Shown piece after piece: positions 1 through 64,000 of a stretch of 64,000 bases of DNA. The position numbers and the translations under genes were made by a program. The stretch spans positions 186,001 through 250,000 of the forward strand of contig WGNX01000005.1 of the NCBI GenBank assembly GCA_016124335.1. Direction: 5' to 3'. The first letter of the stretch is position 1. Each line of letters starts with the position of its first letter. The notes below the pieces were generated by a model. It was given only the letters and a program-made list of their open reading frames with translations, was not told the DNA's origin and ran no database searches. Origin of the DNA: Alphaproteobacteria bacterium. GTDB taxonomy: Bacteria > Pseudomonadota > Alphaproteobacteria > CACIAM-22H2.

Positions 1-137
1 CTGGCAAACGCCTCCGCCTTGGCCTTGTCGCGGCTGGCCACCGCCGCCACGACGATCTTCTTCGACGGGGCCGCACCGGCAATGAACATGCGGGCGATGT
101 TTGCGGCGCCAAGGACGCCGATGCGCAGGGGTTTCAT
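1..137 (-). CDS. Gfo/Idh/MocA-family NAD(P)-dependent oxidoreductase, N-terminal fragment
   Basis: This is the first 45 codons of a gene that runs off the left edge. The translation begins MKPLRIGVLGAANIA, the Rossmann dinucleotide-binding start (GxxGxAxIA) of Gfo/Idh/MocA sugar or inositol dehydrogenases, followed by a second beta strand and the SRDKAKAEAFA segment usual in this family. The ATG at 135-137 is the obvious start. Substrate cannot be judged from the fragment. It is transcribed in the same direction as the SDR that follows it upstream (222-980), 84 bp away, so the two may be co-transcribed. Confidence 0.75.
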   Translation of the reverse strand, partial: MKPLRIGVLGAANIARMFIAGAAPSKKIVVAAVASRDKAKAEAFA

Positions 138-221
138 GATTTTCACTGTCCGGAGGAGGTGGCGGGGCTCCGTACAGTGCCGTCCGCCGACGACCCGCGC
201 AAGGGTCGCCGGCCGCGCGGC

Positions 222-980
222 TCAGTGCATCGAATCGTTGAGATGCTTGAAGAACCCGGCATAGCCGCCGTTCGCCTCGGCGAAGCGCAGCGGCTTGACG
301 CGCTCGACGAGGATTTCCCCGCCGTCCGGGTTTGCGCCGATGAGTTTCATCGCTTCGGAGACGAATTCGGCAAGCGGCATCGCGCGCGGATCGCTGGCCT
401 GATCCGGGCCCATCAGTTCGGTCTGCACGTAAGGCGGCGCGATCTCGAAGACCCGCACGGACGTTTCGCGCAACTGGTAGCGAAGCGACTGCGAATAGGA
501 GTGGATCGCCGCCTTCGTCGCACAATAGGCAGGTGTCATGGCAAGCGGAACGAAGGCGAGGCCCGACGACACGGTCATGATGGCCGCCGACCTGCGCGCC
601 CGCAGATGGGGCAGCAGTGCGGCCGTCAGCCGGATCGGCCCGAGCAGATTCGTGGCGATTGTCGCTTCCGCATCGGCCGGATCGACCGGATCGGCGAGGA
701 AATTCTCAGGTCGCATGATGCCGGCATTGTGAAGAACGGCATTCAGGCCGGGATGCTGCGCGGTGACCGCGGCCGCAAAGGCCCGGATCGAGCCGGCATC
801 AGCCATGTCGACCGTCATTGCCGCCATTCCCGGATTTGCCGCGACGACCGCGTCGAGCGGGGCCTTGCGCCGTCCGGTGACGATCACCTTGTTGCCGGCC
901 TTGTGAAACGCTTCGGCGAGACCACGGCCGATGCCGGTGCCACCGCCGGTGACGAGAATCGTGTTGCCGTTCATTTCCAT
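222..980 (-). CDS. SDR-family oxidoreductase (DltE-like)
   Basis: This is a 252-residue classical short-chain dehydrogenase. The cofactor motif TGGGTGIG lies at residues 11-18, the NAG motif (HNAGI) near residue 87, and the active-site Ser followed by YCATK later on. Length and motifs fit NAD(P)H-dependent reductases of the DltE/YqjQ type, but the substrate is unknown. The start is supported by GGAG seven bases upstream of the ATG. It is divergent from the HxlR regulator at 1088, which is the likely controller through the 107-bp spacer. HxlR proteins often regulate a neighbouring oxidoreductase in response to quinone or electrophile stress. Confidence 0.85.
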   Translation of the reverse strand: MEMNGNTILVTGGGTGIGRGLAEAFHKAGNKVIVTGRRKAPLDAVVAANPGMAAMTVDMADAGSIRAFAAAVTAQHPGLNAVLHNAGIMRPENFLADPVDPADAEATIATNLLGPIRLTAALLPHLRARRSAAIMTVSSGLAFVPLAMTPAYCATKAAIHSYSQSLRYQLRETSVRVFEIAPPYVQTELMGPDQASDPRAMPLAEFVSEAMKLIGANPDGGEILVERVKPLRFAEANGGYAGFFKHLNDSMH

Positions 981-1037
981 CGAACATCTCCATCAAAAAA
1001 GGTGATGAGCGATGAGATATGGCTTATGCTTTCCATC

Positions 1038-1069
1038 GTAAAGTAGGCACCTGAAAGATTTATACTTAC
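1038..1069. promoter_or_regulatory. Imperfect inverted repeat, candidate HxlR operator
   Basis: The arms GTAAAGTA (1038-1045) and TACTTAC (1063-1069) form an inverted repeat in the spacer between the divergent SDR and HxlR genes. The local sequence is much richer in A+T than its surroundings. HxlR-family dimers bind such repeats between their own gene and the target gene. The assignment rests only on position and symmetry. Confidence 0.35.
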
Positions 1070-1087
1070 CAAAAAGAGAGTGTCACC

Positions 1088-1525
1088 ATGGCCAAATCTG
1101 CTGCGACACCCAAACATCGCGCACCCCCATCCGGTCCGGTTGACCCCAAGGTCGAAGCCCTGGTGAACGAGATCATCGGTCGCGTGGCCGACAAGTGGAC
1201 GATGCTGCTGCTCGAAGCGCTCGCCGAGAAGGGCGAACTGCGTTTCACGCGGCTGGCCGAGCATGTTCCCGGGATCAGCCAGAAAATGCTCACGCAGACA
1301 TTGCGCCAGATGGAGCGCGACGGTCTTGTCGTGCGCACGATCCATCCGGTGATCCCGCCGAAGGTCGAATACCGCCTTACGGCGCTGGGCATGAGCCTCG
1401 GCGAGGCGTTCTGCGGCGTCTGGATCTGGGCCGAGGACAATCTCGCCGCGATCGAAAAGGCCCGCCGTGCGTTCGACGATCGTGCTGCCGGCCTCGCTAG
1501 GCCGGTGGCGCGAAAGGCTGGCTGA
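1088..1525 (+). CDS. HxlR-family winged-helix transcriptional regulator
   Basis: This 145-residue protein has a single HxlR winged-helix domain at about residues 22-112. The diagnostic segment is DKWTMLLLEAL, followed by a helix-turn-helix with ISQKMLTQTLRQMERDGLV and the wing residues VPPKVEYRLT-like. A basic, Pro-rich N-terminal tail precedes it. GAGAG lies about 10 bases upstream of the ATG. HxlR proteins bind DNA as dimers and often sense reactive aldehydes or quinones through cysteines; the only Cys seen here lies in FCGVW near residue 113. Divergent from the SDR it probably controls. Its 3' end overlaps the converging GST gene by 29 bp. Confidence 0.88.
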   Translation: MAKSAATPKHRAPPSGPVDPKVEALVNEIIGRVADKWTMLLLEALAEKGELRFTRLAEHVPGISQKMLTQTLRQMERDGLVVRTIHPVIPPKVEYRLTALGMSLGEAFCGVWIWAEDNLAAIEKARRAFDDRAAGLARPVARKAG

Positions 1526-2123
1526 TCATCCGGAAGACCGGCATCGTCTCGGCGCGCGTGAGATCGGCGTGGAGGGCCGGATGGTTCGTGTCGTCGATCA
1601 AGCCCGGATGGACATCGGCAATGAAGCGCAAGGCCACCGCGACGGCGATATCGGCATGACCAAGCGTGGGCCCGTGCCAATACGGTTCGGCACGCTTCGC
1701 CGTTTCGGATTCGAGTAGGGCCGCTGTCCCTTCGATCTGCGTCCGGCAGCGCTGCGACCACGCCGGCGAAACCGTTTCATGCAGGCGATGTTCGTAGAAA
1801 AGGCTGACCGCCTTGTCCGCCAGACCCGTCGCCAGCGCACAGATGCGAAGTTCGCGTGTGCGCCCATGCCCTGACGTCGGCAGCAGTCGGCACGCCTCGG
1901 GCATCAGTCCGTCGAGATGATCGAGGATCGTCGGGCTGTCGACCAACGCCATGCCGTCAACGAGAACGAGGACGGGTACGCGTACGAGCGGGCTGTAGGG
2001 GCGGATCTTGTCCGCCTCGGAAAACGTCGACCAGGGGCGGTGCTCGAACGGCAGCCCGTAGAGCGTCAAGGCGATACCCACCCGGCGCACGAACGGCGAA
2101 TCGTACTGACCGATCAGAATCAT
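1497..2123 (-). CDS. Glutathione S-transferase family protein
   Basis: This 208-residue soluble GST-fold protein has an N-terminal thioredoxin-like domain beginning MILIGQYDSPFVRRV, with the catalytic Ser in the YDSPF motif as in zeta/nu/beta-related GSTs. The cis-Pro region VRVPVL is followed by the glutathione-contact DSPTI motif. The C-terminal helical domain starts near residue 85 and contains the capping-box-like GHADIAVAVAL. The ATG at 2123 was chosen because the GST fold begins there and GGAAAGGGAA lies just upstream; an upstream extension would be Arg/Pro-rich and unlike the family. Role: probably glutathione conjugation or thiol reduction of electrophiles, consistent with the HxlR/SDR pair next to it. 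Confidence 0.85.
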   Translation of the reverse strand: MILIGQYDSPFVRRVGIALTLYGLPFEHRPWSTFSEADKIRPYSPLVRVPVLVLVDGMALVDSPTILDHLDGLMPEACRLLPTSGHGRTRELRICALATGLADKAVSLFYEHRLHETVSPAWSQRCRTQIEGTAALLESETAKRAEPYWHGPTLGHADIAVAVALRFIADVHPGLIDDTNHPALHADLTRAETMPVFRMISQPFAPPA

Positions 2124-2290
2124 GCGGTTTCCCTTTCCGGCGGGGTCGGCTTCATGAAGCGCCGCGTGATCGCGCCTTTGCAGCGGTTTTAGCCGAACGG
2201 CCGAAATGGCCGCGTACGAAGAGTACGACAGGAGCATTGACGGTGGGAGTGCTGCGGCTTCATCTATCTCCACGGATGGAGGCAGCCCGC

Positions 2291-2839
2291 GTGCGCATAC
2301 CCCTTTTAGCGATTTTCCTGTTTGTTTCGTCGTTCTTAGGTGCGGCCGCGCAATCGCCGCCCGCGCATTTGCGCTCGGCACCTGCAACGGGCGCAACGGC
2401 GCTCGAGCTATTCGCCGATTCGATTGCCGAGCCACCGGCGGGATTCGTGCCGGCGCGGCGCGGTGCGCTGTACGCACCGGCCTATTCCTCGCTTTTCAGC
2501 GGAGCCGGGCGCGCACGGGTCGATTTCGCGATCACGTTGTCGATCCACAACGTTTCGCCCGATCGGGCCGTCATCCTCGACTCGGTCGTCTACTACGACA
2601 CGGCCGGACGGGCCGTAGAGACCTATCTGCCGCGCCCGGTCGCCTTGAAGCCCTTCGGGACGATCCAGTTTTTCGTGCCGCGCGACGACGTACGCGGCGG
2701 GACGGGCGCCAATTTCGTGGTGCGCTGGAGTGCCGCAGATGCGCGCGTGGATACGCCGCATGTGGAAACGGTCATGATCGGCGTGGCCAACAACCAGTCG
2801 CTCGCCTTCGTCGTTCCGGCCCGCCCGATCGAGCCCTAG
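2291..2839 (+). CDS. DUF3124 exported protein
   Basis: This 182-residue protein starts with a signal peptide (RIPLLAIFLFVSSFLGAAAQ) and then matches the DUF3124 pattern: a YAPAYSS strand, repeated beta strands, VVYYDTAGRAV, GGTGANFVVRW and a terminal ETVMIG block. The function of the family is not established; it is predicted periplasmic or membrane-associated. The GTG at 2291 is preferred because GGAGG lies eight bases upstream. An in-frame ATG at 2276 lacks a Shine-Dalgarno and would add five residues. The copper operator begins 33 bp downstream, so this gene is separate from copA. Confidence 0.75.
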   Translation: MRIPLLAIFLFVSSFLGAAAQSPPAHLRSAPATGATALELFADSIAEPPAGFVPARRGALYAPAYSSLFSGAGRARVDFAITLSIHNVSPDRAVILDSVVYYDTAGRAVETYLPRPVALKPFGTIQFFVPRDDVRGGTGANFVVRWSAADARVDTPHVETVMIGVANNQSLAFVVPARPIEP

Positions 2840-2871
2840 GCGCCACCTGGATTCGCGCGACCGAATTCCCC

Positions 2872-2893
2872 TTGACCTTCCCACGGGGGAAGG
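2872..2893 (+). promoter_or_regulatory. CueR-type operator / copA promoter
   Basis: A -35-like TTGACC (2872-2877) overlaps the dyad CCTTCCC (2876-2882) / GGGAAGG (2887-2893) with a 4-base centre. This is the arrangement MerR-family CueR uses to untwist an over-long promoter spacer on Cu(I) binding. The dyad lies 33 bp before the copA start, and a cueR gene with conserved copper ligands lies in the operon. The -10 element is less clear: a 19-bp spacer would put it near 2897-2902. Confidence 0.75.
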
Positions 2894-2926
2894 CTTCACA
2901 AAGGTTCCCATGAAGGGAGACTTTGG

Positions 2927-5419
2927 GTGAATACGGTCATTTCCCGCGATCGCAAAAACGTCGCCGACATCCCCGTCGAGGGCATGACGTGTGCGTCGTG
3001 CGTCTCGCATGTCGAAAAGGCGATCCGTGCCGTGCCGGGCGTCGAATCGGTCGCTGTCAATCTTGCCTCCAACAAGGCACATGTGGAGGTCGCCGATGTG
3101 GCCGCGATCGGCCGTCTGCCCGAGGCGATCGAGAAGGCCGGGTATTCGGTGCCGGTTTTGCAGACCGATCTTGCCATCGAGGGGATGACGTGCGCGTCGT
3201 GCGTTTCGCATGTCGAGAAGGCGCTCAAGTCGGTGCCCGGTGTCGTCGAAGCGTCGGTCAACCTCGCGACCAACCGCGCGCATGTCCGCTTCCATGCGGG
3301 CCTTGCATCCGAAGGCGCGCTGGAAAAAGCCGTAGCGGCTGCCGGCTATGCCGCTTTGCGCGTCGATCGCAGCACCCAGGCGCAGGCCGATGGGGCGCAG
3401 GGTGAGATCGATCGCCTGCGTGTCCAGTTTTTCGTGGCGCTGGCGCTGGCGTTTCCCGTGTTCGCGATCGAGATGGGCGGTCATCTCTATGCGCCGCTGC
3501 ATCACTGGGTCGCGGCGATCGCGGATCGCCAGACGCTGCAGACCGTGTTCTTCGTCCTCGCGACGCTCGCCGTCTTCGGGCCGGGGATGCAGTTTCATGT
3601 CACAGGGCTCAAGCGTCTTGCGCGCGGCGCGCCCGACATGAATTCCCTTATTTCGGTCGGGACGCTGGCCGCCTACGGCTATTCGTCCCTGTCCGTCTTC
3701 GCGCCCTCCATACTTCCGCCGGGAACCGCGAATGTGTATTTCGAGGCGGCCTGCGTCGTCATTGCGCTGATTCTTCTCGGCCGCTGGCTCGAGGCGATGA
3801 GCCGCGGCCGGGCCGGCGAGGCGATCCGCCGTCTCGTCGATCTCCAGCCGCGCACGGCGCGCGTCTATCGGTCGGGTGCGCTCGCGGAAGTGGCGGTCGC
3901 CCGAATCGTGGTGGGCGACCGGATCCAGGTCCGGCCCGGCGAACGCATTCCGGTCGACGGCACGCTTGCCGACGGGCATTCGAATGTCGACGAATCGATG
4001 GTGACCGGCGAACCGGTCCCGGTCGCGAAGCGGCCGGGCGAAGCAGTGGTTGGCGGAACCATCAACGGTCCGGGTGCGTTCGAGTTCGTCGCCACCCGCG
4101 TGGGTGCCGATACCCTGCTCGCGCAGATCGTCCATCTCGTCGAGACCGCGCAATCGGGCAAGCTTCCCGTCCAGGCGATCGTCGACCGGGTGACCGGCTG
4201 GTTCGTGCCCGCCGTCTTTGCCGCAGCCGCCCTCACGTTCGCGGTCTGGTGGATGGTCGGGCCGGAACCCGCCTTGGCCTACGCGCTGGTCAATGCGGTC
4301 TGCGTCCTCATCATTGCCTGTCCGTGCGCGATGGGGCTTGCCACACCGACTTCGATCATCGTGGCGACGGGCCGCGCGGCCCAGCTTGGCGTCCTTTTCC
4401 GGCGCGGGGATGCGCTGCAGACACTTGGTGCAGCCAAGCTCGTCGCGTTCGACAAGACCGGCACGCTGACGCTTGGAAAGCCAGTGCTTACGGATCTCGT
4501 CGCCGCGCCCGGCCTCGCGCGGGCTGAAATCCTCTCGGCCGTCTCGTCGGTCGAAGCGCTGTCCGAACATCCGCTTGCCGCCGCACTTGTCGCGGCGGCG
4601 CAGGATGAGGGTGCTGTTCCGCGAACGGTCGAAAATTTCGCCGTCGAACCCGGTTATGGGGCCAGCGCGGATGTCGGCGGGCAGCGCGTATCGGTCGGCG
4701 CGGCGCGATATATGGCCAAACTCGGTATTGATGTTTCCGCCTTTGCGGCCGACGGCGAGCGGCTGACGGTGGCGGGGCGCACCGTGCTTTATGCCGGAAT
4801 CGATGGCCGGCCCGCCGCCCTTCTCGCCGTGGCCGACCCGATCCGGCCACAGGCAAAGGCGACAGTGGCACGCCTGCATGCGATGGGTCTGCGTGCGGCG
4901 ATGATCACCGGCGACAACGCCGCCACCGCGCGCGCGGTGGCGAAGGCGGTCGGGATCGATACGGTCGTGGCCGAAGTGCTGCCATCTGGAAAGCTGGAGA
5001 CGATCCGCCGATTGCGGACCGAGTTCGGCACCGTCGCGTTTGTCGGTGACGGCATCAACGATGCACCGGCGCTTGCCGAAGCGGATGTGGGAATTGCCGT
5101 GGGCACAGGAACGGACATCGCGATCGAGAGCGCCGAAGTCGTGCTTGTCGCCCCAAAGCTTGCCGGCGTGGCGACGGCCATCGATCTTTCGCGGGCCACG
5201 ATGCGCAACATCTCCCAGAACCTGTTCTGGGCCTTTGCTTACAACGTGGCGCTCATTCCGGTCGCGGCAGGTGCGCTCTATCCGTTCGGCGGGCCGCTGC
5301 TGTCGCCGGTCTTTGCGGCCGGCGCGATGGCCGTTTCGAGCATCTTCGTTGTATCGAACGCGTTGCGCCTGCGCAGGCTGCGCGCATCGCTCATGCCGGC
5401 CGAGGGAGCAGGTCCATGA
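2927..5419 (+). CDS. copA: Cu(I)-exporting P1B-type ATPase CopA
   Basis: This 830-residue inner-membrane pump exports Cu(I)/Ag(I) from the cytoplasm. Two N-terminal heavy-metal-associated domains carry MTCASC motifs (C22/C25 and C89/C92). Eight transmembrane helices follow, with the CPC metal site in [10 protein letters not shown], the TGEPVPV actuator motif, the DKTGTLT phosphorylation site, the HP motif (SEHPLAAAL) of the nucleotide domain and GDGINDAP near the C terminus. All catalytic motifs are intact and the length is normal for a two-HMD CopA. The start is a GTG with AAGGGAG about eight bases upstream. It overlaps cueR by 4 bp (ATGA). Regulation is by CueR through the dyad at 2872-2893. 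Confidence 0.95.
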
Positions 5420-5865
5420 ATATCGGCGAAGCCGCGGCGGCGGCGGGCGTCACCGCCAAGACGATCCGCTATTACGAATCGATCGGCCTGTTGCGTCCCC
5501 CGCCGCGCTCGACGGGCGGGTATCGCCTCTATTCGCCCGAGGATGTCCATACGCTGCGGTTTGCCGGCCGGGCCCGCGATCTCGGCTTCTCGATCGACGA
5601 GATCGGGAATCTTCTCGCGCTGTGGCGCGACAAGCGACGAGCGAGTGCCGACGTCAAACGGATCGCGATCGGCCACATTGTCGAGCTTGAAGGAAAGATC
5701 GCGGCCTTGCAGGCGATGGTGGCGACATTGCGCCATCTAGCGCGCACCTGCCACGGCGACGGGCGGCCGGACTGTCCAATCCTGACATCGCTTGCCGAAC
5801 CGGCGGATGCAGGAAGCGCCCATTGCCATCCGCCCAAGCGTGCCGGCCGGCGAAAGAAAGCATGA
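5416..5865 (+). CDS. cueR: Copper-responsive MerR-family regulator CueR
   Basis: This 149-residue MerR-type activator has an N-terminal winged helix ([25 protein letters not shown]), a long dimerisation helix and a C-terminal metal loop C112-HGDGRPD-C120. C112 and C120 are the two-coordinate Cu(I) ligands of E. coli CueR, at identical numbering. S77 (RRASADV) is also kept, the residue that restricts CueR to monovalent metals. It sits inside the operon it controls, overlapping copA by 4 bp, so it is auto-induced with the pump. A His/Cys-containing tail beyond residue 130 is an extra feature. Confidence 0.93.
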
Positions 5866-5884
5866 GAATGGAAGGGACACGGAA

Positions 5885-6079
5885 ATGGTGACCGAACTGA
5901 CGATTGAGGCAATGCATTGTGGTGCCTGCGCGCGACGGGTGACCGCCGCCATCCGGCAGGTGGCGCCGGTGGCGAAAGTCGATATCGATGTCGAATCGCA
6001 TCGCGTCCGGGTCGAGGGGGATGCGGATATTGCCGCGGTGCGTCGCGCCCTGTCGGATGCCGGTTATCCGCCGGCCTGA
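5885..6079 (+). CDS. copZ: Copper chaperone CopZ-like heavy-metal-associated protein
   Basis: This 64-residue protein is a single HMA domain with MHCGACARRV as the Cu(I)-binding CxxC loop and the usual beta-alpha-beta-beta-alpha-beta pattern ending ALSDAGYPPA. It should bind cytosolic Cu(I) and pass it to CopA. The ATG at 5885 matches the HMA fold start and follows GGAAGGGACACGGAA. It is third in the copA-cueR-copZ operon, 19 bp after cueR. The tail-to-tail gap to the next gene is only 13 bp. Confidence 0.9.
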   Translation: MVTELTIEAMHCGACARRVTAAIRQVAPVAKVDIDVESHRVRVEGDADIAAVRRALSDAGYPPA

Positions 6080-6092
6080 AGGCGGGCGTATT

Positions 6093-6551
6093 TCAATCCT
6101 TCGGGACGAAATCTACGACCGATAGCACCATGTCGACGGTCTCGCCGTCTGCCGCAAGCGGCATGATCACGTGCTGGACGCGCATGAAGTCGCGATGCGG
6201 GCCGACATAGGGCACGTCTGTCAGGATCGGGCGTCGCCGCAGGGCGACGGTCTCGAAGTCCGACCAGATGCGACTGGGTGCGCGTTGGTGTTCGACCGTG
6301 CTCATCAATTCGCCGATATACGGCCGCAGCATGTGTGCCTCGACGGCCGTTCCCATGAGCCGGTAGCGGAAATCAAGCGGCTCGCGAAGCACATCAAGCA
6401 AAACGATATTGGCAAGAAACGCCACCATCTCGCCCGGATCGATGTCCGCGCGGCCCGGAAGGCGGCCGTCGATGCTCTTCGTTCGCCAATAGGCGTACGC
6501 CGAACGCAGCCGCTCGGTCGCCCGTTCTATTTCCAATACGCCGTCGAGCAT
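6093..6551 (-). CDS. PAS_5-family (PAS-like) protein
   Basis: This protein of about 152 residues resembles the PAS_5 family common in Rhodospirillales. It opens with an amphipathic helix ending AYAYWR, then LPGRADIDPGEM, a LL-DV strand, FRYRLMGTAVEAH and a C-terminal LPLAADGE-like strand pair (IMPLAADGETVDMVLSVVDF). Such stand-alone proteins are thought to bind small ligands, but no function is proven. The ATG at 6551 is used; an in-frame GTG at 6569 is possible, and neither has a good Shine-Dalgarno. It has no obvious operon partner and is tail-to-tail with copZ. Confidence 0.7.
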   Translation of the reverse strand: MLDGVLEIERATERLRSAYAYWRTKSIDGRLPGRADIDPGEMVAFLANIVLLDVLREPLDFRYRLMGTAVEAHMLRPYIGELMSTVEHQRAPSRIWSDFETVALRRRPILTDVPYVGPHRDFMRVQHVIMPLAADGETVDMVLSVVDFVPKD

Positions 6552-6657
6552 GATTGGAAATAGTATCACAATTACTGCGGGATTTTCTACGTATGCAAGA
6601 CTACGGGAAGTCTATGCCTGTGCTCGGGAATATTCCGCCGATGACGATTTTTGTATG

Positions 6658-7146
6658 TTAGACGCGCAGTTGCGCGAGGATTCCCGCAGCGATATCCGCC
6701 GGGGCTTTCCCGACATCGGCGACAATCGCATCGCTGGGTTCTTCCAGTGTCTGGAACTGGCTCTTGAGCAGCGAAGGCGGCATGAAATGCCCGCGGCGCG
6801 CCGAAAGGCGTGCGCCGATCGTCGCCTCGCTGCCGCGCAGATAGACGAAGTGCACCTCGTCACTGCCGTCCGAAAGGATCTCGCGATAGCGTTGGCGAAG
6901 GGCCGAGCAGGCGAGAACGGTCGGCCTGTCCTTCGTGCGCCAGTCGCGGATGGCGGCCGCCATTGCGTTCAGCCACGGCATGCGGTCGGCATCGTCGAGC
7001 GGCTCGCCGCGGCTCATCTTCGCGACGTTCGCCGGCGGATGGAACTGGTCGCCTTCCGCGAAATTGCCGCCGAGGGCCTCGGCCAGGAGCGGCCCGATCG
7101 TGCTCTTGCCGCAGCCCGCAACTCCCATGACGACGACGACGATCAC
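6658..7146 (-). CDS. gntK: Gluconokinase
   Basis: This 162-residue P-loop kinase phosphorylates D-gluconate to 6-phosphogluconate in the cytoplasm. It starts with four Val followed by MGVAGCGKST (Walker A), then the substrate segment GDQFHPPANVAKMSRGEPLDDADRMPWL and the ACSALRQRYRE motif that typify GntK. The GTG at 7146 is taken as start because it overlaps the gnd stop in a GTGA arrangement and restores the family's N-terminal strand; the ATG at 7128 would delete that strand. Translationally coupled to gnd, whose substrate it makes. Confidence 0.92.
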   Translation of the reverse strand: MIVVVVMGVAGCGKSTIGPLLAEALGGNFAEGDQFHPPANVAKMSRGEPLDDADRMPWLNAMAAAIRDWRTKDRPTVLACSALRQRYREILSDGSDEVHFVYLRGSEATIGARLSARRGHFMPPSLLKSQFQTLEEPSDAIVADVGKAPADIAAGILAQLRV

Positions 7147-8546
7147 GATGATGCCCAATCCGCGTGGTGGCGACCGGGCCGGTCGATCCGTCCGAAACCG
7201 TGCGCGCCGAACAGGTCGCGCTGGCCGTCGATCATGTTTGCCCACAGGCGCCCGGTCCGGTACGCACCCGCATAGGCAAGCGCCGACTGGAATGCAGGCG
7301 CCGGTGTCCCGTGGGAGATTGCCGCGATGGCGACGCGCCGCCAGGCCGCGTCGCGCGTCGACACGAGCGACCAGATATCCGGGTCGCGCAGAAGGTTCGC
7401 AAGTTTCCCGTCGCGCGCGTAGGCGGATGCGATCTTGTTGAGCAGGCGCGAGCGGATGATGCAGCCGCCCCGCCAGATGCGTGCGACCGCCCCAAGGTCG
7501 ATTGGCCAGTTTTTTTCGGCCGCGGCTGCGGCAATCGTCGCAAAGCCCTGCGCATGGACCGAAATGTTCGAGGCAAGCAGCGCGTCGCCCAGATCGGCGA
7601 GGATGGCCTGCCGGTCGCCCGGGTAGCGGGTCACAGGGTTGCCAAGCGCCTGTTGCGCGGCGATCCGTTCGGGCCGGAGCGCGGTCAGGCAGCGCGCGTG
7701 GACCGCCTCGGCCAAGGTCGGCGCGGCAACGCCATAGTCGAGCGTGGCGTTGGCTGCCCACTTGCCCGTGCCTTTTTGCCCCGCGCGGTCTTCGATAAGG
7801 TCGATGAGCGGCTTGCCAGTCTCCGGATCGTCGGTTGCCAGCACGCGTGCCGCGCACTCGATCAGGAACCCGCCCTGGTCGCCGGCCGCCCAGCCGTGGA
7901 AGACAGGGAGCATCTCGCGTGCCGACATGCCCAGCATGCCCTGCATGATCTGGTAGGCTTCGGCGATCAGCTGCATCAAGGCATATTCGATGCCGTTGTG
8001 CAGCATCTTGACGAAGTGGCCTGCACCGCCCGGACCGACATGTGCAAAGCACGCTTCGCCTTCGGCCTTCGCGGCGATCGCACGAAATAGCGGCGCCATC
8101 CGGCCGACCGCGCCGCCACCGCCTGCCATGATCGACGGCCCGCGCCGCGCCCCTTCCGATCCGCCCGAAAGGCCGAAGCCCATGAAATCCACGCCGCGCG
8201 GCGCGCAGGCGGCGACCCGCCGCTCCGTATCGGTATAGAGCGAATTTCCGCCGTCGATGATCGCATCGCCGGGCGAAAGCAGCGGCAGCAGTTCGGCAAT
8301 GCTCTGGTCGACGGCTTCGCCGGCCGGCACCATCAGGAAGACCGTACGCGGGGCCGAAAGTTCTGCGCAGAGCCGGGCGAGCGAGTCGGTTGCGGTTCCC
8401 TTGGAACCAAGCTCGGCGCCGAGCCGCGCGGCGGTTCCCGGTGCCGGATCGAAAAGCGCCACGCGTGCGCCGTTTTCCGCAAGATTGCGCGCCAGATTGG
8501 CGCCCATTGTCCCAAGGCCGACGAGGCCGATTTCGTATCCGCTCAT
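7143..8546 (-). CDS. gnd: 6-phosphogluconate dehydrogenase, decarboxylating
   Basis: This 467-residue enzyme oxidatively decarboxylates 6-phosphogluconate to ribulose 5-phosphate with NADP+, in the pentose phosphate pathway. Visible are the Rossmann motif GLGTMGANLARN near the N terminus, the substrate-binding GGNSLYTD, the GLSGGSEGARRGPS block, the catalytic Lys/Asn region HFVKMLHNGIEYALMQ and the signature IEDRAGQKGTGKW. Length matches the long (GndA-type) form. It leads a two-gene operon with gntK, which feeds it. No zwf, edd or eda is present in the window. Confidence 0.95.
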   Translation of the reverse strand: MSGYEIGLVGLGTMGANLARNLAENGARVALFDPAPGTAARLGAELGSKGTATDSLARLCAELSAPRTVFLMVPAGEAVDQSIAELLPLLSPGDAIIDGGNSLYTDTERRVAACAPRGVDFMGFGLSGGSEGARRGPSIMAGGGGAVGRMAPLFRAIAAKAEGEACFAHVGPGGAGHFVKMLHNGIEYALMQLIAEAYQIMQGMLGMSAREMLPVFHGWAAGDQGGFLIECAARVLATDDPETGKPLIDLIEDRAGQKGTGKWAANATLDYGVAAPTLAEAVHARCLTALRPERIAAQQALGNPVTRYPGDRQAILADLGDALLASNISVHAQGFATIAAAAAEKNWPIDLGAVARIWRGGCIIRSRLLNKIASAYARDGKLANLLRDPDIWSLVSTRDAAWRRVAIAAISHGTPAPAFQSALAYAGAYRTGRLWANMIDGQRDLFGAHGFGRIDRPGRHHADWASS

Positions 8547-8616
8547 TGCGGCACGTGTTTAGCGCGTCGACGGGCCGAATGAACAGGGGGTAGCGATTGT
8601 GCGCCTGCGAAGGCGA

Positions 8617-9285
8617 TCAACACTGATGTTCAAGGCGGTAAAGCCCGATATCCGGCGCACCGTCCACAAGTCCGTCCAGCCCGGCAAGGATCGACGCCGA
8701 TGCGGCGCGCACCGGCCCTTCGTTGCAGCCCTCCACGAGGAGCACCCATTCCGGTGCCGCGAGGATGTCCGGCCGCCCGCGGCTTTCGGCGGTCTTTTCG
8801 GCGCTCGCGGCCGAATCGGTCGCGCAGAAATGCGCGCCCGAGATCTGTGCCATCGCGGCAGCTTCCGGCAGCAGCTTTCCGGCCATCGCGTCGACAATCG
8901 CCTGCGCGCGGCCCGGCCGCACCGCGAAACGGACCGTCGCGAGAATGCCGCCCGCTCCGGGGCCGTGACTGGCCCGCACGCGGGTGAGCGCACGCGAGGT
9001 ATTGCGAAAGCCCTGCGTTGCCTTTTTCGTCCATGGTGTGGGCGCGTTGAGGCGGGCAAGATAGGCGGCACTCGTCATTACGCCCGGATCTTCGGTTTCA
9101 TAGAGCGTGAAGAACTCGGGCCTTGTTGTCGCATCGATCGCGATATAGCGCCGCCCGCGCCGGAAGCCCGGCACGCCCACGCGTTCGGGCATGTGCTCGT
9201 GGAGATGCCACGCGTAGAACTCGTCGCGGCCTTCGGGCGTGATGTCGTTCCAGATGCAGATCGCCCCGCCGCCTGCCAGCGCCAT
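8617..9285 (-). CDS. Conserved protein with duplicated dimeric alpha/beta-barrel-like halves (DUF4286-like)
   Basis: This 222-residue cytosolic protein has two ferredoxin-like halves. The first contains WNDITPEGRDEFYAWH, HEHMPERVGVPGF and RRGRRYIAI, a pattern seen in DUF4286/EthD-like dimeric alpha/beta-barrel proteins. The second starts near residue 110 with GGILATVRF. No catalytic motif can be named. The ATG at 9285 follows AGGAGAAGGACG, a strong ribosome site. It lies 11 bp after the SDR gene in an operon with an ABC transporter, so it may be an isomerase or monooxygenase-like enzyme for the imported compound; that is inference. Confidence 0.6.
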   Translation of the reverse strand: MALAGGGAICIWNDITPEGRDEFYAWHLHEHMPERVGVPGFRRGRRYIAIDATTRPEFFTLYETEDPGVMTSAAYLARLNAPTPWTKKATQGFRNTSRALTRVRASHGPGAGGILATVRFAVRPGRAQAIVDAMAGKLLPEAAAMAQISGAHFCATDSAASAEKTAESRGRPDILAAPEWVLLVEGCNEGPVRAASASILAGLDGLVDGAPDIGLYRLEHQC

Positions 9286-9296
9286 CGTCCTTCTCC

Positions 9297-10052
9297 TCAA
9301 TAGGTCGCCCGGCCGCCTGAAATATCGAAGACGGCACCGGTTGAAAATCCGCAATCCTCGGAAAGCAGCCACGCAACGAGTGCAGCAATCTCGTCGACAC
9401 CGACGAAGCGGCCCATGGGGATCCGCCCGACGATTTCGGCCCGCCGCCCGTCATCGATCTCGCGCGCCATGTCGGTTTCGGCAGCCGCCGGCGTCACGGC
9501 GTTCACGAGAATTCCCTCGCGCGCCAGTTCCTTTCCCATTGTCTTGGTCAGCGCAAGGATGCCGGCTTTCGATGCCGCATAGGCAGCCGCCATCGGCATG
9601 CCTTCCTTTGCCTGGATCGACGAGACATTGACGATGCGCGCGCCCTTTGGCTCGCGTTGTGCGCGCATGCGCCGCACGCACGCCTTGGACACGAGGAAGG
9701 TGCCCACGAGATTGACGTCGACAACACGCCGAAATTCGGCGGACGCATGTTCCCAAAGCGGCGCCACGGGGCCGAGAATCCCGGCATTGTTGACGAGCCC
9801 GCCGATCGCGCCGAATTGCGCCCACGTCGCTTCGGCCGCCGCTTCGACCTGCGCTTCGTCGGCGATGTCGCAGGCAAAGGCGGCGTGCGCCGGGCCAAGC
9901 AACTTGGCCGCCTGCCTGGCTGCCTCGCCGTCGCGGTCCCATAGCGCGACCGCAACACCGCTCCGCGCAAGACGCTTCGCCACGCCAAGCCCGATGCCGC
10001 GCGCCCCGCCCGTCACGATGACGGGGCGGGGCGCTGTCGTGGCCACGTTCAC
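9297..10052 (-). CDS. SDR-family oxidoreductase (FabG/sugar-dehydrogenase type)
   Basis: This 251-residue classical SDR has TGGARGIG for the cofactor, NNAG, the catalytic Ser in NVSSIQ, YAASK for Tyr/Lys, and a terminal SGGRATY. The VNAVTP motif and the length fit the FabG/glucose-dehydrogenase branch. The acidic residue after the second strand (LWDRDGEA) suggests NAD+ rather than NADP+. It is third in a minus-strand set of permease, binding protein, SDR and barrel protein, separated from the binding-protein gene by 7 bp, so it probably oxidises the imported solute or a derivative. Confidence 0.88.
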   Translation of the reverse strand: MNVATTAPRPVIVTGGARGIGLGVAKRLARSGVAVALWDRDGEAARQAAKLLGPAHAAFACDIADEAQVEAAAEATWAQFGAIGGLVNNAGILGPVAPLWEHASAEFRRVVDVNLVGTFLVSKACVRRMRAQREPKGARIVNVSSIQAKEGMPMAAAYAASKAGILALTKTMGKELAREGILVNAVTPAAAETDMAREIDDGRRAEIVGRIPMGRFVGVDEIAALVAWLLSEDCGFSTGAVFDISGGRATY

Positions 10053-10059
10053 GCAGGCC

Positions 10060-11028
10060 TTACTTCGGCAGCAGGTCGTTCGTATAGAACGCGTTCGCCG
10101 GCAGGTCGGTCTTGAGGTCCTGGAACTCCTTCATCAGGTCCAGCGTCATCTGCCAGTCCGAAGGCGGCATGAAGCCGATCGCGGCCTTCGGCGCCGTGCG
10201 CGAACGCACGAGCTTGAGGCCGGCGTTGAGCTGTTTCAGCGCCATGTCCTTGTCCATGTCGGGCTTGATCTTGAGGCCGGCGGCAATGGCGGCCGACGGG
10301 TCTTTCTCGGCTTCCATGAACGCCTTCTGCGTGGCGCGGATGAAGCCTGCGACCAGCTTCGGCTTGTCGCGCAACGTGTCGGCATGCACGTGGATGGCAA
10401 GGCCCATCGTGTTGACGCCGTAGTCGGCATAATTGAATACGGTCGAGGCCACGCCGCGCTGCTCGAGGATGAAGGGCTGGTTCTCGCTGCCGCCCAGCAG
10501 CGCCTCGGCGCGCTTCTCGAGGACCGAAACGATCTTCGCCGGCCCGTCGACGCGCAGGAAACCCACCTTGTTCGGGTCGAGTTTCGCGCTCTTGAGCAGC
10601 GCGGGCATGATCGTCAGGCCTGCTTCCCCGGCGGTGGCGGCGATCGTCTTGCCTTCGAAATCCTTGATCGTCTTGATGCCGGAATCGGCGCGCGCGATGA
10701 TCGCGAAAGGCGTCGTATCCATGATACCCATCACGGCCTTGATGGGTGCGCCCTTGGCGACGCCGTTGACGATGCTCGCCCCGTCGGAAAGGCCGAACGT
10801 GTCGCCCTTGGCGGCGATCACCTGCACCGCGCGGCCGGAACCCTGGCCTTCGCCGATCTCCAGATCGATCCCTTCGGCCTTGTAGTAGCCGCGATCGACG
10901 CCGAGATAGAACGGCGTGTGAAAGCCGTAGATCAGCCAGTTGAGCCGCAGCGTGGCCTTTTCCTGGGCCACGGCGGGCCCGGCAGCCAGCAGGACGCAGG
11001 CCGCGAGGAATCCGGCAAGACGTTTCAT
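10060..11028 (-). CDS. ABC transporter substrate-binding protein, NMT1/THI5-SsuA type
   Basis: This 322-residue periplasmic protein has a Sec signal peptide (KRLAGFLAACVLLAAGPAVAQ). The mature part starts LRLNWLIYGFHTPFYLGVDRGYY, the hallmark of the NMT1/THI5-like SsuA/TauA/ThiY family: bait-strand W, then the HTPFYLG loop. These proteins bind sulfonates, nitrate, thiamine precursors or aromatic acids; motif reading alone does not choose. AAGGGAG precedes the ATG. It follows the permease gene by 28 bp. The neighbouring SDR and SIS genes argue against a simple taurine or thiamine role. Confidence 0.88.
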   Translation of the reverse strand: MKRLAGFLAACVLLAAGPAVAQEKATLRLNWLIYGFHTPFYLGVDRGYYKAEGIDLEIGEGQGSGRAVQVIAAKGDTFGLSDGASIVNGVAKGAPIKAVMGIMDTTPFAIIARADSGIKTIKDFEGKTIAATAGEAGLTIMPALLKSAKLDPNKVGFLRVDGPAKIVSVLEKRAEALLGGSENQPFILEQRGVASTVFNYADYGVNTMGLAIHVHADTLRDKPKLVAGFIRATQKAFMEAEKDPSAAIAAGLKIKPDMDKDMALKQLNAGLKLVRSRTAPKAAIGFMPPSDWQMTLDLMKEFQDLKTDLPANAFYTNDLLPK

Positions 11029-11056
11029 CGTTTCACTCCCTTGTCTTTCTTCTGAG

Positions 11057-11869
11057 TCAGATCGGATTGGTAACGTCGCCGTGTGCGCGCTGCGACACGT
11101 GCCATGGGATCAGCACCTGCTCGGCGATCTCGACGGCCGCGTAGAGCGCGAAGCCGAGCGCCGTCAGCACGAAGACGGAACCAAACGCCATGCCGGTGTT
11201 CAGATTCCCGTTCGCTTCGAGCAGCAGGTAGCCGAGGCCGCGATCGGAGGCCACGAATTCGGCCACGACCGCGGCGGTCGCGGACAGGGCGGCGGCGACC
11301 TTTATGCCGGTGAAGAGCATGGGCAGCGCGTGCGGCACCTGCACGCGAACGAAAATCCGCCAGCGCCCGGCACCTGTCGATCGCGCGAGGTCCATGATGT
11401 CGGGGTCGACCGAACGGAACGCCGTGATCGCGGAGACGACGACGGGGAAGAAGGAGAGAAGGAAGACGAGCAGCACCTTTGGCAGCAGGCCGAAGCCGAA
11501 CCAGATGATGAAAAGCGGCGCGACCGCGATTTTCGGCACGATCTGGAAGAACACGAGCAACGGATAGATCGTCTTTTCCATCGTGCGCGAGAAGGCGACG
11601 ACCAGCGCCAAGGCGATGCCGACCGCCACGGCCACGGCAAAGCCCAGCAGCATCGGCCGCAGCGTGAAGCTCGCGGCATATGCATATTGCCCGCGCCGCT
11701 TGATCAGTTCGGCGATGATTTCGGACGGCGGCGGCAGGATGTAGGAGGGCAGGCTGAAGATGCGCGCGGCGGCTTCCCACAGCAGCATGAAGGCGGCCAC
11801 CGTCGCGGCGATCTGAAATCCGCCGGACAGCCGGGCCAGAAGGCCGCGTGTCGTGAGGTTCGTTGTCAC
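11057..11869 (-). CDS. ABC transporter permease, SsuC/TauC type
   Basis: This 270-residue inner-membrane permease has about six hydrophobic helices. The cytoplasmic coupling loop near the middle (DLARSTGAGRWRIFVRVQVPHALPMLFTG region, EAA-like with G-x10-LP) is typical of BPD_transp_1 proteins. The GTG at 11869 is preferred: GGGGAG lies nine bases upstream and the resulting length is normal. A TTG at 11923 would add a non-family tail. It works with the binding protein downstream and the ATPase encoded divergently at 12774, so the transporter is split between the two arms of the divergon. Confidence 0.88.
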   Translation of the reverse strand: MTTNLTTRGLLARLSGGFQIAATVAAFMLLWEAAARIFSLPSYILPPPSEIIAELIKRRGQYAYAASFTLRPMLLGFAVAVAVGIALALVVAFSRTMEKTIYPLLVFFQIVPKIAVAPLFIIWFGFGLLPKVLLVFLLSFFPVVVSAITAFRSVDPDIMDLARSTGAGRWRIFVRVQVPHALPMLFTGIKVAAALSATAAVVAEFVASDRGLGYLLLEANGNLNTGMAFGSVFVLTALGFALYAAVEIAEQVLIPWHVSQRAHGDVTNPI

Positions 11870-11930
11870 GTCGTTTCGCTCCCCAAGGGCGAAATCCGTT
11901 GACGGCCAACCGGGCTCGTGCAAACTGGAT

Positions 11931-11950
11931 ATCGTCCCTAATGGAACGAT
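11931..11950. promoter_or_regulatory. 20-bp palindrome, candidate IclR-family operator
   Basis: The sequence ATCGTCCCTA/ATGGAACGAT has dyad symmetry ATCGTnCC ... GGnACGAT (7 of 8 positions pair in each arm). It lies in the 92-bp gap between the divergent permease and IclR genes. IclR proteins bind palindromes of this size at divergent promoters. It covers the upstream candidate ATG at 11941, which favours the later regulator start at 11962. Confidence 0.5.
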
Positions 11951-11961
11951 GTACCGATAAC

Positions 11962-12777
11962 ATGCGCGTCGTCAAGCCCCAGATCACACACTTATTGGCC
12001 CTGTTCGAGGCGATGTCGGATGCCGGGCACGATCATCGGCTGACCGATCTTGCCTTGGCACTCGATTGCCCGAAGAGCAGCGTGCAGCGCCTGCTCGATC
12101 ATCTTGCGCGCGAAGGCTGGGTCGAACAGGACGACGCGACGGGCCAATACCGGCTGACGCTGCGCCTTGCCGTTCTCGGCCAGCGCTATATGCAGTCGGC
12201 CGGCATCGTCGACGCGACGCACGGCATCCTCGAGCGTGTGGCGCGCGAGTCGGGCGAACTGGTGCGGCTGACCGTCGTCGACGGGGAGCGACTGGTATGG
12301 ATCGGCTCGGCGCAGGGCGCACCGGCCGGGCTGCTCTATCAGCCATCATCGGGCGGGCGGATCGTCTCGTTTGCAACCGCCAACGGAAAGGCTTGGCTCG
12401 CCACGCTCGATGACGAGGCGGCCTGTGCGATCGCGCTTGCCGACGGCCTTGGCAAGAAGACCGGCAATGTCGGCCCGCGTGCCATTTCGACGATCGAAGC
12501 CCTGCGTCGCGATCTGGCCGCGGTGCGGCGCAATGGCTATGGCACCGCGATCGAAGAGGCGGAGGCTGGCGTTGCCGCCATCGCCGTCGCGATCCGCGAT
12601 CCGGCCACGGGCCGCGCCATGGGCACGACAAGCGTTGCAGGCCCCATCGTGCGGATGCCGGCCGAGCGTCGCGGCGGGCTTGCGACGCTTCTGGATGCCG
12701 CCGCGCGCGAACTGGCACGCGTGTGGCCGCTCGCGCGGACATCCCCCATTCCCCCGAAACGGCAGGCGAGGCGATGA
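11962..12777 (+). CDS. IclR-family transcriptional regulator
   Basis: This 271-residue regulator has an N-terminal winged helix (LLALFEAMSD, LTDLALALDCPKSSVQRLLDHLAREGWVEQ) and a C-terminal IclR effector domain with GELVRLTVVDGERLVWIGSAQG, the TANGKAWLA segment and the GYGTAIEEAEAGVAAIAVAI signature. It is a likely local repressor or activator of both arms of the ABC divergon. ATG 11962 is used because the palindrome at 11931-11950 covers the other in-frame ATG (11941); neither has a clear Shine-Dalgarno. It overlaps the ATPase gene by 4 bp, so regulator, ATPase and SIS protein form one transcript. Confidence 0.87.
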   Translation: MRVVKPQITHLLALFEAMSDAGHDHRLTDLALALDCPKSSVQRLLDHLAREGWVEQDDATGQYRLTLRLAVLGQRYMQSAGIVDATHGILERVARESGELVRLTVVDGERLVWIGSAQGAPAGLLYQPSSGGRIVSFATANGKAWLATLDDEAACAIALADGLGKKTGNVGPRAISTIEALRRDLAAVRRNGYGTAIEEAEAGVAAIAVAIRDPATGRAMGTTSVAGPIVRMPAERRGGLATLLDAAARELARVWPLARTSPIPPKRQARR

Positions 12778-13562
12778 GCGCGACATCCGGCATTTCCATC
12801 CGCGGCGTCAGCAAGACCTACGGGCGCGGGACACAGGCGACCCTGGCGCTCTCGCCGCTCGACCTCGAGGTGGCGCCGGGTGAATTCGTCGCCATCGTCG
12901 GTCCGTCGGGCTGCGGCAAGTCCACGCTGCTGCGCCTCGTGACCGGGCTGGTCGCTCGCACGAGCGGCGACCTTTCCGTTTTCGGGAAGCCTGTCGACGG
13001 ACCCGTCACCGACGTGGGCATCGTCTTCCAGCAGCCGATCCTGCTCGAATGGCGCAACATCCTCGAGAACGTGATGTTCCAGATCGACATGCGCGGGCTG
13101 GACCGGGCGACCTACCTTCCCAAGGCACGCCAGCTCCTTGCAGCGGTGGGGCTTGCCGATTTCGCCGAACGGCGTCCGTACGAGCTTTCCGGCGGCATGA
13201 AGCAGCGCGCGTCGATCGCGCGCGCGCTCGTGCACGAACCACCGCTGCTGATGATGGACGAGCCGTTCGGCGCCCTCGACGCGCTGACGCGCGAGCAGAT
13301 GCGCATCGATCTCGAACGGCTATGGATGGAGACGAAAAAGACGGTCGTCTTCATTACGCATTCGATCGACGAAGCCGTCCTTCTCGCCGACCGCGTCGTC
13401 GTCATGTCGCCGCGCCCGGGCCGGATCGAGACGATCATGGATGTGGACATGCCGCGCCCGCGCGGCCTCACGGCCCGCAAGGATCCACGCTTCGTTGCCA
13501 TCGCCGATGCAATCACCGAGATCTTCCTCGAACGCGGCGTTCTTCACCGCCACGCCTCGTGA
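12774..13562 (+). CDS. ABC transporter ATP-binding protein, SsuB/TauB type
   Basis: This 262-residue ATPase energises the NMT1-type importer. It has Walker A GPSGCGKST, Q-loop VFQQPILLEW, signature LSGGMKQRASIA, Walker B LLMMDEPFGALDALTR and the H-switch FITHSIDEA. The pattern AVLLADRVVVMSPRPGRI near the C terminus is characteristic of the nitrate/sulfonate/taurine group. The ATG overlaps the IclR stop (ATGA), and its own stop overlaps the SIS gene start (GTGA). Confidence 0.9.
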   Translation: MSATSGISIRGVSKTYGRGTQATLALSPLDLEVAPGEFVAIVGPSGCGKSTLLRLVTGLVARTSGDLSVFGKPVDGPVTDVGIVFQQPILLEWRNILENVMFQIDMRGLDRATYLPKARQLLAAVGLADFAERRPYELSGGMKQRASIARALVHEPPLLMMDEPFGALDALTREQMRIDLERLWMETKKTVVFITHSIDEAVLLADRVVVMSPRPGRIETIMDVDMPRPRGLTARKDPRFVAIADAITEIFLERGVLHRHAS

Positions 13563-14101
13563 AGCCGGCCGCCTTCATCGACGCCGTTTTCGCCGAACAG
13601 CGCAGGGCGTTCGAAGCGCTCGATGCGGCCGGTGTCGAAGCGCTTGCCGATGATATCGAGCGTGCGCGCCGCGTCTTTCTCTACGGGATCGGGCGAACCG
13701 GACTGGCGGTACAGGGCTTCGCGATGCGGCTGGCGCAGTGCGGCATCGAAGCCCACTTCGTGGGCCAGCTTGCCGCACCGCCGGCCGCAACGGGGGATCT
13801 GTTCATTTCGGCCGTGGCGCTTGGTTCGTTGCCGACGGCCGATGCGGTTGCGGCCGCTGCCCGCCGGTCGGGTGCGCGTATCGCGGCCATCACCGCCCGG
13901 CCCGAACGCGTGCCCGATGCCGACGCGATCCTGCGTCTGCCGGCCCAGACGATGGCAGACCCGCCGCTGAGCGTCCTCCCGCTCGGCAGCCCGTTCGAAC
14001 TGGCACTCCATCTCCTGTTCGAGCATCTGTGCCTGCTGCTCATGGCGCGCCGCGGGCTCGACGCGGCCGCACTCGGCGCCCGTCACGCCAACATTCTCTG
14101 A
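13559..14101 (+). CDS. SIS-domain protein, 6-phospho-3-hexuloisomerase-like
   Basis: This 180-residue single SIS-domain protein has RVFLYGIGRTGLAVQGFAMRL, the phosphosugar-binding strand/loop of 6-phospho-3-hexuloisomerase (HxlB), then a short GDLFISAVALGSLPTADAV stretch where HxlB has its SGSG-like Ser/Thr-rich loop, and LPLGSPFELAL near the C terminus (HxlB has PxGTxFE). These match the family fold, but the altered phosphate loop (SAVALGS) makes the exact isomerase activity uncertain. The start is a GTG overlapping the ATPase stop. Its place in an ABC operon with an SDR on the opposite arm suggests the imported solute is a sugar or is converted to a sugar phosphate. Confidence 0.75.
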   Translation: MKPAAFIDAVFAEQRRAFEALDAAGVEALADDIERARRVFLYGIGRTGLAVQGFAMRLAQCGIEAHFVGQLAAPPAATGDLFISAVALGSLPTADAVAAAARRSGARIAAITARPERVPDADAILRLPAQTMADPPLSVLPLGSPFELALHLLFEHLCLLLMARRGLDAAALGARHANIL

Positions 14102-14163
14102 CCGGTTTGACAGGCCCGCCCGTGCCCCCGAAGATCGCCGGATCGACTTGAAGGGATGATTCG

Positions 14164-14865
14164 ATGGCGCGCAACTGGGCCGAATTCTGGGATCGGCCGA
14201 ATTCCGTCTATGTCGGAGAGCGGCATCTCGCCGCGCATTTCCAAGTCATTGCCGACGAACTGATCGATGCGCTGGGCGGGCGCGGCGATCTACGCGTGCT
14301 CGACTATGGCTGTGGGGAGGCGCTCGAATCCGGCCGGGTCGCGGCAAAGGCTGCAAAGCTCTATCTGTGCGACGCCGCGCCGACGCTGCGTGCGCGCCTT
14401 GCCGCGAAATACGCGGGCGAGCCGCGCATCGAGGTCGTGGCGCCCGAATCTCTCGATGCGCTCCCGGAAGGCTCGGTCGATCTCGTGTTTGCCAGTTCTG
14501 TCGTCCAGTATCTCGACCGGGCGCTGCTCGATTGGTTCCTCGGCGCGGCGCGCCGGCTTCTGGCCGCCGACGGACGGCTTATCGTCACCGATATTATCCC
14601 GCCCGACAATCGCATCGTCGACGACGTGCGCGCGCTGCTGTCGTTCGCCTGGCGACACGGCTTCTTCATGGCGGCACTGGCCTCGCTCGTCGCGACATTT
14701 TTTTCGGATTACCGCCGCATGCGCGCGCAGGCCGGGCTCGCGGCCTATGACGATGCGACGTTCGTCGAAATCCTGCGCGATGCCGGCCTTGCCGGCGAAC
14801 GCGCGCCGCGCAATCGCGGCGAAAACCCCTACCGGCGCACTTTCGTGGCGCGCAGGGCCGCGTAG
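14164..14865 (+). CDS. Class I SAM-dependent methyltransferase
   Basis: This 233-residue Rossmann methyltransferase begins ARNWAEFWDRPNSVYV and has motif I VLDYGCGEA at about residues 44-52, an acidic residue after the next strand (LYLCDAAP), motif post-II SVDLVFASSVVQYL and motif III LLAADGRLIVTDIIPP. A hydrophobic, aromatic stretch (WRHGFFMAALASLVATFFSDY) follows, perhaps for a lipid or isoprenoid acceptor. GAAGGGATG precedes the start. It converges on the deacetylase gene with a 37-bp overlap and lies next to polyprenyl-sugar genes, so an envelope glycolipid substrate is plausible but unproven. Confidence 0.82.
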   Translation: MARNWAEFWDRPNSVYVGERHLAAHFQVIADELIDALGGRGDLRVLDYGCGEALESGRVAAKAAKLYLCDAAPTLRARLAAKYAGEPRIEVVAPESLDALPEGSVDLVFASSVVQYLDRALLDWFLGAARRLLAADGRLIVTDIIPPDNRIVDDVRALLSFAWRHGFFMAALASLVATFFSDYRRMRAQAGLAAYDDATFVEILRDAGLAGERAPRNRGENPYRRTFVARRAA

Positions 14866-15590
14866 GAATCGCTCTCGAAATACGCAAGTTCGGCCGCACG
14901 CGGCTCGACAAGATCGTCGGCAGCGCGCAGTGCGTCGTCGACCTCGCCAGGATGGCACATCACCACGGTCTTGCCGCGCGCCTGTGCCAGCGCATCCTCG
15001 AATATCCGCGAATAGGGCGTCTTGCCGGAGAATCCGTAGGCGCCGACGAGCCGGTCGTTGGTCGGAATGCCGCGCGCGCGCGCATCGCGCTTCATCGCGC
15101 GGCCAAGCGCGCCGATCGCCACCGATTTGAGCGCGGCGGGCCCCGCCGGGGCGTCGGAAACGCGCAGCCAGGTGCGTGACCGGTCGACCCGTCGGTCCCA
15201 AAGGGCCAGCACGGCTGCCCGAATCACGGGGAACTGGTGCGTATGCTGGTGCCCGTCGATATAGGCCGGCGGTGAGCCGAAGACGCGCTCGAACGCGTCG
15301 ATCTGCCGCTCGATCTCCACCGCGATCGCACGCGGATCGAGCCGCCCGGCGAATGCGCGCAGTGCAAGGCCGCCCAAAGTTCCGCGCGGGCCGCCGGTGA
15401 ACGCGAGATGGAGGCCGATCTGGATATCCGGGGCCTGCGAACGCAGGGCGGCCCCTTCGGCCGGCCAGAATTCCGTGTCGGTCATGCAGCTTGTCGCGTC
15501 GATGCGGCCTGCCCCCGCAAGCCGGCGGATTGCCCGGCTCACGCCCGGCGAAATCGCGTAGTCGTCCGCGCATACGATGATTTCGTCCAC
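14829..15590 (-). CDS. ChbG/HpnK (YdjC)-family carbohydrate deacetylase
   Basis: This protein of about 253 residues has the metal-dependent YdjC deacetylase pattern: IIVCADDYAISPGV with the catalytic Asp pair at the N terminus, a GLHLAFTGG His, the DGHQHTHQFP metal loop and a terminal HPGEVDD. Related enzymes are hopanoid-linked HpnK, chitooligosaccharide deacetylase ChbG and NaxD, which deacetylates undecaprenyl-phosphate-GalNAc. The GTG at 15590 puts the family's N-terminal strand first and has GGGAG upstream; a TTG at 15632 would add 14 residues. It is divergent from the DPM1-like glycosyltransferase by 53 bp, which favours the NaxD-type role. Confidence 0.85.
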   Translation of the reverse strand: MDEIIVCADDYAISPGVSRAIRRLAGAGRIDATSCMTDTEFWPAEGAALRSQAPDIQIGLHLAFTGGPRGTLGGLALRAFAGRLDPRAIAVEIERQIDAFERVFGSPPAYIDGHQHTHQFPVIRAAVLALWDRRVDRSRTWLRVSDAPAGPAALKSVAIGALGRAMKRDARARGIPTNDRLVGAYGFSGKTPYSRIFEDALAQARGKTVVMCHPGEVDDALRAADDLVEPRAAELAYFESDSYAALRATKVRR

Positions 15591-15643
15591 GAATTCCGCG
15601 CTCCCGACTTGACGGTCCGCCGCGCCCGGCAAAGGATACGGGC

Positions 15644-16627
15644 ATGAGCAATTCTGTCGTGCCGGCCGTTCCCGATCTATCGGTAATTGTTCCAGTCTTC
15701 AACGAAAGCGCCGGGCTTGCGGCGCTTTTTGCGCGGCTGGGGGCGGTACTCGACGGCCTGAACCTCAAAAGCGAGATCATCTGCATCGACGACGGCAGCC
15801 GCGATGCGACCTGGGATGCGCTTAAGGCGGCGCGCGCGACGGATGCGCGCATCAAGCTCGTGCGCCTGTCGCGCAATTTCGGCAAGGACGTGGCGCTGAC
15901 GGCCGGGCTGCGCCGTGCCGCCGGCCGCGCCATCGTGATGATGGATGCCGATCTCCAGCATCCGCCCGAGCTGATCCCCGAGTTCGTCGCGCGCTGGCGT
16001 GAGGGGCTCGACATGGTCTACGCGGTGCGCACCACCCGCAATGCCGATACGTTCGTGCGGCGCTGGGCAAGCCGCGCGTTCTACCGCGTCTTCCGCCACC
16101 TGACCGACATCCGCATGCCGCCGGGGGCGGGCGACTTCCGCCTCGTCGACCGGCGGGTGGCGGACGTGCTGCGCGACATGCCTGAGCGTGCGCGATTCAT
16201 GAAGGGGCTCTATGCGTGGGTCGGCTTCCGGCACGGCGGCGTGCCGTTCGATCCACCGGAACGGACTACCGGCAAGACGTCATTCTCGCCGTTGCGCCTG
16301 CTCCGGTTCGCGGTCGACGCTCTCGCAAGCTTCAGCACCGTACCGCTCGTCGCGAGCGGCTATATCGGCCTGATCCTCGCCGTGCCGTCGCTGGCCCTGT
16401 CGATCTTCTTCATCGTGCGCACGCTTGCCTACGGCGTGGACGTGCCCGGCTACGCGTCGGTCATCGTCGCGGTGCTGCTGCTGGGCTCGATCCAGTTGCT
16501 CACGCTCGGTCTGTTCGGCGCCTATCTGGGGCGCGTGTTCGAGGAAGTGAAGGGCCGCCCGCTGTTCGTCGAAAGCGACACCGCCGGCTTTTCCGACGAC
16601 CGCGCGCCGACCCCGCGCGATGTCTGA
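15644..16627 (+). CDS. GT2 glycosyltransferase, polyprenyl-phosphate sugar synthase type (DPM1/ArnC/FlmF-like)
   Basis: This 327-residue enzyme has an N-terminal GT-A domain (SVIVPVFNES, the CIDDGSRDAT nucleotide site, MMDADLQHPPE for the metal) and two C-terminal transmembrane helices (about residues 232-262 and 268-298). This layout is that of undecaprenyl- or dolichyl-phosphate sugar synthases, which load a sugar onto a lipid carrier at the inner membrane. The C-terminal LGRVFEEVKGRPLF is also family-like. It overlaps the next gene, a polytopic membrane protein, by 8 bp, suggesting that partner uses the lipid-linked sugar. Confidence 0.92.
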   Translation: MSNSVVPAVPDLSVIVPVFNESAGLAALFARLGAVLDGLNLKSEIICIDDGSRDATWDALKAARATDARIKLVRLSRNFGKDVALTAGLRRAAGRAIVMMDADLQHPPELIPEFVARWREGLDMVYAVRTTRNADTFVRRWASRAFYRVFRHLTDIRMPPGAGDFRLVDRRVADVLRDMPERARFMKGLYAWVGFRHGGVPFDPPERTTGKTSFSPLRLLRFAVDALASFSTVPLVASGYIGLILAVPSLALSIFFIVRTLAYGVDVPGYASVIVAVLLLGSIQLLTLGLFGAYLGRVFEEVKGRPLFVESDTAGFSDDRAPTPRDV

Positions 16628-18023
16628 CGGGGCCATCGGCCGGCTGCGCGCGACGGTCGTCGGCGCGGCGATCACATTTGCCGTTCTCTCGCCGCTGGTC
16701 GGGCTCGCATTCGGGCTTGAAATGTACGGCGACGGTTCGATCTTCGCTTATTCGGTGGCCGCGCGCGATGCGTGGGCCTTCCACTGGCACAACATCTCGG
16801 GCCGCATCTTCAGCTATCTGGCGTTCTATGTGCCGGCCGACATCGTCGTTGCCGCGACCGGCAGCGCGATGGCGGGCATCTACGCTTACGGAGCGCTGCT
16901 GTTTTCGGCGCCGGCCATTTCCCTGTTGGCCGTGCGCGCGCTCGATCCCAGCCCCCACAGAACCGTATTCGCATTCGCCTGTGGCTCGACTGCTGCAATT
17001 TTGCCGTTCTGCTTCGGCTTCCCGACCGAAATGGCAATGGCGCATGCGCTGTTCTGGCCGACGCTGGCACTTGCACTCGATGCGCGCGGCGGCATGCCGC
17101 GATCGGTTGGTCTCTATGCGCTGTTCCAGTCGCTCGTGCTGACACACGAGGGCGGTGTCGCTCTTGCCGCGTGCATCGCACTGGCAAGCCTTGTCGCGCG
17201 TCCGCGCCGGGGCATCGGTGCCTATGCGGCGGCGATGGTTGTTTGGGCGGTCGTCAAATTGACCCTGCCGCCGGATGCGCATATCGCCGGTGTCCTGGGT
17301 GCGGCTGCGTATAAATTCGTCGATCCCGCCAATCTTACGGATCCGGCTTTCCTGCTTGCGGCGGCGGTGCTTGGCGCTTTCGCCGCGCTATATGCGGTGA
17401 CCGGGCGAACGAATTTGGCGGCACTTCTGGCGGCTTCGGGTGCGGCCGTCTACTGGCTCATTTTTGATCGCGCGCTGCTTGCGGAAATGCGCTATTCGCT
17501 GCGAACGATCCTGCTGCTTGCAACGCCGCTGTTCGGCGCGTTCGCCGCGCTGTTCGCGGCAGATTTGCCCCGAATTCGCACCTTGCCATTCGGTGCGCAT
17601 TTCATCCGGCTCCGCGATTGGCTTTCGCGGCGCGATTGCGTGGCCTTCACGGCCGCGTTCTGTCTGGTGATGCTTGTCCACAGTGTCGAAATCGCGAAGT
17701 TCGTTGCCGGCTGGAATTCGTACAAGACGGCCGTGCGCATGCTGGCGACGGGCACGTTTGCCGATTCGCAACTTGGCGATGCGCGCTTCGTTTCGGCCGC
17801 CCGCATCGACCCGGCCACCTATCGTCTCGCCTGGAATTCGACGACGCCCTACCTGTCGGTCCTGCTTGCGCCGGATTTCAACCCCGCGCGGCTCGTCGTC
17901 GACCCGGCCGCCGGCTATTTCTGGCTGTCGTGCGAAACCGCCACACGCAACGCGCGGGCCGACAATCCGTTGCCGCCGGCCGCGCGTGAACTCGTGCGCG
18001 CCCTTTCTTGTCTCGCACGCTAG
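16620..18023 (+). CDS. Polytopic membrane protein, possible GT-C glycosyltransferase
   Basis: This 467-residue protein has about ten hydrophobic helices spread over residues 10-370 and a soluble C-terminal part of about 100 residues. No family is recognised with certainty. The first extracytoplasmic loop begins FGLEMYGDGSIFAYSVA, with acidic residues placed as in GT-C enzymes (ArnT, FlmK), and it is translationally coupled to a polyprenyl-phosphate sugar synthase. I therefore infer transfer of the lipid-linked sugar to an envelope acceptor. It could instead be a flippase or a structural membrane protein. Confidence 0.7.
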   Translation: MSDGAIGRLRATVVGAAITFAVLSPLVGLAFGLEMYGDGSIFAYSVAARDAWAFHWHNISGRIFSYLAFYVPADIVVAATGSAMAGIYAYGALLFSAPAISLLAVRALDPSPHRTVFAFACGSTAAILPFCFGFPTEMAMAHALFWPTLALALDARGGMPRSVGLYALFQSLVLTHEGGVALAACIALASLVARPRRGIGAYAAAMVVWAVVKLTLPPDAHIAGVLGAAAYKFVDPANLTDPAFLLAAAVLGAFAALYAVTGRTNLAALLAASGAAVYWLIFDRALLAEMRYSLRTILLLATPLFGAFAALFAADLPRIRTLPFGAHFIRLRDWLSRRDCVAFTAAFCLVMLVHSVEIAKFVAGWNSYKTAVRMLATGTFADSQLGDARFVSAARIDPATYRLAWNSTTPYLSVLLAPDFNPARLVVDPAAGYFWLSCETATRNARADNPLPPAARELVRALSCLAR

Positions 18024-18574
18024 CGCCCGAGCATGCGATCGAGTGTCCGGTCGCGCCGCACGAAATGATGGTGGAGTGCGATCGCCGCATGCGCCACGGC
18101 AAGGCCGACAAGCGCGAATGCTGCCCAGACGTGCCAGAAAAGCACGACCTCCGACGCCGGCCGGTTGGGCGACACCAGGGCCGGCAGCACGGCAGAGTCG
18201 AATACCTTCAATGCCGGATAGAACGAGATCCCCAGCCAGCCGAGCAGCGGCACGACGATCAGCAGGAGATAGAGTGCCGCGTGGGCAAGCGTCGCGGCGC
18301 CCTGCTGCCAGGCCGGGATCTCCGGCAGCTTGCCCGGCGCGCCGCGCGCGGCGCGGTTCGCAAGACGGAAGATGACCAACGCCAGCAGCGCAAGCCCCAG
18401 CACCTTGTGCGAATCGTAGAGCTGGAACCGGTCCACGAGCGTTGCCCAGAGGCTCCCCTCCGGCCAGTCCCGGACCATGAGCACGCCGAACGCGAATTGC
18501 AGCGCGACCAGCAGGGCCGTTGCCCAGTGCAAAGCGCGCGACAGGGGGTTGTATACGTCGACCTTGCGGTTCAT
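18020..18574 (-). CDS. Cytochrome b561-family protein
   Basis: This 184-residue inner-membrane cytochrome has four helices. Probable haem ligands are the His in RALHWATA, YDSHKVLG, FWHVWAAF and the AHAAIALHHHF cluster, the usual pattern of bacterial CybB-type b561, which passes electrons from quinol to periplasmic oxidants or superoxide. The ATG at 18574 begins NRKVDVYNPLSRALHW, the standard N terminus. It shares a 105-bp divergent spacer with the P-type ATPase gene. The 3' end overlaps the preceding plus-strand gene by 4 bp. Confidence 0.9.
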   Translation of the reverse strand: MNRKVDVYNPLSRALHWATALLVALQFAFGVLMVRDWPEGSLWATLVDRFQLYDSHKVLGLALLALVIFRLANRAARGAPGKLPEIPAWQQGAATLAHAALYLLLIVVPLLGWLGISFYPALKVFDSAVLPALVSPNRPASEVVLFWHVWAAFALVGLAVAHAAIALHHHFVRRDRTLDRMLGR

Positions 18575-18679
18575 CCGGCCTCCTGGCTGCCGCGGGACAG
18601 TGTAGCATGCGCGAGCGCGCGATCGATCTTTGCGCTGGGTCAAGGCGGCCGGCGCGGCCGCCGTCATACGTTTGAGAAC

Positions 18680-21184
18680 ATGATGCAGAATCCCCGATCC
18701 GGACTCGAGCCAAGCGAAGCGGCGGCGCGTCTTGTCGCCGAAGGGCCGAACGAGTTGCCGCAGGGCGATCGGCGGACGCCACTGCGCATCGTCATGGAAG
18801 TGCTGCGCGAGCCGATGCTGGCGCTCCTGATCGGCGGCGGTGCCATCTATTTCCTGCTTGGCGATGTTCGCGGGGCGGCCGTGCTGCTCGCGTTTGCGGT
18901 TCTCTCGGTCGCGATCACCGTCGTGCAGGAGGTCCGAACCGAACGCGTGCTGGAAGCGTTGCGCGACCTGACAAGCCCGCGTGCGCTCGTCGTGCGTGGC
19001 GGGCAACGCGTGCGCATCGCCGGCCGTGAGGTCGTACGCGGCGATCTGGTTGTCCTTTCGGAGGGCGATCGCGTTCCGGCCGACGCTCGCGTGATCGAAG
19101 CACAGGACCTGCAGGCCGACGAATCGCTCCTTACCGGCGAATCCATGGCCGTGCGGAAAAGGGCGATCGGGCCGGCGGAAGCCGGCGATCGTCCGAGACC
19201 GGGTGGTGAAGACCTGCCTTATGTCTATTCCGGATCGCTCGTCGTGCGTGGCTCGGCGCTTGCCGAGGTCGTCGCCACCGGCGCGCGAAGCGAGATCGGG
19301 CGCATCGGGCAGGCCTTGCGCGATACCGCCAGCGAAGCCCCACGCCTCCAGACACAGACGCGCCGCGCCGTCCGCCTGTTTGCCGTTGGCGGTGGTGCGG
19401 TCAGCCTGCTGGTGGTGCTGCTCCACGGTTTGACGCGCGGCGCGTGGCTCGACGGCGTTCTCGCCGGCATTGCCGTGGGCATGTCGATGCTGCCCGAGGA
19501 GTTCCCGGTCGTCCTCACCGTCTTCATGGCGATGGGTGCCTGGCGCATCTCGCGCGCGCGCGTACTGACCCGCCGGGCTGCGGCCATCGAGACCTTGGGG
19601 TCAGCGACGATCCTGTGCACCGACAAGACCGGGACGCTAACCGAGAACCGCATGGCGCTGGCCGAGCTTCGGCTGCCCGACGGGCGGACGCTGCGCGCGG
19701 GCGCGCCATCGCCGGAGGCCGGCGAGTTCATGGCACTTGCCGCGGCGGGGCGGCAGGCAAGTGCAGCCGAGCCCGTCGATCCGATGGAACGGGCCTTCCA
19801 CAATTTCGCCCCCGGAACTGACGATCCGATTCTTCAGACCTATGGATTGCGCCCGGACCTGCTGGCGATGTCGAACGTGCGCGCGTCGAAGGCCGATCCG
19901 GCGAACTTCGACATCGCCGCGAAAGGCGCGCCCGAAGCGATCGCACGATTGTGCCGGCTTGATGCCGCGTCGCGCGCGCGACTCGATGCGGCGACCGACG
20001 CAATGGCCCGCGAGGGCCTGCGCGTGCTGGGGATTGCCGCGGCCCGGCACGAAACGGGCGAGTTGCCGTCGTCGCACGCCGATTTCGATTTCGAATTCCG
20101 TGGCCTTGTGGGTCTCGCCGATCCGCTGCGGGCAAGCGTGCCCGACGCCGTGCGCGAATGCCGGGCCGCCGGAATCCGTGTGGCGATGATAACGGGCGAC
20201 TATCCGCAAACGGCACAGGCGATCGCGCGCGCGGCCGGCATCGATGCAGCGCGCGTCGTGAGCGGGAGCGAGCTTGCCGCGATGGATGGATCAACGCTCG
20301 CCCGGTGTATCGCCGATACGTCGGTATTCGCGCGCATCATGCCAGAGCAGAAGCTGCGTATCGTCGAGGCCCTGAAGGCGAATGGCGGGATTGTCGCGAT
20401 GACGGGCGACGGCGTCAACGATGCACCGTCGCTGAAGGCGGCGAATATCGGGATCGCCATGGGCGGCCGGGGGACCGACGTGGCGCGCGAAGCGGCCGGC
20501 CTTGTCCTGCTCGACGATGATTTCGGTTCGATCGTGAAGGCGATCCGGCTTGGCCGGCGGATCTACGACAATCTGCGCAAGGCGATGGCCTTCATCCTGG
20601 CGGTCCATGTTCCGGTTGCGGGCCTGGCGCTGCTGCCCCTGCTTTTCGGCATGCCGCCGGTCTTCGGCCCGATCCACATCGCGTTTCTGGAAATGGTGAT
20701 CGATCCGGTCTGCTCGCTCGTCTTCGAGGCGGAGGAGGCGGAGCCCGACGTGATGCAGCGGCCGCCGCGCGATCCGGACGAGCCGTTGTTCTCGGTCGTG
20801 CTGATCGGATGGGGCGTCGTGCAGGGTTGCGGCGCGCTGGCGATCGTCGCGGGGATCTACCTGGCTGCGTGGGCGCGCGGCATGCCAGTCGACGAACTGC
20901 GCGCGCTGACGTTCTTTGCGCTGGTCGCGTCGATCGTGGCGCTGATTTTCGTCAACCGTGCACGCGGTGCATCACTGCGTGCGGCACTGTTCCGGCCGAA
21001 TGCGGCACTCGCCGCCGTGCTGATCGTGGTGGCGACGGTACTCGCGGCAGCCCTTTCGTGGCCGACCATACGCACGCTTTTCGCATTTGGTCCGCTGCAC
21101 GCCGACGACATGGCCGTCGTTGCTGCGGCCGGTGTGCTTCTGCTGGCGTTGATGGAAGGCGTGAAACTGCTGCGTGCGCGCTAG
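18680..21184 (+). CDS. Cation-translocating P2-like P-type ATPase of uncertain ion
   Basis: This protein of about 834 residues has an N-terminal cation-ATPase domain (GLEPSEAAARLVAEGPNELP), the actuator LLTGESMAV, phosphorylation motif CTDKTGTLTEN and hinge MTGDGVNDAPSLKAA. Helix 4 carries MSMLPEEFPVVLT where Ca2+ pumps have PEGLP, and helix 6 reads LEMVIDPVCSLVFE rather than NLVTDGLPA. It is therefore a distinct subgroup of P2-like ATPases with unknown ion specificity. The soluble nucleotide domain looks shorter than in SERCA-like pumps. ATG at 18680; a second ATG at 18683 is equally possible. Divergent from cytochrome b561 and 4 bp overlapping the converging DUF3750 gene. Confidence 0.88.
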   Translation: MMQNPRSGLEPSEAAARLVAEGPNELPQGDRRTPLRIVMEVLREPMLALLIGGGAIYFLLGDVRGAAVLLAFAVLSVAITVVQEVRTERVLEALRDLTSPRALVVRGGQRVRIAGREVVRGDLVVLSEGDRVPADARVIEAQDLQADESLLTGESMAVRKRAIGPAEAGDRPRPGGEDLPYVYSGSLVVRGSALAEVVATGARSEIGRIGQALRDTASEAPRLQTQTRRAVRLFAVGGGAVSLLVVLLHGLTRGAWLDGVLAGIAVGMSMLPEEFPVVLTVFMAMGAWRISRARVLTRRAAAIETLGSATILCTDKTGTLTENRMALAELRLPDGRTLRAGAPSPEAGEFMALAAAGRQASAAEPVDPMERAFHNFAPGTDDPILQTYGLRPDLLAMSNVRASKADPANFDIAAKGAPEAIARLCRLDAASRARLDAATDAMAREGLRVLGIAAARHETGELPSSHADFDFEFRGLVGLADPLRASVPDAVRECRAAGIRVAMITGDYPQTAQAIARAAGIDAARVVSGSELAAMDGSTLARCIADTSVFARIMPEQKLRIVEALKANGGIVAMTGDGVNDAPSLKAANIGIAMGGRGTDVAREAAGLVLLDDDFGSIVKAIRLGRRIYDNLRKAMAFILAVHVPVAGLALLPLLFGMPPVFGPIHIAFLEMVIDPVCSLVFEAEEAEPDVMQRPPRDPDEPLFSVVLIGWGVVQGCGALAIVAGIYLAAWARGMPVDELRALTFFALVASIVALIFVNRARGASLRAALFRPNAALAAVLIVVATVLAAALSWPTIRTLFAFGPLHADDMAVVAAAGVLLLALMEGVKLLRAR

Positions 21185-21969
21185 TCGGTCGCGTGCGCGC
21201 GAACCGGGTCGGCGGCAGGGCCGATCCGTCCGATGCCCGGCGCCTTGATCGCAAGGCCAAGCGGATCGATGCCGAAGGTGAGGCCAGCGACGTTGATCTC
21301 GAGCCCTTCCTGCTTTGCCAGCGTCAGGCCGAGCAGGCCCCAGAGCGAGAGCTGGAAGCCGGTGCCGCTCGGCGCCTTTGCCGCGAACGTGACGGGCCCC
21401 AGATAGTCCTTGCCGATGGCCGTCGACGGCAGATCGAGGCGCAGCTCGGGTGCCGCGCGTGCGACCATTGCCGTGAACGTGTTCGAATTCGGCCCCGGCC
21501 ATAGCGTATATGTCCCGCGCCACGGATAGGCTTCCGCCGCCGCGACGATCCGCGCGATCACGGCATCGACGCCCTCGCCTTCGATCTGCGCGTACAGTTC
21601 GGGCTCGGCGCCGAACCAGCGACGGTCGGGCGGCCCCTGGGTGACGACCAGCGCATCCCCGCCATAGAGCGCGCGCCAGCCGATGATCTGGTAGGTGGTC
21701 CACTCGGCGGCACCGGTCGGCTTGACCGCAAACCAGGTGTGCACGCCGAAAGCACCCCGCCAGCTGACCGCGCGTGCACCATAGACCTGCACCATCGCCT
21801 GGCGTGCCCGTGCTGGGTCCGGCGCCAGCCCCACGGGCTCGCGGCTTGCCGTGCGCCAGTCGGCACGCGCGTTCTGCACGCTGAAAAGCATGACAGTCGG
21901 CCCGACGAGCAGGGCCGCAAGCACGATCAAAATCCAGCGCGAAAGGGGGATCAGGAGGGCTGCCACCAT
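21181..21969 (-). CDS. DUF3750 membrane-anchored protein
   Basis: This 262-residue protein has an N-terminal transmembrane helix (residues about 8-30) and a periplasmic domain with the DUF3750 landmarks: WRGAFGVHTWFAVKP, YQIIGWRALYGGDAL and PWRGTYTLWPGPNSNTFTA. The His in GVHTW and the NSNTF motif resemble a cysteine-free hydrolase fold, but no activity is established for the family. No good Shine-Dalgarno is visible. It lies between a P-type ATPase (convergent) and the urt operon and appears to be a single gene. Confidence 0.75.
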   Translation of the reverse strand: MVAALLIPLSRWILIVLAALLVGPTVMLFSVQNARADWRTASREPVGLAPDPARARQAMVQVYGARAVSWRGAFGVHTWFAVKPTGAAEWTTYQIIGWRALYGGDALVVTQGPPDRRWFGAEPELYAQIEGEGVDAVIARIVAAAEAYPWRGTYTLWPGPNSNTFTAMVARAAPELRLDLPSTAIGKDYLGPVTFAAKAPSGTGFQLSLWGLLGLTLAKQEGLEINVAGLTFGIDPLGLAIKAPGIGRIGPAADPVRAHATD

Positions 21970-22012
21970 CCAGAAATAGGCGTCGGCGCGCGCCCTTGCA
22001 AGGTGGCGGGCG

Positions 22013-22708
22013 TCAGATCGTCATGTGGCGGCGGACCGTTTCGTGGTCCAGTGCCGCCGATTCGCCCGCCATGACGACCTCGCCGCGGTCGAGCACGACC
22101 ATGTCGTCGGCCAGTTCCTTGGCAAAATCGAAATACTGCTCGACCAGCACGATCGCCATGTCGCCGCGCGAACGCAGCAACGCGATCGTGCGGCCGATAT
22201 CCTTGATGATCGAGGGCTGGATGCCTTCGGTCGGCTCATCCAGCACCAGCAGGCGCGGGCGCATGATCAGCGCGCGGGCGATGGCAAGCTGCTGCTGCTG
22301 GCCGCCGGAAAGGTCGCCGCCGCGCCGGCGCAGCATGTCCTTCAGGACGGGGAAGAGGCCGTACACCTCGTCGTTCATCGCGCGCGCGCGCCGCGGCAGC
22401 GCCGAAAGGCCCGTGCGCAGGTTTTCCTCGACCGTCAGCAACGGGAAGATCTCGCGGCCCTGCGGAACGAACGCAATGCCCCGGCGTGCGCGCTCGAAAG
22501 CCGGGAGCGCGGCAATGTCCTCGCCGCCGAACGAGATCGCGCCTTTGGCGATCGGGCTGCGGCCGACGATGGCGCGCATCAGCGAGGTCTTGCCAACGCC
22601 GTTGCGCCCCAGCACGCAGGTGATGCGCCCTGGCTTTGCCGTGACCGAAACGCCGCGCAGCGCCTGCGAGGCGCCGTAGTAGAGGTCGATGGCGGAGACA
22701 TCGAGCAT
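22013..22708 (-). CDS. urtE: Urea ABC transporter ATP-binding subunit UrtE
   Basis: This 231-residue LivF-type ATPase is the last gene of the urea importer operon. Walker A is GRNGVGKTS, the signature LSGGQQQQLAIARALIMRP, Walker B LLVLDEPTEGIQPSI and the H-switch VLVEQYFDF. The N-terminal LDVSAIDLYYGASQALRGVS is typical of UrtE. It partners UrtD at the UrtB/UrtC channel to drive urea uptake as a nitrogen source. Three bases separate it from urtD. Confidence 0.92.
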   Translation of the reverse strand: MLDVSAIDLYYGASQALRGVSVTAKPGRITCVLGRNGVGKTSLMRAIVGRSPIAKGAISFGGEDIAALPAFERARRGIAFVPQGREIFPLLTVEENLRTGLSALPRRARAMNDEVYGLFPVLKDMLRRRGGDLSGGQQQQLAIARALIMRPRLLVLDEPTEGIQPSIIKDIGRTIALLRSRGDMAIVLVEQYFDFAKELADDMVVLDRGEVVMAGESAALDHETVRRHMTI

Positions 22709-22711
22709 GAT

Positions 22712-23470
22712 CTAGCGCCCCAGATAGACTTCGACGACGCGCTGGTCGGCGCTGACCTGATCGATCGTGCCTTCGGCCAGGACCGAACCTTCGTGCAGAA
22801 CCGTGACCTTGACGCCCAGTTCGCGCACGAACGCCATGTCGTGTTCGACGACGACGACCGAATGCGTGCGATTGATGCGCTTGAGCAGTTCTGCCGTCTC
22901 GAACGTCTCGGCATCGGTCATGCCGGCGACGGGTTCGTCGACGAGCAGCAGCGCCGGGTCCTGCGCGAGCAGCATGCCGATCTCGAGCCACTGTTTCTGG
23001 CCATGCGAAAGCCCGCCGGCCTGCGTGTTGCGCTGGCTGCCGAGCTTCACGGTCGCGAACAGTTCGTCGAGCCGCGCCTTTTCCTCCGCGGTCCGCCGCG
23101 CGGTCAGGGTCGGAAAAACGCTGCGCGGTGCCTTCAGTGCGAGGCGCAGATTGTCCTCGACCGTGTGGCTTTCGAACACGGTCGGTTTCTGGAATTTCCG
23201 CCCGATTCCAAGTTCTGCGATCGTCGCTTCGTCCAGGCGCGTCAGGTCGTGCTGCCCGCCGTCGAACAGCACGTCGCCCGTGTCGGGCCGGGTCTTGCCG
23301 GTGATGACGTCCATCATCGTCGTCTTGCCGGCGCCGTTGGGCCCCACGATGGCGCGCATTTCGCCCGGCGCGATCAGCAGGGCAAGCTGGTTCAGCGCCT
23401 TGAAGCCGTCGAACGACACGCTGACGCCGTCGAGATAGAGAAGCGCCTCGGTGGTTTTCGGGCCGTTCAT
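22712..23470 (-). CDS. urtD: Urea ABC transporter ATP-binding subunit UrtD
   Basis: This 252-residue LivG-type ATPase has Walker A GPNGAGKTT, the RKFQKPTVFESHTV Q-loop block, an atypical signature LSHGQKQWLEIGMLL, which is characteristic of UrtD, Walker B LLLVDEPVAGMTDAE and VVVEHDMAFVRELG. The ATG overlaps the urtC stop by 4 bp. It forms the ATPase pair with UrtE. Confidence 0.93.
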   Translation of the reverse strand: MNGPKTTEALLYLDGVSVSFDGFKALNQLALLIAPGEMRAIVGPNGAGKTTMMDVITGKTRPDTGDVLFDGGQHDLTRLDEATIAELGIGRKFQKPTVFESHTVEDNLRLALKAPRSVFPTLTARRTAEEKARLDELFATVKLGSQRNTQAGGLSHGQKQWLEIGMLLAQDPALLLVDEPVAGMTDAETFETAELLKRINRTHSVVVVEHDMAFVRELGVKVTVLHEGSVLAEGTIDQVSADQRVVEVYLGR

Positions 23471-24570
23471 TTCGACCACCGGTGCCCGAAGAGCTTCGAG
23501 CCGAAAGTGCCCACGATGCCGCGCGGCAGGAACAGCGTGACGAGGATGAACAGCGCGCCGAGCGCGAACAGCCAGACCGTGGGAATCGCCGCCGTAAGCC
23601 AGGTCTTCGCCGCGTTGACGAGGACCGCGCCGAGTGCCGCGCCGATCAGCGTTCCGCGGCCGCCGACCGCAACCCAGATCACCGCCTCGATCGAGTTCGC
23701 GGGCGAGAATTCCGACGGGTTGATGATGCCCACCTGTGGCACATAGAGCGCGCCGGCGATGCCCGCCATGACGGCGGAGACGACGAAGACGAACAGCTTG
23801 TAGTGCTCGACCCGGTAGCCGATGAAGCGCGTGCGCGTTTCGGCATCGCGGATGGCGATGAGGACGAGGCCGAGCTTCGAGGAGACGATGGCCTTCGCGG
23901 CGGCAAACCCGCCCAGCAGTGCGAGTGCCGAAAGGGCGAACAGCGTGGCACGCGTCGTCTGCGCCTGCACCTGGAAGCCGAGGATGTCCTTGAAGTCGGT
24001 CAGTCCGTTGTTGCCGCCGAAGCCCATGTCGTTGCGGAAGAACGCGAGCTGCAGCGCGTAGGTGACGGCCTGCGTGATGATCGACAGGTAGACGCCCGTG
24101 ACGCGGCTGCGGAAGGCGAACCAGCCCAGCACGAAGGCAAGTGCGCCGGGAACGAGCATCGCCATCAGCGCGGAATAGCCGAACCAGTCGAAGAAATACC
24201 AGGTGTAGGGAAGTTCCTTCCAGTTCAGGAACACCATGAAGTCGGGCAGGATCGCGTTGCCGTAGACTCCGCGCGTGCCGATCGTGCGCATCAGGTACAT
24301 GCCCATCGCGTAGCCGCCCAGCGCGAAGAACGCGCCGTGGCCCAGTGACAGGATCCCGCAATAGCCCCACACGAGGTCCAGCGAGAGCGCCAGCAGCGCG
24401 TAGCACATCCATTTTCCGAACAGCACGACGGTGGCGTTCGACACGTGGAGCAACGAGCCTTCGGGCATCGTCAGGTTGGCGAGCGGGACGAGCACGGCAA
24501 GCCCGGCCACGGCCGCGATGAAGGCGATCTCGGAAATGCCGAGGCGGCCGGCGAGGCGCTGGACGATCAC
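23467..24570 (-). CDS. urtC: Urea ABC transporter permease UrtC
   Basis: This 367-residue LivM-type permease has about ten hydrophobic helices. Characteristic segments are YALLALSLDLVWGYCGILSLGHGAFFALGGYAMGMYL near the N terminus, the periplasmic NDMGFGGNNGLTDF loop and the C-terminal WVAVGGRGTLIGAALGA. The start is a GTG that overlaps the urtB stop (GTGA); no better start is in frame. It forms the channel with UrtB. Confidence 0.93.
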   Translation of the reverse strand: MIVQRLAGRLGISEIAFIAAVAGLAVLVPLANLTMPEGSLLHVSNATVVLFGKWMCYALLALSLDLVWGYCGILSLGHGAFFALGGYAMGMYLMRTIGTRGVYGNAILPDFMVFLNWKELPYTWYFFDWFGYSALMAMLVPGALAFVLGWFAFRSRVTGVYLSIITQAVTYALQLAFFRNDMGFGGNNGLTDFKDILGFQVQAQTTRATLFALSALALLGGFAAAKAIVSSKLGLVLIAIRDAETRTRFIGYRVEHYKLFVFVVSAVMAGIAGALYVPQVGIINPSEFSPANSIEAVIWVAVGGRGTLIGAALGAVLVNAAKTWLTAAIPTVWLFALGALFILVTLFLPRGIVGTFGSKLFGHRWSK

Positions 24571-26183
24571 GATTCGGCCGTCCGGCCCTTTTGCGCGAAC
24601 AGGCCGCGCGGGCGTTTCTGGATGAACAGGATGATGAAGACGAGAATCAGGATCTTGCCGAGCACGGCGCCGGCCAGCGGCTCGAGCAGCTTGTTGGCGA
24701 TGCCCAGCGTGAGTGCCGCCACCAGCGTGCCCCACAGGCTGCCCACGCCGCCGAACACGACGACCATGAAGCTGTCGATGATGTAACCCTGCCCCAGATT
24801 GGGCGAGACGTTGTCGATCTGCGAGAGCGCCACGCCCGCGATCCCGGCGATGCCCGAGCCCAGCCCGAAGGTCAGCGCGTCGATCCAGTTCGTGCGGATG
24901 CCGACCGAGCCCGCCATCGCGCGGTTCTGCACGACGGCGCGCATGCGCAGGCCATAATCGGTGTAGCGGATGACGAACAGGAGGCACGCGAACACGACGA
25001 CCGTGAACACCACGATCCACAGCCGGCTCCAGGTCAGCGCGATGCCGAAAAGATCGAACGAGCCGGTCATGAAGGCGGGATTGCCCACTTCGCGGTTGGA
25101 CGAGCCGAAGATCGTGCGCACGGCCTGCTGGAGGGCAAGCGAAACGCCCCACGTGGCGAGCAGCGTTTCGAGCGGCCGGCCATAGAGGAAGCGGATGACC
25201 GTGCGTTCGATCGCGATGCCCACGCCGCCCGAGACGAGGAAGGCGAGCGGCAGGGCAAAGAGCAGCGACCAGTCGAACAGGCCCGGCGCATTGGCGCGCA
25301 GGAACTCCTGCACTATGAAGGTCGTGTAGGCGCCGAGCATGACCATCTCGCCATGCGCCATGTTGATGATGCCCATCACGCCGAACGTGATGGCAAGCCC
25401 GATGGCGGCGAGCAGCAGCACCGAGCCCAGCGACAGGCCAAAGAAGATGTTCTGGACGCCGCTGAGGATCGAAAGGTGGCGTTCGACGCCCGCCGCCGCG
25501 CGCTCGGCGCGCTGCTTGATGGCGGCAGGCGCGTCCGCCGGCAGCGAGCGCAGCATGACAAGCGCCTCGCGGTCGCCGCGATCGGCCAGCGTGTCGATGG
25601 CGGCGAGCCGGACCGACTCGGGCTGTTTGGTGTCGACGATACGCAGCGCCGCCAGCGCCTGCGTGATGGCCGTGGCCACGCGCGCATCCTTCTCGCGGCC
25701 CAGTGCGGCTTCAAGCGCCGGGGCCTGGTCGGCCTCGCGTGCCTGCATGATCGCTTCGGCCGCGGCACGGCGTTGCCCGGGATCGCTCGATCCCAGGCGC
25801 AGCGCGCCAAGGGCGGCCGCGATCGTCTGGCGGATCGGGTTGTTGATGCGCACGCGGCGCAGATCGTCGATATCGACGTCGGTTTCGACAGCGCCGGTCT
25901 CGGCGGAACGGATCTTGTCGTCGGTGCCGATCACGAACACGCGGCGGTCGGCGCGGCGATAGGCGAGGCGGTTGTCACCCAGCGCCTCGACGATGGCGAG
26001 CGCCGTCGGATGGCCGCTGCGCGTGATTTCTTCAACACCGCGCGTGGTATCGGGGAAGCGGTCGGTCGCGAATTTGGCGATCGTCTCCTCGATGGTCTGC
26101 GCAAACGCGCTCCCGGCCGGCACCGTGAGGAGTGCCGCGAGAACGAGCAGAAGCGAGGCAATGGCGAGGGAGAGCTTTTTCAA
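24567..26183 (-). CDS. urtB: Urea ABC transporter permease UrtB
   Basis: This 538-residue LivH-type permease with the long UrtB-specific N terminus has a signal peptide (KKLSLAIASLLLVLAALL to AFAQ), about 200 residues of helical HEAT-like periplasmic domain, then membrane helices containing GLAITFGVMGIINMAHGEMVMLGAYTT. Length is normal for UrtB. The start appears to be a TTG; no ATG or GTG precedes the signal peptide, so initiation may be weak. A strong hairpin (26193-26228) lies between urtA and this gene and probably lowers its expression relative to urtA. Confidence 0.92.
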   Translation of the reverse strand: MKKLSLAIASLLLVLAALLTVPAGSAFAQTIEETIAKFATDRFPDTTRGVEEITRSGHPTALAIVEALGDNRLAYRRADRRVFVIGTDDKIRSAETGAVETDVDIDDLRRVRINNPIRQTIAAALGALRLGSSDPGQRRAAAEAIMQAREADQAPALEAALGREKDARVATAITQALAALRIVDTKQPESVRLAAIDTLADRGDREALVMLRSLPADAPAAIKQRAERAAAGVERHLSILSGVQNIFFGLSLGSVLLLAAIGLAITFGVMGIINMAHGEMVMLGAYTTFIVQEFLRANAPGLFDWSLLFALPLAFLVSGGVGIAIERTVIRFLYGRPLETLLATWGVSLALQQAVRTIFGSSNREVGNPAFMTGSFDLFGIALTWSRLWIVVFTVVVFACLLFVIRYTDYGLRMRAVVQNRAMAGSVGIRTNWIDALTFGLGSGIAGIAGVALSQIDNVSPNLGQGYIIDSFMVVVFGGVGSLWGTLVAALTLGIANKLLEPLAGAVLGKILILVFIILFIQKRPRGLFAQKGRTAES

Positions 26184-26192
26184 GTCGGGGCT

Positions 26193-26228
26193 CGGCCGGA
26201 TGCCCCCTCGGGGGAAAGCATCCGGCCG
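26193..26228 (-). terminator. 11-bp perfect stem-loop between urtA and urtB
   Basis: The arms CGGCCGGATGC (26193-26203) and GCATCCGGCCG (26218-26228) pair perfectly, and an inner CCCC/GGGG can extend the stem. It sits in the 72-bp urtA-urtB gap just before the urtB start. No T-run follows on the minus strand, so it is more likely an mRNA 3'-end stabiliser or partial attenuator, giving more binding protein than permease, than a full terminator. Confidence 0.6.
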
Positions 26229-26255
26229 CTCCGTTCGTCTACTGTGTGCTGGCGA

Positions 26256-27548
26256 TCAGGCCTTGCCGCCGCACTTGCCGGTCTTGACGTTGAAGTTTCC
26301 GCACGACATCGGCTTGCGCCAGTCGGAGATCAGATCCTTCGAACCTTCAAGATAGTCCGACCACTCGTCACCGACGACGAGGCCAGAGGTCTGCCAGACG
26401 GTGTTGATCTGGCCGTTGCCCTGGATCTCGCCGATCAGTACCGGCTTCGTGATGTGGTGGTTGGGCATCATCGAGGACATGCCGCCGGTGAGGTTGGGCA
26501 CCGAAACGCCGACCATGGCGTCGATGACCGCTTCGGCATCGAACGTGCCGGCCTTCTCGACCGCCTTAACCCACATGTTGAAGCCGATATAGTGTGCTTC
26601 CATCGGGTCGTTGGTGACGCGCTTCGGGTTCTTGATGAAGGCGTGCCACTTCTTGATGAAGTCGGCGTTCTCTGGCGTGTCGATCGACATGAAATAGTTC
26701 CACGCCGCGAGGTGGCCGACCAGCGGCTTGGTGTCGATGCCGGCGAGTTCCTCTTCGCCGACCGAGAACGCGACGACCGGGATGTCCTTGGCGGCGATGC
26801 CCTGGTTGCCGAGTTCCTTGTAGAACGGGACGTTGGCGTCGCCGTTGATGGTCGACACGACGGCCGTCTTCTTGCCCTGGCTGCCGAACGCCTTGATCTG
26901 GCGAACGATCGTCTGCCAGTCGGAATGGCCGAACGGCGTGTAGTTGATCAGGATGTCTTCCTGCTTGACGCCCTTGAGCTTCAGGTACGCCTCGAGGATG
27001 CGGTTGGTCGTGCGCGGGTAGACATAGTCCGTGCCCGCGAGCACCCAGCGCTGAACCTTTTCCGACGCCATCAGGTAGTCGACGGCCGGGATCGCCTGCT
27101 GGTTGGGTGCGGCGCCCGTGTAGAACACGTTCTTTGAGCTTTCCTCACCCTCGTACTGGACAGGGTAGAAGAGGATCGAGTTGAGTTCCTCGAACACCGG
27201 CAGAACGGACTTGCGCGAGACCGACGTCCAGCAGCCGAACGTCGCGGCGACCTTCTGGCCGGAAATGAGTTCGCGGGCCTTCTCGGCGAAAAGCGGCCAG
27301 TTCGACGCGGGATCGACGACGGCGGCTTCGAGCTTGCGGCCGAGGATGCCACCCTTCTTGTTCTGGTCCTCGATCAGCATCAGCATGACGTCCTTGAGGG
27401 TCGTCTCCGAGATCGCCATCGTGCCCGACAGCGAGTGGAGAACGCCCACCTTGACCGGCGCGCCCTGCGCGCGGATCGAAGGGGCAGCCAGCGCCATGCC
27501 CGCAACGGCGGCGGTGGTGCCAAGGAAACGGCGACGTGTGAAACGCAT
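26256..27548 (-). CDS. urtA: Urea ABC transporter substrate-binding protein UrtA
   Basis: This 430-residue periplasmic LivK-type binding protein has a Tat-like signal peptide (R5-R-R-F-L-G, then a hydrophobic stretch to SIRAQ). The mature start VKVGVLHSLSGTMAISETTLKD, the FGCWTSVSRKSVLPVFEE block, the YPVQYEGEESSKN segment and a C-terminal CGNF...GKCGGKA match UrtA. It delivers urea to UrtBCDE. GGGGGATC lies upstream of the ATG. It is first in the operon and has a candidate sigma-54 promoter at 27614-27629, which fits nitrogen-limitation control. Confidence 0.95.
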   Translation of the reverse strand: MRFTRRRFLGTTAAVAGMALAAPSIRAQGAPVKVGVLHSLSGTMAISETTLKDVMLMLIEDQNKKGGILGRKLEAAVVDPASNWPLFAEKARELISGQKVAATFGCWTSVSRKSVLPVFEELNSILFYPVQYEGEESSKNVFYTGAAPNQQAIPAVDYLMASEKVQRWVLAGTDYVYPRTTNRILEAYLKLKGVKQEDILINYTPFGHSDWQTIVRQIKAFGSQGKKTAVVSTINGDANVPFYKELGNQGIAAKDIPVVAFSVGEEELAGIDTKPLVGHLAAWNYFMSIDTPENADFIKKWHAFIKNPKRVTNDPMEAHYIGFNMWVKAVEKAGTFDAEAVIDAMVGVSVPNLTGGMSSMMPNHHITKPVLIGEIQGNGQINTVWQTSGLVVGDEWSDYLEGSKDLISDWRKPMSCGNFNVKTGKCGGKA

Positions 27549-27613
27549 TCTTAGATCCCCCAGGTTTTGCGCTTCGCGAAGACGCGGGCGCGGTTGAAGC
27601 CGGGGGTTAAGGA

Positions 27614-27629
27614 TGCAAGTTCAAGGCCG
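27614..27629 (-). promoter_or_regulatory. Candidate sigma-54 (RpoN) promoter of urtA
   Basis: Read on the minus strand it is CGGCCT-TGAAC-TTGCA. GG and GC lie 12 bp apart, as in the consensus TGGCAC-N5-TTGCW, with a perfect -12 TTGCA and three mismatches in the -24 box. It is 66 bp upstream of the urtA start. No NtrC half-site pair was found nearby, so the call is tentative. Confidence 0.4.
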
Positions 27630-27795
27630 CGCGCCCGAAAAATAGACACATGATTGGAATCGCGGGGGTTGTGCCCGGTTCCGGACGCCGCCGCCCAATA
27701 AACAGGCGAAACGGATTCGATTTAGCCATCGGCCCGGAAGCGGCTAAGTTTCGCTCCCCGAAACGTCAATGTTGGGCGATCTCCGGAGACAGACG

Positions 27796-29289
27796 ATGGG
27801 TGCAACGGTCTTGACGGCAATGGTCATGCACGAGACGAACACTTTCAGCGTGCGCAAGACGCCGCTGGAGGCCTTCGAAGCGTACAAGCTCACCCGCGAC
27901 AACGGGGTGGCGGCGTCCTTCAAGGGGACGCGAACGGGGCTGGGCGCCTCGTTCGACGCCGCCGCGAAATACGGCTGGGCGCTGCGCCATCCGATCGCCG
28001 CCTCAGCCACGCCGTCCGGCGTCGTCACACGCCCGGCGTTCGAGGCGATCCTCGAGCCGATCCTGGCGGCCGCATCGGGCTGCGATGGCGCATTGCTGTT
28101 TCTGCACGGCGCGATGGTGCTCGAGGATTACGAGGACGGCGAAGGCGAACTGCTCGAGCGGCTGCGCGCGAAGATCGGCGCCGCGCCGGTCGTCGCGATC
28201 CTCGACCTGCATGCCAACGTCACGCGCCGGATGACCGACAACGCGGATTCGCTCATTTCCTTCCGGACGTATCCGCATATCGACGCGTACGAGCGGATGA
28301 CGCAGGGAGCCGCCCTTCTCGATCGCGCGATGCGCGGCGAGGTGAAGCCGGTCTGCGTGCTTGCCCAGCGCCCACAGCTCGAAGGCGTGGATCACGGCCG
28401 CACGGCCGGCGTTCCTGCCGATAGCCCGATGCTGAAGCTGCTTGCCGACGCCGACGCCGTCGAGGCGTCGGGCGAAGCGCTGGTCGTGTCGATCCAGGCC
28501 GGATTCAGCATGGCCGACATCAAGGACGTGGGCCCCTCGATTGCGGTGACGGTCGATGCCGCGAAGAAAGCGCAGGGCGAGAAGATCGCCGAGCGCTTCG
28601 TCGAGGAAATGTGGAAGACGCGCGAATACGACTCGCTGAAGCCGCAGCTGCTGTCCTTGAAGGAAGTCGTCGCGCGGGCGAAGGCCGGCGAGACGGACGC
28701 AAAGCAGCCGCTCGTCATCGCGGACTATGCCGACAATCCCGGCGGTGGCGCCTACATGGATTCGACCGCCCTGCTGCGCGCGATGATCGAGGGCGACCTT
28801 CAGAACGCGGCCTTTCATGCGATCCTCGATCCGGCTGCGGTCAAGAAGGGTTTCGCGGCGGGGCCGGGTGCCGAGATTTCCGTCTCGCTGGGCGGCCACA
28901 CCGATGCCGCGCGCGGCGGCGGGCCGATCGACCTGAAAGGTCGCGTCGTGGCGCTGACAGATGGCGGCTTCGTCGCGCGCGGGCCGATGGGCGGCGGTGT
29001 CGCCTACAGCCACGGCCCTTCGATGGTGTTGCGCGCGGGCGGAATCGATATCGTGGTCGTCAGCAACCCCACGCAGTCAAAGGAACTCGAGCAGTTCATG
29101 TCCGTCGGCATCGATCCGCGTGCGGCGGCGACGCTTGCGGTCAAGTCGATGCAGCATTTCCGCGCGGCGTTCGCGCCCATCGCGCGCGAAATCCTGGTCG
29201 TGGACAGTGGCGCGCTGTGCAGCCCCAAGCGGAAATCGGCGGATTTCCGGCGCGTGCGCCGACCGATGTGGCCGTTCGATCCGGTCTAG
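27796..29289 (+). CDS. M81-family metallopeptidase (MlrC-like)
   Basis: This 497-residue protein is of the MlrC/M81 family, named for microcystin-degrading enzymes and widespread in alphaproteobacteria as peptidases or amidohydrolases of unknown substrate. HETNTF at residues 12-17, LDLHANVT and YPHID are the expected metal-site motifs, and the C-terminal half contains DNPGGGAYMDSTALLRAM and a GGPIDLKGRVVALTDGGF segment. The ATG at 27796 has CGGAG seven bases upstream. It is divergent from the urea operon, and its 3' end overlaps the converging esterase gene by 4 bp. No signal peptide, so cytoplasmic. Confidence 0.9.
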   Translation: MGATVLTAMVMHETNTFSVRKTPLEAFEAYKLTRDNGVAASFKGTRTGLGASFDAAAKYGWALRHPIAASATPSGVVTRPAFEAILEPILAAASGCDGALLFLHGAMVLEDYEDGEGELLERLRAKIGAAPVVAILDLHANVTRRMTDNADSLISFRTYPHIDAYERMTQGAALLDRAMRGEVKPVCVLAQRPQLEGVDHGRTAGVPADSPMLKLLADADAVEASGEALVVSIQAGFSMADIKDVGPSIAVTVDAAKKAQGEKIAERFVEEMWKTREYDSLKPQLLSLKEVVARAKAGETDAKQPLVIADYADNPGGGAYMDSTALLRAMIEGDLQNAAFHAILDPAAVKKGFAAGPGAEISVSLGGHTDAARGGGPIDLKGRVVALTDGGFVARGPMGGGVAYSHGPSMVLRAGGIDIVVVSNPTQSKELEQFMSVGIDPRAAATLAVKSMQHFRAAFAPIAREILVVDSGALCSPKRKSADFRRVRRPMWPFDPV

Positions 29290-30386
29290 CGCGAAACGAC
29301 AAGCGCACGGTCGGCGAAGTCGAGGAAGTTCTGCCAGTCCTCCGGCCCGATGCCGTGTCCGCCGGGACGCCGGTGCCAGACGAGCGCGTCTTCGCGATCA
29401 TAGAGCGTGAAGAACGGCCGTGCCGCTTCCACGGCGCGTTGCTCGTCGACAGGGCCAGCCCATGCGTCGTCGTCGGCCGATGCGACGAACACGGCGCGCG
29501 GTGCGGCGAGTGCGAGCAGGTGATGCTGGTCGAAAGGCAGCGCGTGTTCGCGCCCCGCGAATGGCCTGAGCGGGTTGGCAAACCAGTGCGGGAAGCGCTC
29601 GAACAGGTCGGCGATCGTCTCGCCGCCGGCGTCCCGCCAGAGCCGCGCGCCGCCGGCACCTGAATTGTTCGATACGACAAGGCCGATCCGCCGGTCGTTC
29701 GCCGCCGCCCACAGGGCTGCCTTGCCGTGGCGCGAATGGCCGACGGCGGCGACGCGGCGCGAATCGACCATGCCGAGCGGGATCACGGCATCCAGCACGC
29801 GCGAGAAGCTCCACGCCCATGCGGCGATGGCGCCGCCGAAGCCCGCATCGCGCACGGGCCTGCTTTCGGCCGGGTCGTCCGGGCAGAGGTCGCCGTCGTA
29901 CCAGGTTGCGGCCGCGTAACCACGCTTGAGGATATCGGCAATCGGCCAGCGCCCGCCGTGGACGCCGCGCGCGGCATCGGTTGCCCTGTTGGCGATCATT
30001 CCCCAGGCGGGTTCCGGTCGCATCCAGGCGGAATTGAGAGGAATCGCCGGGTCCGGGTCGACCGAGGCGTTTCCGGCGAAATTCGGCCCCACGAAGAGTG
30101 GCGGCAGCACCCTCGTGACCGGCGGCAGGTAGAGGGCAACCGCGACGTCGAAGTAACGGAATTGTATGTCGATCCGGACCGATAGTTCGAAGCGCAGGGC
30201 GCCCCTGACAATCGGCCATTCCCGGCGTTCGACGAGCCTGCAGGCAACGTTTGTCGCGTGCGGCGCGGGGCCATACATCGCGCCTGCAAACGCATTGAGC
30301 AGGGCCGGCCGCCCGGCCGTTTCCCATTGTGCGCGTGCGTTGCCGTCGGACGGATCGGGCAGGGTGTACGATGTTACAGATATCAT
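29286..30386 (-). CDS. CE15-like glucuronoyl esterase / alpha-beta hydrolase
   Basis: This hydrolase of about 366 residues has the nucleophile motif GHSRHGKAALWAAA, the G-x-S-R-x-G-K-x-A pattern of CE15 4-O-methyl-glucuronoyl methylesterases. Also visible are FVGPNFAGN, the oxyanion-side Arg, and a terminal GGHGIGPEDW that would hold the catalytic His. Unlike secreted CE15 enzymes it has no signal peptide when started at ATG 30386, so a cytosolic role on imported esters is likely. It is divergent from the agl-like sugar operon, consistent with processing of plant-derived sugars or esters. The Shine-Dalgarno is weak. Confidence 0.72.
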   Translation of the reverse strand: MISVTSYTLPDPSDGNARAQWETAGRPALLNAFAGAMYGPAPHATNVACRLVERREWPIVRGALRFELSVRIDIQFRYFDVAVALYLPPVTRVLPPLFVGPNFAGNASVDPDPAIPLNSAWMRPEPAWGMIANRATDAARGVHGGRWPIADILKRGYAAATWYDGDLCPDDPAESRPVRDAGFGGAIAAWAWSFSRVLDAVIPLGMVDSRRVAAVGHSRHGKAALWAAANDRRIGLVVSNNSGAGGARLWRDAGGETIADLFERFPHWFANPLRPFAGREHALPFDQHHLLALAAPRAVFVASADDDAWAGPVDEQRAVEAARPFFTLYDREDALVWHRRPGGHGIGPEDWQNFLDFADRALVVSR

Positions 30387-30417
30387 CGATCCGGCTGCAT
30401 TTTCTGGATTCGTGCGA

Positions 30418-30447
30418 TTGACAGCGCGCGGCACGGCGCGCCAGATT
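30418..30447 (+). promoter_or_regulatory. Candidate sigma-70 promoter for the agl-like sugar operon
   Basis: A perfect TTGACA (30418-30423) is followed after 18 bp by CAGATT (30442-30447), a poor -10, in the 130-bp divergent spacer. A short GC-rich dyad GCGCGT (30469-30474) / ACGCGC (30478-30483) lies just downstream and could be a repressor site. No regulator gene is adjacent. Confidence 0.3.
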
Positions 30448-30516
30448 CGCGCCATCCATCTTACCGATGCGCGTGCAACGCGCACGTCCTAAGAAAGATA
30501 CGGGGGAGAACGAAAG

Positions 30517-31782
30517 ATGCGTATCGACGGCAAGTTCACGGCACTGGCGGCACTGGTGCTCGCCGGTGTGGCGCCGGCAGCCCACGCGCAGGTCGAACTG
30601 CGTTACATGTGCTACGCCGACGCGAACGAGTGCGAAGTCTCGCGCGACCTGCTCGACCGTTTCGAGAAGGCCAACGCGGGCATCAAGGTGACGGTCGACA
30701 AGGTCGGCTTCAACGTCATCCGCGAGCAGCTCGAAACGCGCCTCGAGGCCGGTCAGGGCCCCGACATGGCGCGCGTGACCAATCTCGGCGGTCTCAACAA
30801 GTACTATCTCGACCTGCGTCCGATGGTCGACGCGAAGTACTGGGACGACAATTTCGGCCAGACGCTCGACTGGATGCGCGTGGGTGCCAACGACAAGGGC
30901 ATCTACGGCTTCCTGACCCAGCTCACGGTCACGGGCCCGTTCGTCAACAAGACGATGTTCGCCGAAGCCGGCGTGGAAATGCCCAAGGAAGGCGCCACCT
31001 GGGACGACTGGGCGGCCGCCATCAAGAAGGTGCAGGACAAGCTCGGCGTCTATTCGGGCATCGAGATGGACCGTTCCGGCCACCGCTTCGCCGGCCCGGC
31101 GATGTCGTACGGCGCCAAGTATTTCGACGCCGCCGGCAAGCCCGCGGTCGTCGATGCCGGCTTCAAGGCGTTCTCCGAGCGCATGGTGAAGTGGCACAAG
31201 GAAGGCCTGATGAAGGAAATCTGGCCGAGCGCTTCGGGCGCGCGCTGGAAGAACGCCGCCGACCAGTTCATCAACAAGGACACGGTCATGCATGTCGCCG
31301 GGTCGTGGATGATCCAGCGCTATGCCGAGGTGATCGGCGACCGCTTCGACTGGGTCGCGATCCCGCAGCCCTGCGGCCCGGCCGGTTGCGCCGCGATGCC
31401 GGGCGGTGCCGCGATGGTCGGGTTCAAGGCGACCAAGCACCCCAAGGAAGTGGCCAAGGTGATGGCGTTCATGGCGTCCGAGCCGGTGCTCAAGGAGTAT
31501 TACGAGCGCACGCTGCAGATCCCGGCGCACAAGGATCTCGCGGCCAAGGGCCTCGACTACGGCAAGAACGTCTCGCCGCAGGCGATCGCTGCGCTCAAGG
31601 CCTTCACCGCCAACTACGCCAAGGTGCCCCCGCAGGCGCACAAGCTTCAGGGCTACCAGTTCAACGCCGCGATCTTCAATGCCACGGCGAACAACATCTC
31701 GCTGGCCATCACCGGCGGGCTGACCCTCGACGAGGCCTACAAGAAGATCGACGAGGAAGTGCAGCGGGCGGCCGGCAAGTGA
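30517..31782 (+). CDS. Sugar ABC transporter substrate-binding protein (CUT1 family, AglE-like)
   Basis: This 421-residue family-1 extracellular solute-binding protein has a signal peptide ending PAAHAQ. The mature start is VELRYMCYADANECEVSRDLLDRFEKAN, then the GPDMARVTNLGGLNKYYLDLRP block typical of oligosaccharide binding proteins. Two early Cys (MCYADANEC) may form a disulfide. GGGGGAGAA precedes the ATG. It is followed by two permeases, an ATPase and a GH31 glucosidase, the order of rhizobial aglEFG-K with aglA, so the ligand is probably an alpha-glucoside. Confidence 0.9.
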   Translation: MRIDGKFTALAALVLAGVAPAAHAQVELRYMCYADANECEVSRDLLDRFEKANAGIKVTVDKVGFNVIREQLETRLEAGQGPDMARVTNLGGLNKYYLDLRPMVDAKYWDDNFGQTLDWMRVGANDKGIYGFLTQLTVTGPFVNKTMFAEAGVEMPKEGATWDDWAAAIKKVQDKLGVYSGIEMDRSGHRFAGPAMSYGAKYFDAAGKPAVVDAGFKAFSERMVKWHKEGLMKEIWPSASGARWKNAADQFINKDTVMHVAGSWMIQRYAEVIGDRFDWVAIPQPCGPAGCAAMPGGAAMVGFKATKHPKEVAKVMAFMASEPVLKEYYERTLQIPAHKDLAAKGLDYGKNVSPQAIAALKAFTANYAKVPPQAHKLQGYQFNAAIFNATANNISLAITGGLTLDEAYKKIDEEVQRAAGK

Positions 31783-31861
31783 CCGACCCGCGGCACGCGA
31801 CTTGAGCGGTTCAAAGGATACCGGCTCCGCCGCGGCGCCTGGCGCCGACGGCGGGCCGGTC

Positions 31862-32899
31862 ATGCGCTGGATCGTCCTGCCGTTGCTGGCGGCCCTCGAC
31901 CCGCCGATGCGCGCGATCCAGCGCCGCATCGGCATCGAGCGGCTCGCCTATGTCTTCCTGCTGCCGACGATGGTGATCTTCGGCATTTTCAGTTTCCTGC
32001 CGACCGCGCTGAATGTCTGGATCTCGTTCACCGGCGGCAGTTCCACGCTCGTTTCCACGCGGCCCTTCGTGGGCCTCGACAACTACGCACAACTGCTCGC
32101 GTGCGAATCGATCTTCGTTCCGAAGAGCTGCCCCGTGGCAGGCTTCGGCTTCTGGACGGGCATGTGGAACACGCTTGCTTTCGCGCTCGTCCAGGTGCCG
32201 GCGATGGTCGTCGTGGCGCTGGCGACCGCGATCGTGCTCAACCGGAAGATCCGTGCGCGCGGCTTCTGGCGTGCACTTTTCTTCTATCCGGTGATGCTCT
32301 CGCCGGTCGTGATCGCCGTGATCTGGGACTGGGTGCTCAAGCGTCGCGGCATCCTCAATGCGCTGCTCGCCGATGCGACGAACGCATATAACGCCGTCCT
32401 GGCATGGCTGCCGTTCCAAGCGGAACCAGTCGCGGCGTTCCAGCCGGTCAACTGGCTGGGCGATGCCAATTCCGCATGGCCCTTCTTCTGGGTGGTGTTC
32501 GTCTATTCGTGGTCGCATCTGGGCTTTTTCATGCTGATCCTGCTCGCCGGGCTCCAGGCGATCCCGAAGGATCTCTACGAAGCCGCCGAAATGGACGGCA
32601 CGCCGCCGTGGCGCGTGTTCGCGCGCATCACGCTGCCGCTGCTGATGCCCACGCTGCTCGTCGTGCTGGTGCTGTCGCTGATCCGCGCCTTCCAGGTTTT
32701 CGACGAGGTCTACGTCCTCACCGGCGGCGGGCCGGGCACGGCCACACGCATGGTGATCCAGCAGATCTACGAGACCGCGTTCGTGTCGGAGCCAAAGCTC
32801 TTCGGCGTCGCCGCTGCGTCCTCGGTGCTGCTGGCCGGCATCATCCTTGTCCTGACGCTTGTCCAGCTTGCGCTTTCGCGCAAGCAGGCGGGGGGCTAG
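31862..32899 (+). CDS. Sugar ABC transporter permease 1 (AglF-like)
   Basis: This CUT1 membrane subunit of about 345 residues has six or more helices. It begins MRWIVLPLLAALDPPMRAIQ and then reads AYVFLLPTMVIFGIFSFLPT, and has the EAA coupling loop EAAEMDGTPPWRVFARITLPLL. ATG 31862 is chosen for its fit to related permeases; a TTG at 31802 would add 20 residues and has no ribosome site. A loop of about 30 residues (SIFVPKSCPVAGF region) sits between helices 1 and 2. It works with permease 2 directly downstream. Confidence 0.88.
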   Translation: MRWIVLPLLAALDPPMRAIQRRIGIERLAYVFLLPTMVIFGIFSFLPTALNVWISFTGGSSTLVSTRPFVGLDNYAQLLACESIFVPKSCPVAGFGFWTGMWNTLAFALVQVPAMVVVALATAIVLNRKIRARGFWRALFFYPVMLSPVVIAVIWDWVLKRRGILNALLADATNAYNAVLAWLPFQAEPVAAFQPVNWLGDANSAWPFFWVVFVYSWSHLGFFMLILLAGLQAIPKDLYEAAEMDGTPPWRVFARITLPLLMPTLLVVLVLSLIRAFQVFDEVYVLTGGGPGTATRMVIQQIYETAFVSEPKLFGVAAASSVLLAGIILVLTLVQLALSRKQAGG

Positions 32900-32900
32900 G

Positions 32901-33971
32901 ATGGCAGCTGTCCTGCGGTTCCTCACGCGCACGCGCGAGCCCGGCCGCCTCGGCTGGACCGACATCCTTGCCTATTCCTATCTCGTGCTGGGCGTCGTCC
33001 TGATCCTGGCGCCGGTGTTGTGGCTGTTCGTGTCGTCGTTCAAGTCGCAGCGGGCGCTCATCGAAAGCGATCCGCGGTTCCTGCCGTACGAACAGGTCAT
33101 GGTCACGCTGCCCGGCTCGACCCGGCCGGTCGGTCTCGTCGAATGGAAAGACAAGGACGGCACGACGCGCATCCTCGCGCAGATCCGCCCGTCGGGCACC
33201 GACGTGATCGTCGCCGATCCGGCGAAACCCGGCGAAACCTTCGCCGTGCCGCGACGCGAGACCAAACCGCACGAGCGGGTGCATGTGCGCGTGGAGAACT
33301 ATACCGAGCCCACGCTGGAGGGCGGGCGCATGGGCACGTTCTATTTCCCGCGCTATTTCGCGAATTCCGCGGTCGTGACGATCGTGGCGACGCTCATCAC
33401 GCTGACGATCAGCTCGATGGCGGCCTTCGCGCTTTCGAAATACCGCTTTCGCGGCCGCGACACGTTCATGTTCCTGATCGTGGCGACGCTGCTGATGCCC
33501 GCGACCGTCATCCTCGTGCCGCTGTTCGTCGTGGTGAAGAATTTCGGCATGCTCGATTCGCTGTGGGGCGTGATCATTCCCGGCGCCGCGACGCCCACGG
33601 GCGTCTTCCTGCTCCGCCAGTACATGCTGACGATCCCCGACGAGCTGATCGAGGCCGCGCGCATGGACTCGGCCTCGGAATGGAAGATCTATTACCGGAT
33701 CGTGCTGCCGCTGGCGCTGCCCGCCCTTGCCGTGCTCGCGATCCTGTCGATCATCTGGCGCTGGAACGACTTCCTGTGGCCGCTTGTCGTGCTCTCGCAT
33801 TCCGAGAACTTCACGCTCCAGCTCGGCCTTTCGTCGTTCAAGGGCGAGATGAACGACGCCACGCACTATCTCCTGGCGATGACGGTGCTCACGCTGCTGC
33901 CCGTGAGCTTCGTCTTCGCGTTCCTGCAGAAATACATCACCACCGGCATCGCAAACACGGGCATGAAATAG
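32901..33971 (+). CDS. Sugar ABC transporter permease 2 with large periplasmic insert (AglG-like)
   Basis: This 356-residue CUT1 permease has helix 1 at about residues 18-40, then about 110 residues of soluble, charged sequence (from SFKSQRALIES to GRMGTFYFPRYF), then five helices with the EAA loop EAARMDSASEWKIYYRIVLPLALPA. The insert contains WKDKDGTT-like beta strands and should lie in the periplasm. GGGGGCTAGG gives the ribosome site for ATG 32901, one base after the preceding stop. It pairs with permease 1 to form the sugar channel. Confidence 0.9.
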   Translation: MAAVLRFLTRTREPGRLGWTDILAYSYLVLGVVLILAPVLWLFVSSFKSQRALIESDPRFLPYEQVMVTLPGSTRPVGLVEWKDKDGTTRILAQIRPSGTDVIVADPAKPGETFAVPRRETKPHERVHVRVENYTEPTLEGGRMGTFYFPRYFANSAVVTIVATLITLTISSMAAFALSKYRFRGRDTFMFLIVATLLMPATVILVPLFVVVKNFGMLDSLWGVIIPGAATPTGVFLLRQYMLTIPDELIEAARMDSASEWKIYYRIVLPLALPALAVLAILSIIWRWNDFLWPLVVLSHSENFTLQLGLSSFKGEMNDATHYLLAMTVLTLLPVSFVFAFLQKYITTGIANTGMK

Positions 33972-33973
33972 AA

Positions 33974-35077
33974 ATGGCGACGCTTGATCTTGTCGGCGTG
34001 CGGAAGTCGTTCGGCGCAACCGACGTCATACACGGCATCGACCTGTCGGTCGTGCATGGGGAGTTCTGCGTGTTCGTCGGCCCGTCCGGTTGCGGGAAAT
34101 CGACGCTGCTGCGGATGATCGCGGGTCTCGAATCGGTCAGCGCGGGCGAACTGCGCATCGACGGCGCACGCGTCAACGAACTGGGTGCGTCCGAGCGCGG
34201 GCTTGCGATGGTGTTCCAGTCCTACGCGCTCTATCCGCATATGAGCGTGCGGCAGAACCTTTCCTTCGGGCTCGAGAACATCCGCGTGGCGAGGGAAGAG
34301 ATCGACCGCCGCGTGGCGGAGGCCGCGCGCATGCTGCGGCTGGAGCCGTATCTCGACCGGCGACCGGGCGCCCTTTCCGGCGGCCAGCGCCAGCGCGTGG
34401 CGATCGGGCGCGCGGTCGTGCGCGAGCCCAAGATCTTCCTGTTCGACGAGCCGCTGTCCAATCTCGATGCCGAGCTTCGCGTGCGCATGCGCGCCGAGCT
34501 GGGGGCACTGCACGACCGGCTGGGCAACACGATGATCTATGTAACCCACGACCAGGTCGAGGCGATGACGCTTGCCGACCGCATCGCGGTGTTGCGCGAC
34601 GGGCGCTGCGAACAGTTCGACCGGCCGCTGGAACTTTACAACGCGCCGGCCAACATGTTCGTGGCGGGTTTCATCGGCAGCCCGCGCATGAACTTCATGC
34701 CGGCGAAGGTCGCCGCGCGCGACGGCGCGGCGGCGACGTTGACGCTGGCCGCCGGCGGTCGCGTGCGCGTGGAAGCGGTGACGGGTTCGGCGGCCGAGGG
34801 CGCCGACGTCACTTTCGGGGTGCGGCCCGAGCACGTGAAGCTGGTCGAGGCCGGAGCGGGCGATGCCGACATGCACGTGAACCTGACCGAGCAGCTCGGC
34901 GGCGAATCCTATGTCTACGGCACGATCGGCGACGGTCATGAAGTGACGGCGCGCCTGCCGGGCCAGACGCGCGTTCGCGGCGGGGAAACCGTGGGCATGG
35001 CGCTTTCCAAATCGACGGCAACCTATCTTTTCGGCAAGGACGGCCGCGCGCTGAAGCGCGGCGCGGCGAACGCATAA
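33974..35077 (+). CDS. Sugar ABC transporter ATP-binding protein (UgpC/MalK/AglK-type)
   Basis: This 367-residue ATPase has Walker A GPSGCGKST, Q-loop FQSYALYPHMSV, signature LSGGQRQRVAIGRAVV, Walker B IFLFDEPLSNLDAEL and the H-switch VTHDQVEAMTLADR, then a TOBE/OB regulatory domain from about residue 235 (GSPRMNFMPAKV, FGVRPEHVKL). MalK-type C-terminal domains may carry regulatory contacts. It starts two bases after the permease stop and overlaps the GH31 start by one base (TAATG). Confidence 0.92.
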   Translation: MATLDLVGVRKSFGATDVIHGIDLSVVHGEFCVFVGPSGCGKSTLLRMIAGLESVSAGELRIDGARVNELGASERGLAMVFQSYALYPHMSVRQNLSFGLENIRVAREEIDRRVAEAARMLRLEPYLDRRPGALSGGQRQRVAIGRAVVREPKIFLFDEPLSNLDAELRVRMRAELGALHDRLGNTMIYVTHDQVEAMTLADRIAVLRDGRCEQFDRPLELYNAPANMFVAGFIGSPRMNFMPAKVAARDGAAATLTLAAGGRVRVEAVTGSAAEGADVTFGVRPEHVKLVEAGAGDADMHVNLTEQLGGESYVYGTIGDGHEVTARLPGQTRVRGGETVGMALSKSTATYLFGKDGRALKRGAANA

Positions 35078-37425
35078 TGATCGAGTTCATGAAGGTTGGC
35101 CCGGCGACGCTCGCCGGGCATGCGGCGACGTTCGGGCTGGAAGACGGCCACACGCTGCGCGTGGCGATGCTTTCGGCCGATCTTGCGCGCGTCAGCGTTC
35201 TGCCCGCCGCCGGCCATCCGGTCGACCGCACCTGGATGGTGGCGCCCGATGGCGACGTGCCAGTCGAGGGCCGCTCGCGCCTTTCCGACGCCGGCTTCGC
35301 GTGCCCGACCGCGAAACTGTCGGGCGAGGATGGCGCGCAGGCGATCGCGGCCGGCGACATCCGTGTCCGCGTGCTTGCCGAACCCATGCGCCTGATCTTC
35401 GAGCGGCGCGGTGCGGACGGAAAATTCCACGCTGTCCTTTCCGATCGCGAGAGTGCCGCCTATGTGCGCGCCGACGAGGGCCGCAAGCTGCGCCACTACC
35501 AGACGCGCGACACGGCCGAACGCTATTTCGGGTTGGGCGACAAGACCGGGCCGCTTGATCGCGCGGGTCGGCGCTTCCGCTGCCTGCAGCTCGATGCGCT
35601 GGGCTACGACGCCGAGATCGGGGACCCGCTCTACAAGCACGTGCCGTTCTTCCTCGTGCGCAATCCCGACGCGAGCGTGGCCGGGCTTTTCTACGACACG
35701 CTGGCGCCCGTGACGGTCGATCTCGGGTGCGAACGCTCGAACTATCACGGCATCTACCGGCACGTGGAAGTCGAACAGCCGGCGCTGGATTTCTATGTCC
35801 TTTTCGGTGATCGCATTGCCGATATCGTGGAGGGTTTCGCGCGGCTGACCGGCATGCCCTGCCTGCCGCCGCGCTGGAGTTTCGGCTTCGCCTTCACCAC
35901 GATGCACCATGCCGACCATCCGCAAGCGCAGGCCGTGATCTCCGGCTTCGCGGACCGCTGCCGGGCCGAACGCATCCCGATCAGCGCGATCCATTTCGGC
36001 TCGGGCTATTCGAGCCGCGGCAAGCGGCGCTATGTGTACACCTGGAACCGCGACAAGTTCCCCGATCCGCAGGCGCTTTTCGCCAAGCTGCGCGGCATGG
36101 AACTGAAGACCGTCGCGAACCTGAAGCCCGTGCTGATCGACGACCATCCGGCCTATGCCGGCATCGCCGCCAAGAAGGGCTTCCTCGAGCGGCGCGACGG
36201 CGGGCCGGTCGTCGAACAGTTCTGGGACGGGCACGGCAGCTTCCTCGATTTCACGAACGCGGCCACGGGCGCCTGGTGGCAGCAGGGGCTGTCGCAGCAG
36301 ATCCTCGATGTGGGATTCGATGCGGGCTGGAACGACAACAACGAGTACGAGGCGTGGCGCGACGGTTCGCTCTCGCACGGGTTCGGGCGCGCGATCCCCG
36401 TGCAGGCCTCGCGGCCGCTGCATGCGCTGCTGATGACGCGCGCGACCTATGAGGAGACGAAGCGGCGCAATCCCGACAAGCGTCCCTTCACGATCACGCG
36501 CGCGGGCCCGCCGGGTATCCAGCGCTATGCCGAGACATGGTCGGGCGACAACTACACGTCCTGGCATACGCTCAAGTGGAACATCCGCAACGGCCTGTCG
36601 ATGGCGCTGTCGGGCATGGCGAAGGTCGGCCACGACATCGGCGGTTTCGCGGGCCCCCAGCCCGATCCCGAACTGCTGTGCCGCTGGGTCGAGATGATGG
36701 CGCTGCATCCGCGCGCGGTGATGAATTCGTGGAAGCCGCCGGTGGGTGCCGCGACCGAGCCGTGGACGCATCCCTCCGTGCTCGATCCGATCCGCGCGGC
36801 GCTTGAGCTGCGCTATCGCCTGCTGCCGCTGATGTATACGCAAGCCCATCTCGCGCACACCAAGGGCACGCCGCCGATCGCCCCGCTCTTCTATCACTAC
36901 GACGGCGACGCGAACTGCTTTGCCGAGCACGACTCGTTCCTGATCGGGCCTGACCTGCTGGCGGCACCCGTCGTCGAACCGGGTGCGCGCCGCCGCAAGG
37001 TCTATCTGCCGGCCGGTCCCGAAGGCTGGATCGACTTCCATACCGGTGCGGTGCATCCCGCCGGAACGAGCGTGGAAGTCGATGCGCCGCTTGGTCGGCC
37101 GCCGCTGTTCGTGCGCATCGGTGCGGCGCTTGTGTTGACCGGCACCGAGATTCCGGCCGTGCGGCCGCACGATGCACCGGCACGCACGCTTTTCATCGCT
37201 CCCGGTTCGGGCAGCGGCAGCGGCGCCAGCCCGCATTTCGAGGACGACGGCGAAAGCTGGAGCCTGGCAAGCGGCGACCATTTCACGGGCCGCATCCGGA
37301 TCGACTGGTCGGCGGCCGAAATCGGCATCGCCGTCGAACGGATCGCGGGGCGGCGCGACATCAAGGTCGCCGAGTTCATCCTTGAGTGTCCGAATCGCGG
37401 TAACAGAACACCCGTTTTTCGATAA
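35077..37425 (+). CDS. GH31 alpha-glucosidase
   Basis: This 782-residue glycoside hydrolase of family 31 hydrolyses terminal alpha-glucosidic (or alpha-xylosidic) bonds. The catalytic nucleophile is Asp420 in GWNDNNEYE and the acid/base is Asp491 in WSGDNYTSW. The N-terminal beta-sandwich spans about residues 20-240, the TIM barrel follows from PPRWSFGFAFTTMHH, and the C-terminal beta domains end near GHFTGRI. No signal peptide, so it is cytoplasmic, acting on sugars brought in by the upstream ABC system. It is co-translated with the ATPase (TAATG). Substrate not fixed by sequence alone. Confidence 0.92.
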   Translation: MIEFMKVGPATLAGHAATFGLEDGHTLRVAMLSADLARVSVLPAAGHPVDRTWMVAPDGDVPVEGRSRLSDAGFACPTAKLSGEDGAQAIAAGDIRVRVLAEPMRLIFERRGADGKFHAVLSDRESAAYVRADEGRKLRHYQTRDTAERYFGLGDKTGPLDRAGRRFRCLQLDALGYDAEIGDPLYKHVPFFLVRNPDASVAGLFYDTLAPVTVDLGCERSNYHGIYRHVEVEQPALDFYVLFGDRIADIVEGFARLTGMPCLPPRWSFGFAFTTMHHADHPQAQAVISGFADRCRAERIPISAIHFGSGYSSRGKRRYVYTWNRDKFPDPQALFAKLRGMELKTVANLKPVLIDDHPAYAGIAAKKGFLERRDGGPVVEQFWDGHGSFLDFTNAATGAWWQQGLSQQILDVGFDAGWNDNNEYEAWRDGSLSHGFGRAIPVQASRPLHALLMTRATYEETKRRNPDKRPFTITRAGPPGIQRYAETWSGDNYTSWHTLKWNIRNGLSMALSGMAKVGHDIGGFAGPQPDPELLCRWVEMMALHPRAVMNSWKPPVGAATEPWTHPSVLDPIRAALELRYRLLPLMYTQAHLAHTKGTPPIAPLFYHYDGDANCFAEHDSFLIGPDLLAAPVVEPGARRRKVYLPAGPEGWIDFHTGAVHPAGTSVEVDAPLGRPPLFVRIGAALVLTGTEIPAVRPHDAPARTLFIAPGSGSGSGASPHFEDDGESWSLASGDHFTGRIRIDWSAAEIGIAVERIAGRRDIKVAEFILECPNRGNRTPVFR

Positions 37426-37471
37426 GTTACACAAATAGTTCGGGAAATCCGGGCCGGACGCAAGACAGTGT

Positions 37472-37500
37472 TTGGCAGCCGGGCGGCTCGCGATTAGAAT
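37472..37500 (+). promoter_or_regulatory. Candidate sigma-70 promoter of the giant exoprotein gene
   Basis: TTGGCA (37472-37477) and TAGAAT (37495-37500) are separated by exactly 17 bp, a close match to the sigma-70 consensus. They stand in an AT-rich pocket between the GH31 stop and the exoprotein start, so this gene is probably expressed on its own. Transcription would start near 37507, giving a leader of about 60 bases. Confidence 0.6.
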
Positions 37501-37568
37501 TTTCCATGTAAAATTTACTTACCCTGGCACCTTCCGGGGTGAGCGGCCCGTTGGAGTGCGATCCCCCC

Positions 37569-40500
37569 ATGTCCGAGGCGTCGCGAGCGAAGAATCGCCG
37601 TGCGCACGACCGCCGAAGCGCCCGCTGGGGCCGCGGCCGGTTGCGTCGGCTTGGGCTCGGCTGGCCTTTGGCGATGGCGCTGGGCGGGCTTTCCGCGCCC
37701 GCATTCGCGCAAAGTCTTCCGCAGGGTGGCACCGTCGTCGGCGGCTCGGGCTCGATCCAGCAGCTCGGCCCGACGCTGCTGCAGATCCAGCAGAACACGA
37801 ACCAGCTCGCGATCGACTGGCAGAGCTTCAATGTCGGCTCGGGTAGCATCGTGCGTTTCCTGCAGCCGGGCGCCGATTCGATCGCACTCAACCGGGTGAT
37901 CGGGCCCGATCCGTCGCAGATCTTCGGCCAGATCCAGGCGAACGGCCGCGTCGTCATCCTCAATCCGAACGGCATCTATTTCGGTCCGTCGAGCCGGGTT
38001 GACGTATCGGGCCTCGTCGCGACGACGGCGAATATCCGCAACGAAGACTTCATGGCCGGCCGCCTTCTGTTCGATCAGGCCTCGGCCAATCCCGATGCCC
38101 GCGTGGTGAACGAGGGCGTGATCTCCATTGCCGACGGCGGCTTCGCCGTTCTCGCGGCCGCGGGCGTTTCGAACACGGGCCGCATCATCGCGGCCGGCGG
38201 CGACGTCGTGCTCGCGGGCACGAAGACCTTCACGATCGATTTCTACGGCGACGGCCTGTTGAGCTTCGCGGCGACAGGTCTTGTCGACCGTGCGCCATCC
38301 GGTGCCGCGGCATTGGTCGACAATTCGGGCGTGATCGAGGTTCCCGGCGGGCGCGTGCTGATGACCGCGCGTGCCGCGCGCGACGTGCTCGACAACGTCA
38401 TCAACACCTCAGGCATCGTCGTCGCGACGAGCGCCCAGATGGTCAACGGCGAAATCGTCATCGACGGCGGCGACGCCGGCGCCGTCAACGTCTCGGGCAC
38501 GCTCGATGCCTCGGGCAAGGGTGCCGGGCAGACGGGCGGCACGGTCAAGGTGCTCGGCGAGACGGTAAAGCTCAACGCCGGCGCGTCCATCGACGTTGCG
38601 GGCGATGCCGGCGGCGGTACCGCCATCGTCGGCGGCAACTTCAAGGGCCACGGGCCGGAGCCCAACGCGAAGGTCGTCTACATGGACGCCGCCGCGATGA
38701 TCGATGCCAGTGCCGTCACGTCCGGCAATGGCGGCAAGGTCGCGCTGTGGGCCGACGATACGGCGAACGTCTCGGGCCGCATTTACGCGCGCGGCGGTGC
38801 GACCGGGGGCGACGGCGGCTACATCGAGACGTCGGGCAAGAACCGCATCTCGTTCGGCGACACGTTTGTCGTCGATACGCTCGCACCGTTCGGCAAGGCG
38901 GGCTCGCTGCTGATCGACCCGACCGATTTCGTCATCCAGACGGTCGGCGGCGACATGACGCCGGCGGTGCTGATTGGCCTGCTGGCAGCGGCGGACGTGA
39001 CGATCGATTCCACGTCGGGCGGCGGCGGCACGACCGGCACGATTTACATCAACAACGCCGTCGTGAACACGGCCGCCACGGCGCGCACGCTGACGCTCAA
39101 CGCGATGGGCGACATCCAGATCGCCGCCGGCGTCAGCTCCACGCTCTACCCGCTGAACCTGAGCCTTCAGGCGAACGGCAATATCGTCGTGGGCGGCGCG
39201 ATCACGACCAACAACGGCAATATCGTCACGCACGCCTATGGCGGTGCGGGCACGGCGGTCAATTTCTCCAGCACGTCGGCCATCGATGTCGGTACGGGCA
39301 ACATCACGCTGAACCTGTCCGGAACGGTCGATTTCGGGGCGAACGTGACGTCAACCGGCACCGTTTCGCTTGCAGCCGGCGGTGCCGTGACGCAAAGCGG
39401 CGGCGGCTATTTCGCCGGCAACAGCGCACTCGTGGTCGGCGGCACGGGCAGCGTGACGCTTGCGGACGTCGGCAACGGGTTCAACAGCGTCACGTTCAAC
39501 CGTACGGGCACGTCGAACGATGTCACGCTGGCGACGTGGATATCGCCCAACGTCCAGGCCTCGACACTCGGGACCGGCAACTACTCGCTGACCGGTCAAG
39601 GTTTCCTGCAGTCCGGCGCCATCGTGCAGGACGCCGGAGGCGGCACGGTCGACATCATCGGCGGCACGGGCAACGTCACGCTCTCGAGCGCCAACAGTTT
39701 CACCGGCGCCCTGACCGTCACCGGCCAGCAGATTTCGGTCTCCAATACGCTCACGGCTACTGGCAGCGGCAGCATCACGCTGAATGCCACGCAGAACGTC
39801 ACGGTCTCCAGCGCGATCTCGACCGTCTCCGGCGACATCCTGATCGAGGGCAACGTCGCGTCGTGGACCGGCCCGTACACGAGCAACGACCCGACTTTCG
39901 CTTCCGCGTCGGGCAATTTTGCCGGCGTCACCCTCGCGGCCGGTTCGTCCGTCATGTCGGCCGGCGGCAACATCGCGATCGCCGGCAAGGGCGGCGACAC
40001 GAACTACAACCAGTTCGGCATCTACATGAATGCCTCGACGGTCGTTTCGACGACCGGCACGGGCGCCGTGACCTTGGTGGGCGAGGGCGGCGCGTCGTCG
40101 AGCGACCTGTTCGGTTCCGGCGGCTCGCACACAGGCATCTATCTCAATGGCGGTGCCACCGGCACCGCGGTCGACATCAGCACGGTCAACGGCGACATCC
40201 GGATGCTCGGCACCGGCGGCGGCGTGGGCACGACCGACAACAATGGCGGCGTCGCGTTCCTGTGGGCCAAGGCGCGCTCGACCGGCGCGGGCTCGATCGA
40301 CATCACAGGGTTCAGCGGCGCCGGCGCCAGCCGCGGCGTCGTGATCGCGCTGACGGGCTCGGAAGTCACCACCTCGTCGGGCAACGTGACGATCACGGGC
40401 ACGGGCGGCGGCGCCCAGCTCACCGGGGCGGGCTTCGTCAGTTCCGGCGTCAGCATCGGCGACGGTCTGGTCCGCTCGATGGGGGCAGGCAACGTCGTTG

Positions 40501-43500
40501 TCGACGGCATCCAGGGTGCGTCCGGCTACGGCATCGAGATCGGTACGGGCGCCAGCACGATCGGCAATGTCGCCATGGTGGGCGACCTCACGATGGAGGC
40601 GGACTCGTATCTTCTGAACGGAACGGTCGCCTTCGCGCATTCGGCGGCAAGCGGAACCATAAATTTCGAGACTGACAACGACGCGACGACCATCGGCGTC
40701 AATGGCGGTTCGGGGTCGCTGGTGCTTTCCGGCGGGATGCTCGGCTCGATCACGGGCTTCGCCAATCTCACGATCGGCTCGGCGACGCAAACCGGCGACA
40801 TCCAGGTCGACAACACCGCCTTCGCGCAGAACCTGACGCTGCGCACGCAGGGCGCGGTCTACACGAACTCGCTGACGATGGGCTCAAACGACCTGACGAT
40901 CTACGCCGACGCCGGATATACGCAAGGGACCGGCGGGCTGACGACGACCGGCACGCTGACCTTCGCGGGAACCGGCGCCGTGAGCGCGACGAACGGCGGC
41001 AACGCATTCTCCAACCTCGTGCTCAACAAGTCGGGCGCGGCCGCCGTTTCGCTCGCCACGAGCGGTGCGGTCGATCTCCAGGCCAGCACGATGGGCACCG
41101 GCGCGCTGAGCCTGACGGCCGTGGGCGTGACGCAATCGGGTGCGCTCGTGACCGGCGGCGACATCTTCGTCGATGGCGGTACCGGCAACATCGCGATGAC
41201 GAATACCGGAAACGCGACTTCCGGAAACGTGCGCTTCGCGACGGCGGGTGCAGGCAACGTCGATTTCTACAACGACATCGCGACGAATTTCGGCGGCGGC
41301 ACGACAGTCGTGGCCGGCGATCTGACGGTCAACGGCTCGCCGTCCTCGGGCCTTGCGCACGTCACCCAGTCCAGCGCCCTTTCGGTCGGCGGCAACGCGT
41401 CCTTCAGCGCCTACGCGTCGAACGTCACGCTGATGAACCCGTCCAACAGCGTCGGCGGTTACTTGGCCTTCGCGAGCAACGGGCTTGGTGACGTCAACTA
41501 TACCGGCGCGGGTGCGGTCGTTCTCGGCGACGCGCTGGTCGCGCACCTCAACATCACCGCAGGCGGCAACATCACGCAGCAGGGCGCCACGGCACTCCTG
41601 GCGGGCTATGGCGCAACCTTCAATGCCGGCGCAAATGCGATCGCGCTGAACAATTTCGGCAACCAGTTCACGGGCCCGGTCGGCCTGACGACGACAGGCG
41701 CCAACGACGCATCCATTACGAACTCGATCGCGCTCGAGTTCGGGGCCACGAGTGTCGGCGGCAACCTGAACGTGACGACGACCGGCGCAAGTTCCGATAT
41801 CACGCAATCGGCGCCGGTCTCGGTCGGCGGCGCGCTTGCCATCGTGTCGGCGGGCGGCAACATCACGCTCAATCAGGGTGCCAACACGTTCACCGGCACG
41901 GTGGACGTCACCAATACCGGCACGGGCAGCCTCGACATTCAGGCCGGCGGCCCGCTGACGCTGGGCACGATTTCGCTCGCTTCGGGTGATCTGTCGGCCG
42001 TGGCGCTCGGGCAACTCGAACTGGCCAGCAACATCACCATGGCGGCGGGCAAGAACATCGACCTGACCGCGAATGGCTTGTCGACCGCGCTGATCCTCGT
42101 TTCCGGCAACGTTACGCTCAACGGCGGTAATTTCTCGGCGGCGTCGGCGCGCTCGGTCATGCTGGTGGGCGACCTCACGACGAACGGCGGCGACATCACG
42201 CTCTACGGCAGTACCGGGGGCGGCACCGGCGATTTCAGCGCCGTCAACGTCACGGCCACATCGCTCGTGGACGCCGGGGGCGGCAACATCCTGATGTCGG
42301 GCATTGGCGGCGACAGTACGCTCGACCACGGCGTCATTATCGCCGCGACCACCGTGCAGACGACCGGAGCCGGCACGATCACGCTTGGCGGCACTGGCGG
42401 CAATTCGTCGGGCGGCATCAATGTCGGCGTCTATCTCTATGCGGGCGCCGACGTGCATACTTCCAACGGCTTGATCACGCTCAACGGCACCGGCGGGAAC
42501 GGCTCGGGGACTAACAATCCGGGCGTTGCGGTCGAGGGGTCGAGCGTGCACACCACGGGCACGGGCGATATCAGCGTCACGGGCCAAGGCGGGTACGAGG
42601 GCGCGGGCGTCGTCGTATCTGGCACCGGTGGCGAGATCGCCACCTACGGCGGCGGCAATATTTATGTCACCGGCACCGGCGGCGCGACGGGCTTGGCCGG
42701 CGGCCTGTTCGGCATCTACGTCGCCGATCTGGGTTCTGGAGCCGGTACGATCTCGGCATCCGGTACGGGATCCGTCACATTGACCGGCACCGGCGGCGCG
42801 GCGGCGACCACGAACAATCATGGCGTAGTGATCGAAAGCGCCACGGTGTCGGCCGGAACGGGCGGGCTCTCGGTCACGGGCACATCCGGCGGCGGTGCCA
42901 CGTCTGGCGGCATCGATCTCGCGACCGGCGGATCGCTGGTCTCGACCGGCAACGTCACGCTCGACGGCAGCGGGTCGACGAATACCGGCATCTTCGAAAT
43001 CGGCGGCGGCCCGATCACGGCCGGCGGCACGGTTTCGCTCACCAGCGACAACGGCATCTCGCTCGACGGATCGGTCGTCACCGCGCCCGGCGGGCTGACG
43101 ATCGCCAGCACCTTCGGCAACGTCTCGCTCGGCAATTCGAGCAACACGATATCCGGAAACATCGTGGCGACGGCCAGTGCGGGGGATCTCACGCTCGTCA
43201 ATAACGGCACCACCTCTATCGGCGCGATCAACGTCTCGAACAATTTCGGTCTCACCTCGGCCGGCACGATCTCGCAGATCGCGGGCATCACCGTCGGCGG
43301 CACGGCGACATTCACCGCGATCAGCGGCGACATCACGATGAATTCGGGCAACGTCGTGACGGGCGACATCGTTCTCAGCACTTCGGGCGGGAATGCCGCA
43401 TGGAACCAGACCGGCGCTGCCAGCTTCGGCAGCAGCTCGGTCTCCGGCACGCTCGCCGTCACGGCGTCGGGGGATATCTCGCAGACCGGCCCGTTCACAG

Positions 43501-46500
43501 TCGGCAGTTCCGCGTCGTTCGACGCGGGCGCGCACCAGATCATGCTCGCCGATCCGTCAAACAGCTTCGGCGGCAGCGTCGCTCTCTTCAACTCCGGCAC
43601 CAATGCCGTGGCGCTCTCGGCGGCCGGCACGCTTGACCTTGCCGCTTCCAACGTCGGTTCCGCGACCACGACCATCTATTCGGCCGGCGCCATCACGCAG
43701 TCGGGCATCCTGACTGCCGCCGGCAACATCGATGTTTCCTCGGGCGGCAATATCACGATGGGCTCGGTGACCAACTCGGTTTCCGGCAGTGCCGCCTTCA
43801 GCACGACCGGCAACGCTACGTTCCACAATGGCGGCGCGACGCTACTGGGCCTCAGTACCGTGGGCGGCAACTTCACGGTGACCTCGGATGCCGGTATCGG
43901 CCAGGTCGGCCCGCTCTCGGTCAACAGCGCCACCTTCAACGCGGCGGGCAACGTGTCGCTCGTCGATCCGGCCAACACGGTGGCGCTCACGCTGAACGCG
44001 ACGACGACGTCCGGCGGCGATTTCGACTTCGCCGGGACCGGCAGCGTGCTCACCGGCACGATGAACGTCGCGGGCAATCTCGGCATTTCGCTCGACAGCG
44101 GTTCGCTCACGCAGTCGACAGCCTATACGGTCGGCGGCATGGCTATTCTGGCGACGACGTCGTCGGGTTCGATCACGCTGGGCAAGGTCAACACGTTTGG
44201 CGCTGGCGCCAGCGTCACCGCCGCCGACGCGCTCACCATTTCCGACAACCAGACCGCGACGACCGGATCGTTCATCGCGAACGCCGGTTCGACGCTGACG
44301 GTTTCCAACGCGAGCGTCACGACGAACGGCGGCATGATCTCGCTCGGTGCGGGACAGAATGTTTCGCTGTCGACCGGAACGCTTGCCTCCAACGGCGGCA
44401 ACATCGCGCTGACGGGCAGCGGCGTCGGCAGCGGCAACTATTCGGGCATCGAGCTGCTGTCTTCGACCGTGTCGGCCACCGGCGGCGACATCACGATGAC
44501 CGGCACCGGTGGCGACACCAGCAACAGCAACATGGGCATCTGGGTCGGGTCGTCGACGACCGTCGACACGACCGGCACCGGCAACATCACGATGATCGGC
44601 AATGGCGGCACGGGTGCCGGTGGCGGCAATGTCGGCGTCTTCGTTTATGCCGGTTCGATTTCCGCGGGTGCCGGTACCATTTCGATCACCGGCACCGGCG
44701 GCGGGCCGGCCAGTTCGGATCACGGTGTCGCGGTGCAGCTCGCCGGCACGGTGGCCGGGACGGGCGATGTCTACGTGACGGGCATGGGCTCGGCGACCGG
44801 CAGCGGCAACGGCATCGTGATCGACGGGATCGGCTCCGGCGTATCCAGTTCTGCCGGCACGCTGTCGCTCGACGGCACGGGCGGCGCGTCGGCCGGCGCG
44901 AACGTGGGCGTTGCCGTGTCGAACGGCGGCATGGCGAGCGCGACAGCCGGCTGGCTTGACGTCATGGGCACCGCTGGCGCGGGCACGAACGCGGGCATCG
45001 ACCTTTCCAACGGCGGCGGTACGGGCGGGCTCGTCTCGACGGGCGTTGCGCTGGTCTCGCTCACCGGAATCGGAGCGGGCGGTGCCGACGGGATCGCGGC
45101 GTCGGGAACCACCTCGATGATCGGCGGCGGTTCGGCGACCGGCGACATCTCGATCATCGCCGATCAGCTAACCTCGCTCGGCGCAGTCACGATCCAGACG
45201 ACGGGTACCGTCCAGTTCGCGCCCTACCTCACGTCGACGAATATCGGCATCAACAACAGCATCGATCCCTTCAATCTCGACGGCACGACGCTTGGATCCG
45301 TCACGGCCGGCGGCATCGTGGTGGGCAGCGGCGCGCAGAACGGCATGATCACGCTGGGCACCGACGCGGCGAACACCTTCTCGACGCCGCTGACCATCCT
45401 GGGCGGCACCGGTGCCGACGTCGCGATCGACGGCGGGCTGACCAGCACGTCGAACGTCACGATATCGACCGCCGGGCTGATCACGCAGTCGGCCCCGGTC
45501 AGCGTGACGGGTGCCGCATCGTTCACGGGCGATGGCGGCATCCAGCTCGACAATCCGGCCAATACGATGAGCGGTCATATCCTCGTCAGTTCCGCCAGCG
45601 GCAACGTGACCGTCTACAACACCGGGCCGACCGTATTCGGCGCGAGCAATGTCTTCGGCTCGCTCGACGTGATCGCGACGGGCGGCGATGTCGGGCAGGT
45701 CGCCGCAATCTCCGTGGGCGGGCCGGCGAGCGTGTCGGCCGACCAGAACATCACCTGGAACAACATCGGAAACGTTTTCGGCGGGGCGCTGTTCCTGACG
45801 AATACCGGTGCCTACTCGATCTCGGTCGCGGCAAGCGGCGGGCTGACGCTGGGCGACGTGAGCATGAACCCGGCCGCGGCGGGCTCGTTCTCGGCCAGCG
45901 CCACGAACGGCTTGGCGCAGTCGTCCGGCGCGATGCTGACGACGGGCACGGGCGCCACCACGCTTGCCGGCGGATCGGCCAATGTGGAACTGGGCGAGGC
46001 GACGAACGCGTTTGGCGGCACGCTTTCGCTGTCCGGTGCCGGCGGCACGCTCGTGGGCACCGTCAACGGCGCGTCGGGTGCGACCGCCGCGCAATATGTC
46101 AGCTCGACCGCCGGCACGTTCGACTTCAACGGCGTGACGATCATCGCGAACACGCCACCGGCGACGACGACCACGACGACCGTCACGCAAACCGAACAGA
46201 CGACAATCACCAACGCGGTATCGGGCTCGACCTCGACCACCAATACGAATCTCCAGACGACGACGGGCGGCGCGACGTCGAATGTTTCGCTCGGCGACCT
46301 GACAGGCGGCGGCGGTGGGACCGGCGGAACGACAGGCGGCCTGACGGGCGGCGATACCGGCGGCACCGGGACCGGCGGCGGGGTCACGATCGTCACGAGC
46401 GGCGAGACGGGCGGCGGCGGAACGGGCGGAAGTGGCTCTGGCAGCGGCGGCACCTCGGGTGACGGAAATTCCGATCAGCCGACGGGCACGATCGTCGTCA

Positions 46501-46709
46501 GCAGCGAGACCGGCGGCACCGGCAATGGCGGCGGCACGACCGGTGGCGGCACGAACGGCGGTTCGACAACGGTCGATGCCAATCCGGGCAATCCGGGGGG
46601 CACGACGCCGCTTGCGGGCAATCTGCTCGGGACGTCGAACAGCGGCGGCACGACGTCGGTCGGACAGGTCGGCAGCTCCAATTACGGCGGGAACCTGCCA
46701 ATCCCGTGA
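37569..46709 (+). CDS. Giant two-partner-secretion exoprotein (TpsA / filamentous-haemagglutinin-like)
   Basis: This is a 3046-residue secreted protein. A basic N-terminal extension and signal peptide end at AFAQ (residue 48). The TPS secretion domain follows (about residues 49-170) with IQQNTNQLAIDWQSFNVG, LNRVIGPDPSQIFGQI and the diagnostic NPNGI at 132-136. The rest is beta-helical repeats rich in G, T, S, N and V, with recurring ITQSGxxxxGG and TGTGGxxxx units. A Thr/Gly tail (from about 2865) ends without a beta-barrel, sortase or Cys anchor. Export should need a TpsB outer-membrane partner, which is not in the window. ATG 37569 is used; the in-frame GTG at 37539 has no ribosome site. 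A CHAT/FecR/cyclase operon lies 3 kb downstream. Confidence 0.9.
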   Translation: MSEASRAKNRRAHDRRSARWGRGRLRRLGLGWPLAMALGGLSAPAFAQSLPQGGTVVGGSGSIQQLGPTLLQIQQNTNQLAIDWQSFNVGSGSIVRFLQPGADSIALNRVIGPDPSQIFGQIQANGRVVILNPNGIYFGPSSRVDVSGLVATTANIRNEDFMAGRLLFDQASANPDARVVNEGVISIADGGFAVLAAAGVSNTGRIIAAGGDVVLAGTKTFTIDFYGDGLLSFAATGLVDRAPSGAAALVDNSGVIEVPGGRVLMTARAARDVLDNVINTSGIVVATSAQMVNGEIVIDGGDAGAVNVSGTLDASGKGAGQTGGTVKVLGETVKLNAGASIDVAGDAGGGTAIVGGNFKGHGPEPNAKVVYMDAAAMIDASAVTSGNGGKVALWADDTANVSGRIYARGGATGGDGGYIETSGKNRISFGDTFVVDTLAPFGKAGSLLIDPTDFVIQTVGGDMTPAVLIGLLAAADVTIDSTSGGGGTTGTIYINNAVVNTAATARTLTLNAMGDIQIAAGVSSTLYPLNLSLQANGNIVVGGAITTNNGNIVTHAYGGAGTAVNFSSTSAIDVGTGNITLNLSGTVDFGANVTSTGTVSLAAGGAVTQSGGGYFAGNSALVVGGTGSVTLADVGNGFNSVTFNRTGTSNDVTLATWISPNVQASTLGTGNYSLTGQGFLQSGAIVQDAGGGTVDIIGGTGNVTLSSANSFTGALTVTGQQISVSNTLTATGSGSITLNATQNVTVSSAISTVSGDILIEGNVASWTGPYTSNDPTFASASGNFAGVTLAAGSSVMSAGGNIAIAGKGGDTNYNQFGIYMNASTVVSTTGTGAVTLVGEGGASSSDLFGSGGSHTGIYLNGGATGTAVDISTVNGDIRMLGTGGGVGTTDNNGGVAFLWAKARSTGAGSIDITGFSGAGASRGVVIALTGSEVTTSSGNVTITGTGGGAQLTGAGFVSSGVSIGDGLVRSMGAGNVVVDGIQGASGYGIEIGTGASTIGNVAMVGDLTMEADSYLLNGTVAFAHSAASGTINFETDNDATTIGVNGGSGSLVLSGGMLGSITGFANLTIGSATQTGDIQVDNTAFAQNLTLRTQGAVYTNSLTMGSNDLTIYADAGYTQGTGGLTTTGTLTFAGTGAVSATNGGNAFSNLVLNKSGAAAVSLATSGAVDLQASTMGTGALSLTAVGVTQSGALVTGGDIFVDGGTGNIAMTNTGNATSGNVRFATAGAGNVDFYNDIATNFGGGTTVVAGDLTVNGSPSSGLAHVTQSSALSVGGNASFSAYASNVTLMNPSNSVGGYLAFASNGLGDVNYTGAGAVVLGDALVAHLNITAGGNITQQGATALLAGYGATFNAGANAIALNNFGNQFTGPVGLTTTGANDASITNSIALEFGATSVGGNLNVTTTGASSDITQSAPVSVGGALAIVSAGGNITLNQGANTFTGTVDVTNTGTGSLDIQAGGPLTLGTISLASGDLSAVALGQLELASNITMAAGKNIDLTANGLSTALILVSGNVTLNGGNFSAASARSVMLVGDLTTNGGDITLYGSTGGGTGDFSAVNVTATSLVDAGGGNILMSGIGGDSTLDHGVIIAATTVQTTGAGTITLGGTGGNSSGGINVGVYLYAGADVHTSNGLITLNGTGGNGSGTNNPGVAVEGSSVHTTGTGDISVTGQGGYEGAGVVVSGTGGEIATYGGGNIYVTGTGGATGLAGGLFGIYVADLGSGAGTISASGTGSVTLTGTGGAAATTNNHGVVIESATVSAGTGGLSVTGTSGGGATSGGIDLATGGSLVSTGNVTLDGSGSTNTGIFEIGGGPITAGGTVSLTSDNGISLDGSVVTAPGGLTIASTFGNVSLGNSSNTISGNIVATASAGDLTLVNNGTTSIGAINVSNNFGLTSAGTISQIAGITVGGTATFTAISGDITMNSGNVVTGDIVLSTSGGNAAWNQTGAASFGSSSVSGTLAVTASGDISQTGPFTVGSSASFDAGAHQIMLADPSNSFGGSVALFNSGTNAVALSAAGTLDLAASNVGSATTTIYSAGAITQSGILTAAGNIDVSSGGNITMGSVTNSVSGSAAFSTTGNATFHNGGATLLGLSTVGGNFTVTSDAGIGQVGPLSVNSATFNAAGNVSLVDPANTVALTLNATTTSGGDFDFAGTGSVLTGTMNVAGNLGISLDSGSLTQSTAYTVGGMAILATTSSGSITLGKVNTFGAGASVTAADALTISDNQTATTGSFIANAGSTLTVSNASVTTNGGMISLGAGQNVSLSTGTLASNGGNIALTGSGVGSGNYSGIELLSSTVSATGGDITMTGTGGDTSNSNMGIWVGSSTTVDTTGTGNITMIGNGGTGAGGGNVGVFVYAGSISAGAGTISITGTGGGPASSDHGVAVQLAGTVAGTGDVYVTGMGSATGSGNGIVIDGIGSGVSSSAGTLSLDGTGGASAGANVGVAVSNGGMASATAGWLDVMGTAGAGTNAGIDLSNGGGTGGLVSTGVALVSLTGIGAGGADGIAASGTTSMIGGGSATGDISIIADQLTSLGAVTIQTTGTVQFAPYLTSTNIGINNSIDPFNLDGTTLGSVTAGGIVVGSGAQNGMITLGTDAANTFSTPLTILGGTGADVAIDGGLTSTSNVTISTAGLITQSAPVSVTGAASFTGDGGIQLDNPANTMSGHILVSSASGNVTVYNTGPTVFGASNVFGSLDVIATGGDVGQVAAISVGGPASVSADQNITWNNIGNVFGGALFLTNTGAYSISVAASGGLTLGDVSMNPAAAGSFSASATNGLAQSSGAMLTTGTGATTLAGGSANVELGEATNAFGGTLSLSGAGGTLVGTVNGASGATAAQYVSSTAGTFDFNGVTIIANTPPATTTTTTVTQTEQTTITNAVSGSTSTTNTNLQTTTGGATSNVSLGDLTGGGGGTGGTTGGLTGGDTGGTGTGGGVTIVTSGETGGGGTGGSGSGSGGTSGDGNSDQPTGTIVVSSETGGTGNGGGTTGGGTNGGSTTVDANPGNPGGTTPLAGNLLGTSNSGGTTSVGQVGSSNYGGNLPIP

Positions 46710-46718
46710 CGGCCGCCT

Positions 46719-47228
46719 TCAGCGCACGAACTGGTCGACGAAACCTTCGCCAAGACCGATGGCGGCATAGTGCGCGCGGCATTTCGAGATGCGCGTGAAG
46801 ACGTCGTCGTAGCCGGTGGTCTTGCCGTCGGGATCGACATAGATCATCGCGCCGTTCACCTGGAAGAAGGTGATCATCTCCTCCACGTGCGGATCGACGA
46901 CCAGCGTATGGGTCTCGCCCGGCGCCTCATAGACGTAACCGCCCTCGCGCGCGATCCAGTCGTGCTCGAGATAGCGCCATTCGCCCTTGATCACGTAGCC
47001 GTGCACGGGCAACGGATGACGATGGCGCGACAGCACGCCCGATTTGCGCACGCGCAGGAGGTTCATCCAGTAGCCGCCCGAGGCCGACAGCATCAGCGGG
47101 CGGAACCACACGTTCGGCTCGAGCGGCACCCACACGCGCTCGTCCGTCGGGATCGCGGGATGGACGACCAGTTCGGGCGGCGATTCCTTGGGCTGGGGCT
47201 GGCGATAGGGAATCCACTTGTCATCCAT
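46719..47228 (-). CDS. Cupin protein, 2,4'-dihydroxyacetophenone dioxygenase-like
   Basis: This 169-residue single cupin resembles the 2,4'-dihydroxyacetophenone dioxygenase family. Metal ligands are likely the His in LSRHRHPLPVHGYVIKG and a later His in GETHTLVVDP, with WRYLEHDW between. Such enzymes cleave C-C bonds with Fe(II) and O2, but many relatives have unknown substrates. AGGAG lies ten bases upstream of the ATG. It is last of a four-gene operon behind an SDR (17 bp gap), a sugar kinase and a nitrilase, so its substrate could be a sugar or keto acid rather than an aromatic ketone. Tail-to-tail with the exoprotein gene, 9 bp away. Confidence 0.75.
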   Translation of the reverse strand: MDDKWIPYRQPQPKESPPELVVHPAIPTDERVWVPLEPNVWFRPLMLSASGGYWMNLLRVRKSGVLSRHRHPLPVHGYVIKGEWRYLEHDWIAREGGYVYEAPGETHTLVVDPHVEEMITFFQVNGAMIYVDPDGKTTGYDDVFTRISKCRAHYAAIGLGEGFVDQFVR

Positions 47229-47245
47229 CGCGGCCGTACTCCTTG

Positions 47246-47953
47246 TCAGATGCTTGCGTAGCCGCCGTCGACCGGCAGCGTGGCACCCGTCACGAAAGCC
47301 GCGTCGGGCGAAAGCAGGAAGGCGACCGCCCCGCCGAGATCGCCCGGATGGCCCCAGCGGCCCATCGGCGTGCGTGCGAGAATGCCGGCCGAACGCGCCG
47401 GATCGTCGACGAGCGGCTTGGTCAGCGCGGTGTCGATCCAGCCCGGCGCGATGGCGTTGACGCGGATGCCATCGGCCGCCCAAGCGGCGGCCAGGCTCTT
47501 GGTCAGCTGCACCACGCCGCCCTTGGAAGCCGAATAGCCGGGCACGAAGGGCGAGCCGAAGATCGACAGCATGGACGCTGTGTTGACGATCGCGCCCTTG
47601 GCGGCGGCCAGCAGCGGTTTGGCCGCCAGACACACGCGCATCGTCCCCACGAGATTCACCTCGATCGTGCGCCGGAAGCCTTCGATCTCGAATTCCGCGC
47701 CCGCGCGCTGGATCGTGCCCGCGCAGTTCACCAGCCCGTCGAGCGCCTCGATGCCGTCGAAGAAGGATTTGACGGCCCCGTCGTTGGTCACGTCGAGCGG
47801 GCGGGCGGAAATGCGTGGGTCGGGATAGAAGGCGGCCGCTTCGCGTTCGGTCAGGCCCGTGACGGTGACGCGCCAGCCGAGGCCGGAAAGGTGGCGCGCG
47901 ATTCCCTCGCCGATCCCGCTGGTCCCGCCGGTGACCAGCGCATGGCGCGTCAT
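47246..47953 (-). CDS. SDR-family oxidoreductase, possibly sugar-acid dehydrogenase
   Basis: This 235-residue classical SDR has TGGTSGIGEG, NCAGTIQ, the catalytic Ser in NTASMLS, YSASKGG, and NAIAPGWIDTAL. The acidic-residue-free second strand VTVTGLTERE suggests NADP(H). It sits between a KdgK-like kinase and a cupin; KduD-type SDRs in uronate pathways have comparable placement, so a 2-keto-3-deoxygluconate-type substrate is possible. Starts by 4-bp ATGA overlap with the kinase stop. Confidence 0.87.
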   Translation of the reverse strand: MTRHALVTGGTSGIGEGIARHLSGLGWRVTVTGLTEREAAAFYPDPRISARPLDVTNDGAVKSFFDGIEALDGLVNCAGTIQRAGAEFEIEGFRRTIEVNLVGTMRVCLAAKPLLAAAKGAIVNTASMLSIFGSPFVPGYSASKGGVVQLTKSLAAAWAADGIRVNAIAPGWIDTALTKPLVDDPARSAGILARTPMGRWGHPGDLGGAVAFLLSPDAAFVTGATLPVDGGYASI

Positions 47954-48879
47954 GCCGCAGCGGCCTTCATGGCTGCGCGCACGCGTTCGGCGCGCGGGAT
48001 CGGGGCGACGGCACCGTAGCCTTCGGTCGACAGTGCCGCGGCGACGGCGGCATAGCGCGCGGCATCCTCGGGCGAATCGCCGGCCACGAGGCGCGCGCAG
48101 AACGTGCCGCCGAACGTGTCGCCCGCCCCCGTCGCATCGACGGGCTTGCACGGGTACGGCGGGATGCGCACGCGCCGGCCGGGCAACGCAAGCAGCGTTC
48201 CCTTGGCCCCCAGCTTCAGCGCCACGATCTTCGGACCGCGCGCGAGGACCATATCGGCCAGCCGGTCCTCGTCGCGTTCGCCGAACAGCACGGCCACGTC
48301 GTCGTAGCTGGGCAGGCACACGTCACAAAGCGCCATCGCCTCGGCGATGACCGCGCGCGCCCGGGTGATGGGCCAGAGCTTCAGGCGCAGGTTCGTGTCG
48401 AACGAGACCGATACGCCGGCCTTGCGCGCGGCTTCCATCGCCACGAACCCGGCATCGCAGGCGCTTGCCGAAATCGCCAGCGAGATGCCCGACAGGTGGA
48501 ACAGTTTCGCCTTCGATATCGCGTCGACCGGCACGTCGGCAGGTTTGTAGCGGCTGGAGGCCGAACCCTGCCGGAAGAACGAGAAATGGTGGCCGCTGGC
48601 ATCGTGCGTGACGACATAGACGGCAGTAAACGCATCGGCATCCTCGCGCACATGCGTGGCGTCCACGCCCTCGGCCTTCCACAGCTCGCGGAACATGCGG
48701 CCGTAGATGTCGGCCCCCAGCGCCGTGACATAGCCCGCAGTGGCGCCCTGGCGCGCCGCGGCGATGGCGAAGTTCGACGAGTCGCCGCCGAAGCCCTGCA
48801 GATAGTCGCGGCTGCCCGGGCCGCCGGTCTGGTTGAATTCGACCATGGGCTCGCCCATGGCCAGGATGTCGAAGTTCAT
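47950..48879 (-). CDS. PfkB-family sugar kinase, 2-keto-3-deoxygluconate kinase-like
   Basis: This 309-residue ribokinase-fold kinase starts NFDILAMGEPMVEFNQTG, as KdgK proteins do. It has GFGGDSSNFAIAAARQG for substrate contact, FRQGSASSRY and the ATP-site signature VDATGAGDTFGGTF with the catalytic Asp in GAGD. KDG kinase makes 2-keto-3-deoxy-6-phosphogluconate for the Entner-Doudoroff route; a fructokinase-like role cannot be excluded. It overlaps the nitrilase stop and the SDR start by 4 bp each. Confidence 0.85.
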   Translation of the reverse strand: MNFDILAMGEPMVEFNQTGGPGSRDYLQGFGGDSSNFAIAAARQGATAGYVTALGADIYGRMFRELWKAEGVDATHVREDADAFTAVYVVTHDASGHHFSFFRQGSASSRYKPADVPVDAISKAKLFHLSGISLAISASACDAGFVAMEAARKAGVSVSFDTNLRLKLWPITRARAVIAEAMALCDVCLPSYDDVAVLFGERDEDRLADMVLARGPKIVALKLGAKGTLLALPGRRVRIPPYPCKPVDATGAGDTFGGTFCARLVAGDSPEDAARYAAVAAALSTEGYGAVAPIPRAERVRAAMKAAAA

Positions 48880-49706
48880 GTGCCCGCCGGCATCTTCACG
48901 CGGTGCTTGGCGACCGGGATCATCTCGCGCACCTGGTCGACGCGCTTGGGGTCGATACGCGAGGTGACGATGCCCACGCCGTCGGATGCGCGCGCGACCA
49001 CGTGGCCCCACGGATCGACGACCATCGAGTGGCCGTAGGTCTGCCGCATGCCGTTGCCGGCGCGGAAGCTGCCGGTCTGGCCGGAGGCGCAGAAATACGT
49101 CTCGGTTTCGATGGCGCGCGCACGGCACAGCACTTCCCAGTGGTCCTTGCCGGTCTGCATCGTGAAGGCGGCCGGCAGCGCGATCACGGCCGCGCCCTTG
49201 GCGGCGAGCGCCTGGAAAAGATCGGGGAAGCGCAGGTCGTAGCAGATCGCGCAGCCCACGGTCACGCCCTCGCAGTCGTAGGTGACGACCGCGTCACCAG
49301 GCTTCACGGCGGCGGATTCCTTGTATTCGGTGCCGTCGGGCGTGACGACGTCGAACAGGTGAATCTTGCGGTAGCGCGCCAGCTCCTTGCCGTCGCGGTC
49401 GAAAACCAGCGTCGTGTTGTGGATGCGCTCGTCGCCGTCGATCTTCTCGCTGATCGAACCGGCGTGGATGAACACGCGGTGCTTCTTCGCAAGCTCCTGC
49501 ATCATCCGGTAGGTCGGCCCGCCGGGGATCGTCTCGGCCGCCGCGCGCTTCTCGGCGGTCGTTCCGCCGATGAAATCGAACGTCTCCGGCAGCAGGATCC
49601 AGTCGGGCTTTTCGATGCGCACGGCCTCTTCGATCAGGCGCGTCGCTTCGGCAAGGTTCTTGGCCTTGTCGTCGACCGAATTCATCTGGATGAGCGATAC
49701 TTTCAT
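48876..49706 (-). CDS. Carbon-nitrogen hydrolase (Nit/omega-amidase-like)
   Basis: This 276-residue nitrilase-superfamily enzyme has the complete catalytic triad: Glu41 (LLPETFDF), Lys114 (RYRKIHLFD) and Cys155 (GCAICYDLRFP). The YRKIHLFD and CYDLRFP patterns resemble Nit1/Nit2 omega-amidase or deaminated-glutathione amidase proteins. Cytoplasmic. GGAGGTATCG ideally precedes the ATG. It heads the nitrilase/kinase/SDR/cupin operon, all joined by ATGA overlaps or short gaps, suggesting an amide or nitrile of a sugar acid is processed; that is inference. Confidence 0.9.
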   Translation of the reverse strand: MKVSLIQMNSVDDKAKNLAEATRLIEEAVRIEKPDWILLPETFDFIGGTTAEKRAAAETIPGGPTYRMMQELAKKHRVFIHAGSISEKIDGDERIHNTTLVFDRDGKELARYRKIHLFDVVTPDGTEYKESAAVKPGDAVVTYDCEGVTVGCAICYDLRFPDLFQALAAKGAAVIALPAAFTMQTGKDHWEVLCRARAIETETYFCASGQTGSFRAGNGMRQTYGHSMVVDPWGHVVARASDGVGIVTSRIDPKRVDQVREMIPVAKHRVKMPAGT

Positions 49707-49764
49707 CGATACCTCCGCGAGGGCAGGAGTATGCCAAAAAGCCCGCGGCGAATCACTTGACGCT

Positions 49765-51921
49765 TTATTTCGCGTCGAGGGCCGTGACGCCGGCCCAATC
49801 GGCGCCCGGCGGATCGATATCGAGCGCCGCTGCACGTTCGGCAAGGCTCAGGGCCGCCGGGTCGCCGGCCAGCGGCGCGGCGGCAAGGATCGCGCAGGCG
49901 CCCGCAAAATCCCGCGCCCGGTAACGGGCAAGCGCGGCGGCAAAGGCCTCGGCGCGCGCGGGCACGTCCGCCTCGACTTCGCCTTCTAGCCCCATCGGCT
50001 CGAAAATCGTCACGGGCTTCGCGCGGCCCTTCACCTGAACCCGATCAAGCTCGCGCCACACGATCGCCGGGCCGGCGGCCGCATCGGCAAGGTCGCGAAC
50101 GGCGTCCGAGCACATCACGTTCGTGCCGAAATACTTGTTCGCCCCTTCGAGCCGCGAGGCGAGATTCACCGTGTCGCCCATGACCGTGTAGTTGAAGCGC
50201 TTCTTCGAGCCGATATTGCCGACCAGCGCCCGGCCGGCATTGAGTCCGATGCGCGCCTTGAGCTTGTGGCCAAGGAACGGCTTGGCCGGATCGGCGTTCA
50301 TTTCGGCAAGCTTCGCGTTGCACGCGATCGCGGCCTCGACCGCGTTTCGTGCGTGGCTGCGGTCGTCGACGGGCGCGCCGAACACGGCCACGATCGCATC
50401 GCCGATATATTTGTCGACGAAACCGCCATATTCCTCGACGATGTCGGTCATCGCGGAGAGATAGACGTTCATCACCTGCACGAGCTGCTGCGGCGTCAGG
50501 CCTTCCGACAGGCCGGTGAAGCCCGCGACGTCGGAGAACATGACGGTGATCTCGCGTTCCTCGCCGCCAAGCTCGGGCGGCGCTTCGGCCGCAAGCAGCC
50601 GGTCGACCATCGTGGGTGCAAGGTAAAGCGCGAAGGACCGGCGCAGCAGGCGCTTGTCCTTGTCCGCCACCGCGAAGCGGTAGCCCAGCAGTGCGGCACC
50701 CGCGGCGAACGCGGCGGCAAGTGCGGTCAGGAACGGCCAGACCAGCCCGAAGCGGAGTGCAGCGACGCTCGCCACCGTCCACAACAGCGCAAGGCCGGCG
50801 AACGCGAGCGCCGCGCCGGCCGCCGGCAGCGACATCGCGACGGCCGCCGTCGCCGCCAGCAGCAGCAGGGCGGCAAGCCCTTCGCCCGTCGGCCCCAGTT
50901 CGGTGAGGCCACCGCCGCCCAACAGGTTGTTGACGAACGTCGCATGCACGAAAACGCCGGGGATCGAATCGCGCAACACGTCCTCGCGCACGATGTCGGT
51001 CCGCTTGGGAAGCGCACAGCGGTCGGCGAAGGCCGCGTCCTCGGGGCCTGTCATGTAGCGGCGGGCCGTGAGCTTGCGGTCTTCAACGTCGAGCACCGCA
51101 CCGAAGAACACGACCTTGTCCTTGAAGTGCTTTGCGAAGAAATCGGCATCGCCTTTTTCCACGCACGCCCGCAGGTCGGCCAGCGAGAATGCCGGGATGT
51201 CGGCGCCGCCGCCCTGGAAATCGAGCGGCATGGCGTTGTCGCCCGATCCGGGAAGGCGCCTTCCCGCAAACCAGATCCCGTCAGCGCGAAGCTCGGGTTT
51301 CGCCTTTCGTGCGCGCATGGCCGCTTCAAGGCCAAGCGAAGGCTGTTTGCCCACGCCGCCGGCAGCGCCGGCATCCTCGATATCGAACAGCAGCGGGGCG
51401 CGCCGGATCACCTCGTCGGGATCGCGGAACAGGTTCGTCGCGCGGATATTGGCATCGTGCCCGACCGCGACCGACTGGCCCTGGAAGGGCAGGATGGGCG
51501 AGGCGCCATGCTGCACCTTGCCCAGGATGACGCGGCCCTCGCGCGCACCGGCGCGTAGTGCACGCAGCCAGTCGCGCTCGAAGCCCGGAATGAAGCGCTC
51601 GACCGATGTGGGGAAGATCACGTCGAAGGCCGTGACGGCGGCACCGGCATCGAGCACGGCCCCCAGTACCGGTGCGATCTCGCGCGGCCAGAAGGCCTGC
51701 GGCACGCCCGCGAAGGGGGGCGTGCGATAGGTCTCCTCGTCGAGCGCCACGACGACGCTTTGCGAATCGGCCGGCGCGTGCCGGGCCCCGAAAATCGCGT
51801 GACGCAACGCGAAGGCGACGTCGAGAGAGACACCGCGCAGCGAATCGGCCAGCGGCGAGGCGACCGCGAGCGCACCCAGAACGACGGCGGCCAACGCCGC
51901 AGCGATGTCGCGGCGCTTCAT
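49765..51921 (-). CDS. CHASE2-domain class III adenylyl cyclase
   Basis: This 718-residue membrane protein has an N-terminal helix (1-30), a periplasmic CHASE2 sensor (about 45-335), three transmembrane helices (about 346-414), a cytoplasmic class III cyclase domain (about 455-640) and a short helical tail. Metal-binding Asp464 (FSDVAGFT) and Asp508 (YIGDAIVA), adenine-specifying Lys504/Thr579 as in class IIIb cyclases, and Asn586/Arg590 (NLASR) are all present, so activity is expected. CHASE2 senses an unknown extracytoplasmic signal. It starts 7 bp after the FecR-like gene, third in the CHAT operon. Confidence 0.93.
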   Translation of the reverse strand: MKRRDIAAALAAVVLGALAVASPLADSLRGVSLDVAFALRHAIFGARHAPADSQSVVVALDEETYRTPPFAGVPQAFWPREIAPVLGAVLDAGAAVTAFDVIFPTSVERFIPGFERDWLRALRAGAREGRVILGKVQHGASPILPFQGQSVAVGHDANIRATNLFRDPDEVIRRAPLLFDIEDAGAAGGVGKQPSLGLEAAMRARKAKPELRADGIWFAGRRLPGSGDNAMPLDFQGGGADIPAFSLADLRACVEKGDADFFAKHFKDKVVFFGAVLDVEDRKLTARRYMTGPEDAAFADRCALPKRTDIVREDVLRDSIPGVFVHATFVNNLLGGGGLTELGPTGEGLAALLLLAATAAVAMSLPAAGAALAFAGLALLWTVASVAALRFGLVWPFLTALAAAFAAGAALLGYRFAVADKDKRLLRRSFALYLAPTMVDRLLAAEAPPELGGEEREITVMFSDVAGFTGLSEGLTPQQLVQVMNVYLSAMTDIVEEYGGFVDKYIGDAIVAVFGAPVDDRSHARNAVEAAIACNAKLAEMNADPAKPFLGHKLKARIGLNAGRALVGNIGSKKRFNYTVMGDTVNLASRLEGANKYFGTNVMCSDAVRDLADAAAGPAIVWRELDRVQVKGRAKPVTIFEPMGLEGEVEADVPARAEAFAAALARYRARDFAGACAILAAAPLAGDPAALSLAERAAALDIDPPGADWAGVTALDAK

Positions 51922-51928
51922 GCCTGTT

Positions 51929-52585
51929 TCAGAGCCGGATGAGGCGGCCCACCAGCGGCGCCTGCCCGGGCCGCGCTTCGGGATCGACCTTGAACACGAT
52001 CTGCTTGCCGGCGGCCGTGAGACGGTAGATGCCGCCCGCCGCAAGCGCCTTGTTGGCCTTCGCAAGATCGTAGAACGATCCGCGCATGAGCTGCTGGGCC
52101 GGCACGTCGAACGCCATCGGCTCGCCCGGCTGGTCGACGCGTGCGATCGTCACATGGCCGCCGCCCTTGATGTCGAGCACGGGCGAAAGCCCGTAGATCG
52201 TCATTTCGGGGGTTGCCGCCGCGGCTGTCGGCTTGGGGGGTGCACGGAACACCATCACGCCCGACTTCGCCGCCTGATCGGAGGAAAGCCGCATCTTGCC
52301 GCCATCGCACGGCGTCTTCTCGCGCTTGACCGTGCCGCCTGCCACGGCCGACTGCTCGGCCCCGACCGTCACGGTCCCGCCCTTGATCGTCTCGCGCCAG
52401 CACGAGCGCAGATAGCTCAGCACCAGCTCGTCGTTGGCACCCAGCTTCACCACGCGGCCCGCTTCGACATAGTCCATGAAGTCGACATCAAGCTTGCCCT
52501 TGGCGTCCTCGACGATCGCGACGGGATCGGCGGCGAGGGCGGGGCCTGCGCAAAGGATCAGCGCGAGGGTGACGAGAAGACGCAT
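51929..52585 (-). CDS. FecR-like exported protein
   Basis: This 218-residue periplasmic or secreted protein has a signal peptide (RLLVTLALILCAGPALAA) and then a FecR-like beta domain: VEAGRVVKLGANDELVLSYLRSCWRET, a GGTVTVGAEQS strand, and a Cys pair (SCWRE, TPCDGG) that could form a disulfide. It lacks the N-terminal cytoplasmic anti-sigma segment and no sigma factor is nearby, so it is not a classical iron-signal FecR. Related FecR-only proteins accompany CHASE2 cyclases and CHAT proteins. ATG 52585 is chosen because GGAG lies six bases upstream and the signal peptide starts there. Confidence 0.8.
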   Translation of the reverse strand: MRLLVTLALILCAGPALAADPVAIVEDAKGKLDVDFMDYVEAGRVVKLGANDELVLSYLRSCWRETIKGGTVTVGAEQSAVAGGTVKREKTPCDGGKMRLSSDQAAKSGVMVFRAPPKPTAAAATPEMTIYGLSPVLDIKGGGHVTIARVDQPGEPMAFDVPAQQLMRGSFYDLAKANKALAAGGIYRLTAAGKQIVFKVDPEARPGQAPLVGRLIRL

Positions 52586-52620
52586 GCGGGGCTCCAACAA
52601 GGCTGCGATTGCGGACGGTT

Positions 52621-55600
52621 TCACCGGATCTGGGCGGTCTGCCTGCCGCCGCCGCCATCGCCCACAAGGGCGAACGGCGCCCAGAAGATCGGGTGCGAAT
52701 AGGCGAAGACCGGCTGGTTGGTCTGCGCATCGATGTAGCCGCGCCCGTCGATTAGGGCCGTCATCGCCTGTTGCAGGGCCGTTGCGCGCGCGAGATTCGG
52801 ATCACGCGCCTGGCGGGCGAACAGGTCAGTCGTCAGCGTGCGGGCACTCGTCGTCTCGACCGGCCAGTTGGTCACCAGCAAGGCGCGCGTACCCGCATAG
52901 AAGAACGCCCGGCCGAGACCGGAAACGGCTTCCGCCCCCGCCCCGTCGCCCGTCGCCGTGTTGCACGCCGACAGCACGACCCAATCGGCATTGAGCTTCA
53001 GGCCCAGCACCTCGTCCAGCGTCAGCAGGCCGTCCCCGTCCACGTCGGCCACGTTGGGGGCGGACAGCGCCAGTGCGGGCTGCGTCAGCCCGTTGAGGTC
53101 ACCCGGGATAAGCCCGTGGGTGGCGAACATCACGACGCGACGGTTCGAAAGGTCCATCGTCTTGACCGTCTTCTCGTTGGCCGCAGCACCCAGGATCACG
53201 TCGCCCGCATCGGCATGCAGCGCCACGGCAATGCCTTTCACCTCGTCGGCCGTGTCGGGCAGGCGCGGCAGCATCGCCAGTTCGGCGCTGTCCACGTTGG
53301 CGGTGGCGGGCGCCGAACGGCGTACCAGCTTCACGCCGCGCGTCTGGATGCCGCGCGTGGTGAGCTGGGCGACCTGCGTTGTGGCAGCCGCCTTCGCCTC
53401 GGCCATCTGCTCGGGGCTGAACCACGGATCGCCGAAGCCCACGAACGCCTTGCGGTTGGCCGGGGCCGCCGGCAGCGCGCGCAGCGTGCCGAGCGAGGCG
53501 ACCGAGGGCAGCTGCGTGATGCCGGCCTTGCGGATCAGGAAGGGCACGTTCTTGTACGCCGAGAACAGCGCCTCGCCGTCCTTCTCCGCCGCAAGCTGGG
53601 TGGGCTGCGTGACCAGCACGGCAAAGGGCAACTGGCCCAGCACGTCGTGCGGCACCACCAGCAGCGAATTCGCCTGCGCGAAGCCCGCTTCGACCGGCTT
53701 CAGCAGGTCGTCGTAAAGCCGGCTTGCCAGCGCCACGTCGAAGGCCGGGATGTCGCCAAGCGTGCCCGCGTTGGGATCGAGCGCCTTGCGCAGGTTCGCG
53801 ACCGTCGCGGCCATCGCCTTGCGACCCTTCGGTACCAATGCGAACGCGGCATTGCCCGATTGCGGCACGGCCCACACGAAGCTCTGGTCGCGGCCCACAT
53901 AGGTCGCGATCAGTGCTTCGCCCGGGCGTAACGCTTTGCGCGCCTGCTCGACCGTCGCCGGGCGCGGGTCGATCAGGTTCACGTAGTCCGGAAAGCGCTT
54001 CTCGATCTCTTCGCGGATCGCCGATCGCGCGGAGCGCAGCGTATCGATCTGCTTGCGAAGTGCGGCGATGGCGGCATCGTCGCGCTCGGGTGCGGCCAGC
54101 ACGTTCGTCAGCAGGCCCTGCAGCGCGCCGACCTGCTTCTGCGTATCCTGTTCGTTGCGCACAAGCCCGGCCAGTGCCGGATCGGACGCCGCCGCGCGCG
54201 CCGAGGACTGCGCCAGCGCGCGCTGCACGCCCTGCCCGCGGATCGCATCGGCAAGCCGGAACGATTCTTCCGCGGCACCCGGTCGCTTGGAAAGCGAAAG
54301 GGCGCGCATCACCGCCTCGAACACGACCCGCAACTGGGAATCGCGCGCGGCCGAGCCGCCATCCTCGTCGCTGTCGGCCTGACGCGAGGTCTGAAGCAGG
54401 ATCGGCGTGGCGGTGTCGAATTCCACCAGTGCGCCGGCGAGATCTCCGGAGCGGAGCTTCGCAGATCCGAGCAGCGCCCGGGCCATCGCCGTGTCCCACG
54501 CGCGCTCGCCCATTTTCTCGGACGTGCCCTTGGCGACGTTCGTCAGGACGCGTACGGCTTCCTGCGCATCGCCGGCGCGAAGCGAAACCATGCCCCAATG
54601 CGGATTGTTGTCGAACAGAACGCGGATCGCGTCCGGATTTCCCGCGACGCGCGTGCGCAGCTCGCCATAGGTGGCCGCCGCCGCCTCCCAGTCGTCGCGC
54701 TGGCTCTGGGCACGCGCGATCTGCCGAAGGGCCCGGCCGTACACGCCGGCGGACGGATCGATTTTCATCGAATCGAGCGTTTCCATCGCCGCGCGGGCAA
54801 GCCGCTCGGCCTCGGCATGACGCCCCTGGTCGCCGATGATGTCGGCAAGGCCAAGCACGACGTTCGTCGTTTCGCTCGAGTAGCGGCCGGTCATCGAAAG
54901 GCTCTGCAGCAGGACCGACCGCATCTCGACCTCGGCTTCCAGCAGGCGCCCCTGCCGGCGCAACGCCACCGCGAGCTGGCCGCGCATGTACATGCTGAGC
55001 TGCGTGAAGTTGTTTCGCGGCAGGTTTGCCTGCGCGGTAATGGTCGCTTCGTCGCGGACGGTGCGCTCGTTCGACTGGATTGCCAGCCGTATGAGGCGTT
55101 CCGCTTCCCCGAATTGGCCGGTTTCCTGCGCGATCATCGCCTGCGTTCGGCGGAGGAACGTTTCCGCGTGATTCGCCAGCCATTGCGGGGCGCGCGAATT
55201 GTTGCGCTGTTCGGTCACTCCGGATTCGATTTTCGGAATCTGCGCGCGCGCAAGATCGAGTTCTCCCAGTCCGATCGCGGTGGCGACGATCTGCTGGTAG
55301 GCCGCAATGCGCTGGCCGGTATTGAACGCCGTGGCCGCGAGTTTCTCGCGGATCTCGAGCGACGTACGGAGATGGCCGGCGAACTGCTCGGCAAGGGCCC
55401 ACTGTTCGAGATAGCGCGCGACGAGCTGCGGCGGCGCGCCCGCGCCCTGCGTGGCGTCGGCGGGGCGGCGCTGGCCGCGCTGTTGGGGAACCGGCTGGGC
55501 CGACGACCCCGATTGGGTCAGCTCGTAGGCCTGCTTGATGTCGTCGCGGCGCTGGTTGGCGCGGCCCAGTTCGGCTGCGGCGAGGCCGCGCTGATAGTAG

Positions 55601-55884
55601 AACGCGGCGAGATCGACATTGTTCAGGTCCTTGGACGGCTGCGCGTCGGCTTTGGCGACGGCGGCGGCGACTTTCGCGGGATCGGGCTTCTGCTGGTCGA
55701 GGATCGCGGCGATGTCGGAAATCGTGCGCGGCGGCGGGCGGAAGCCCTGGCCCTGGAACTCGGCCGTGATCTGCTTGGCTTCCTGGAGGCTGACGGCCGG
55801 CTTGCCATCCGGTTCGCATCCGGCAAGGACCGAGGCGGCAAGGGCGCAGGCCCCCGCGACCACGATGCGCAGCGATGTTTTCAT
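52621..55884 (-). CDS. TPR-CHAT domain lipoprotein (caspase-like)
   Basis: This 1087-residue protein is predicted to be a lipoprotein: the lipobox SVLAGC has Cys23. Residues about 45-620 are helical tetratricopeptide-type repeats (YYQRGLAAAELGRANQRRDD and others). The C-terminal CHAT domain (about 660-1080) has catalytic His923 (FATHGLIPG) and Cys974 (LSACNTATGDG), the separase/caspase-like dyad, and ends HPIFWAPFALVGDG as the family does. Between His and Cys lies DVDGDGLLTLDE (947-958), an EF-hand-like loop. The protein should face the periplasm or surface. GGAGGG precedes the ATG. First of the operon with the FecR-like and cyclase genes. Confidence 0.92.
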   Translation of the reverse strand: MKTSLRIVVAGACALAASVLAGCEPDGKPAVSLQEAKQITAEFQGQGFRPPPRTISDIAAILDQQKPDPAKVAAAVAKADAQPSKDLNNVDLAAFYYQRGLAAAELGRANQRRDDIKQAYELTQSGSSAQPVPQQRGQRRPADATQGAGAPPQLVARYLEQWALAEQFAGHLRTSLEIREKLAATAFNTGQRIAAYQQIVATAIGLGELDLARAQIPKIESGVTEQRNNSRAPQWLANHAETFLRRTQAMIAQETGQFGEAERLIRLAIQSNERTVRDEATITAQANLPRNNFTQLSMYMRGQLAVALRRQGRLLEAEVEMRSVLLQSLSMTGRYSSETTNVVLGLADIIGDQGRHAEAERLARAAMETLDSMKIDPSAGVYGRALRQIARAQSQRDDWEAAAATYGELRTRVAGNPDAIRVLFDNNPHWGMVSLRAGDAQEAVRVLTNVAKGTSEKMGERAWDTAMARALLGSAKLRSGDLAGALVEFDTATPILLQTSRQADSDEDGGSAARDSQLRVVFEAVMRALSLSKRPGAAEESFRLADAIRGQGVQRALAQSSARAAASDPALAGLVRNEQDTQKQVGALQGLLTNVLAAPERDDAAIAALRKQIDTLRSARSAIREEIEKRFPDYVNLIDPRPATVEQARKALRPGEALIATYVGRDQSFVWAVPQSGNAAFALVPKGRKAMAATVANLRKALDPNAGTLGDIPAFDVALASRLYDDLLKPVEAGFAQANSLLVVPHDVLGQLPFAVLVTQPTQLAAEKDGEALFSAYKNVPFLIRKAGITQLPSVASLGTLRALPAAPANRKAFVGFGDPWFSPEQMAEAKAAATTQVAQLTTRGIQTRGVKLVRRSAPATANVDSAELAMLPRLPDTADEVKGIAVALHADAGDVILGAAANEKTVKTMDLSNRRVVMFATHGLIPGDLNGLTQPALALSAPNVADVDGDGLLTLDEVLGLKLNADWVVLSACNTATGDGAGAEAVSGLGRAFFYAGTRALLVTNWPVETTSARTLTTDLFARQARDPNLARATALQQAMTALIDGRGYIDAQTNQPVFAYSHPIFWAPFALVGDGGGGRQTAQIR

Positions 55885-56000
55885 GAACCCTCCGGCGTGT
55901 TCCCCGCACCGGATAGTAGCACTGCGCGGGCGCCGCTTGAACGAGGTGGATGCTTGCCGGAGGGACAGCGAGATGTTAGATTAAATACCTATATCAGGAT

Positions 56001-56019
56001 CACGAAGTTCCATCTCGTG
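56001..56019. promoter_or_regulatory. Dyad and AT-rich promoter-like region upstream of the CHAT operon
   Basis: CACGA (56001-56005) and TCGTG (56015-56019) form a dyad with a 9-base centre. On the minus strand it lies just upstream of TTTAAT (55980-55985), a good -10-like hexamer for the CHAT operon with no clear -35. An activator could bind the dyad. Evidence is positional only. Confidence 0.3.
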
Positions 56020-56060
56020 TATCTGAAGTTGAGGAGACATTACATGTATTTCAACAAGTT

Positions 56061-56092
56061 AAATAGGTTACGTCGCACATGGTAACCTATTT
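56061..56092. terminator. 11-bp perfect inverted repeat after the ATP-grasp gene
   Basis: AAATAGGTTAC (56061-56071) pairs perfectly with GTAACCTATTT (56082-56092) across a 10-base loop. It lies 11 bp after the ATP-grasp stop on the minus strand, where the right arm would end in the T-rich sequence ATTTAA. The stem is AT-rich, so it may terminate the ATP-grasp transcript weakly or be a protein-binding site in the CHAT upstream region. Confidence 0.45.
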
Positions 56093-56102
56093 CTTGATTT
56101 TC

Positions 56103-57074
56103 CTATACGGCGCCCCCGACAGCCGCGAGCCACAGCGGGACGGGATCGATCTGGTTGAGGCGTGCGGTAAGGTAATCCGCGATCGTCTGCATGCCGGAGA
56201 TACCCGCCTTCGCTTCGGCGTCGGGGTTGTAATTGGTGTTGGTGTTGACGTCGTAGGTGAAGGCGTTGCCCTCGCGGTCGACGATGAACTCGATGCCGGC
56301 GATGCCGATATCGTTGGCCGCAAGGAAGCGCTCGTAGCGCTTGATCAGCGGATGGCGGAAGCCTTCGACGATCCTGAAGCGTTCGCTCGGTGCCACTGCC
56401 GGGCACGCGACACCTGCGAAATCGACCTGGCACTGGTCGGCCGGGCACAGCTCGAATCCGGCCGACGTGTCGACGCGCACGGCATAGAGGAATTTGCCGC
56501 CGACGAACTCCACGCGCGTGATGAACGGTTCGGGTGCCTGGATATAGCGCTGCACGAGCCATGTGCCGTCGACCGGGCCGATCGCCTCGTCCTCGGCCAG
56601 ATATTCCTTCAGCGCCGCGGCGCCGAGGATCAGCTTCACGCCCAGCCCCTTGCCGGCGCGATTGTGCTTGACGATGACGGGGAAGCCCAGCGATTCGGCG
56701 GCCGCGGCGATCTGCTTGCGGCCGATCGCGGCGATGGTGTCGGGCACGGCGATATCGAACTTCGCCAGCGCCTGATACTGCGCGACCTTGCTCACTTCCA
56801 GCGCCAGCGCGCGCCTTCCGTTGACGACCGTGCGCTCGTGGCGATGCAGCCACTCCAGCACGTGGCCGGTATATTCGGCGGCGAAGCGGTGGTCGCGCGT
56901 GTGCGAGGAAGCGCTCATCCGGTTGTAGAACACGCCTTCCGGCGGCTCGCTGCGCAGGTCGATGGCACCTTCGTCAAGGAACCATTCGCGGAAGGGCGTG
57001 CCGCGCTTTTCGAAGGCCGCGCGCAGCGGTTCGACCCAGGCGTCGTTCTCGTGGATGACGTGGACTTGGCTCAT
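56103..57074 (-). CDS. ATP-grasp ligase (RimK/alpha-L-glutamate-ligase-like)
   Basis: This 323-residue ATP-grasp protein starts with a non-conserved pre-ATP domain (VHVIHENDAWVEPLRAAFEKRG). The ATP-grasp core from about residue 115 contains FPVIVKHNRAGKGLGVKLI (phosphate-loop Lys/Gly-rich motif) and the C-terminal metal motif EFIVDREGNAFTYDVNTNTNYN. Such enzymes join a carboxylate to an amine. It follows a 62-residue gene by 12 bp with GAGGAG before its ATG, so the two are co-expressed and the small protein may be its substrate or partner. No transporter or peptidase for a RiPP is evident. Confidence 0.85.
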   Translation of the reverse strand: MSQVHVIHENDAWVEPLRAAFEKRGTPFREWFLDEGAIDLRSEPPEGVFYNRMSASSHTRDHRFAAEYTGHVLEWLHRHERTVVNGRRALALEVSKVAQYQALAKFDIAVPDTIAAIGRKQIAAAAESLGFPVIVKHNRAGKGLGVKLILGAAALKEYLAEDEAIGPVDGTWLVQRYIQAPEPFITRVEFVGGKFLYAVRVDTSAGFELCPADQCQVDFAGVACPAVAPSERFRIVEGFRHPLIKRYERFLAANDIGIAGIEFIVDREGNAFTYDVNTNTNYNPDAEAKAGISGMQTIADYLTARLNQIDPVPLWLAAVGGAV

Positions 57075-57086
57075 CGTCGTGGCTCC

Positions 57087-57275
57087 TCAGTTGTCCGTCG
57101 CGTCGCGCGAGACGGCACGCGCCGCGCGTTCGGCCTGCCGCAGGTCGCGGAAGCGCCGCCCGTCGATCTTCCAGTAGGGGTTCGCCGCGGCGGCGAAGCG
57201 GAACCCGCCCCGCTCGGCGAGCGCAAGGCCCGCGGCATCGCCGTCGATCTCGATCACATAGGCTCCGTCATTCAT
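57087..57275 (-). CDS. Small conserved-looking protein paired with the ATP-grasp ligase
   Basis: This 62-residue protein starts MNDGAYVIEIDGDAAGLA and ends in a helical, Arg/Ala-rich tail (FRDLRQAERAARAVSRDATDN). It has no Cys, signal peptide or transmembrane helix. The fold looks like a short beta-hairpin then helix. AAAGG lies upstream of ATG 57275, and its stop is 12 bp from the ATP-grasp start. I do not recognise a named family. It could be a ligase substrate, a specificity factor or an unrelated co-expressed protein. Confidence 0.55.
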   Translation of the reverse strand: MNDGAYVIEIDGDAAGLALAERGGFRFAAAANPYWKIDGRRFRDLRQAERAARAVSRDATDN

Positions 57276-57578
57276 CGTCGTGCACCTTTCCGGGCGCAGG
57301 GCCGTTCGGGCCGCGCCGCCGTCGTTCCGGGTTCGTGGAAAACGCGATCCTTGTTCAGGCGCGTCGACAGCTTGGGTGCATTCGGTTGCGCGGCATGTCG
57401 GTCTCCGTCCTTGAGCCCACGACATCCGTCGTGGCGCTTTAGCGCTTGGTCACGCGGGCGCAAGCTGCTCGTTCAAATCCCGCGGCCGGCGGGGAACCCG
57501 CCGACACGCAAAATCTGGCCGGAGGGATGCCGCGCGGCAATCGAGGATTTCTCGTGCCGCCGGTTAGATTTTCTAGGG
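57276..57578. other. Gene-free stretch between the oligopeptide and ATP-grasp operons
   Basis: These 303 bp lie between the start of the small-protein gene and the OppC-like stop and should hold the promoter of the former and the terminator of the latter. A perfect 7-bp GC hairpin (CGGCGGG 57487-57493, CCCGCCG 57497-57503, loop GAA) is present but has no T-run on either strand. A GTTCAAATCC string near 57470 resembles a tRNA T-loop but is not flanked by a pairing stem. No coding potential was judged convincing. Confidence 0.6.
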
Positions 57579-58430
57579 TCAGCGGTGGCGCGGATCGAGC
57601 GCGTCGCGAAGCCCGTCGCCCAGCAGGTTGAACCCCAGCACGACAAGGAAGATCGCCGCCCCCGGGAAAAGCGCCATCCATGGCGCCTGCTCGATGAAGC
57701 GCTGCGCGGAATTCAGCATCGAGCCCCAGCTGGGTTCGGGCGGCTGCTGGCCAAGGCCAAGGAAGGAAAGGCTCGCCTCCGCGATGATGGCCGCGGCGAT
57801 GGCAAGGGTCGCCTGCACCATGATCGGCGGCAGGATGTTGGGCAGCAGGTGGCGCACGGCGATGCGCCAGCGCGGATTGCCCACCGCGCGCGCGGCCTCG
57901 ACATAGTCCTCAACCGCGGCGTTGAGCGTGGCGCCGCGCGTGAGCCGGATGAAGGCGGGCGTGGCCGAGATGCCGATGGCGATCATCGCGTTGGAAAGGC
58001 TGGGGCCGAGGAAGGCGGCAAGCGCGATCGCCAGGATAAGGAACGGGCAGGCAAGCATCGCGTCGGCGATGCGGCTGATGATCGCGTCGATCCACCCGCC
58101 GAGGAACCCGGCAAGCAGGCCCAGCGGCAGGCCGACCGCGATCGAGATCGCGACCGAGATCACGCCGGCCGAAAGCGAGGCGCGTGCACCGAACATCACG
58201 CGCGCCAGCATGTCGCGCCCGTTCTCGTCGGTGCCGAACCAGTGGAGTGCCCCCGGCGCCTTGCGGATCGCCCCCCAGTCGGTCGCGATCGGATCGAAGG
58301 GCGCGATGAGCGGTGCGATGACCGCGATCGCCACGAAGGTCGCCACGACCGCAAGCCCGAACACCGCGGCAGGCCGGCGCAGGAGCCGGCGCAGCGCGCG
58401 CCGGCCGGGGCTGTCCGATGACGGGCTCAT
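57579..58430 (-). CDS. Oligopeptide/dipeptide ABC transporter permease 2 (DppC/OppC-like)
   Basis: This 283-residue OppC-type permease has the family's N-terminal cytoplasmic segment and helix 1 (AVFGLAVVATFVAIAVIAPLIAPFDP), LHWFGTDENGRDMLARVMFGARASL, and the EAA-type loop AARAVGNPRWRIAVRHLLPN. FLGLGQQPPEPSWGSML near the C terminus is also diagnostic. It overlaps permease 1 by 4 bp and is last of the peptide-uptake operon. Confidence 0.92.
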   Translation of the reverse strand: MSPSSDSPGRRALRRLLRRPAAVFGLAVVATFVAIAVIAPLIAPFDPIATDWGAIRKAPGALHWFGTDENGRDMLARVMFGARASLSAGVISVAISIAVGLPLGLLAGFLGGWIDAIISRIADAMLACPFLILAIALAAFLGPSLSNAMIAIGISATPAFIRLTRGATLNAAVEDYVEAARAVGNPRWRIAVRHLLPNILPPIMVQATLAIAAAIIAEASLSFLGLGQQPPEPSWGSMLNSAQRFIEQAPWMALFPGAAIFLVVLGFNLLGDGLRDALDPRHR

Positions 58431-59371
58431 TCCTGACGCAGCCGCGGATTGATGAGGAAATAGGCCACGTCGGCCAGCAGGTTCAGCATCACGTAGGCGG
58501 TCGCCGTCACCAGCACCACGCCCTGCACGACCAGATAGTCGCGGTTGAACACGGCATCGACCACCAGCTTGCCGAAGCCGGGGATCGTGAAGACCTGCTC
58601 GGTCAGCACCGCGCCGGAAAACAGCGCGCCAAGTTCAAGCGCTCCCAGCGTCACGACCGGCACGAGCGCGTTCCTCAACGCATGCTTGTTGACGACCACC
58701 GCTTCGGTCAGCCCCTTGGCGCGGGCGGTGCGCACGTAATCCTGGTTGAGCGCCTGGAGCATCGCCGCGCGCGTGTGCCGCATCAGCACCGCGGCGATCG
58801 AATTGCCCAGCACGAAGGCGGGCATGATGGTCGTGGCAAGGCTCTGCCGCCAATCCTCGAACGGGCTCACGTAGCCCGACGGCGGCAGCCAGCCGAGCTG
58901 CACCGACACGAGCAGGATCAGCATGATTCCGAGCCAGAAATTGGGCGTGGAAAGCCCCCAGAGCGACAGCGCGTTGGCGAGATAGTCCCACACGCTGTCC
59001 TTCTTCACGGCCGAGAGCACGCCCGCGGGAATGCCGATGGCGCACGCGATGACGAACGCCATGCTGCCCAACTGCAGCGTCACCGGCAGTTTCGACATCA
59101 CGAGTTCGCCCACCGGAACGCCCACGCGCATCGATTCGCCCAGATCGCCGTGCAGCACGCCCCAGACCCAGCGGGCGTACTGCACGTGCACGGGCTGGTC
59201 GAGACCGTAGCGTTCGCGGATCTCGGCCAGCACCTTCGGGTCGCGGTCCTCGCCCGCCAGCACAAGTGCCGGGTCGCCCGGCAGCAGAAGCTGCAGGCTG
59301 AAGACGATCACCGAAACGACGGCGAGCGTCGGCAGCACCTGTGCGAGGCGGCGGGCGAGGAACGCGAGCAT
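58427..59371 (-). CDS. Oligopeptide/dipeptide ABC transporter permease 1 (DppB/OppB-like)
   Basis: This 314-residue OppB-type permease starts MLAFLARRLAQVLPTLAVVSVIVFSLQLLLPGDPA, followed by the periplasmic LAEIRERYGLDQPVHVQYARW segment and the coupling loop YVRTARAKGLTEAVVVNKHALRNA. Six helices. It sits 12 bp after the binding-protein gene and overlaps the next permease start by 4 bp. Confidence 0.92.
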   Translation of the reverse strand: MLAFLARRLAQVLPTLAVVSVIVFSLQLLLPGDPALVLAGEDRDPKVLAEIRERYGLDQPVHVQYARWVWGVLHGDLGESMRVGVPVGELVMSKLPVTLQLGSMAFVIACAIGIPAGVLSAVKKDSVWDYLANALSLWGLSTPNFWLGIMLILLVSVQLGWLPPSGYVSPFEDWRQSLATTIMPAFVLGNSIAAVLMRHTRAAMLQALNQDYVRTARAKGLTEAVVVNKHALRNALVPVVTLGALELGALFSGAVLTEQVFTIPGFGKLVVDAVFNRDYLVVQGVVLVTATAYVMLNLLADVAYFLINPRLRQE

Positions 59372-59383
59372 TGGCGGCCTTCG

Positions 59384-60901
59384 TCAGTTCGCAGCCAGCT
59401 TCATGCCCTGCAACCGGATCATCGCGTCGGGTACCGGCTGGAACCCCGTGAGCTTGGTCGTGTGGGCCATGAAGTTCGTGCGGTGCCACAGATAGAGGAT
59501 CGGCAGATCCTTGTGCGTGGTCTCCATGATCTTGCCGAGCAGGGCCTGGCGCTGGGTCATGTCGGCCACCGCGCGCTGCTCGTCCATCATCTTGTCGACG
59601 TCCGCATTGAAGTACTTGCCGTAGTTCTGCGGCCCGTTCTTCGTGATGAAGACGTAGAGGTTGCCGTCCGGATCGGGCCGGCCGCTCCACGCGAGGATGT
59701 AGGCCTCGAAATCGCCGCGCTCGGCGGCGTTGAGCGAACTTGCGAACTCCATCACGTTGATGCGCAGGTCGAAGCCGGCTTCCTTCGTCATGGACTGCAG
59801 GATTTCCGCGACCTGACGAAGGTCCGGACTGTTGGGCACGGTCAGGTTCACGACCGGATTCTTCTGGCCGGCCGCGGCGAGCAGCGCCTTGGCCTTGGCC
59901 ACGTCGCGGCCCGGTACCTTCAGGTTCTTGTTGTGGTAAGGGCTCGACGGCGGCACGGCCTGGACGGTGGGCGTGTATTCGCCGTTATAGACGACCTGAT
60001 TGATGACGTTGCGGTCGATCGCCAGTTCGAACGCCTCGCGCACGCGCGGGTCGGCGCCGATGGGCGCCTTGGCCTTCTCGCCGTTGCCGAGATTGAACGT
60101 GATGCCCTGATAGCCAAGTTCCTTGACCGGGACGACGACGAGCTTGGCGTCCTTCTTGGAAGCGGGCACGTCGGTGGCCAGCATGCGCTCGATCATGTCG
60201 AGGGCGCCGGCTTTCAGATTGGCAAGGCGCACCGAGGAATCGGAGATGGGCCGATAGATCACGCGGTCGAAATGCACGTTCGCCGCATTCCAGTACTGCG
60301 GGAACTTCTCGAGCACGATGCGGTCCTGCGCCACGCGTTCGACGAACTTGAACGGGCCGGCACAGACCGGCTTCTGGGCGAACTGGTCGCCTGCGGCCGT
60401 GGCGGCCTTGGGGCTCACCATCATGCCCGCACGGTCGGTGAACTGCGCGATGAGCGGCGCGAAGGCGGTCGACAGCGTGAGCTTCACCGTCAGCGGATCG
60501 ACGACCTCGATCGTCTTGATGACCGAGATTTCGGCGCGCCGTCCCGAGCGGGGCGAATTCAGGTGCCGGTCGAGGCTGAAGCGAACCGCTTCGGCGTCCA
60601 TCTTCTCGCCGTCATGGAAAAGCACGTTGGGCCGGAGCTTGATCGTCAGCACCTTGCCGCCGTCCGACCATTCGTAGCCGGTGGCGAGCTGCGGGACGAT
60701 CTTCAGGTCCTTGTCGATGTCGAACAGCTTGTCGCACAGGCCGGCGAACACGATGCGGCCCACGAACGTGCGCGCGAAGGTCGGGTCGAGCGCGTCGGGA
60801 TCCTCGGCAAGGCCGATGCGCAGCGTGGTCTGCGCGTGGGCAGCACCGGCGGCCAGCGCAAGCGCGGCAAGGCCGGCCATCAGGGTTCGTTTCATTCGCA
60901 T
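59384..60901 (-). CDS. Oligopeptide/dipeptide ABC transporter substrate-binding protein
   Basis: This 505-residue family-5 solute-binding protein has a signal peptide (KRTLMAGLAALALAAGAAHAQ). The mature start TLRIGLAEDPDALDPTFARTFVGR, the YEWSDGGKVLTIKLRPNVLFHDG block and the AFELAIDRNVINQVVYNG helix are typical of DppA/OppA/NikA relatives. AGGAG precedes the ATG. The ligand may be a short peptide or another medium-sized compound. It follows the two ATPase genes and the DUF1028 gene and should share their transcript. Confidence 0.92.
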   Translation of the reverse strand: MRMKRTLMAGLAALALAAGAAHAQTTLRIGLAEDPDALDPTFARTFVGRIVFAGLCDKLFDIDKDLKIVPQLATGYEWSDGGKVLTIKLRPNVLFHDGEKMDAEAVRFSLDRHLNSPRSGRRAEISVIKTIEVVDPLTVKLTLSTAFAPLIAQFTDRAGMMVSPKAATAAGDQFAQKPVCAGPFKFVERVAQDRIVLEKFPQYWNAANVHFDRVIYRPISDSSVRLANLKAGALDMIERMLATDVPASKKDAKLVVVPVKELGYQGITFNLGNGEKAKAPIGADPRVREAFELAIDRNVINQVVYNGEYTPTVQAVPPSSPYHNKNLKVPGRDVAKAKALLAAAGQKNPVVNLTVPNSPDLRQVAEILQSMTKEAGFDLRINVMEFASSLNAAERGDFEAYILAWSGRPDPDGNLYVFITKNGPQNYGKYFNADVDKMMDEQRAVADMTQRQALLGKIMETTHKDLPILYLWHRTNFMAHTTKLTGFQPVPDAMIRLQGMKLAAN

Positions 60902-60925
60902 GTCGCGTTCTCCTTGCTGGGGAAA

Positions 60926-61992
60926 TCAGGTTGCGGTGGCGCGTTCGACGAAACGCGCCTGCAGGCGCTCGAGGCGCGCCTGCGCTTCGTTGGCCGGCGG
61001 CGCGGCCGCCGGCACGAAATCGGGAATCTCGCGCCAGAAATGGCAGGCGAGCGTGTGGCCGGGGCCGGCGACCTCGTGGCGCGGCACTTCGGCCTTGCAG
61101 CGCTCGACCGCGTGCGGGCAGCGCGTGTGGAAATGGCAGCCGGATGGCGGATCGATGGGGCTGGGCACGTCGCCTTCGATCAGCCGGTGCGCACGCACGA
61201 GCGAGGGATCGGGTGCGGGGATCGCGGCAAGCAGGGCCTGCGTATAGGGATGACGCGGGCGCGAATAGAGCGATTGCGTATCCGCGATCTCGACGATGCG
61301 GCCCAGATACATGACGGCCACGCGGTCGGCCGCGTGCTTCACGACGGCAAGGTCGTGCGCGATCAGCACCAGCGCCATGCCGAAGCGCGCCTGAAGGTCC
61401 TTGAGCAGGTTCAGCACCTGCGCCTGCACCGAAACGTCGAGTGCGGAAACCGGCTCGTCGCCGACGATCAGCTTTGGCCCGGCAGCAAGTGCGCGCGCAA
61501 TGCCGATGCGCTGGCGCTGACCGCCGGAAAACTCGTGCGGATAGCGCCGGTCGTGCTCGGGCCGGAGCCCCACCACCGACAGAAGTTCGCGCACCTTCTC
61601 GGCGCGCGCGCTGCCGGTGGCGATTCCATGCAGCATCAGCGGTTCGCCGACGATCTCGCCCACCGTCATGCGCGGATTGAGCGAGGCGTATGGATCCTGG
61701 AAGACGATCTGCAGATGCCGCCGGTGGCGGCGCATCGCTTCCTCATCCAGCGCCAGCAGGTCGGCGCCGTCGAACTCGATCTGCCCGGCAGTCGGCTCGA
61801 TCAGGCGCAGCAGCATGCGACCCACCGTCGATTTCCCGCAGCCGCTTTCGCCCACCAGCCCCAGCGTTTCGCCGGCCGAGACTTCCAGCGAGACGCCGTC
61901 GACCGCCCGGACGGTGCCCCGCGCGCGGCCGAACAGGCCCTTTCGCACCGGAAAGTGTTTCACCAGATCGAAGGCGCGCAACAATGGTTTGG

Positions 61993-61996
<4 letters not shown>
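60926..61996 (-). CDS. Oligopeptide ABC transporter ATP-binding protein (DppF/OppF-like)
   Basis: This 356-residue ATPase has Walker [13 protein letters not shown], signature [16 protein letters not shown] and Walker [19 protein letters not shown]-terminal oligopeptide/dipeptide extension carries the Cys-rich segment [14 protein letters not shown], which in this family can bind an Fe-S cluster. A further tail of about 30 residues ([14 protein letters not shown] region) is longer than usual. Starts by ATGA overlap with the DppD-like gene. Confidence 0.92.
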
Positions 61997-62972
<976 letters not shown>

Positions 62973-62976
<4 letters not shown>

Positions 62977-63677
62977 TTCGCTCCGGCTGCCGCAAGGGCC
63001 GCGTCGATCTTCGCGCGATCCCATTCGCCCGCAGGATTTTCGCGCGTCGCAAGGAACGTGCGGAAGATCGCGAACCGCTCCTTGCTCTTCGCGTACAGCC
63101 GCCGAAGTTCGGGCAGCGGTGCCTCGTGATCGTCCACGCGGATGTCGAGATCGGGATATTCGTCGCGCGCATGGATGCGGATGGCCGCGGACTGGCGGCC
63201 GCGCTTGTCGCCGCCGGCCGCTTCGCCAGCATCGAACGCGTCAAGGAAGCGCTCGGCGAACGGCTTGCCCTTCGTGGCCGCGAAGACGCGCGCGGTCTCC
63301 TCGATGACCCTGGCGCCGGCCAGCATGTTCCCGGCCACCGAGAAATCGCCGAAGACGAGATGGCCAGCCCAGTCCACGCAGTTCTTGCCGGTGTGTGCGG
63401 CAAAGCGGCCGGCGGAATCCATGAGATGGACCTGACGCACCTCGCGGCCCGCATCGCGCGCGAGCAGGGCGGCAAGCGTTTCGGCGGCGGGGACGCCGCG
63501 GCCCATCAACTCGATCCCGTCGATCCCGTGCAGCGGATTGATCAGTGCCTGCGTGGCGACGGCACCCGCACCCGGCCGCACGTGCGGGCACAGCGATCCG
63601 ACCGCGAAAAACCGCGTGGCGACCGCGATTCCGATTTCACCTGTTTCGGGATCGCGGGCGACGACGGACCAAGTCAT
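62973..63677 (-). CDS. DUF1028 Ntn-hydrolase-like protein
   Basis: This 234-residue protein of the DUF1028 family reads [43 protein letters not shown], then a GENCVDW-like segment ([23 protein letters not shown]). The family is thought to adopt an Ntn-hydrolase fold and is often encoded with peptide transporters, so cleavage of imported peptides is plausible. ATG 63677 restores the family N terminus and has AGAGG ten bases upstream; a TTG at 63686 is less likely. First gene of the oligopeptide operon, joined to the ATPase by ATGA. Confidence 0.85.
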
Positions 63678-63776
63678 GGAAAACAACCTCTTGCGGAACT
63701 GCGCCCGGCATCCAGCGCGTTGGACGCCAAAGTAAACGCCGGGCGTTCGCAGAATGCAACGACGGGGCCAGAGGAG

Positions 63777-64000
63777 TCAGGCGGTTTCGCGCGAGAGCTT
63801 GTTGACCATCGCGTAGGCGAACGTGTCGAAGCCCATCACGGACAGCAGGAAGGCGCCGGCCCCGCCGATCACGTTTGCCCGGTACCATTCGTCGAGGCCG
63901 CCCGGCGGGTGCGTGTGCTGCGGGTTCCACGGGCTGGGCGTTTCGGAAAGGATCGCGAGGCCGTTGATCGTCACACCCGCTTCGACCGCCGCGTCGCGCG
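63777..64000 (-). CDS. DUF1194 protein, C-terminal fragment
   Basis: These are the last 74 codons of a gene entering from the right edge. VTINGLAIL, LDEWYRANVIGGAGAFLLSVMGF and the terminal KLSRET match the C terminus of DUF1194, a family with a von Willebrand-like fold, usually exported. It ends 99 bp before the start of the DUF1028 operon and is transcribed in the same direction. The tail of this copy contains a short His/Pro stretch (WNPQHTHPPGG). Confidence 0.75.
   Translation of the reverse strand, partial: RDAAVEAGVTINGLAILSETPSPWNPQHTHPPGGLDEWYRANVIGGAGAFLLSVMGFDTFAYAMVNKLSRETA

Follow-up and report, generated by a model that had tools for sequence, protein, structure and literature searches.

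In the metacaspase of Candida glabrata, Ca2+ is held by a loop in a small unit, built from a pair of strands and one short helix, that follows directly after the catalytic His. Its ligands are Gly196, Asp198, Asp214, Thr242 and Asp245, and the ion has been proposed to draw the catalytic pair together (PMC9622860). Calcium loops of the form Dx[DN]xDG also occur outside EF-hands, and the sections of the Rigden and Galperin survey cited here describe them as convergent, arising in many unrelated and mostly extracellular folds with the help of Asp/Gly interchange. According to the same sections, these loops tolerate missing flanking helices, and the share of members bearing the motif ranges from under 1% to about 90% per family (PMC3123361).

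The window analysed here, a stretch of 64,000 nucleotides of alphaproteobacterial DNA, encodes a CHAT-domain protein in which a 12-residue loop, DVDGDGLLTLDE, matches the EF-hand calcium-loop consensus exactly. We examined its origin by alignment, phylogeny, genome scans and structure prediction, and asked how it compares with these systems.

The CHAT protein and its neighbours

The protein has 1087 residues (52621..55884, reverse strand) and combines a lipoprotein signal, a TPR region and a CHAT caspase-like domain. Pfam CHAT (PF12770) covers residues 718-1076 (2.2e-48, 165.6 bits against a cut-off of 24), with weak TPRs N-terminal to it (TPR_12, 1.2e-5). Membership of the CHAT family is further supported by alignment A1 of the CHAT domains of the relatives searched, in which the catalytic His923 (codon 53116..53118) and Cys974 (codon 52963..52965, both reverse strand) are invariant. 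Pfam returns CHAT and no C14 match on this protein, which is not a C14 p20 domain by that measure. An AlphaFold2 model of the domain has a mean pLDDT of 88, rising to about 92 round the loop, and its best fold matches (VIA-align) are Csx29/TPR-CHAT and separase at a Z of about 25, followed by gingipains and, near Z 10, by caspases and a metacaspase. When the whole protein and alignment A1 were compared by sequence with solved structures, no caspase-fold match was found and the matches were to TPRs, coiled coils or at chance level.

The N-terminus closes with LAGC-E-P-D, and this pattern assigns it to the bacterial lipoproteins, with a lipobox (LAGC, residues 20-23; 55816..55827, reverse strand) at the end of the signal peptide. 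Most of the orthologues checked carry an equivalent box, LAGC, LIGC, LAAC, ISGC, LTAC or LVAC, followed by an acidic residue or Gln. Because lipoboxes recur in this way, it is very likely that the protein is a lipoprotein facing the periplasm or the outside, and the proposal of an exported enzyme in the first-pass annotation stands. One orthologue (L033 9980-13178), from a MAG that bears the title Asaia bogorensis, is interrupted near residue 996 by a change of frame and reflects either an assembly error or a pseudogene.

At its stop, the CHAT gene overlaps the ORF that follows, which opens at 52624 and encodes a secreted protein of 218 aa from MRLLV (51929..52585, reverse strand) with no match in Pfam or NCBIfam. 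About 7 bases beyond this gene lies that of a CHASE2 sensor with an adenylate/guanylate cyclase domain, 718 aa from MKRRD (49765..51921, reverse strand; Pfam CHASE2 1.7e-24, Guanylate_cyc 8.4e-25). Both neighbours are conserved: among the loci examined, 17 have the trio of lipoprotein CHAT, secreted protein and CHASE2-cyclase (window 49765-55884), and these represent seven family codes of the class, with a convergent orientation at some of them. No CRISPR genes were present among the neighbours examined of the CHAT gene. Trio-linked CHATs carry Dx[DN]xDG in 12 of 17 cases and lack it in five, which means that the motif is no defining feature of the system; we set this association aside as evidence on the motif because most of the 12 are close orthologues.

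In four relatives, the gene of a secreted Peptidase_C14 caspase (L114 8868-10238, Pfam 1.9e-44; L115 10492-11937; L116 5782-7143; L117 7302-8663) separates the CHAT gene from that of the secreted partner, so that a single locus encodes two proteases of the caspase fold, each of a different kind. The C14 gene is absent at the window's locus and was not found in its genome, which is 75% complete. Elsewhere in the window, positions 37539-46709 encode a 3056-aa secreted haemagglutinin-like (TpsA-like) protein with TIGR01901 and 15 DUF5649 repeats; considered as a further member of the module, it was rejected, as none of the other CHAT genes examined had it nearby. The locus ties these probably lipid-anchored CHAT proteases to a CHASE2-cyclase in at least seven of the class's families. 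This pairing is apparently undescribed, and the literature searched yielded no paper on it.

An EF-hand-like loop on a CHAT-native scaffold

The loop spans residues 947-958 (53011..53046, reverse strand) between His923 and Cys974, with D, D, D, G, L and E at residues 947, 949, 951, 952, 954 and 958; the translation agrees exactly with the coordinates, numbering and placement reported in the first-pass annotation. When a 27-residue stretch, the loop with its flanks alone, was compared with solved structures, EF-hand proteins and calmodulins were the best matches (best E 3e-6), with Entamoeba-type calcium-binding proteins among them. On the whole protein, Pfam EF-hand_1 reaches 11.3 bits (E 0.27), below its cut-off of 25.4 bits. 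The AlphaFold2 layout is a one-turn helix, coil at loop positions 1-6, a strand at 7-9 and a helix from 10, which falls short of a helix-loop-helix: the exit helix is predicted, but the entry is a single turn (384-387 in the model). The loop does contain Dx[DN]xDG with a later acidic residue (DVDGDG...E).

Much of this resemblance belongs to CHAT domains in general. In alignment A1, Gly6 and Leu8 are invariant, Asp5 is present in at least 90% of rows and position 12 is nearly always Glu or Asp, the usual loops of the aligned relatives being DPADDGLLEASE or TPEDDGLLTASE. Since D5, G6, L8 and E/D12 occur in nearly all relatives, half of the EF-hand match is imposed by the CHAT family. As judged from the alignment, the DG-x-L-x-x-x-E half is CHAT-native and the special part of the loop is D1-x-D3-G4 only, which bears out the earlier description of DGLLT as a usual CHAT element. 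Structure prediction for a paralogue from the same genome, whose loop is DPADDGLLEAGE (DPADDG, without D3), gives EEEHHH at positions 7-12, as in the window protein, and a helical turn where the window protein has open coil ahead of the strand. The exit half of the loop is therefore inherited and the entry half alone differs. Together, the CHAT-native half in relatives and the layout shared with a D3-less paralogue argue that no EF-hand domain was inserted.

We measured the frequency of the motif with a CHAT-specific DNA pattern, checked on known loci and then applied to 385 genomes from the class and 349 from the phylum. The patterns fix D5, G6 and an acidic residue at position 12 by construction, leaving only positions 1-4 informative, and a reversed control pattern gave zero matches in either set. 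The class yielded 56 loops with D1 in 8 and D3 in 16, both being present in 3 under strict matching and in 4 with Asn allowed at position 3; the phylum added 22 loops and one more Dx[DN]xDG (DGDSDG). Overall, 5 of the 78 sampled CHAT loops carry the motif against about 2.5 expected from single-position frequencies (Fisher p 0.11), which by these counts is not significantly above expectation.

In a tree of 92 CHAT domains, in which the loop columns were kept (about 12 of 435), the window's domain falls in a clade of 19 with support of 100/97. All 19 members of this orthologue clade have D3-G4-D5-G6 and E12, and 13 have D1, which is replaced by Gly in five of the remaining six and by Lys in one. 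Codons at position 1 within the clade are GAC or GAT for Asp and GGC for Gly, one transition apart. Little can be read from the invariance of D3, since 166 of the 437 columns of the clade alignment do not vary and conservation extends over the entire catalytic segment, including nearly the whole 949-958 stretch. Over the full tree, at least five changes of Dx[DN]xDG fall on branches with good support, and L113 (DVDGDG), L109 (DQNGDG) and L041 (DGDGDG) are separate cases. In independent pairs, D1 and [DN]3 lean towards changing together (about 3.3 versus 0.1 of 10), a trend drawn from too few pairs, and their association across the tree is not significant. A natural D1/G1 pair is found in genome G006, whose paralogues L123 8666-11923 and L117 8674-11916 carry GVDGDG and DADGDG.

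Possible roles of the loop

We propose that the loop is the hairpin-to-helix element that CHAT domains natively have behind the catalytic His, rather than an inserted EF-hand, and that in this lineage, as separately in a few more, the residues ahead of the invariant DG changed to D-x-[D/N]-x. Joined to DG, this prefix would complete a calcium loop of the Dx[DN]xDG type, in which the CHAT-native Glu serves as position 12. In EF-type loops, D1 is usually the key first ligand. The motif, its register and the location of the protein suggest that a single Ca2+ would sit in the loop of D1-bearing copies, within the periplasm or on the surface, where it would act as a structural clamp to steady the His923-Cys974 segment and have no switch role. 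We consider such a structural site plausible, with a probability of roughly 45%; the six clade members without D1, the non-significant association of D1 with [DN]3 and the sub-cut-off Pfam EF-hand score count against it. The enzyme itself would be a lipid-anchored TPR-CHAT cysteine protease working with the co-encoded secreted protein and the CHASE2-cyclase, one of which it would most likely cleave or bind.

There is a substantial chance that the loop binds no metal, and that an acidic, Gly-rich CHAT surface loop drifted into the EF-hand consensus by Asp/Gly exchange, leaving D1 and D3 functionless. The same D1 losses and non-significant association would be expected from drift, as would the count of 5 in 78 against about 2.5. 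Drift also fits the five same-context homologues without the acidic triplet (L134, L135, L141, L142 and L150, which lack D1, D3 or both), an observation that the first-pass annotation had named in advance as refuting its proposal and that is realised in part. However, drift would not predict that the trend in independent pairs runs in one direction, that D3-G4 is fixed in the orthologue clade or that the strand and helix are predicted in the register of an EF-loop.

Gating of the protease by Ca2+ as in metacaspases, in which a filled loop would unite His923 and Cys974, was the role first suggested for the loop, and we regard it as unlikely. The analogy holds in that activating Ca2+ is bound in the corresponding element of the metacaspase (PMC9622860) and that export would bring the CHAT protein to the Ca2+-rich side, but the spacing of the ligands differs. 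Orthologues and same-genome paralogues without D1 retain an intact His/Cys site, which disfavours gating, as do the D1 losses within the clade and the five same-context homologues; moreover, no paper in the literature searched joins a CHAT domain, an EF-hand and calcium, or Csx29 and calcium. The original observation is confirmed and its interpretation partly supported. We find it distinctly improbable that the native loop of a periplasmic TPR-CHAT protease evolved into an EF-type Ca2+ site setting its activity, such that external Ca2+ would act through proteolysis on the CHASE2-cyclase and cyclic nucleotide signalling. That a genuine EF-hand segment was grafted into the domain is scarcely credible: the isolated stretch does match EF-hand proteins best, but there is no insertion, the loop aligns nearly ungapped with ordinary CHAT loops, its exit half is CHAT-native and graded intermediates exist among CHAT loops (GVDGDG, GGEGDG, GEGGDG).

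If the loop binds Ca2+ as a structural site, CHAT would be a new fold in which the convergent Dx[DN]xDG motif has arisen. It would come with a supported tree of gains and losses by single Asp/Gly steps, a matter that the cited sections of the earlier survey leave unsettled (PMC3123361), and the D1 and G1 paralogues of a single genome would form part of that record. Otherwise, this is an ordinary CHAT loop of striking appearance.

Comparison with known systems

The metacaspase Ca2+ site (CgMCA-I, TbMCA2) shares with the CHAT loop a caspase-like fold and, between His and Cys, a position in a hairpin with a short helix (PMC9622860). By the order of these elements, rather than by residue-level equivalence, the position of the CHAT loop corresponds to that of the metacaspase site. 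Metacaspase ligands are dispersed, whereas the CHAT loop is EF-type, and because of this different spacing the analogy is one of place and not of motif.

Loops of the Dx[DN]xDG class outside EF-hands resemble the CHAT loop in the exact motif, the later acidic residue, the exported protein, the existence of motif-less homologues and the Asp/Gly interchange. In the cited sections of the survey that defines the class, no CHAT or clan CD context is reported, and the CHAT loop differs in being known here from sequence, with a putative metal (PMC3123361). The EF-hand itself (Pfam PF00036) agrees with the loop at positions 1, 3, 5, 6, 8 and 12 and in the short strand and following helix that are predicted; unlike it, the CHAT loop scores below the Pfam cut-off, is single and has one predicted helical turn ahead of it where an EF-hand has its E-helix. 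TPR-CHAT proteases, such as Csx29 of Craspase, and separase are the best fold matches and share the His/Cys site, whereas the window protein carries a lipoprotein signal and is encoded beside a CHASE2-cyclase.
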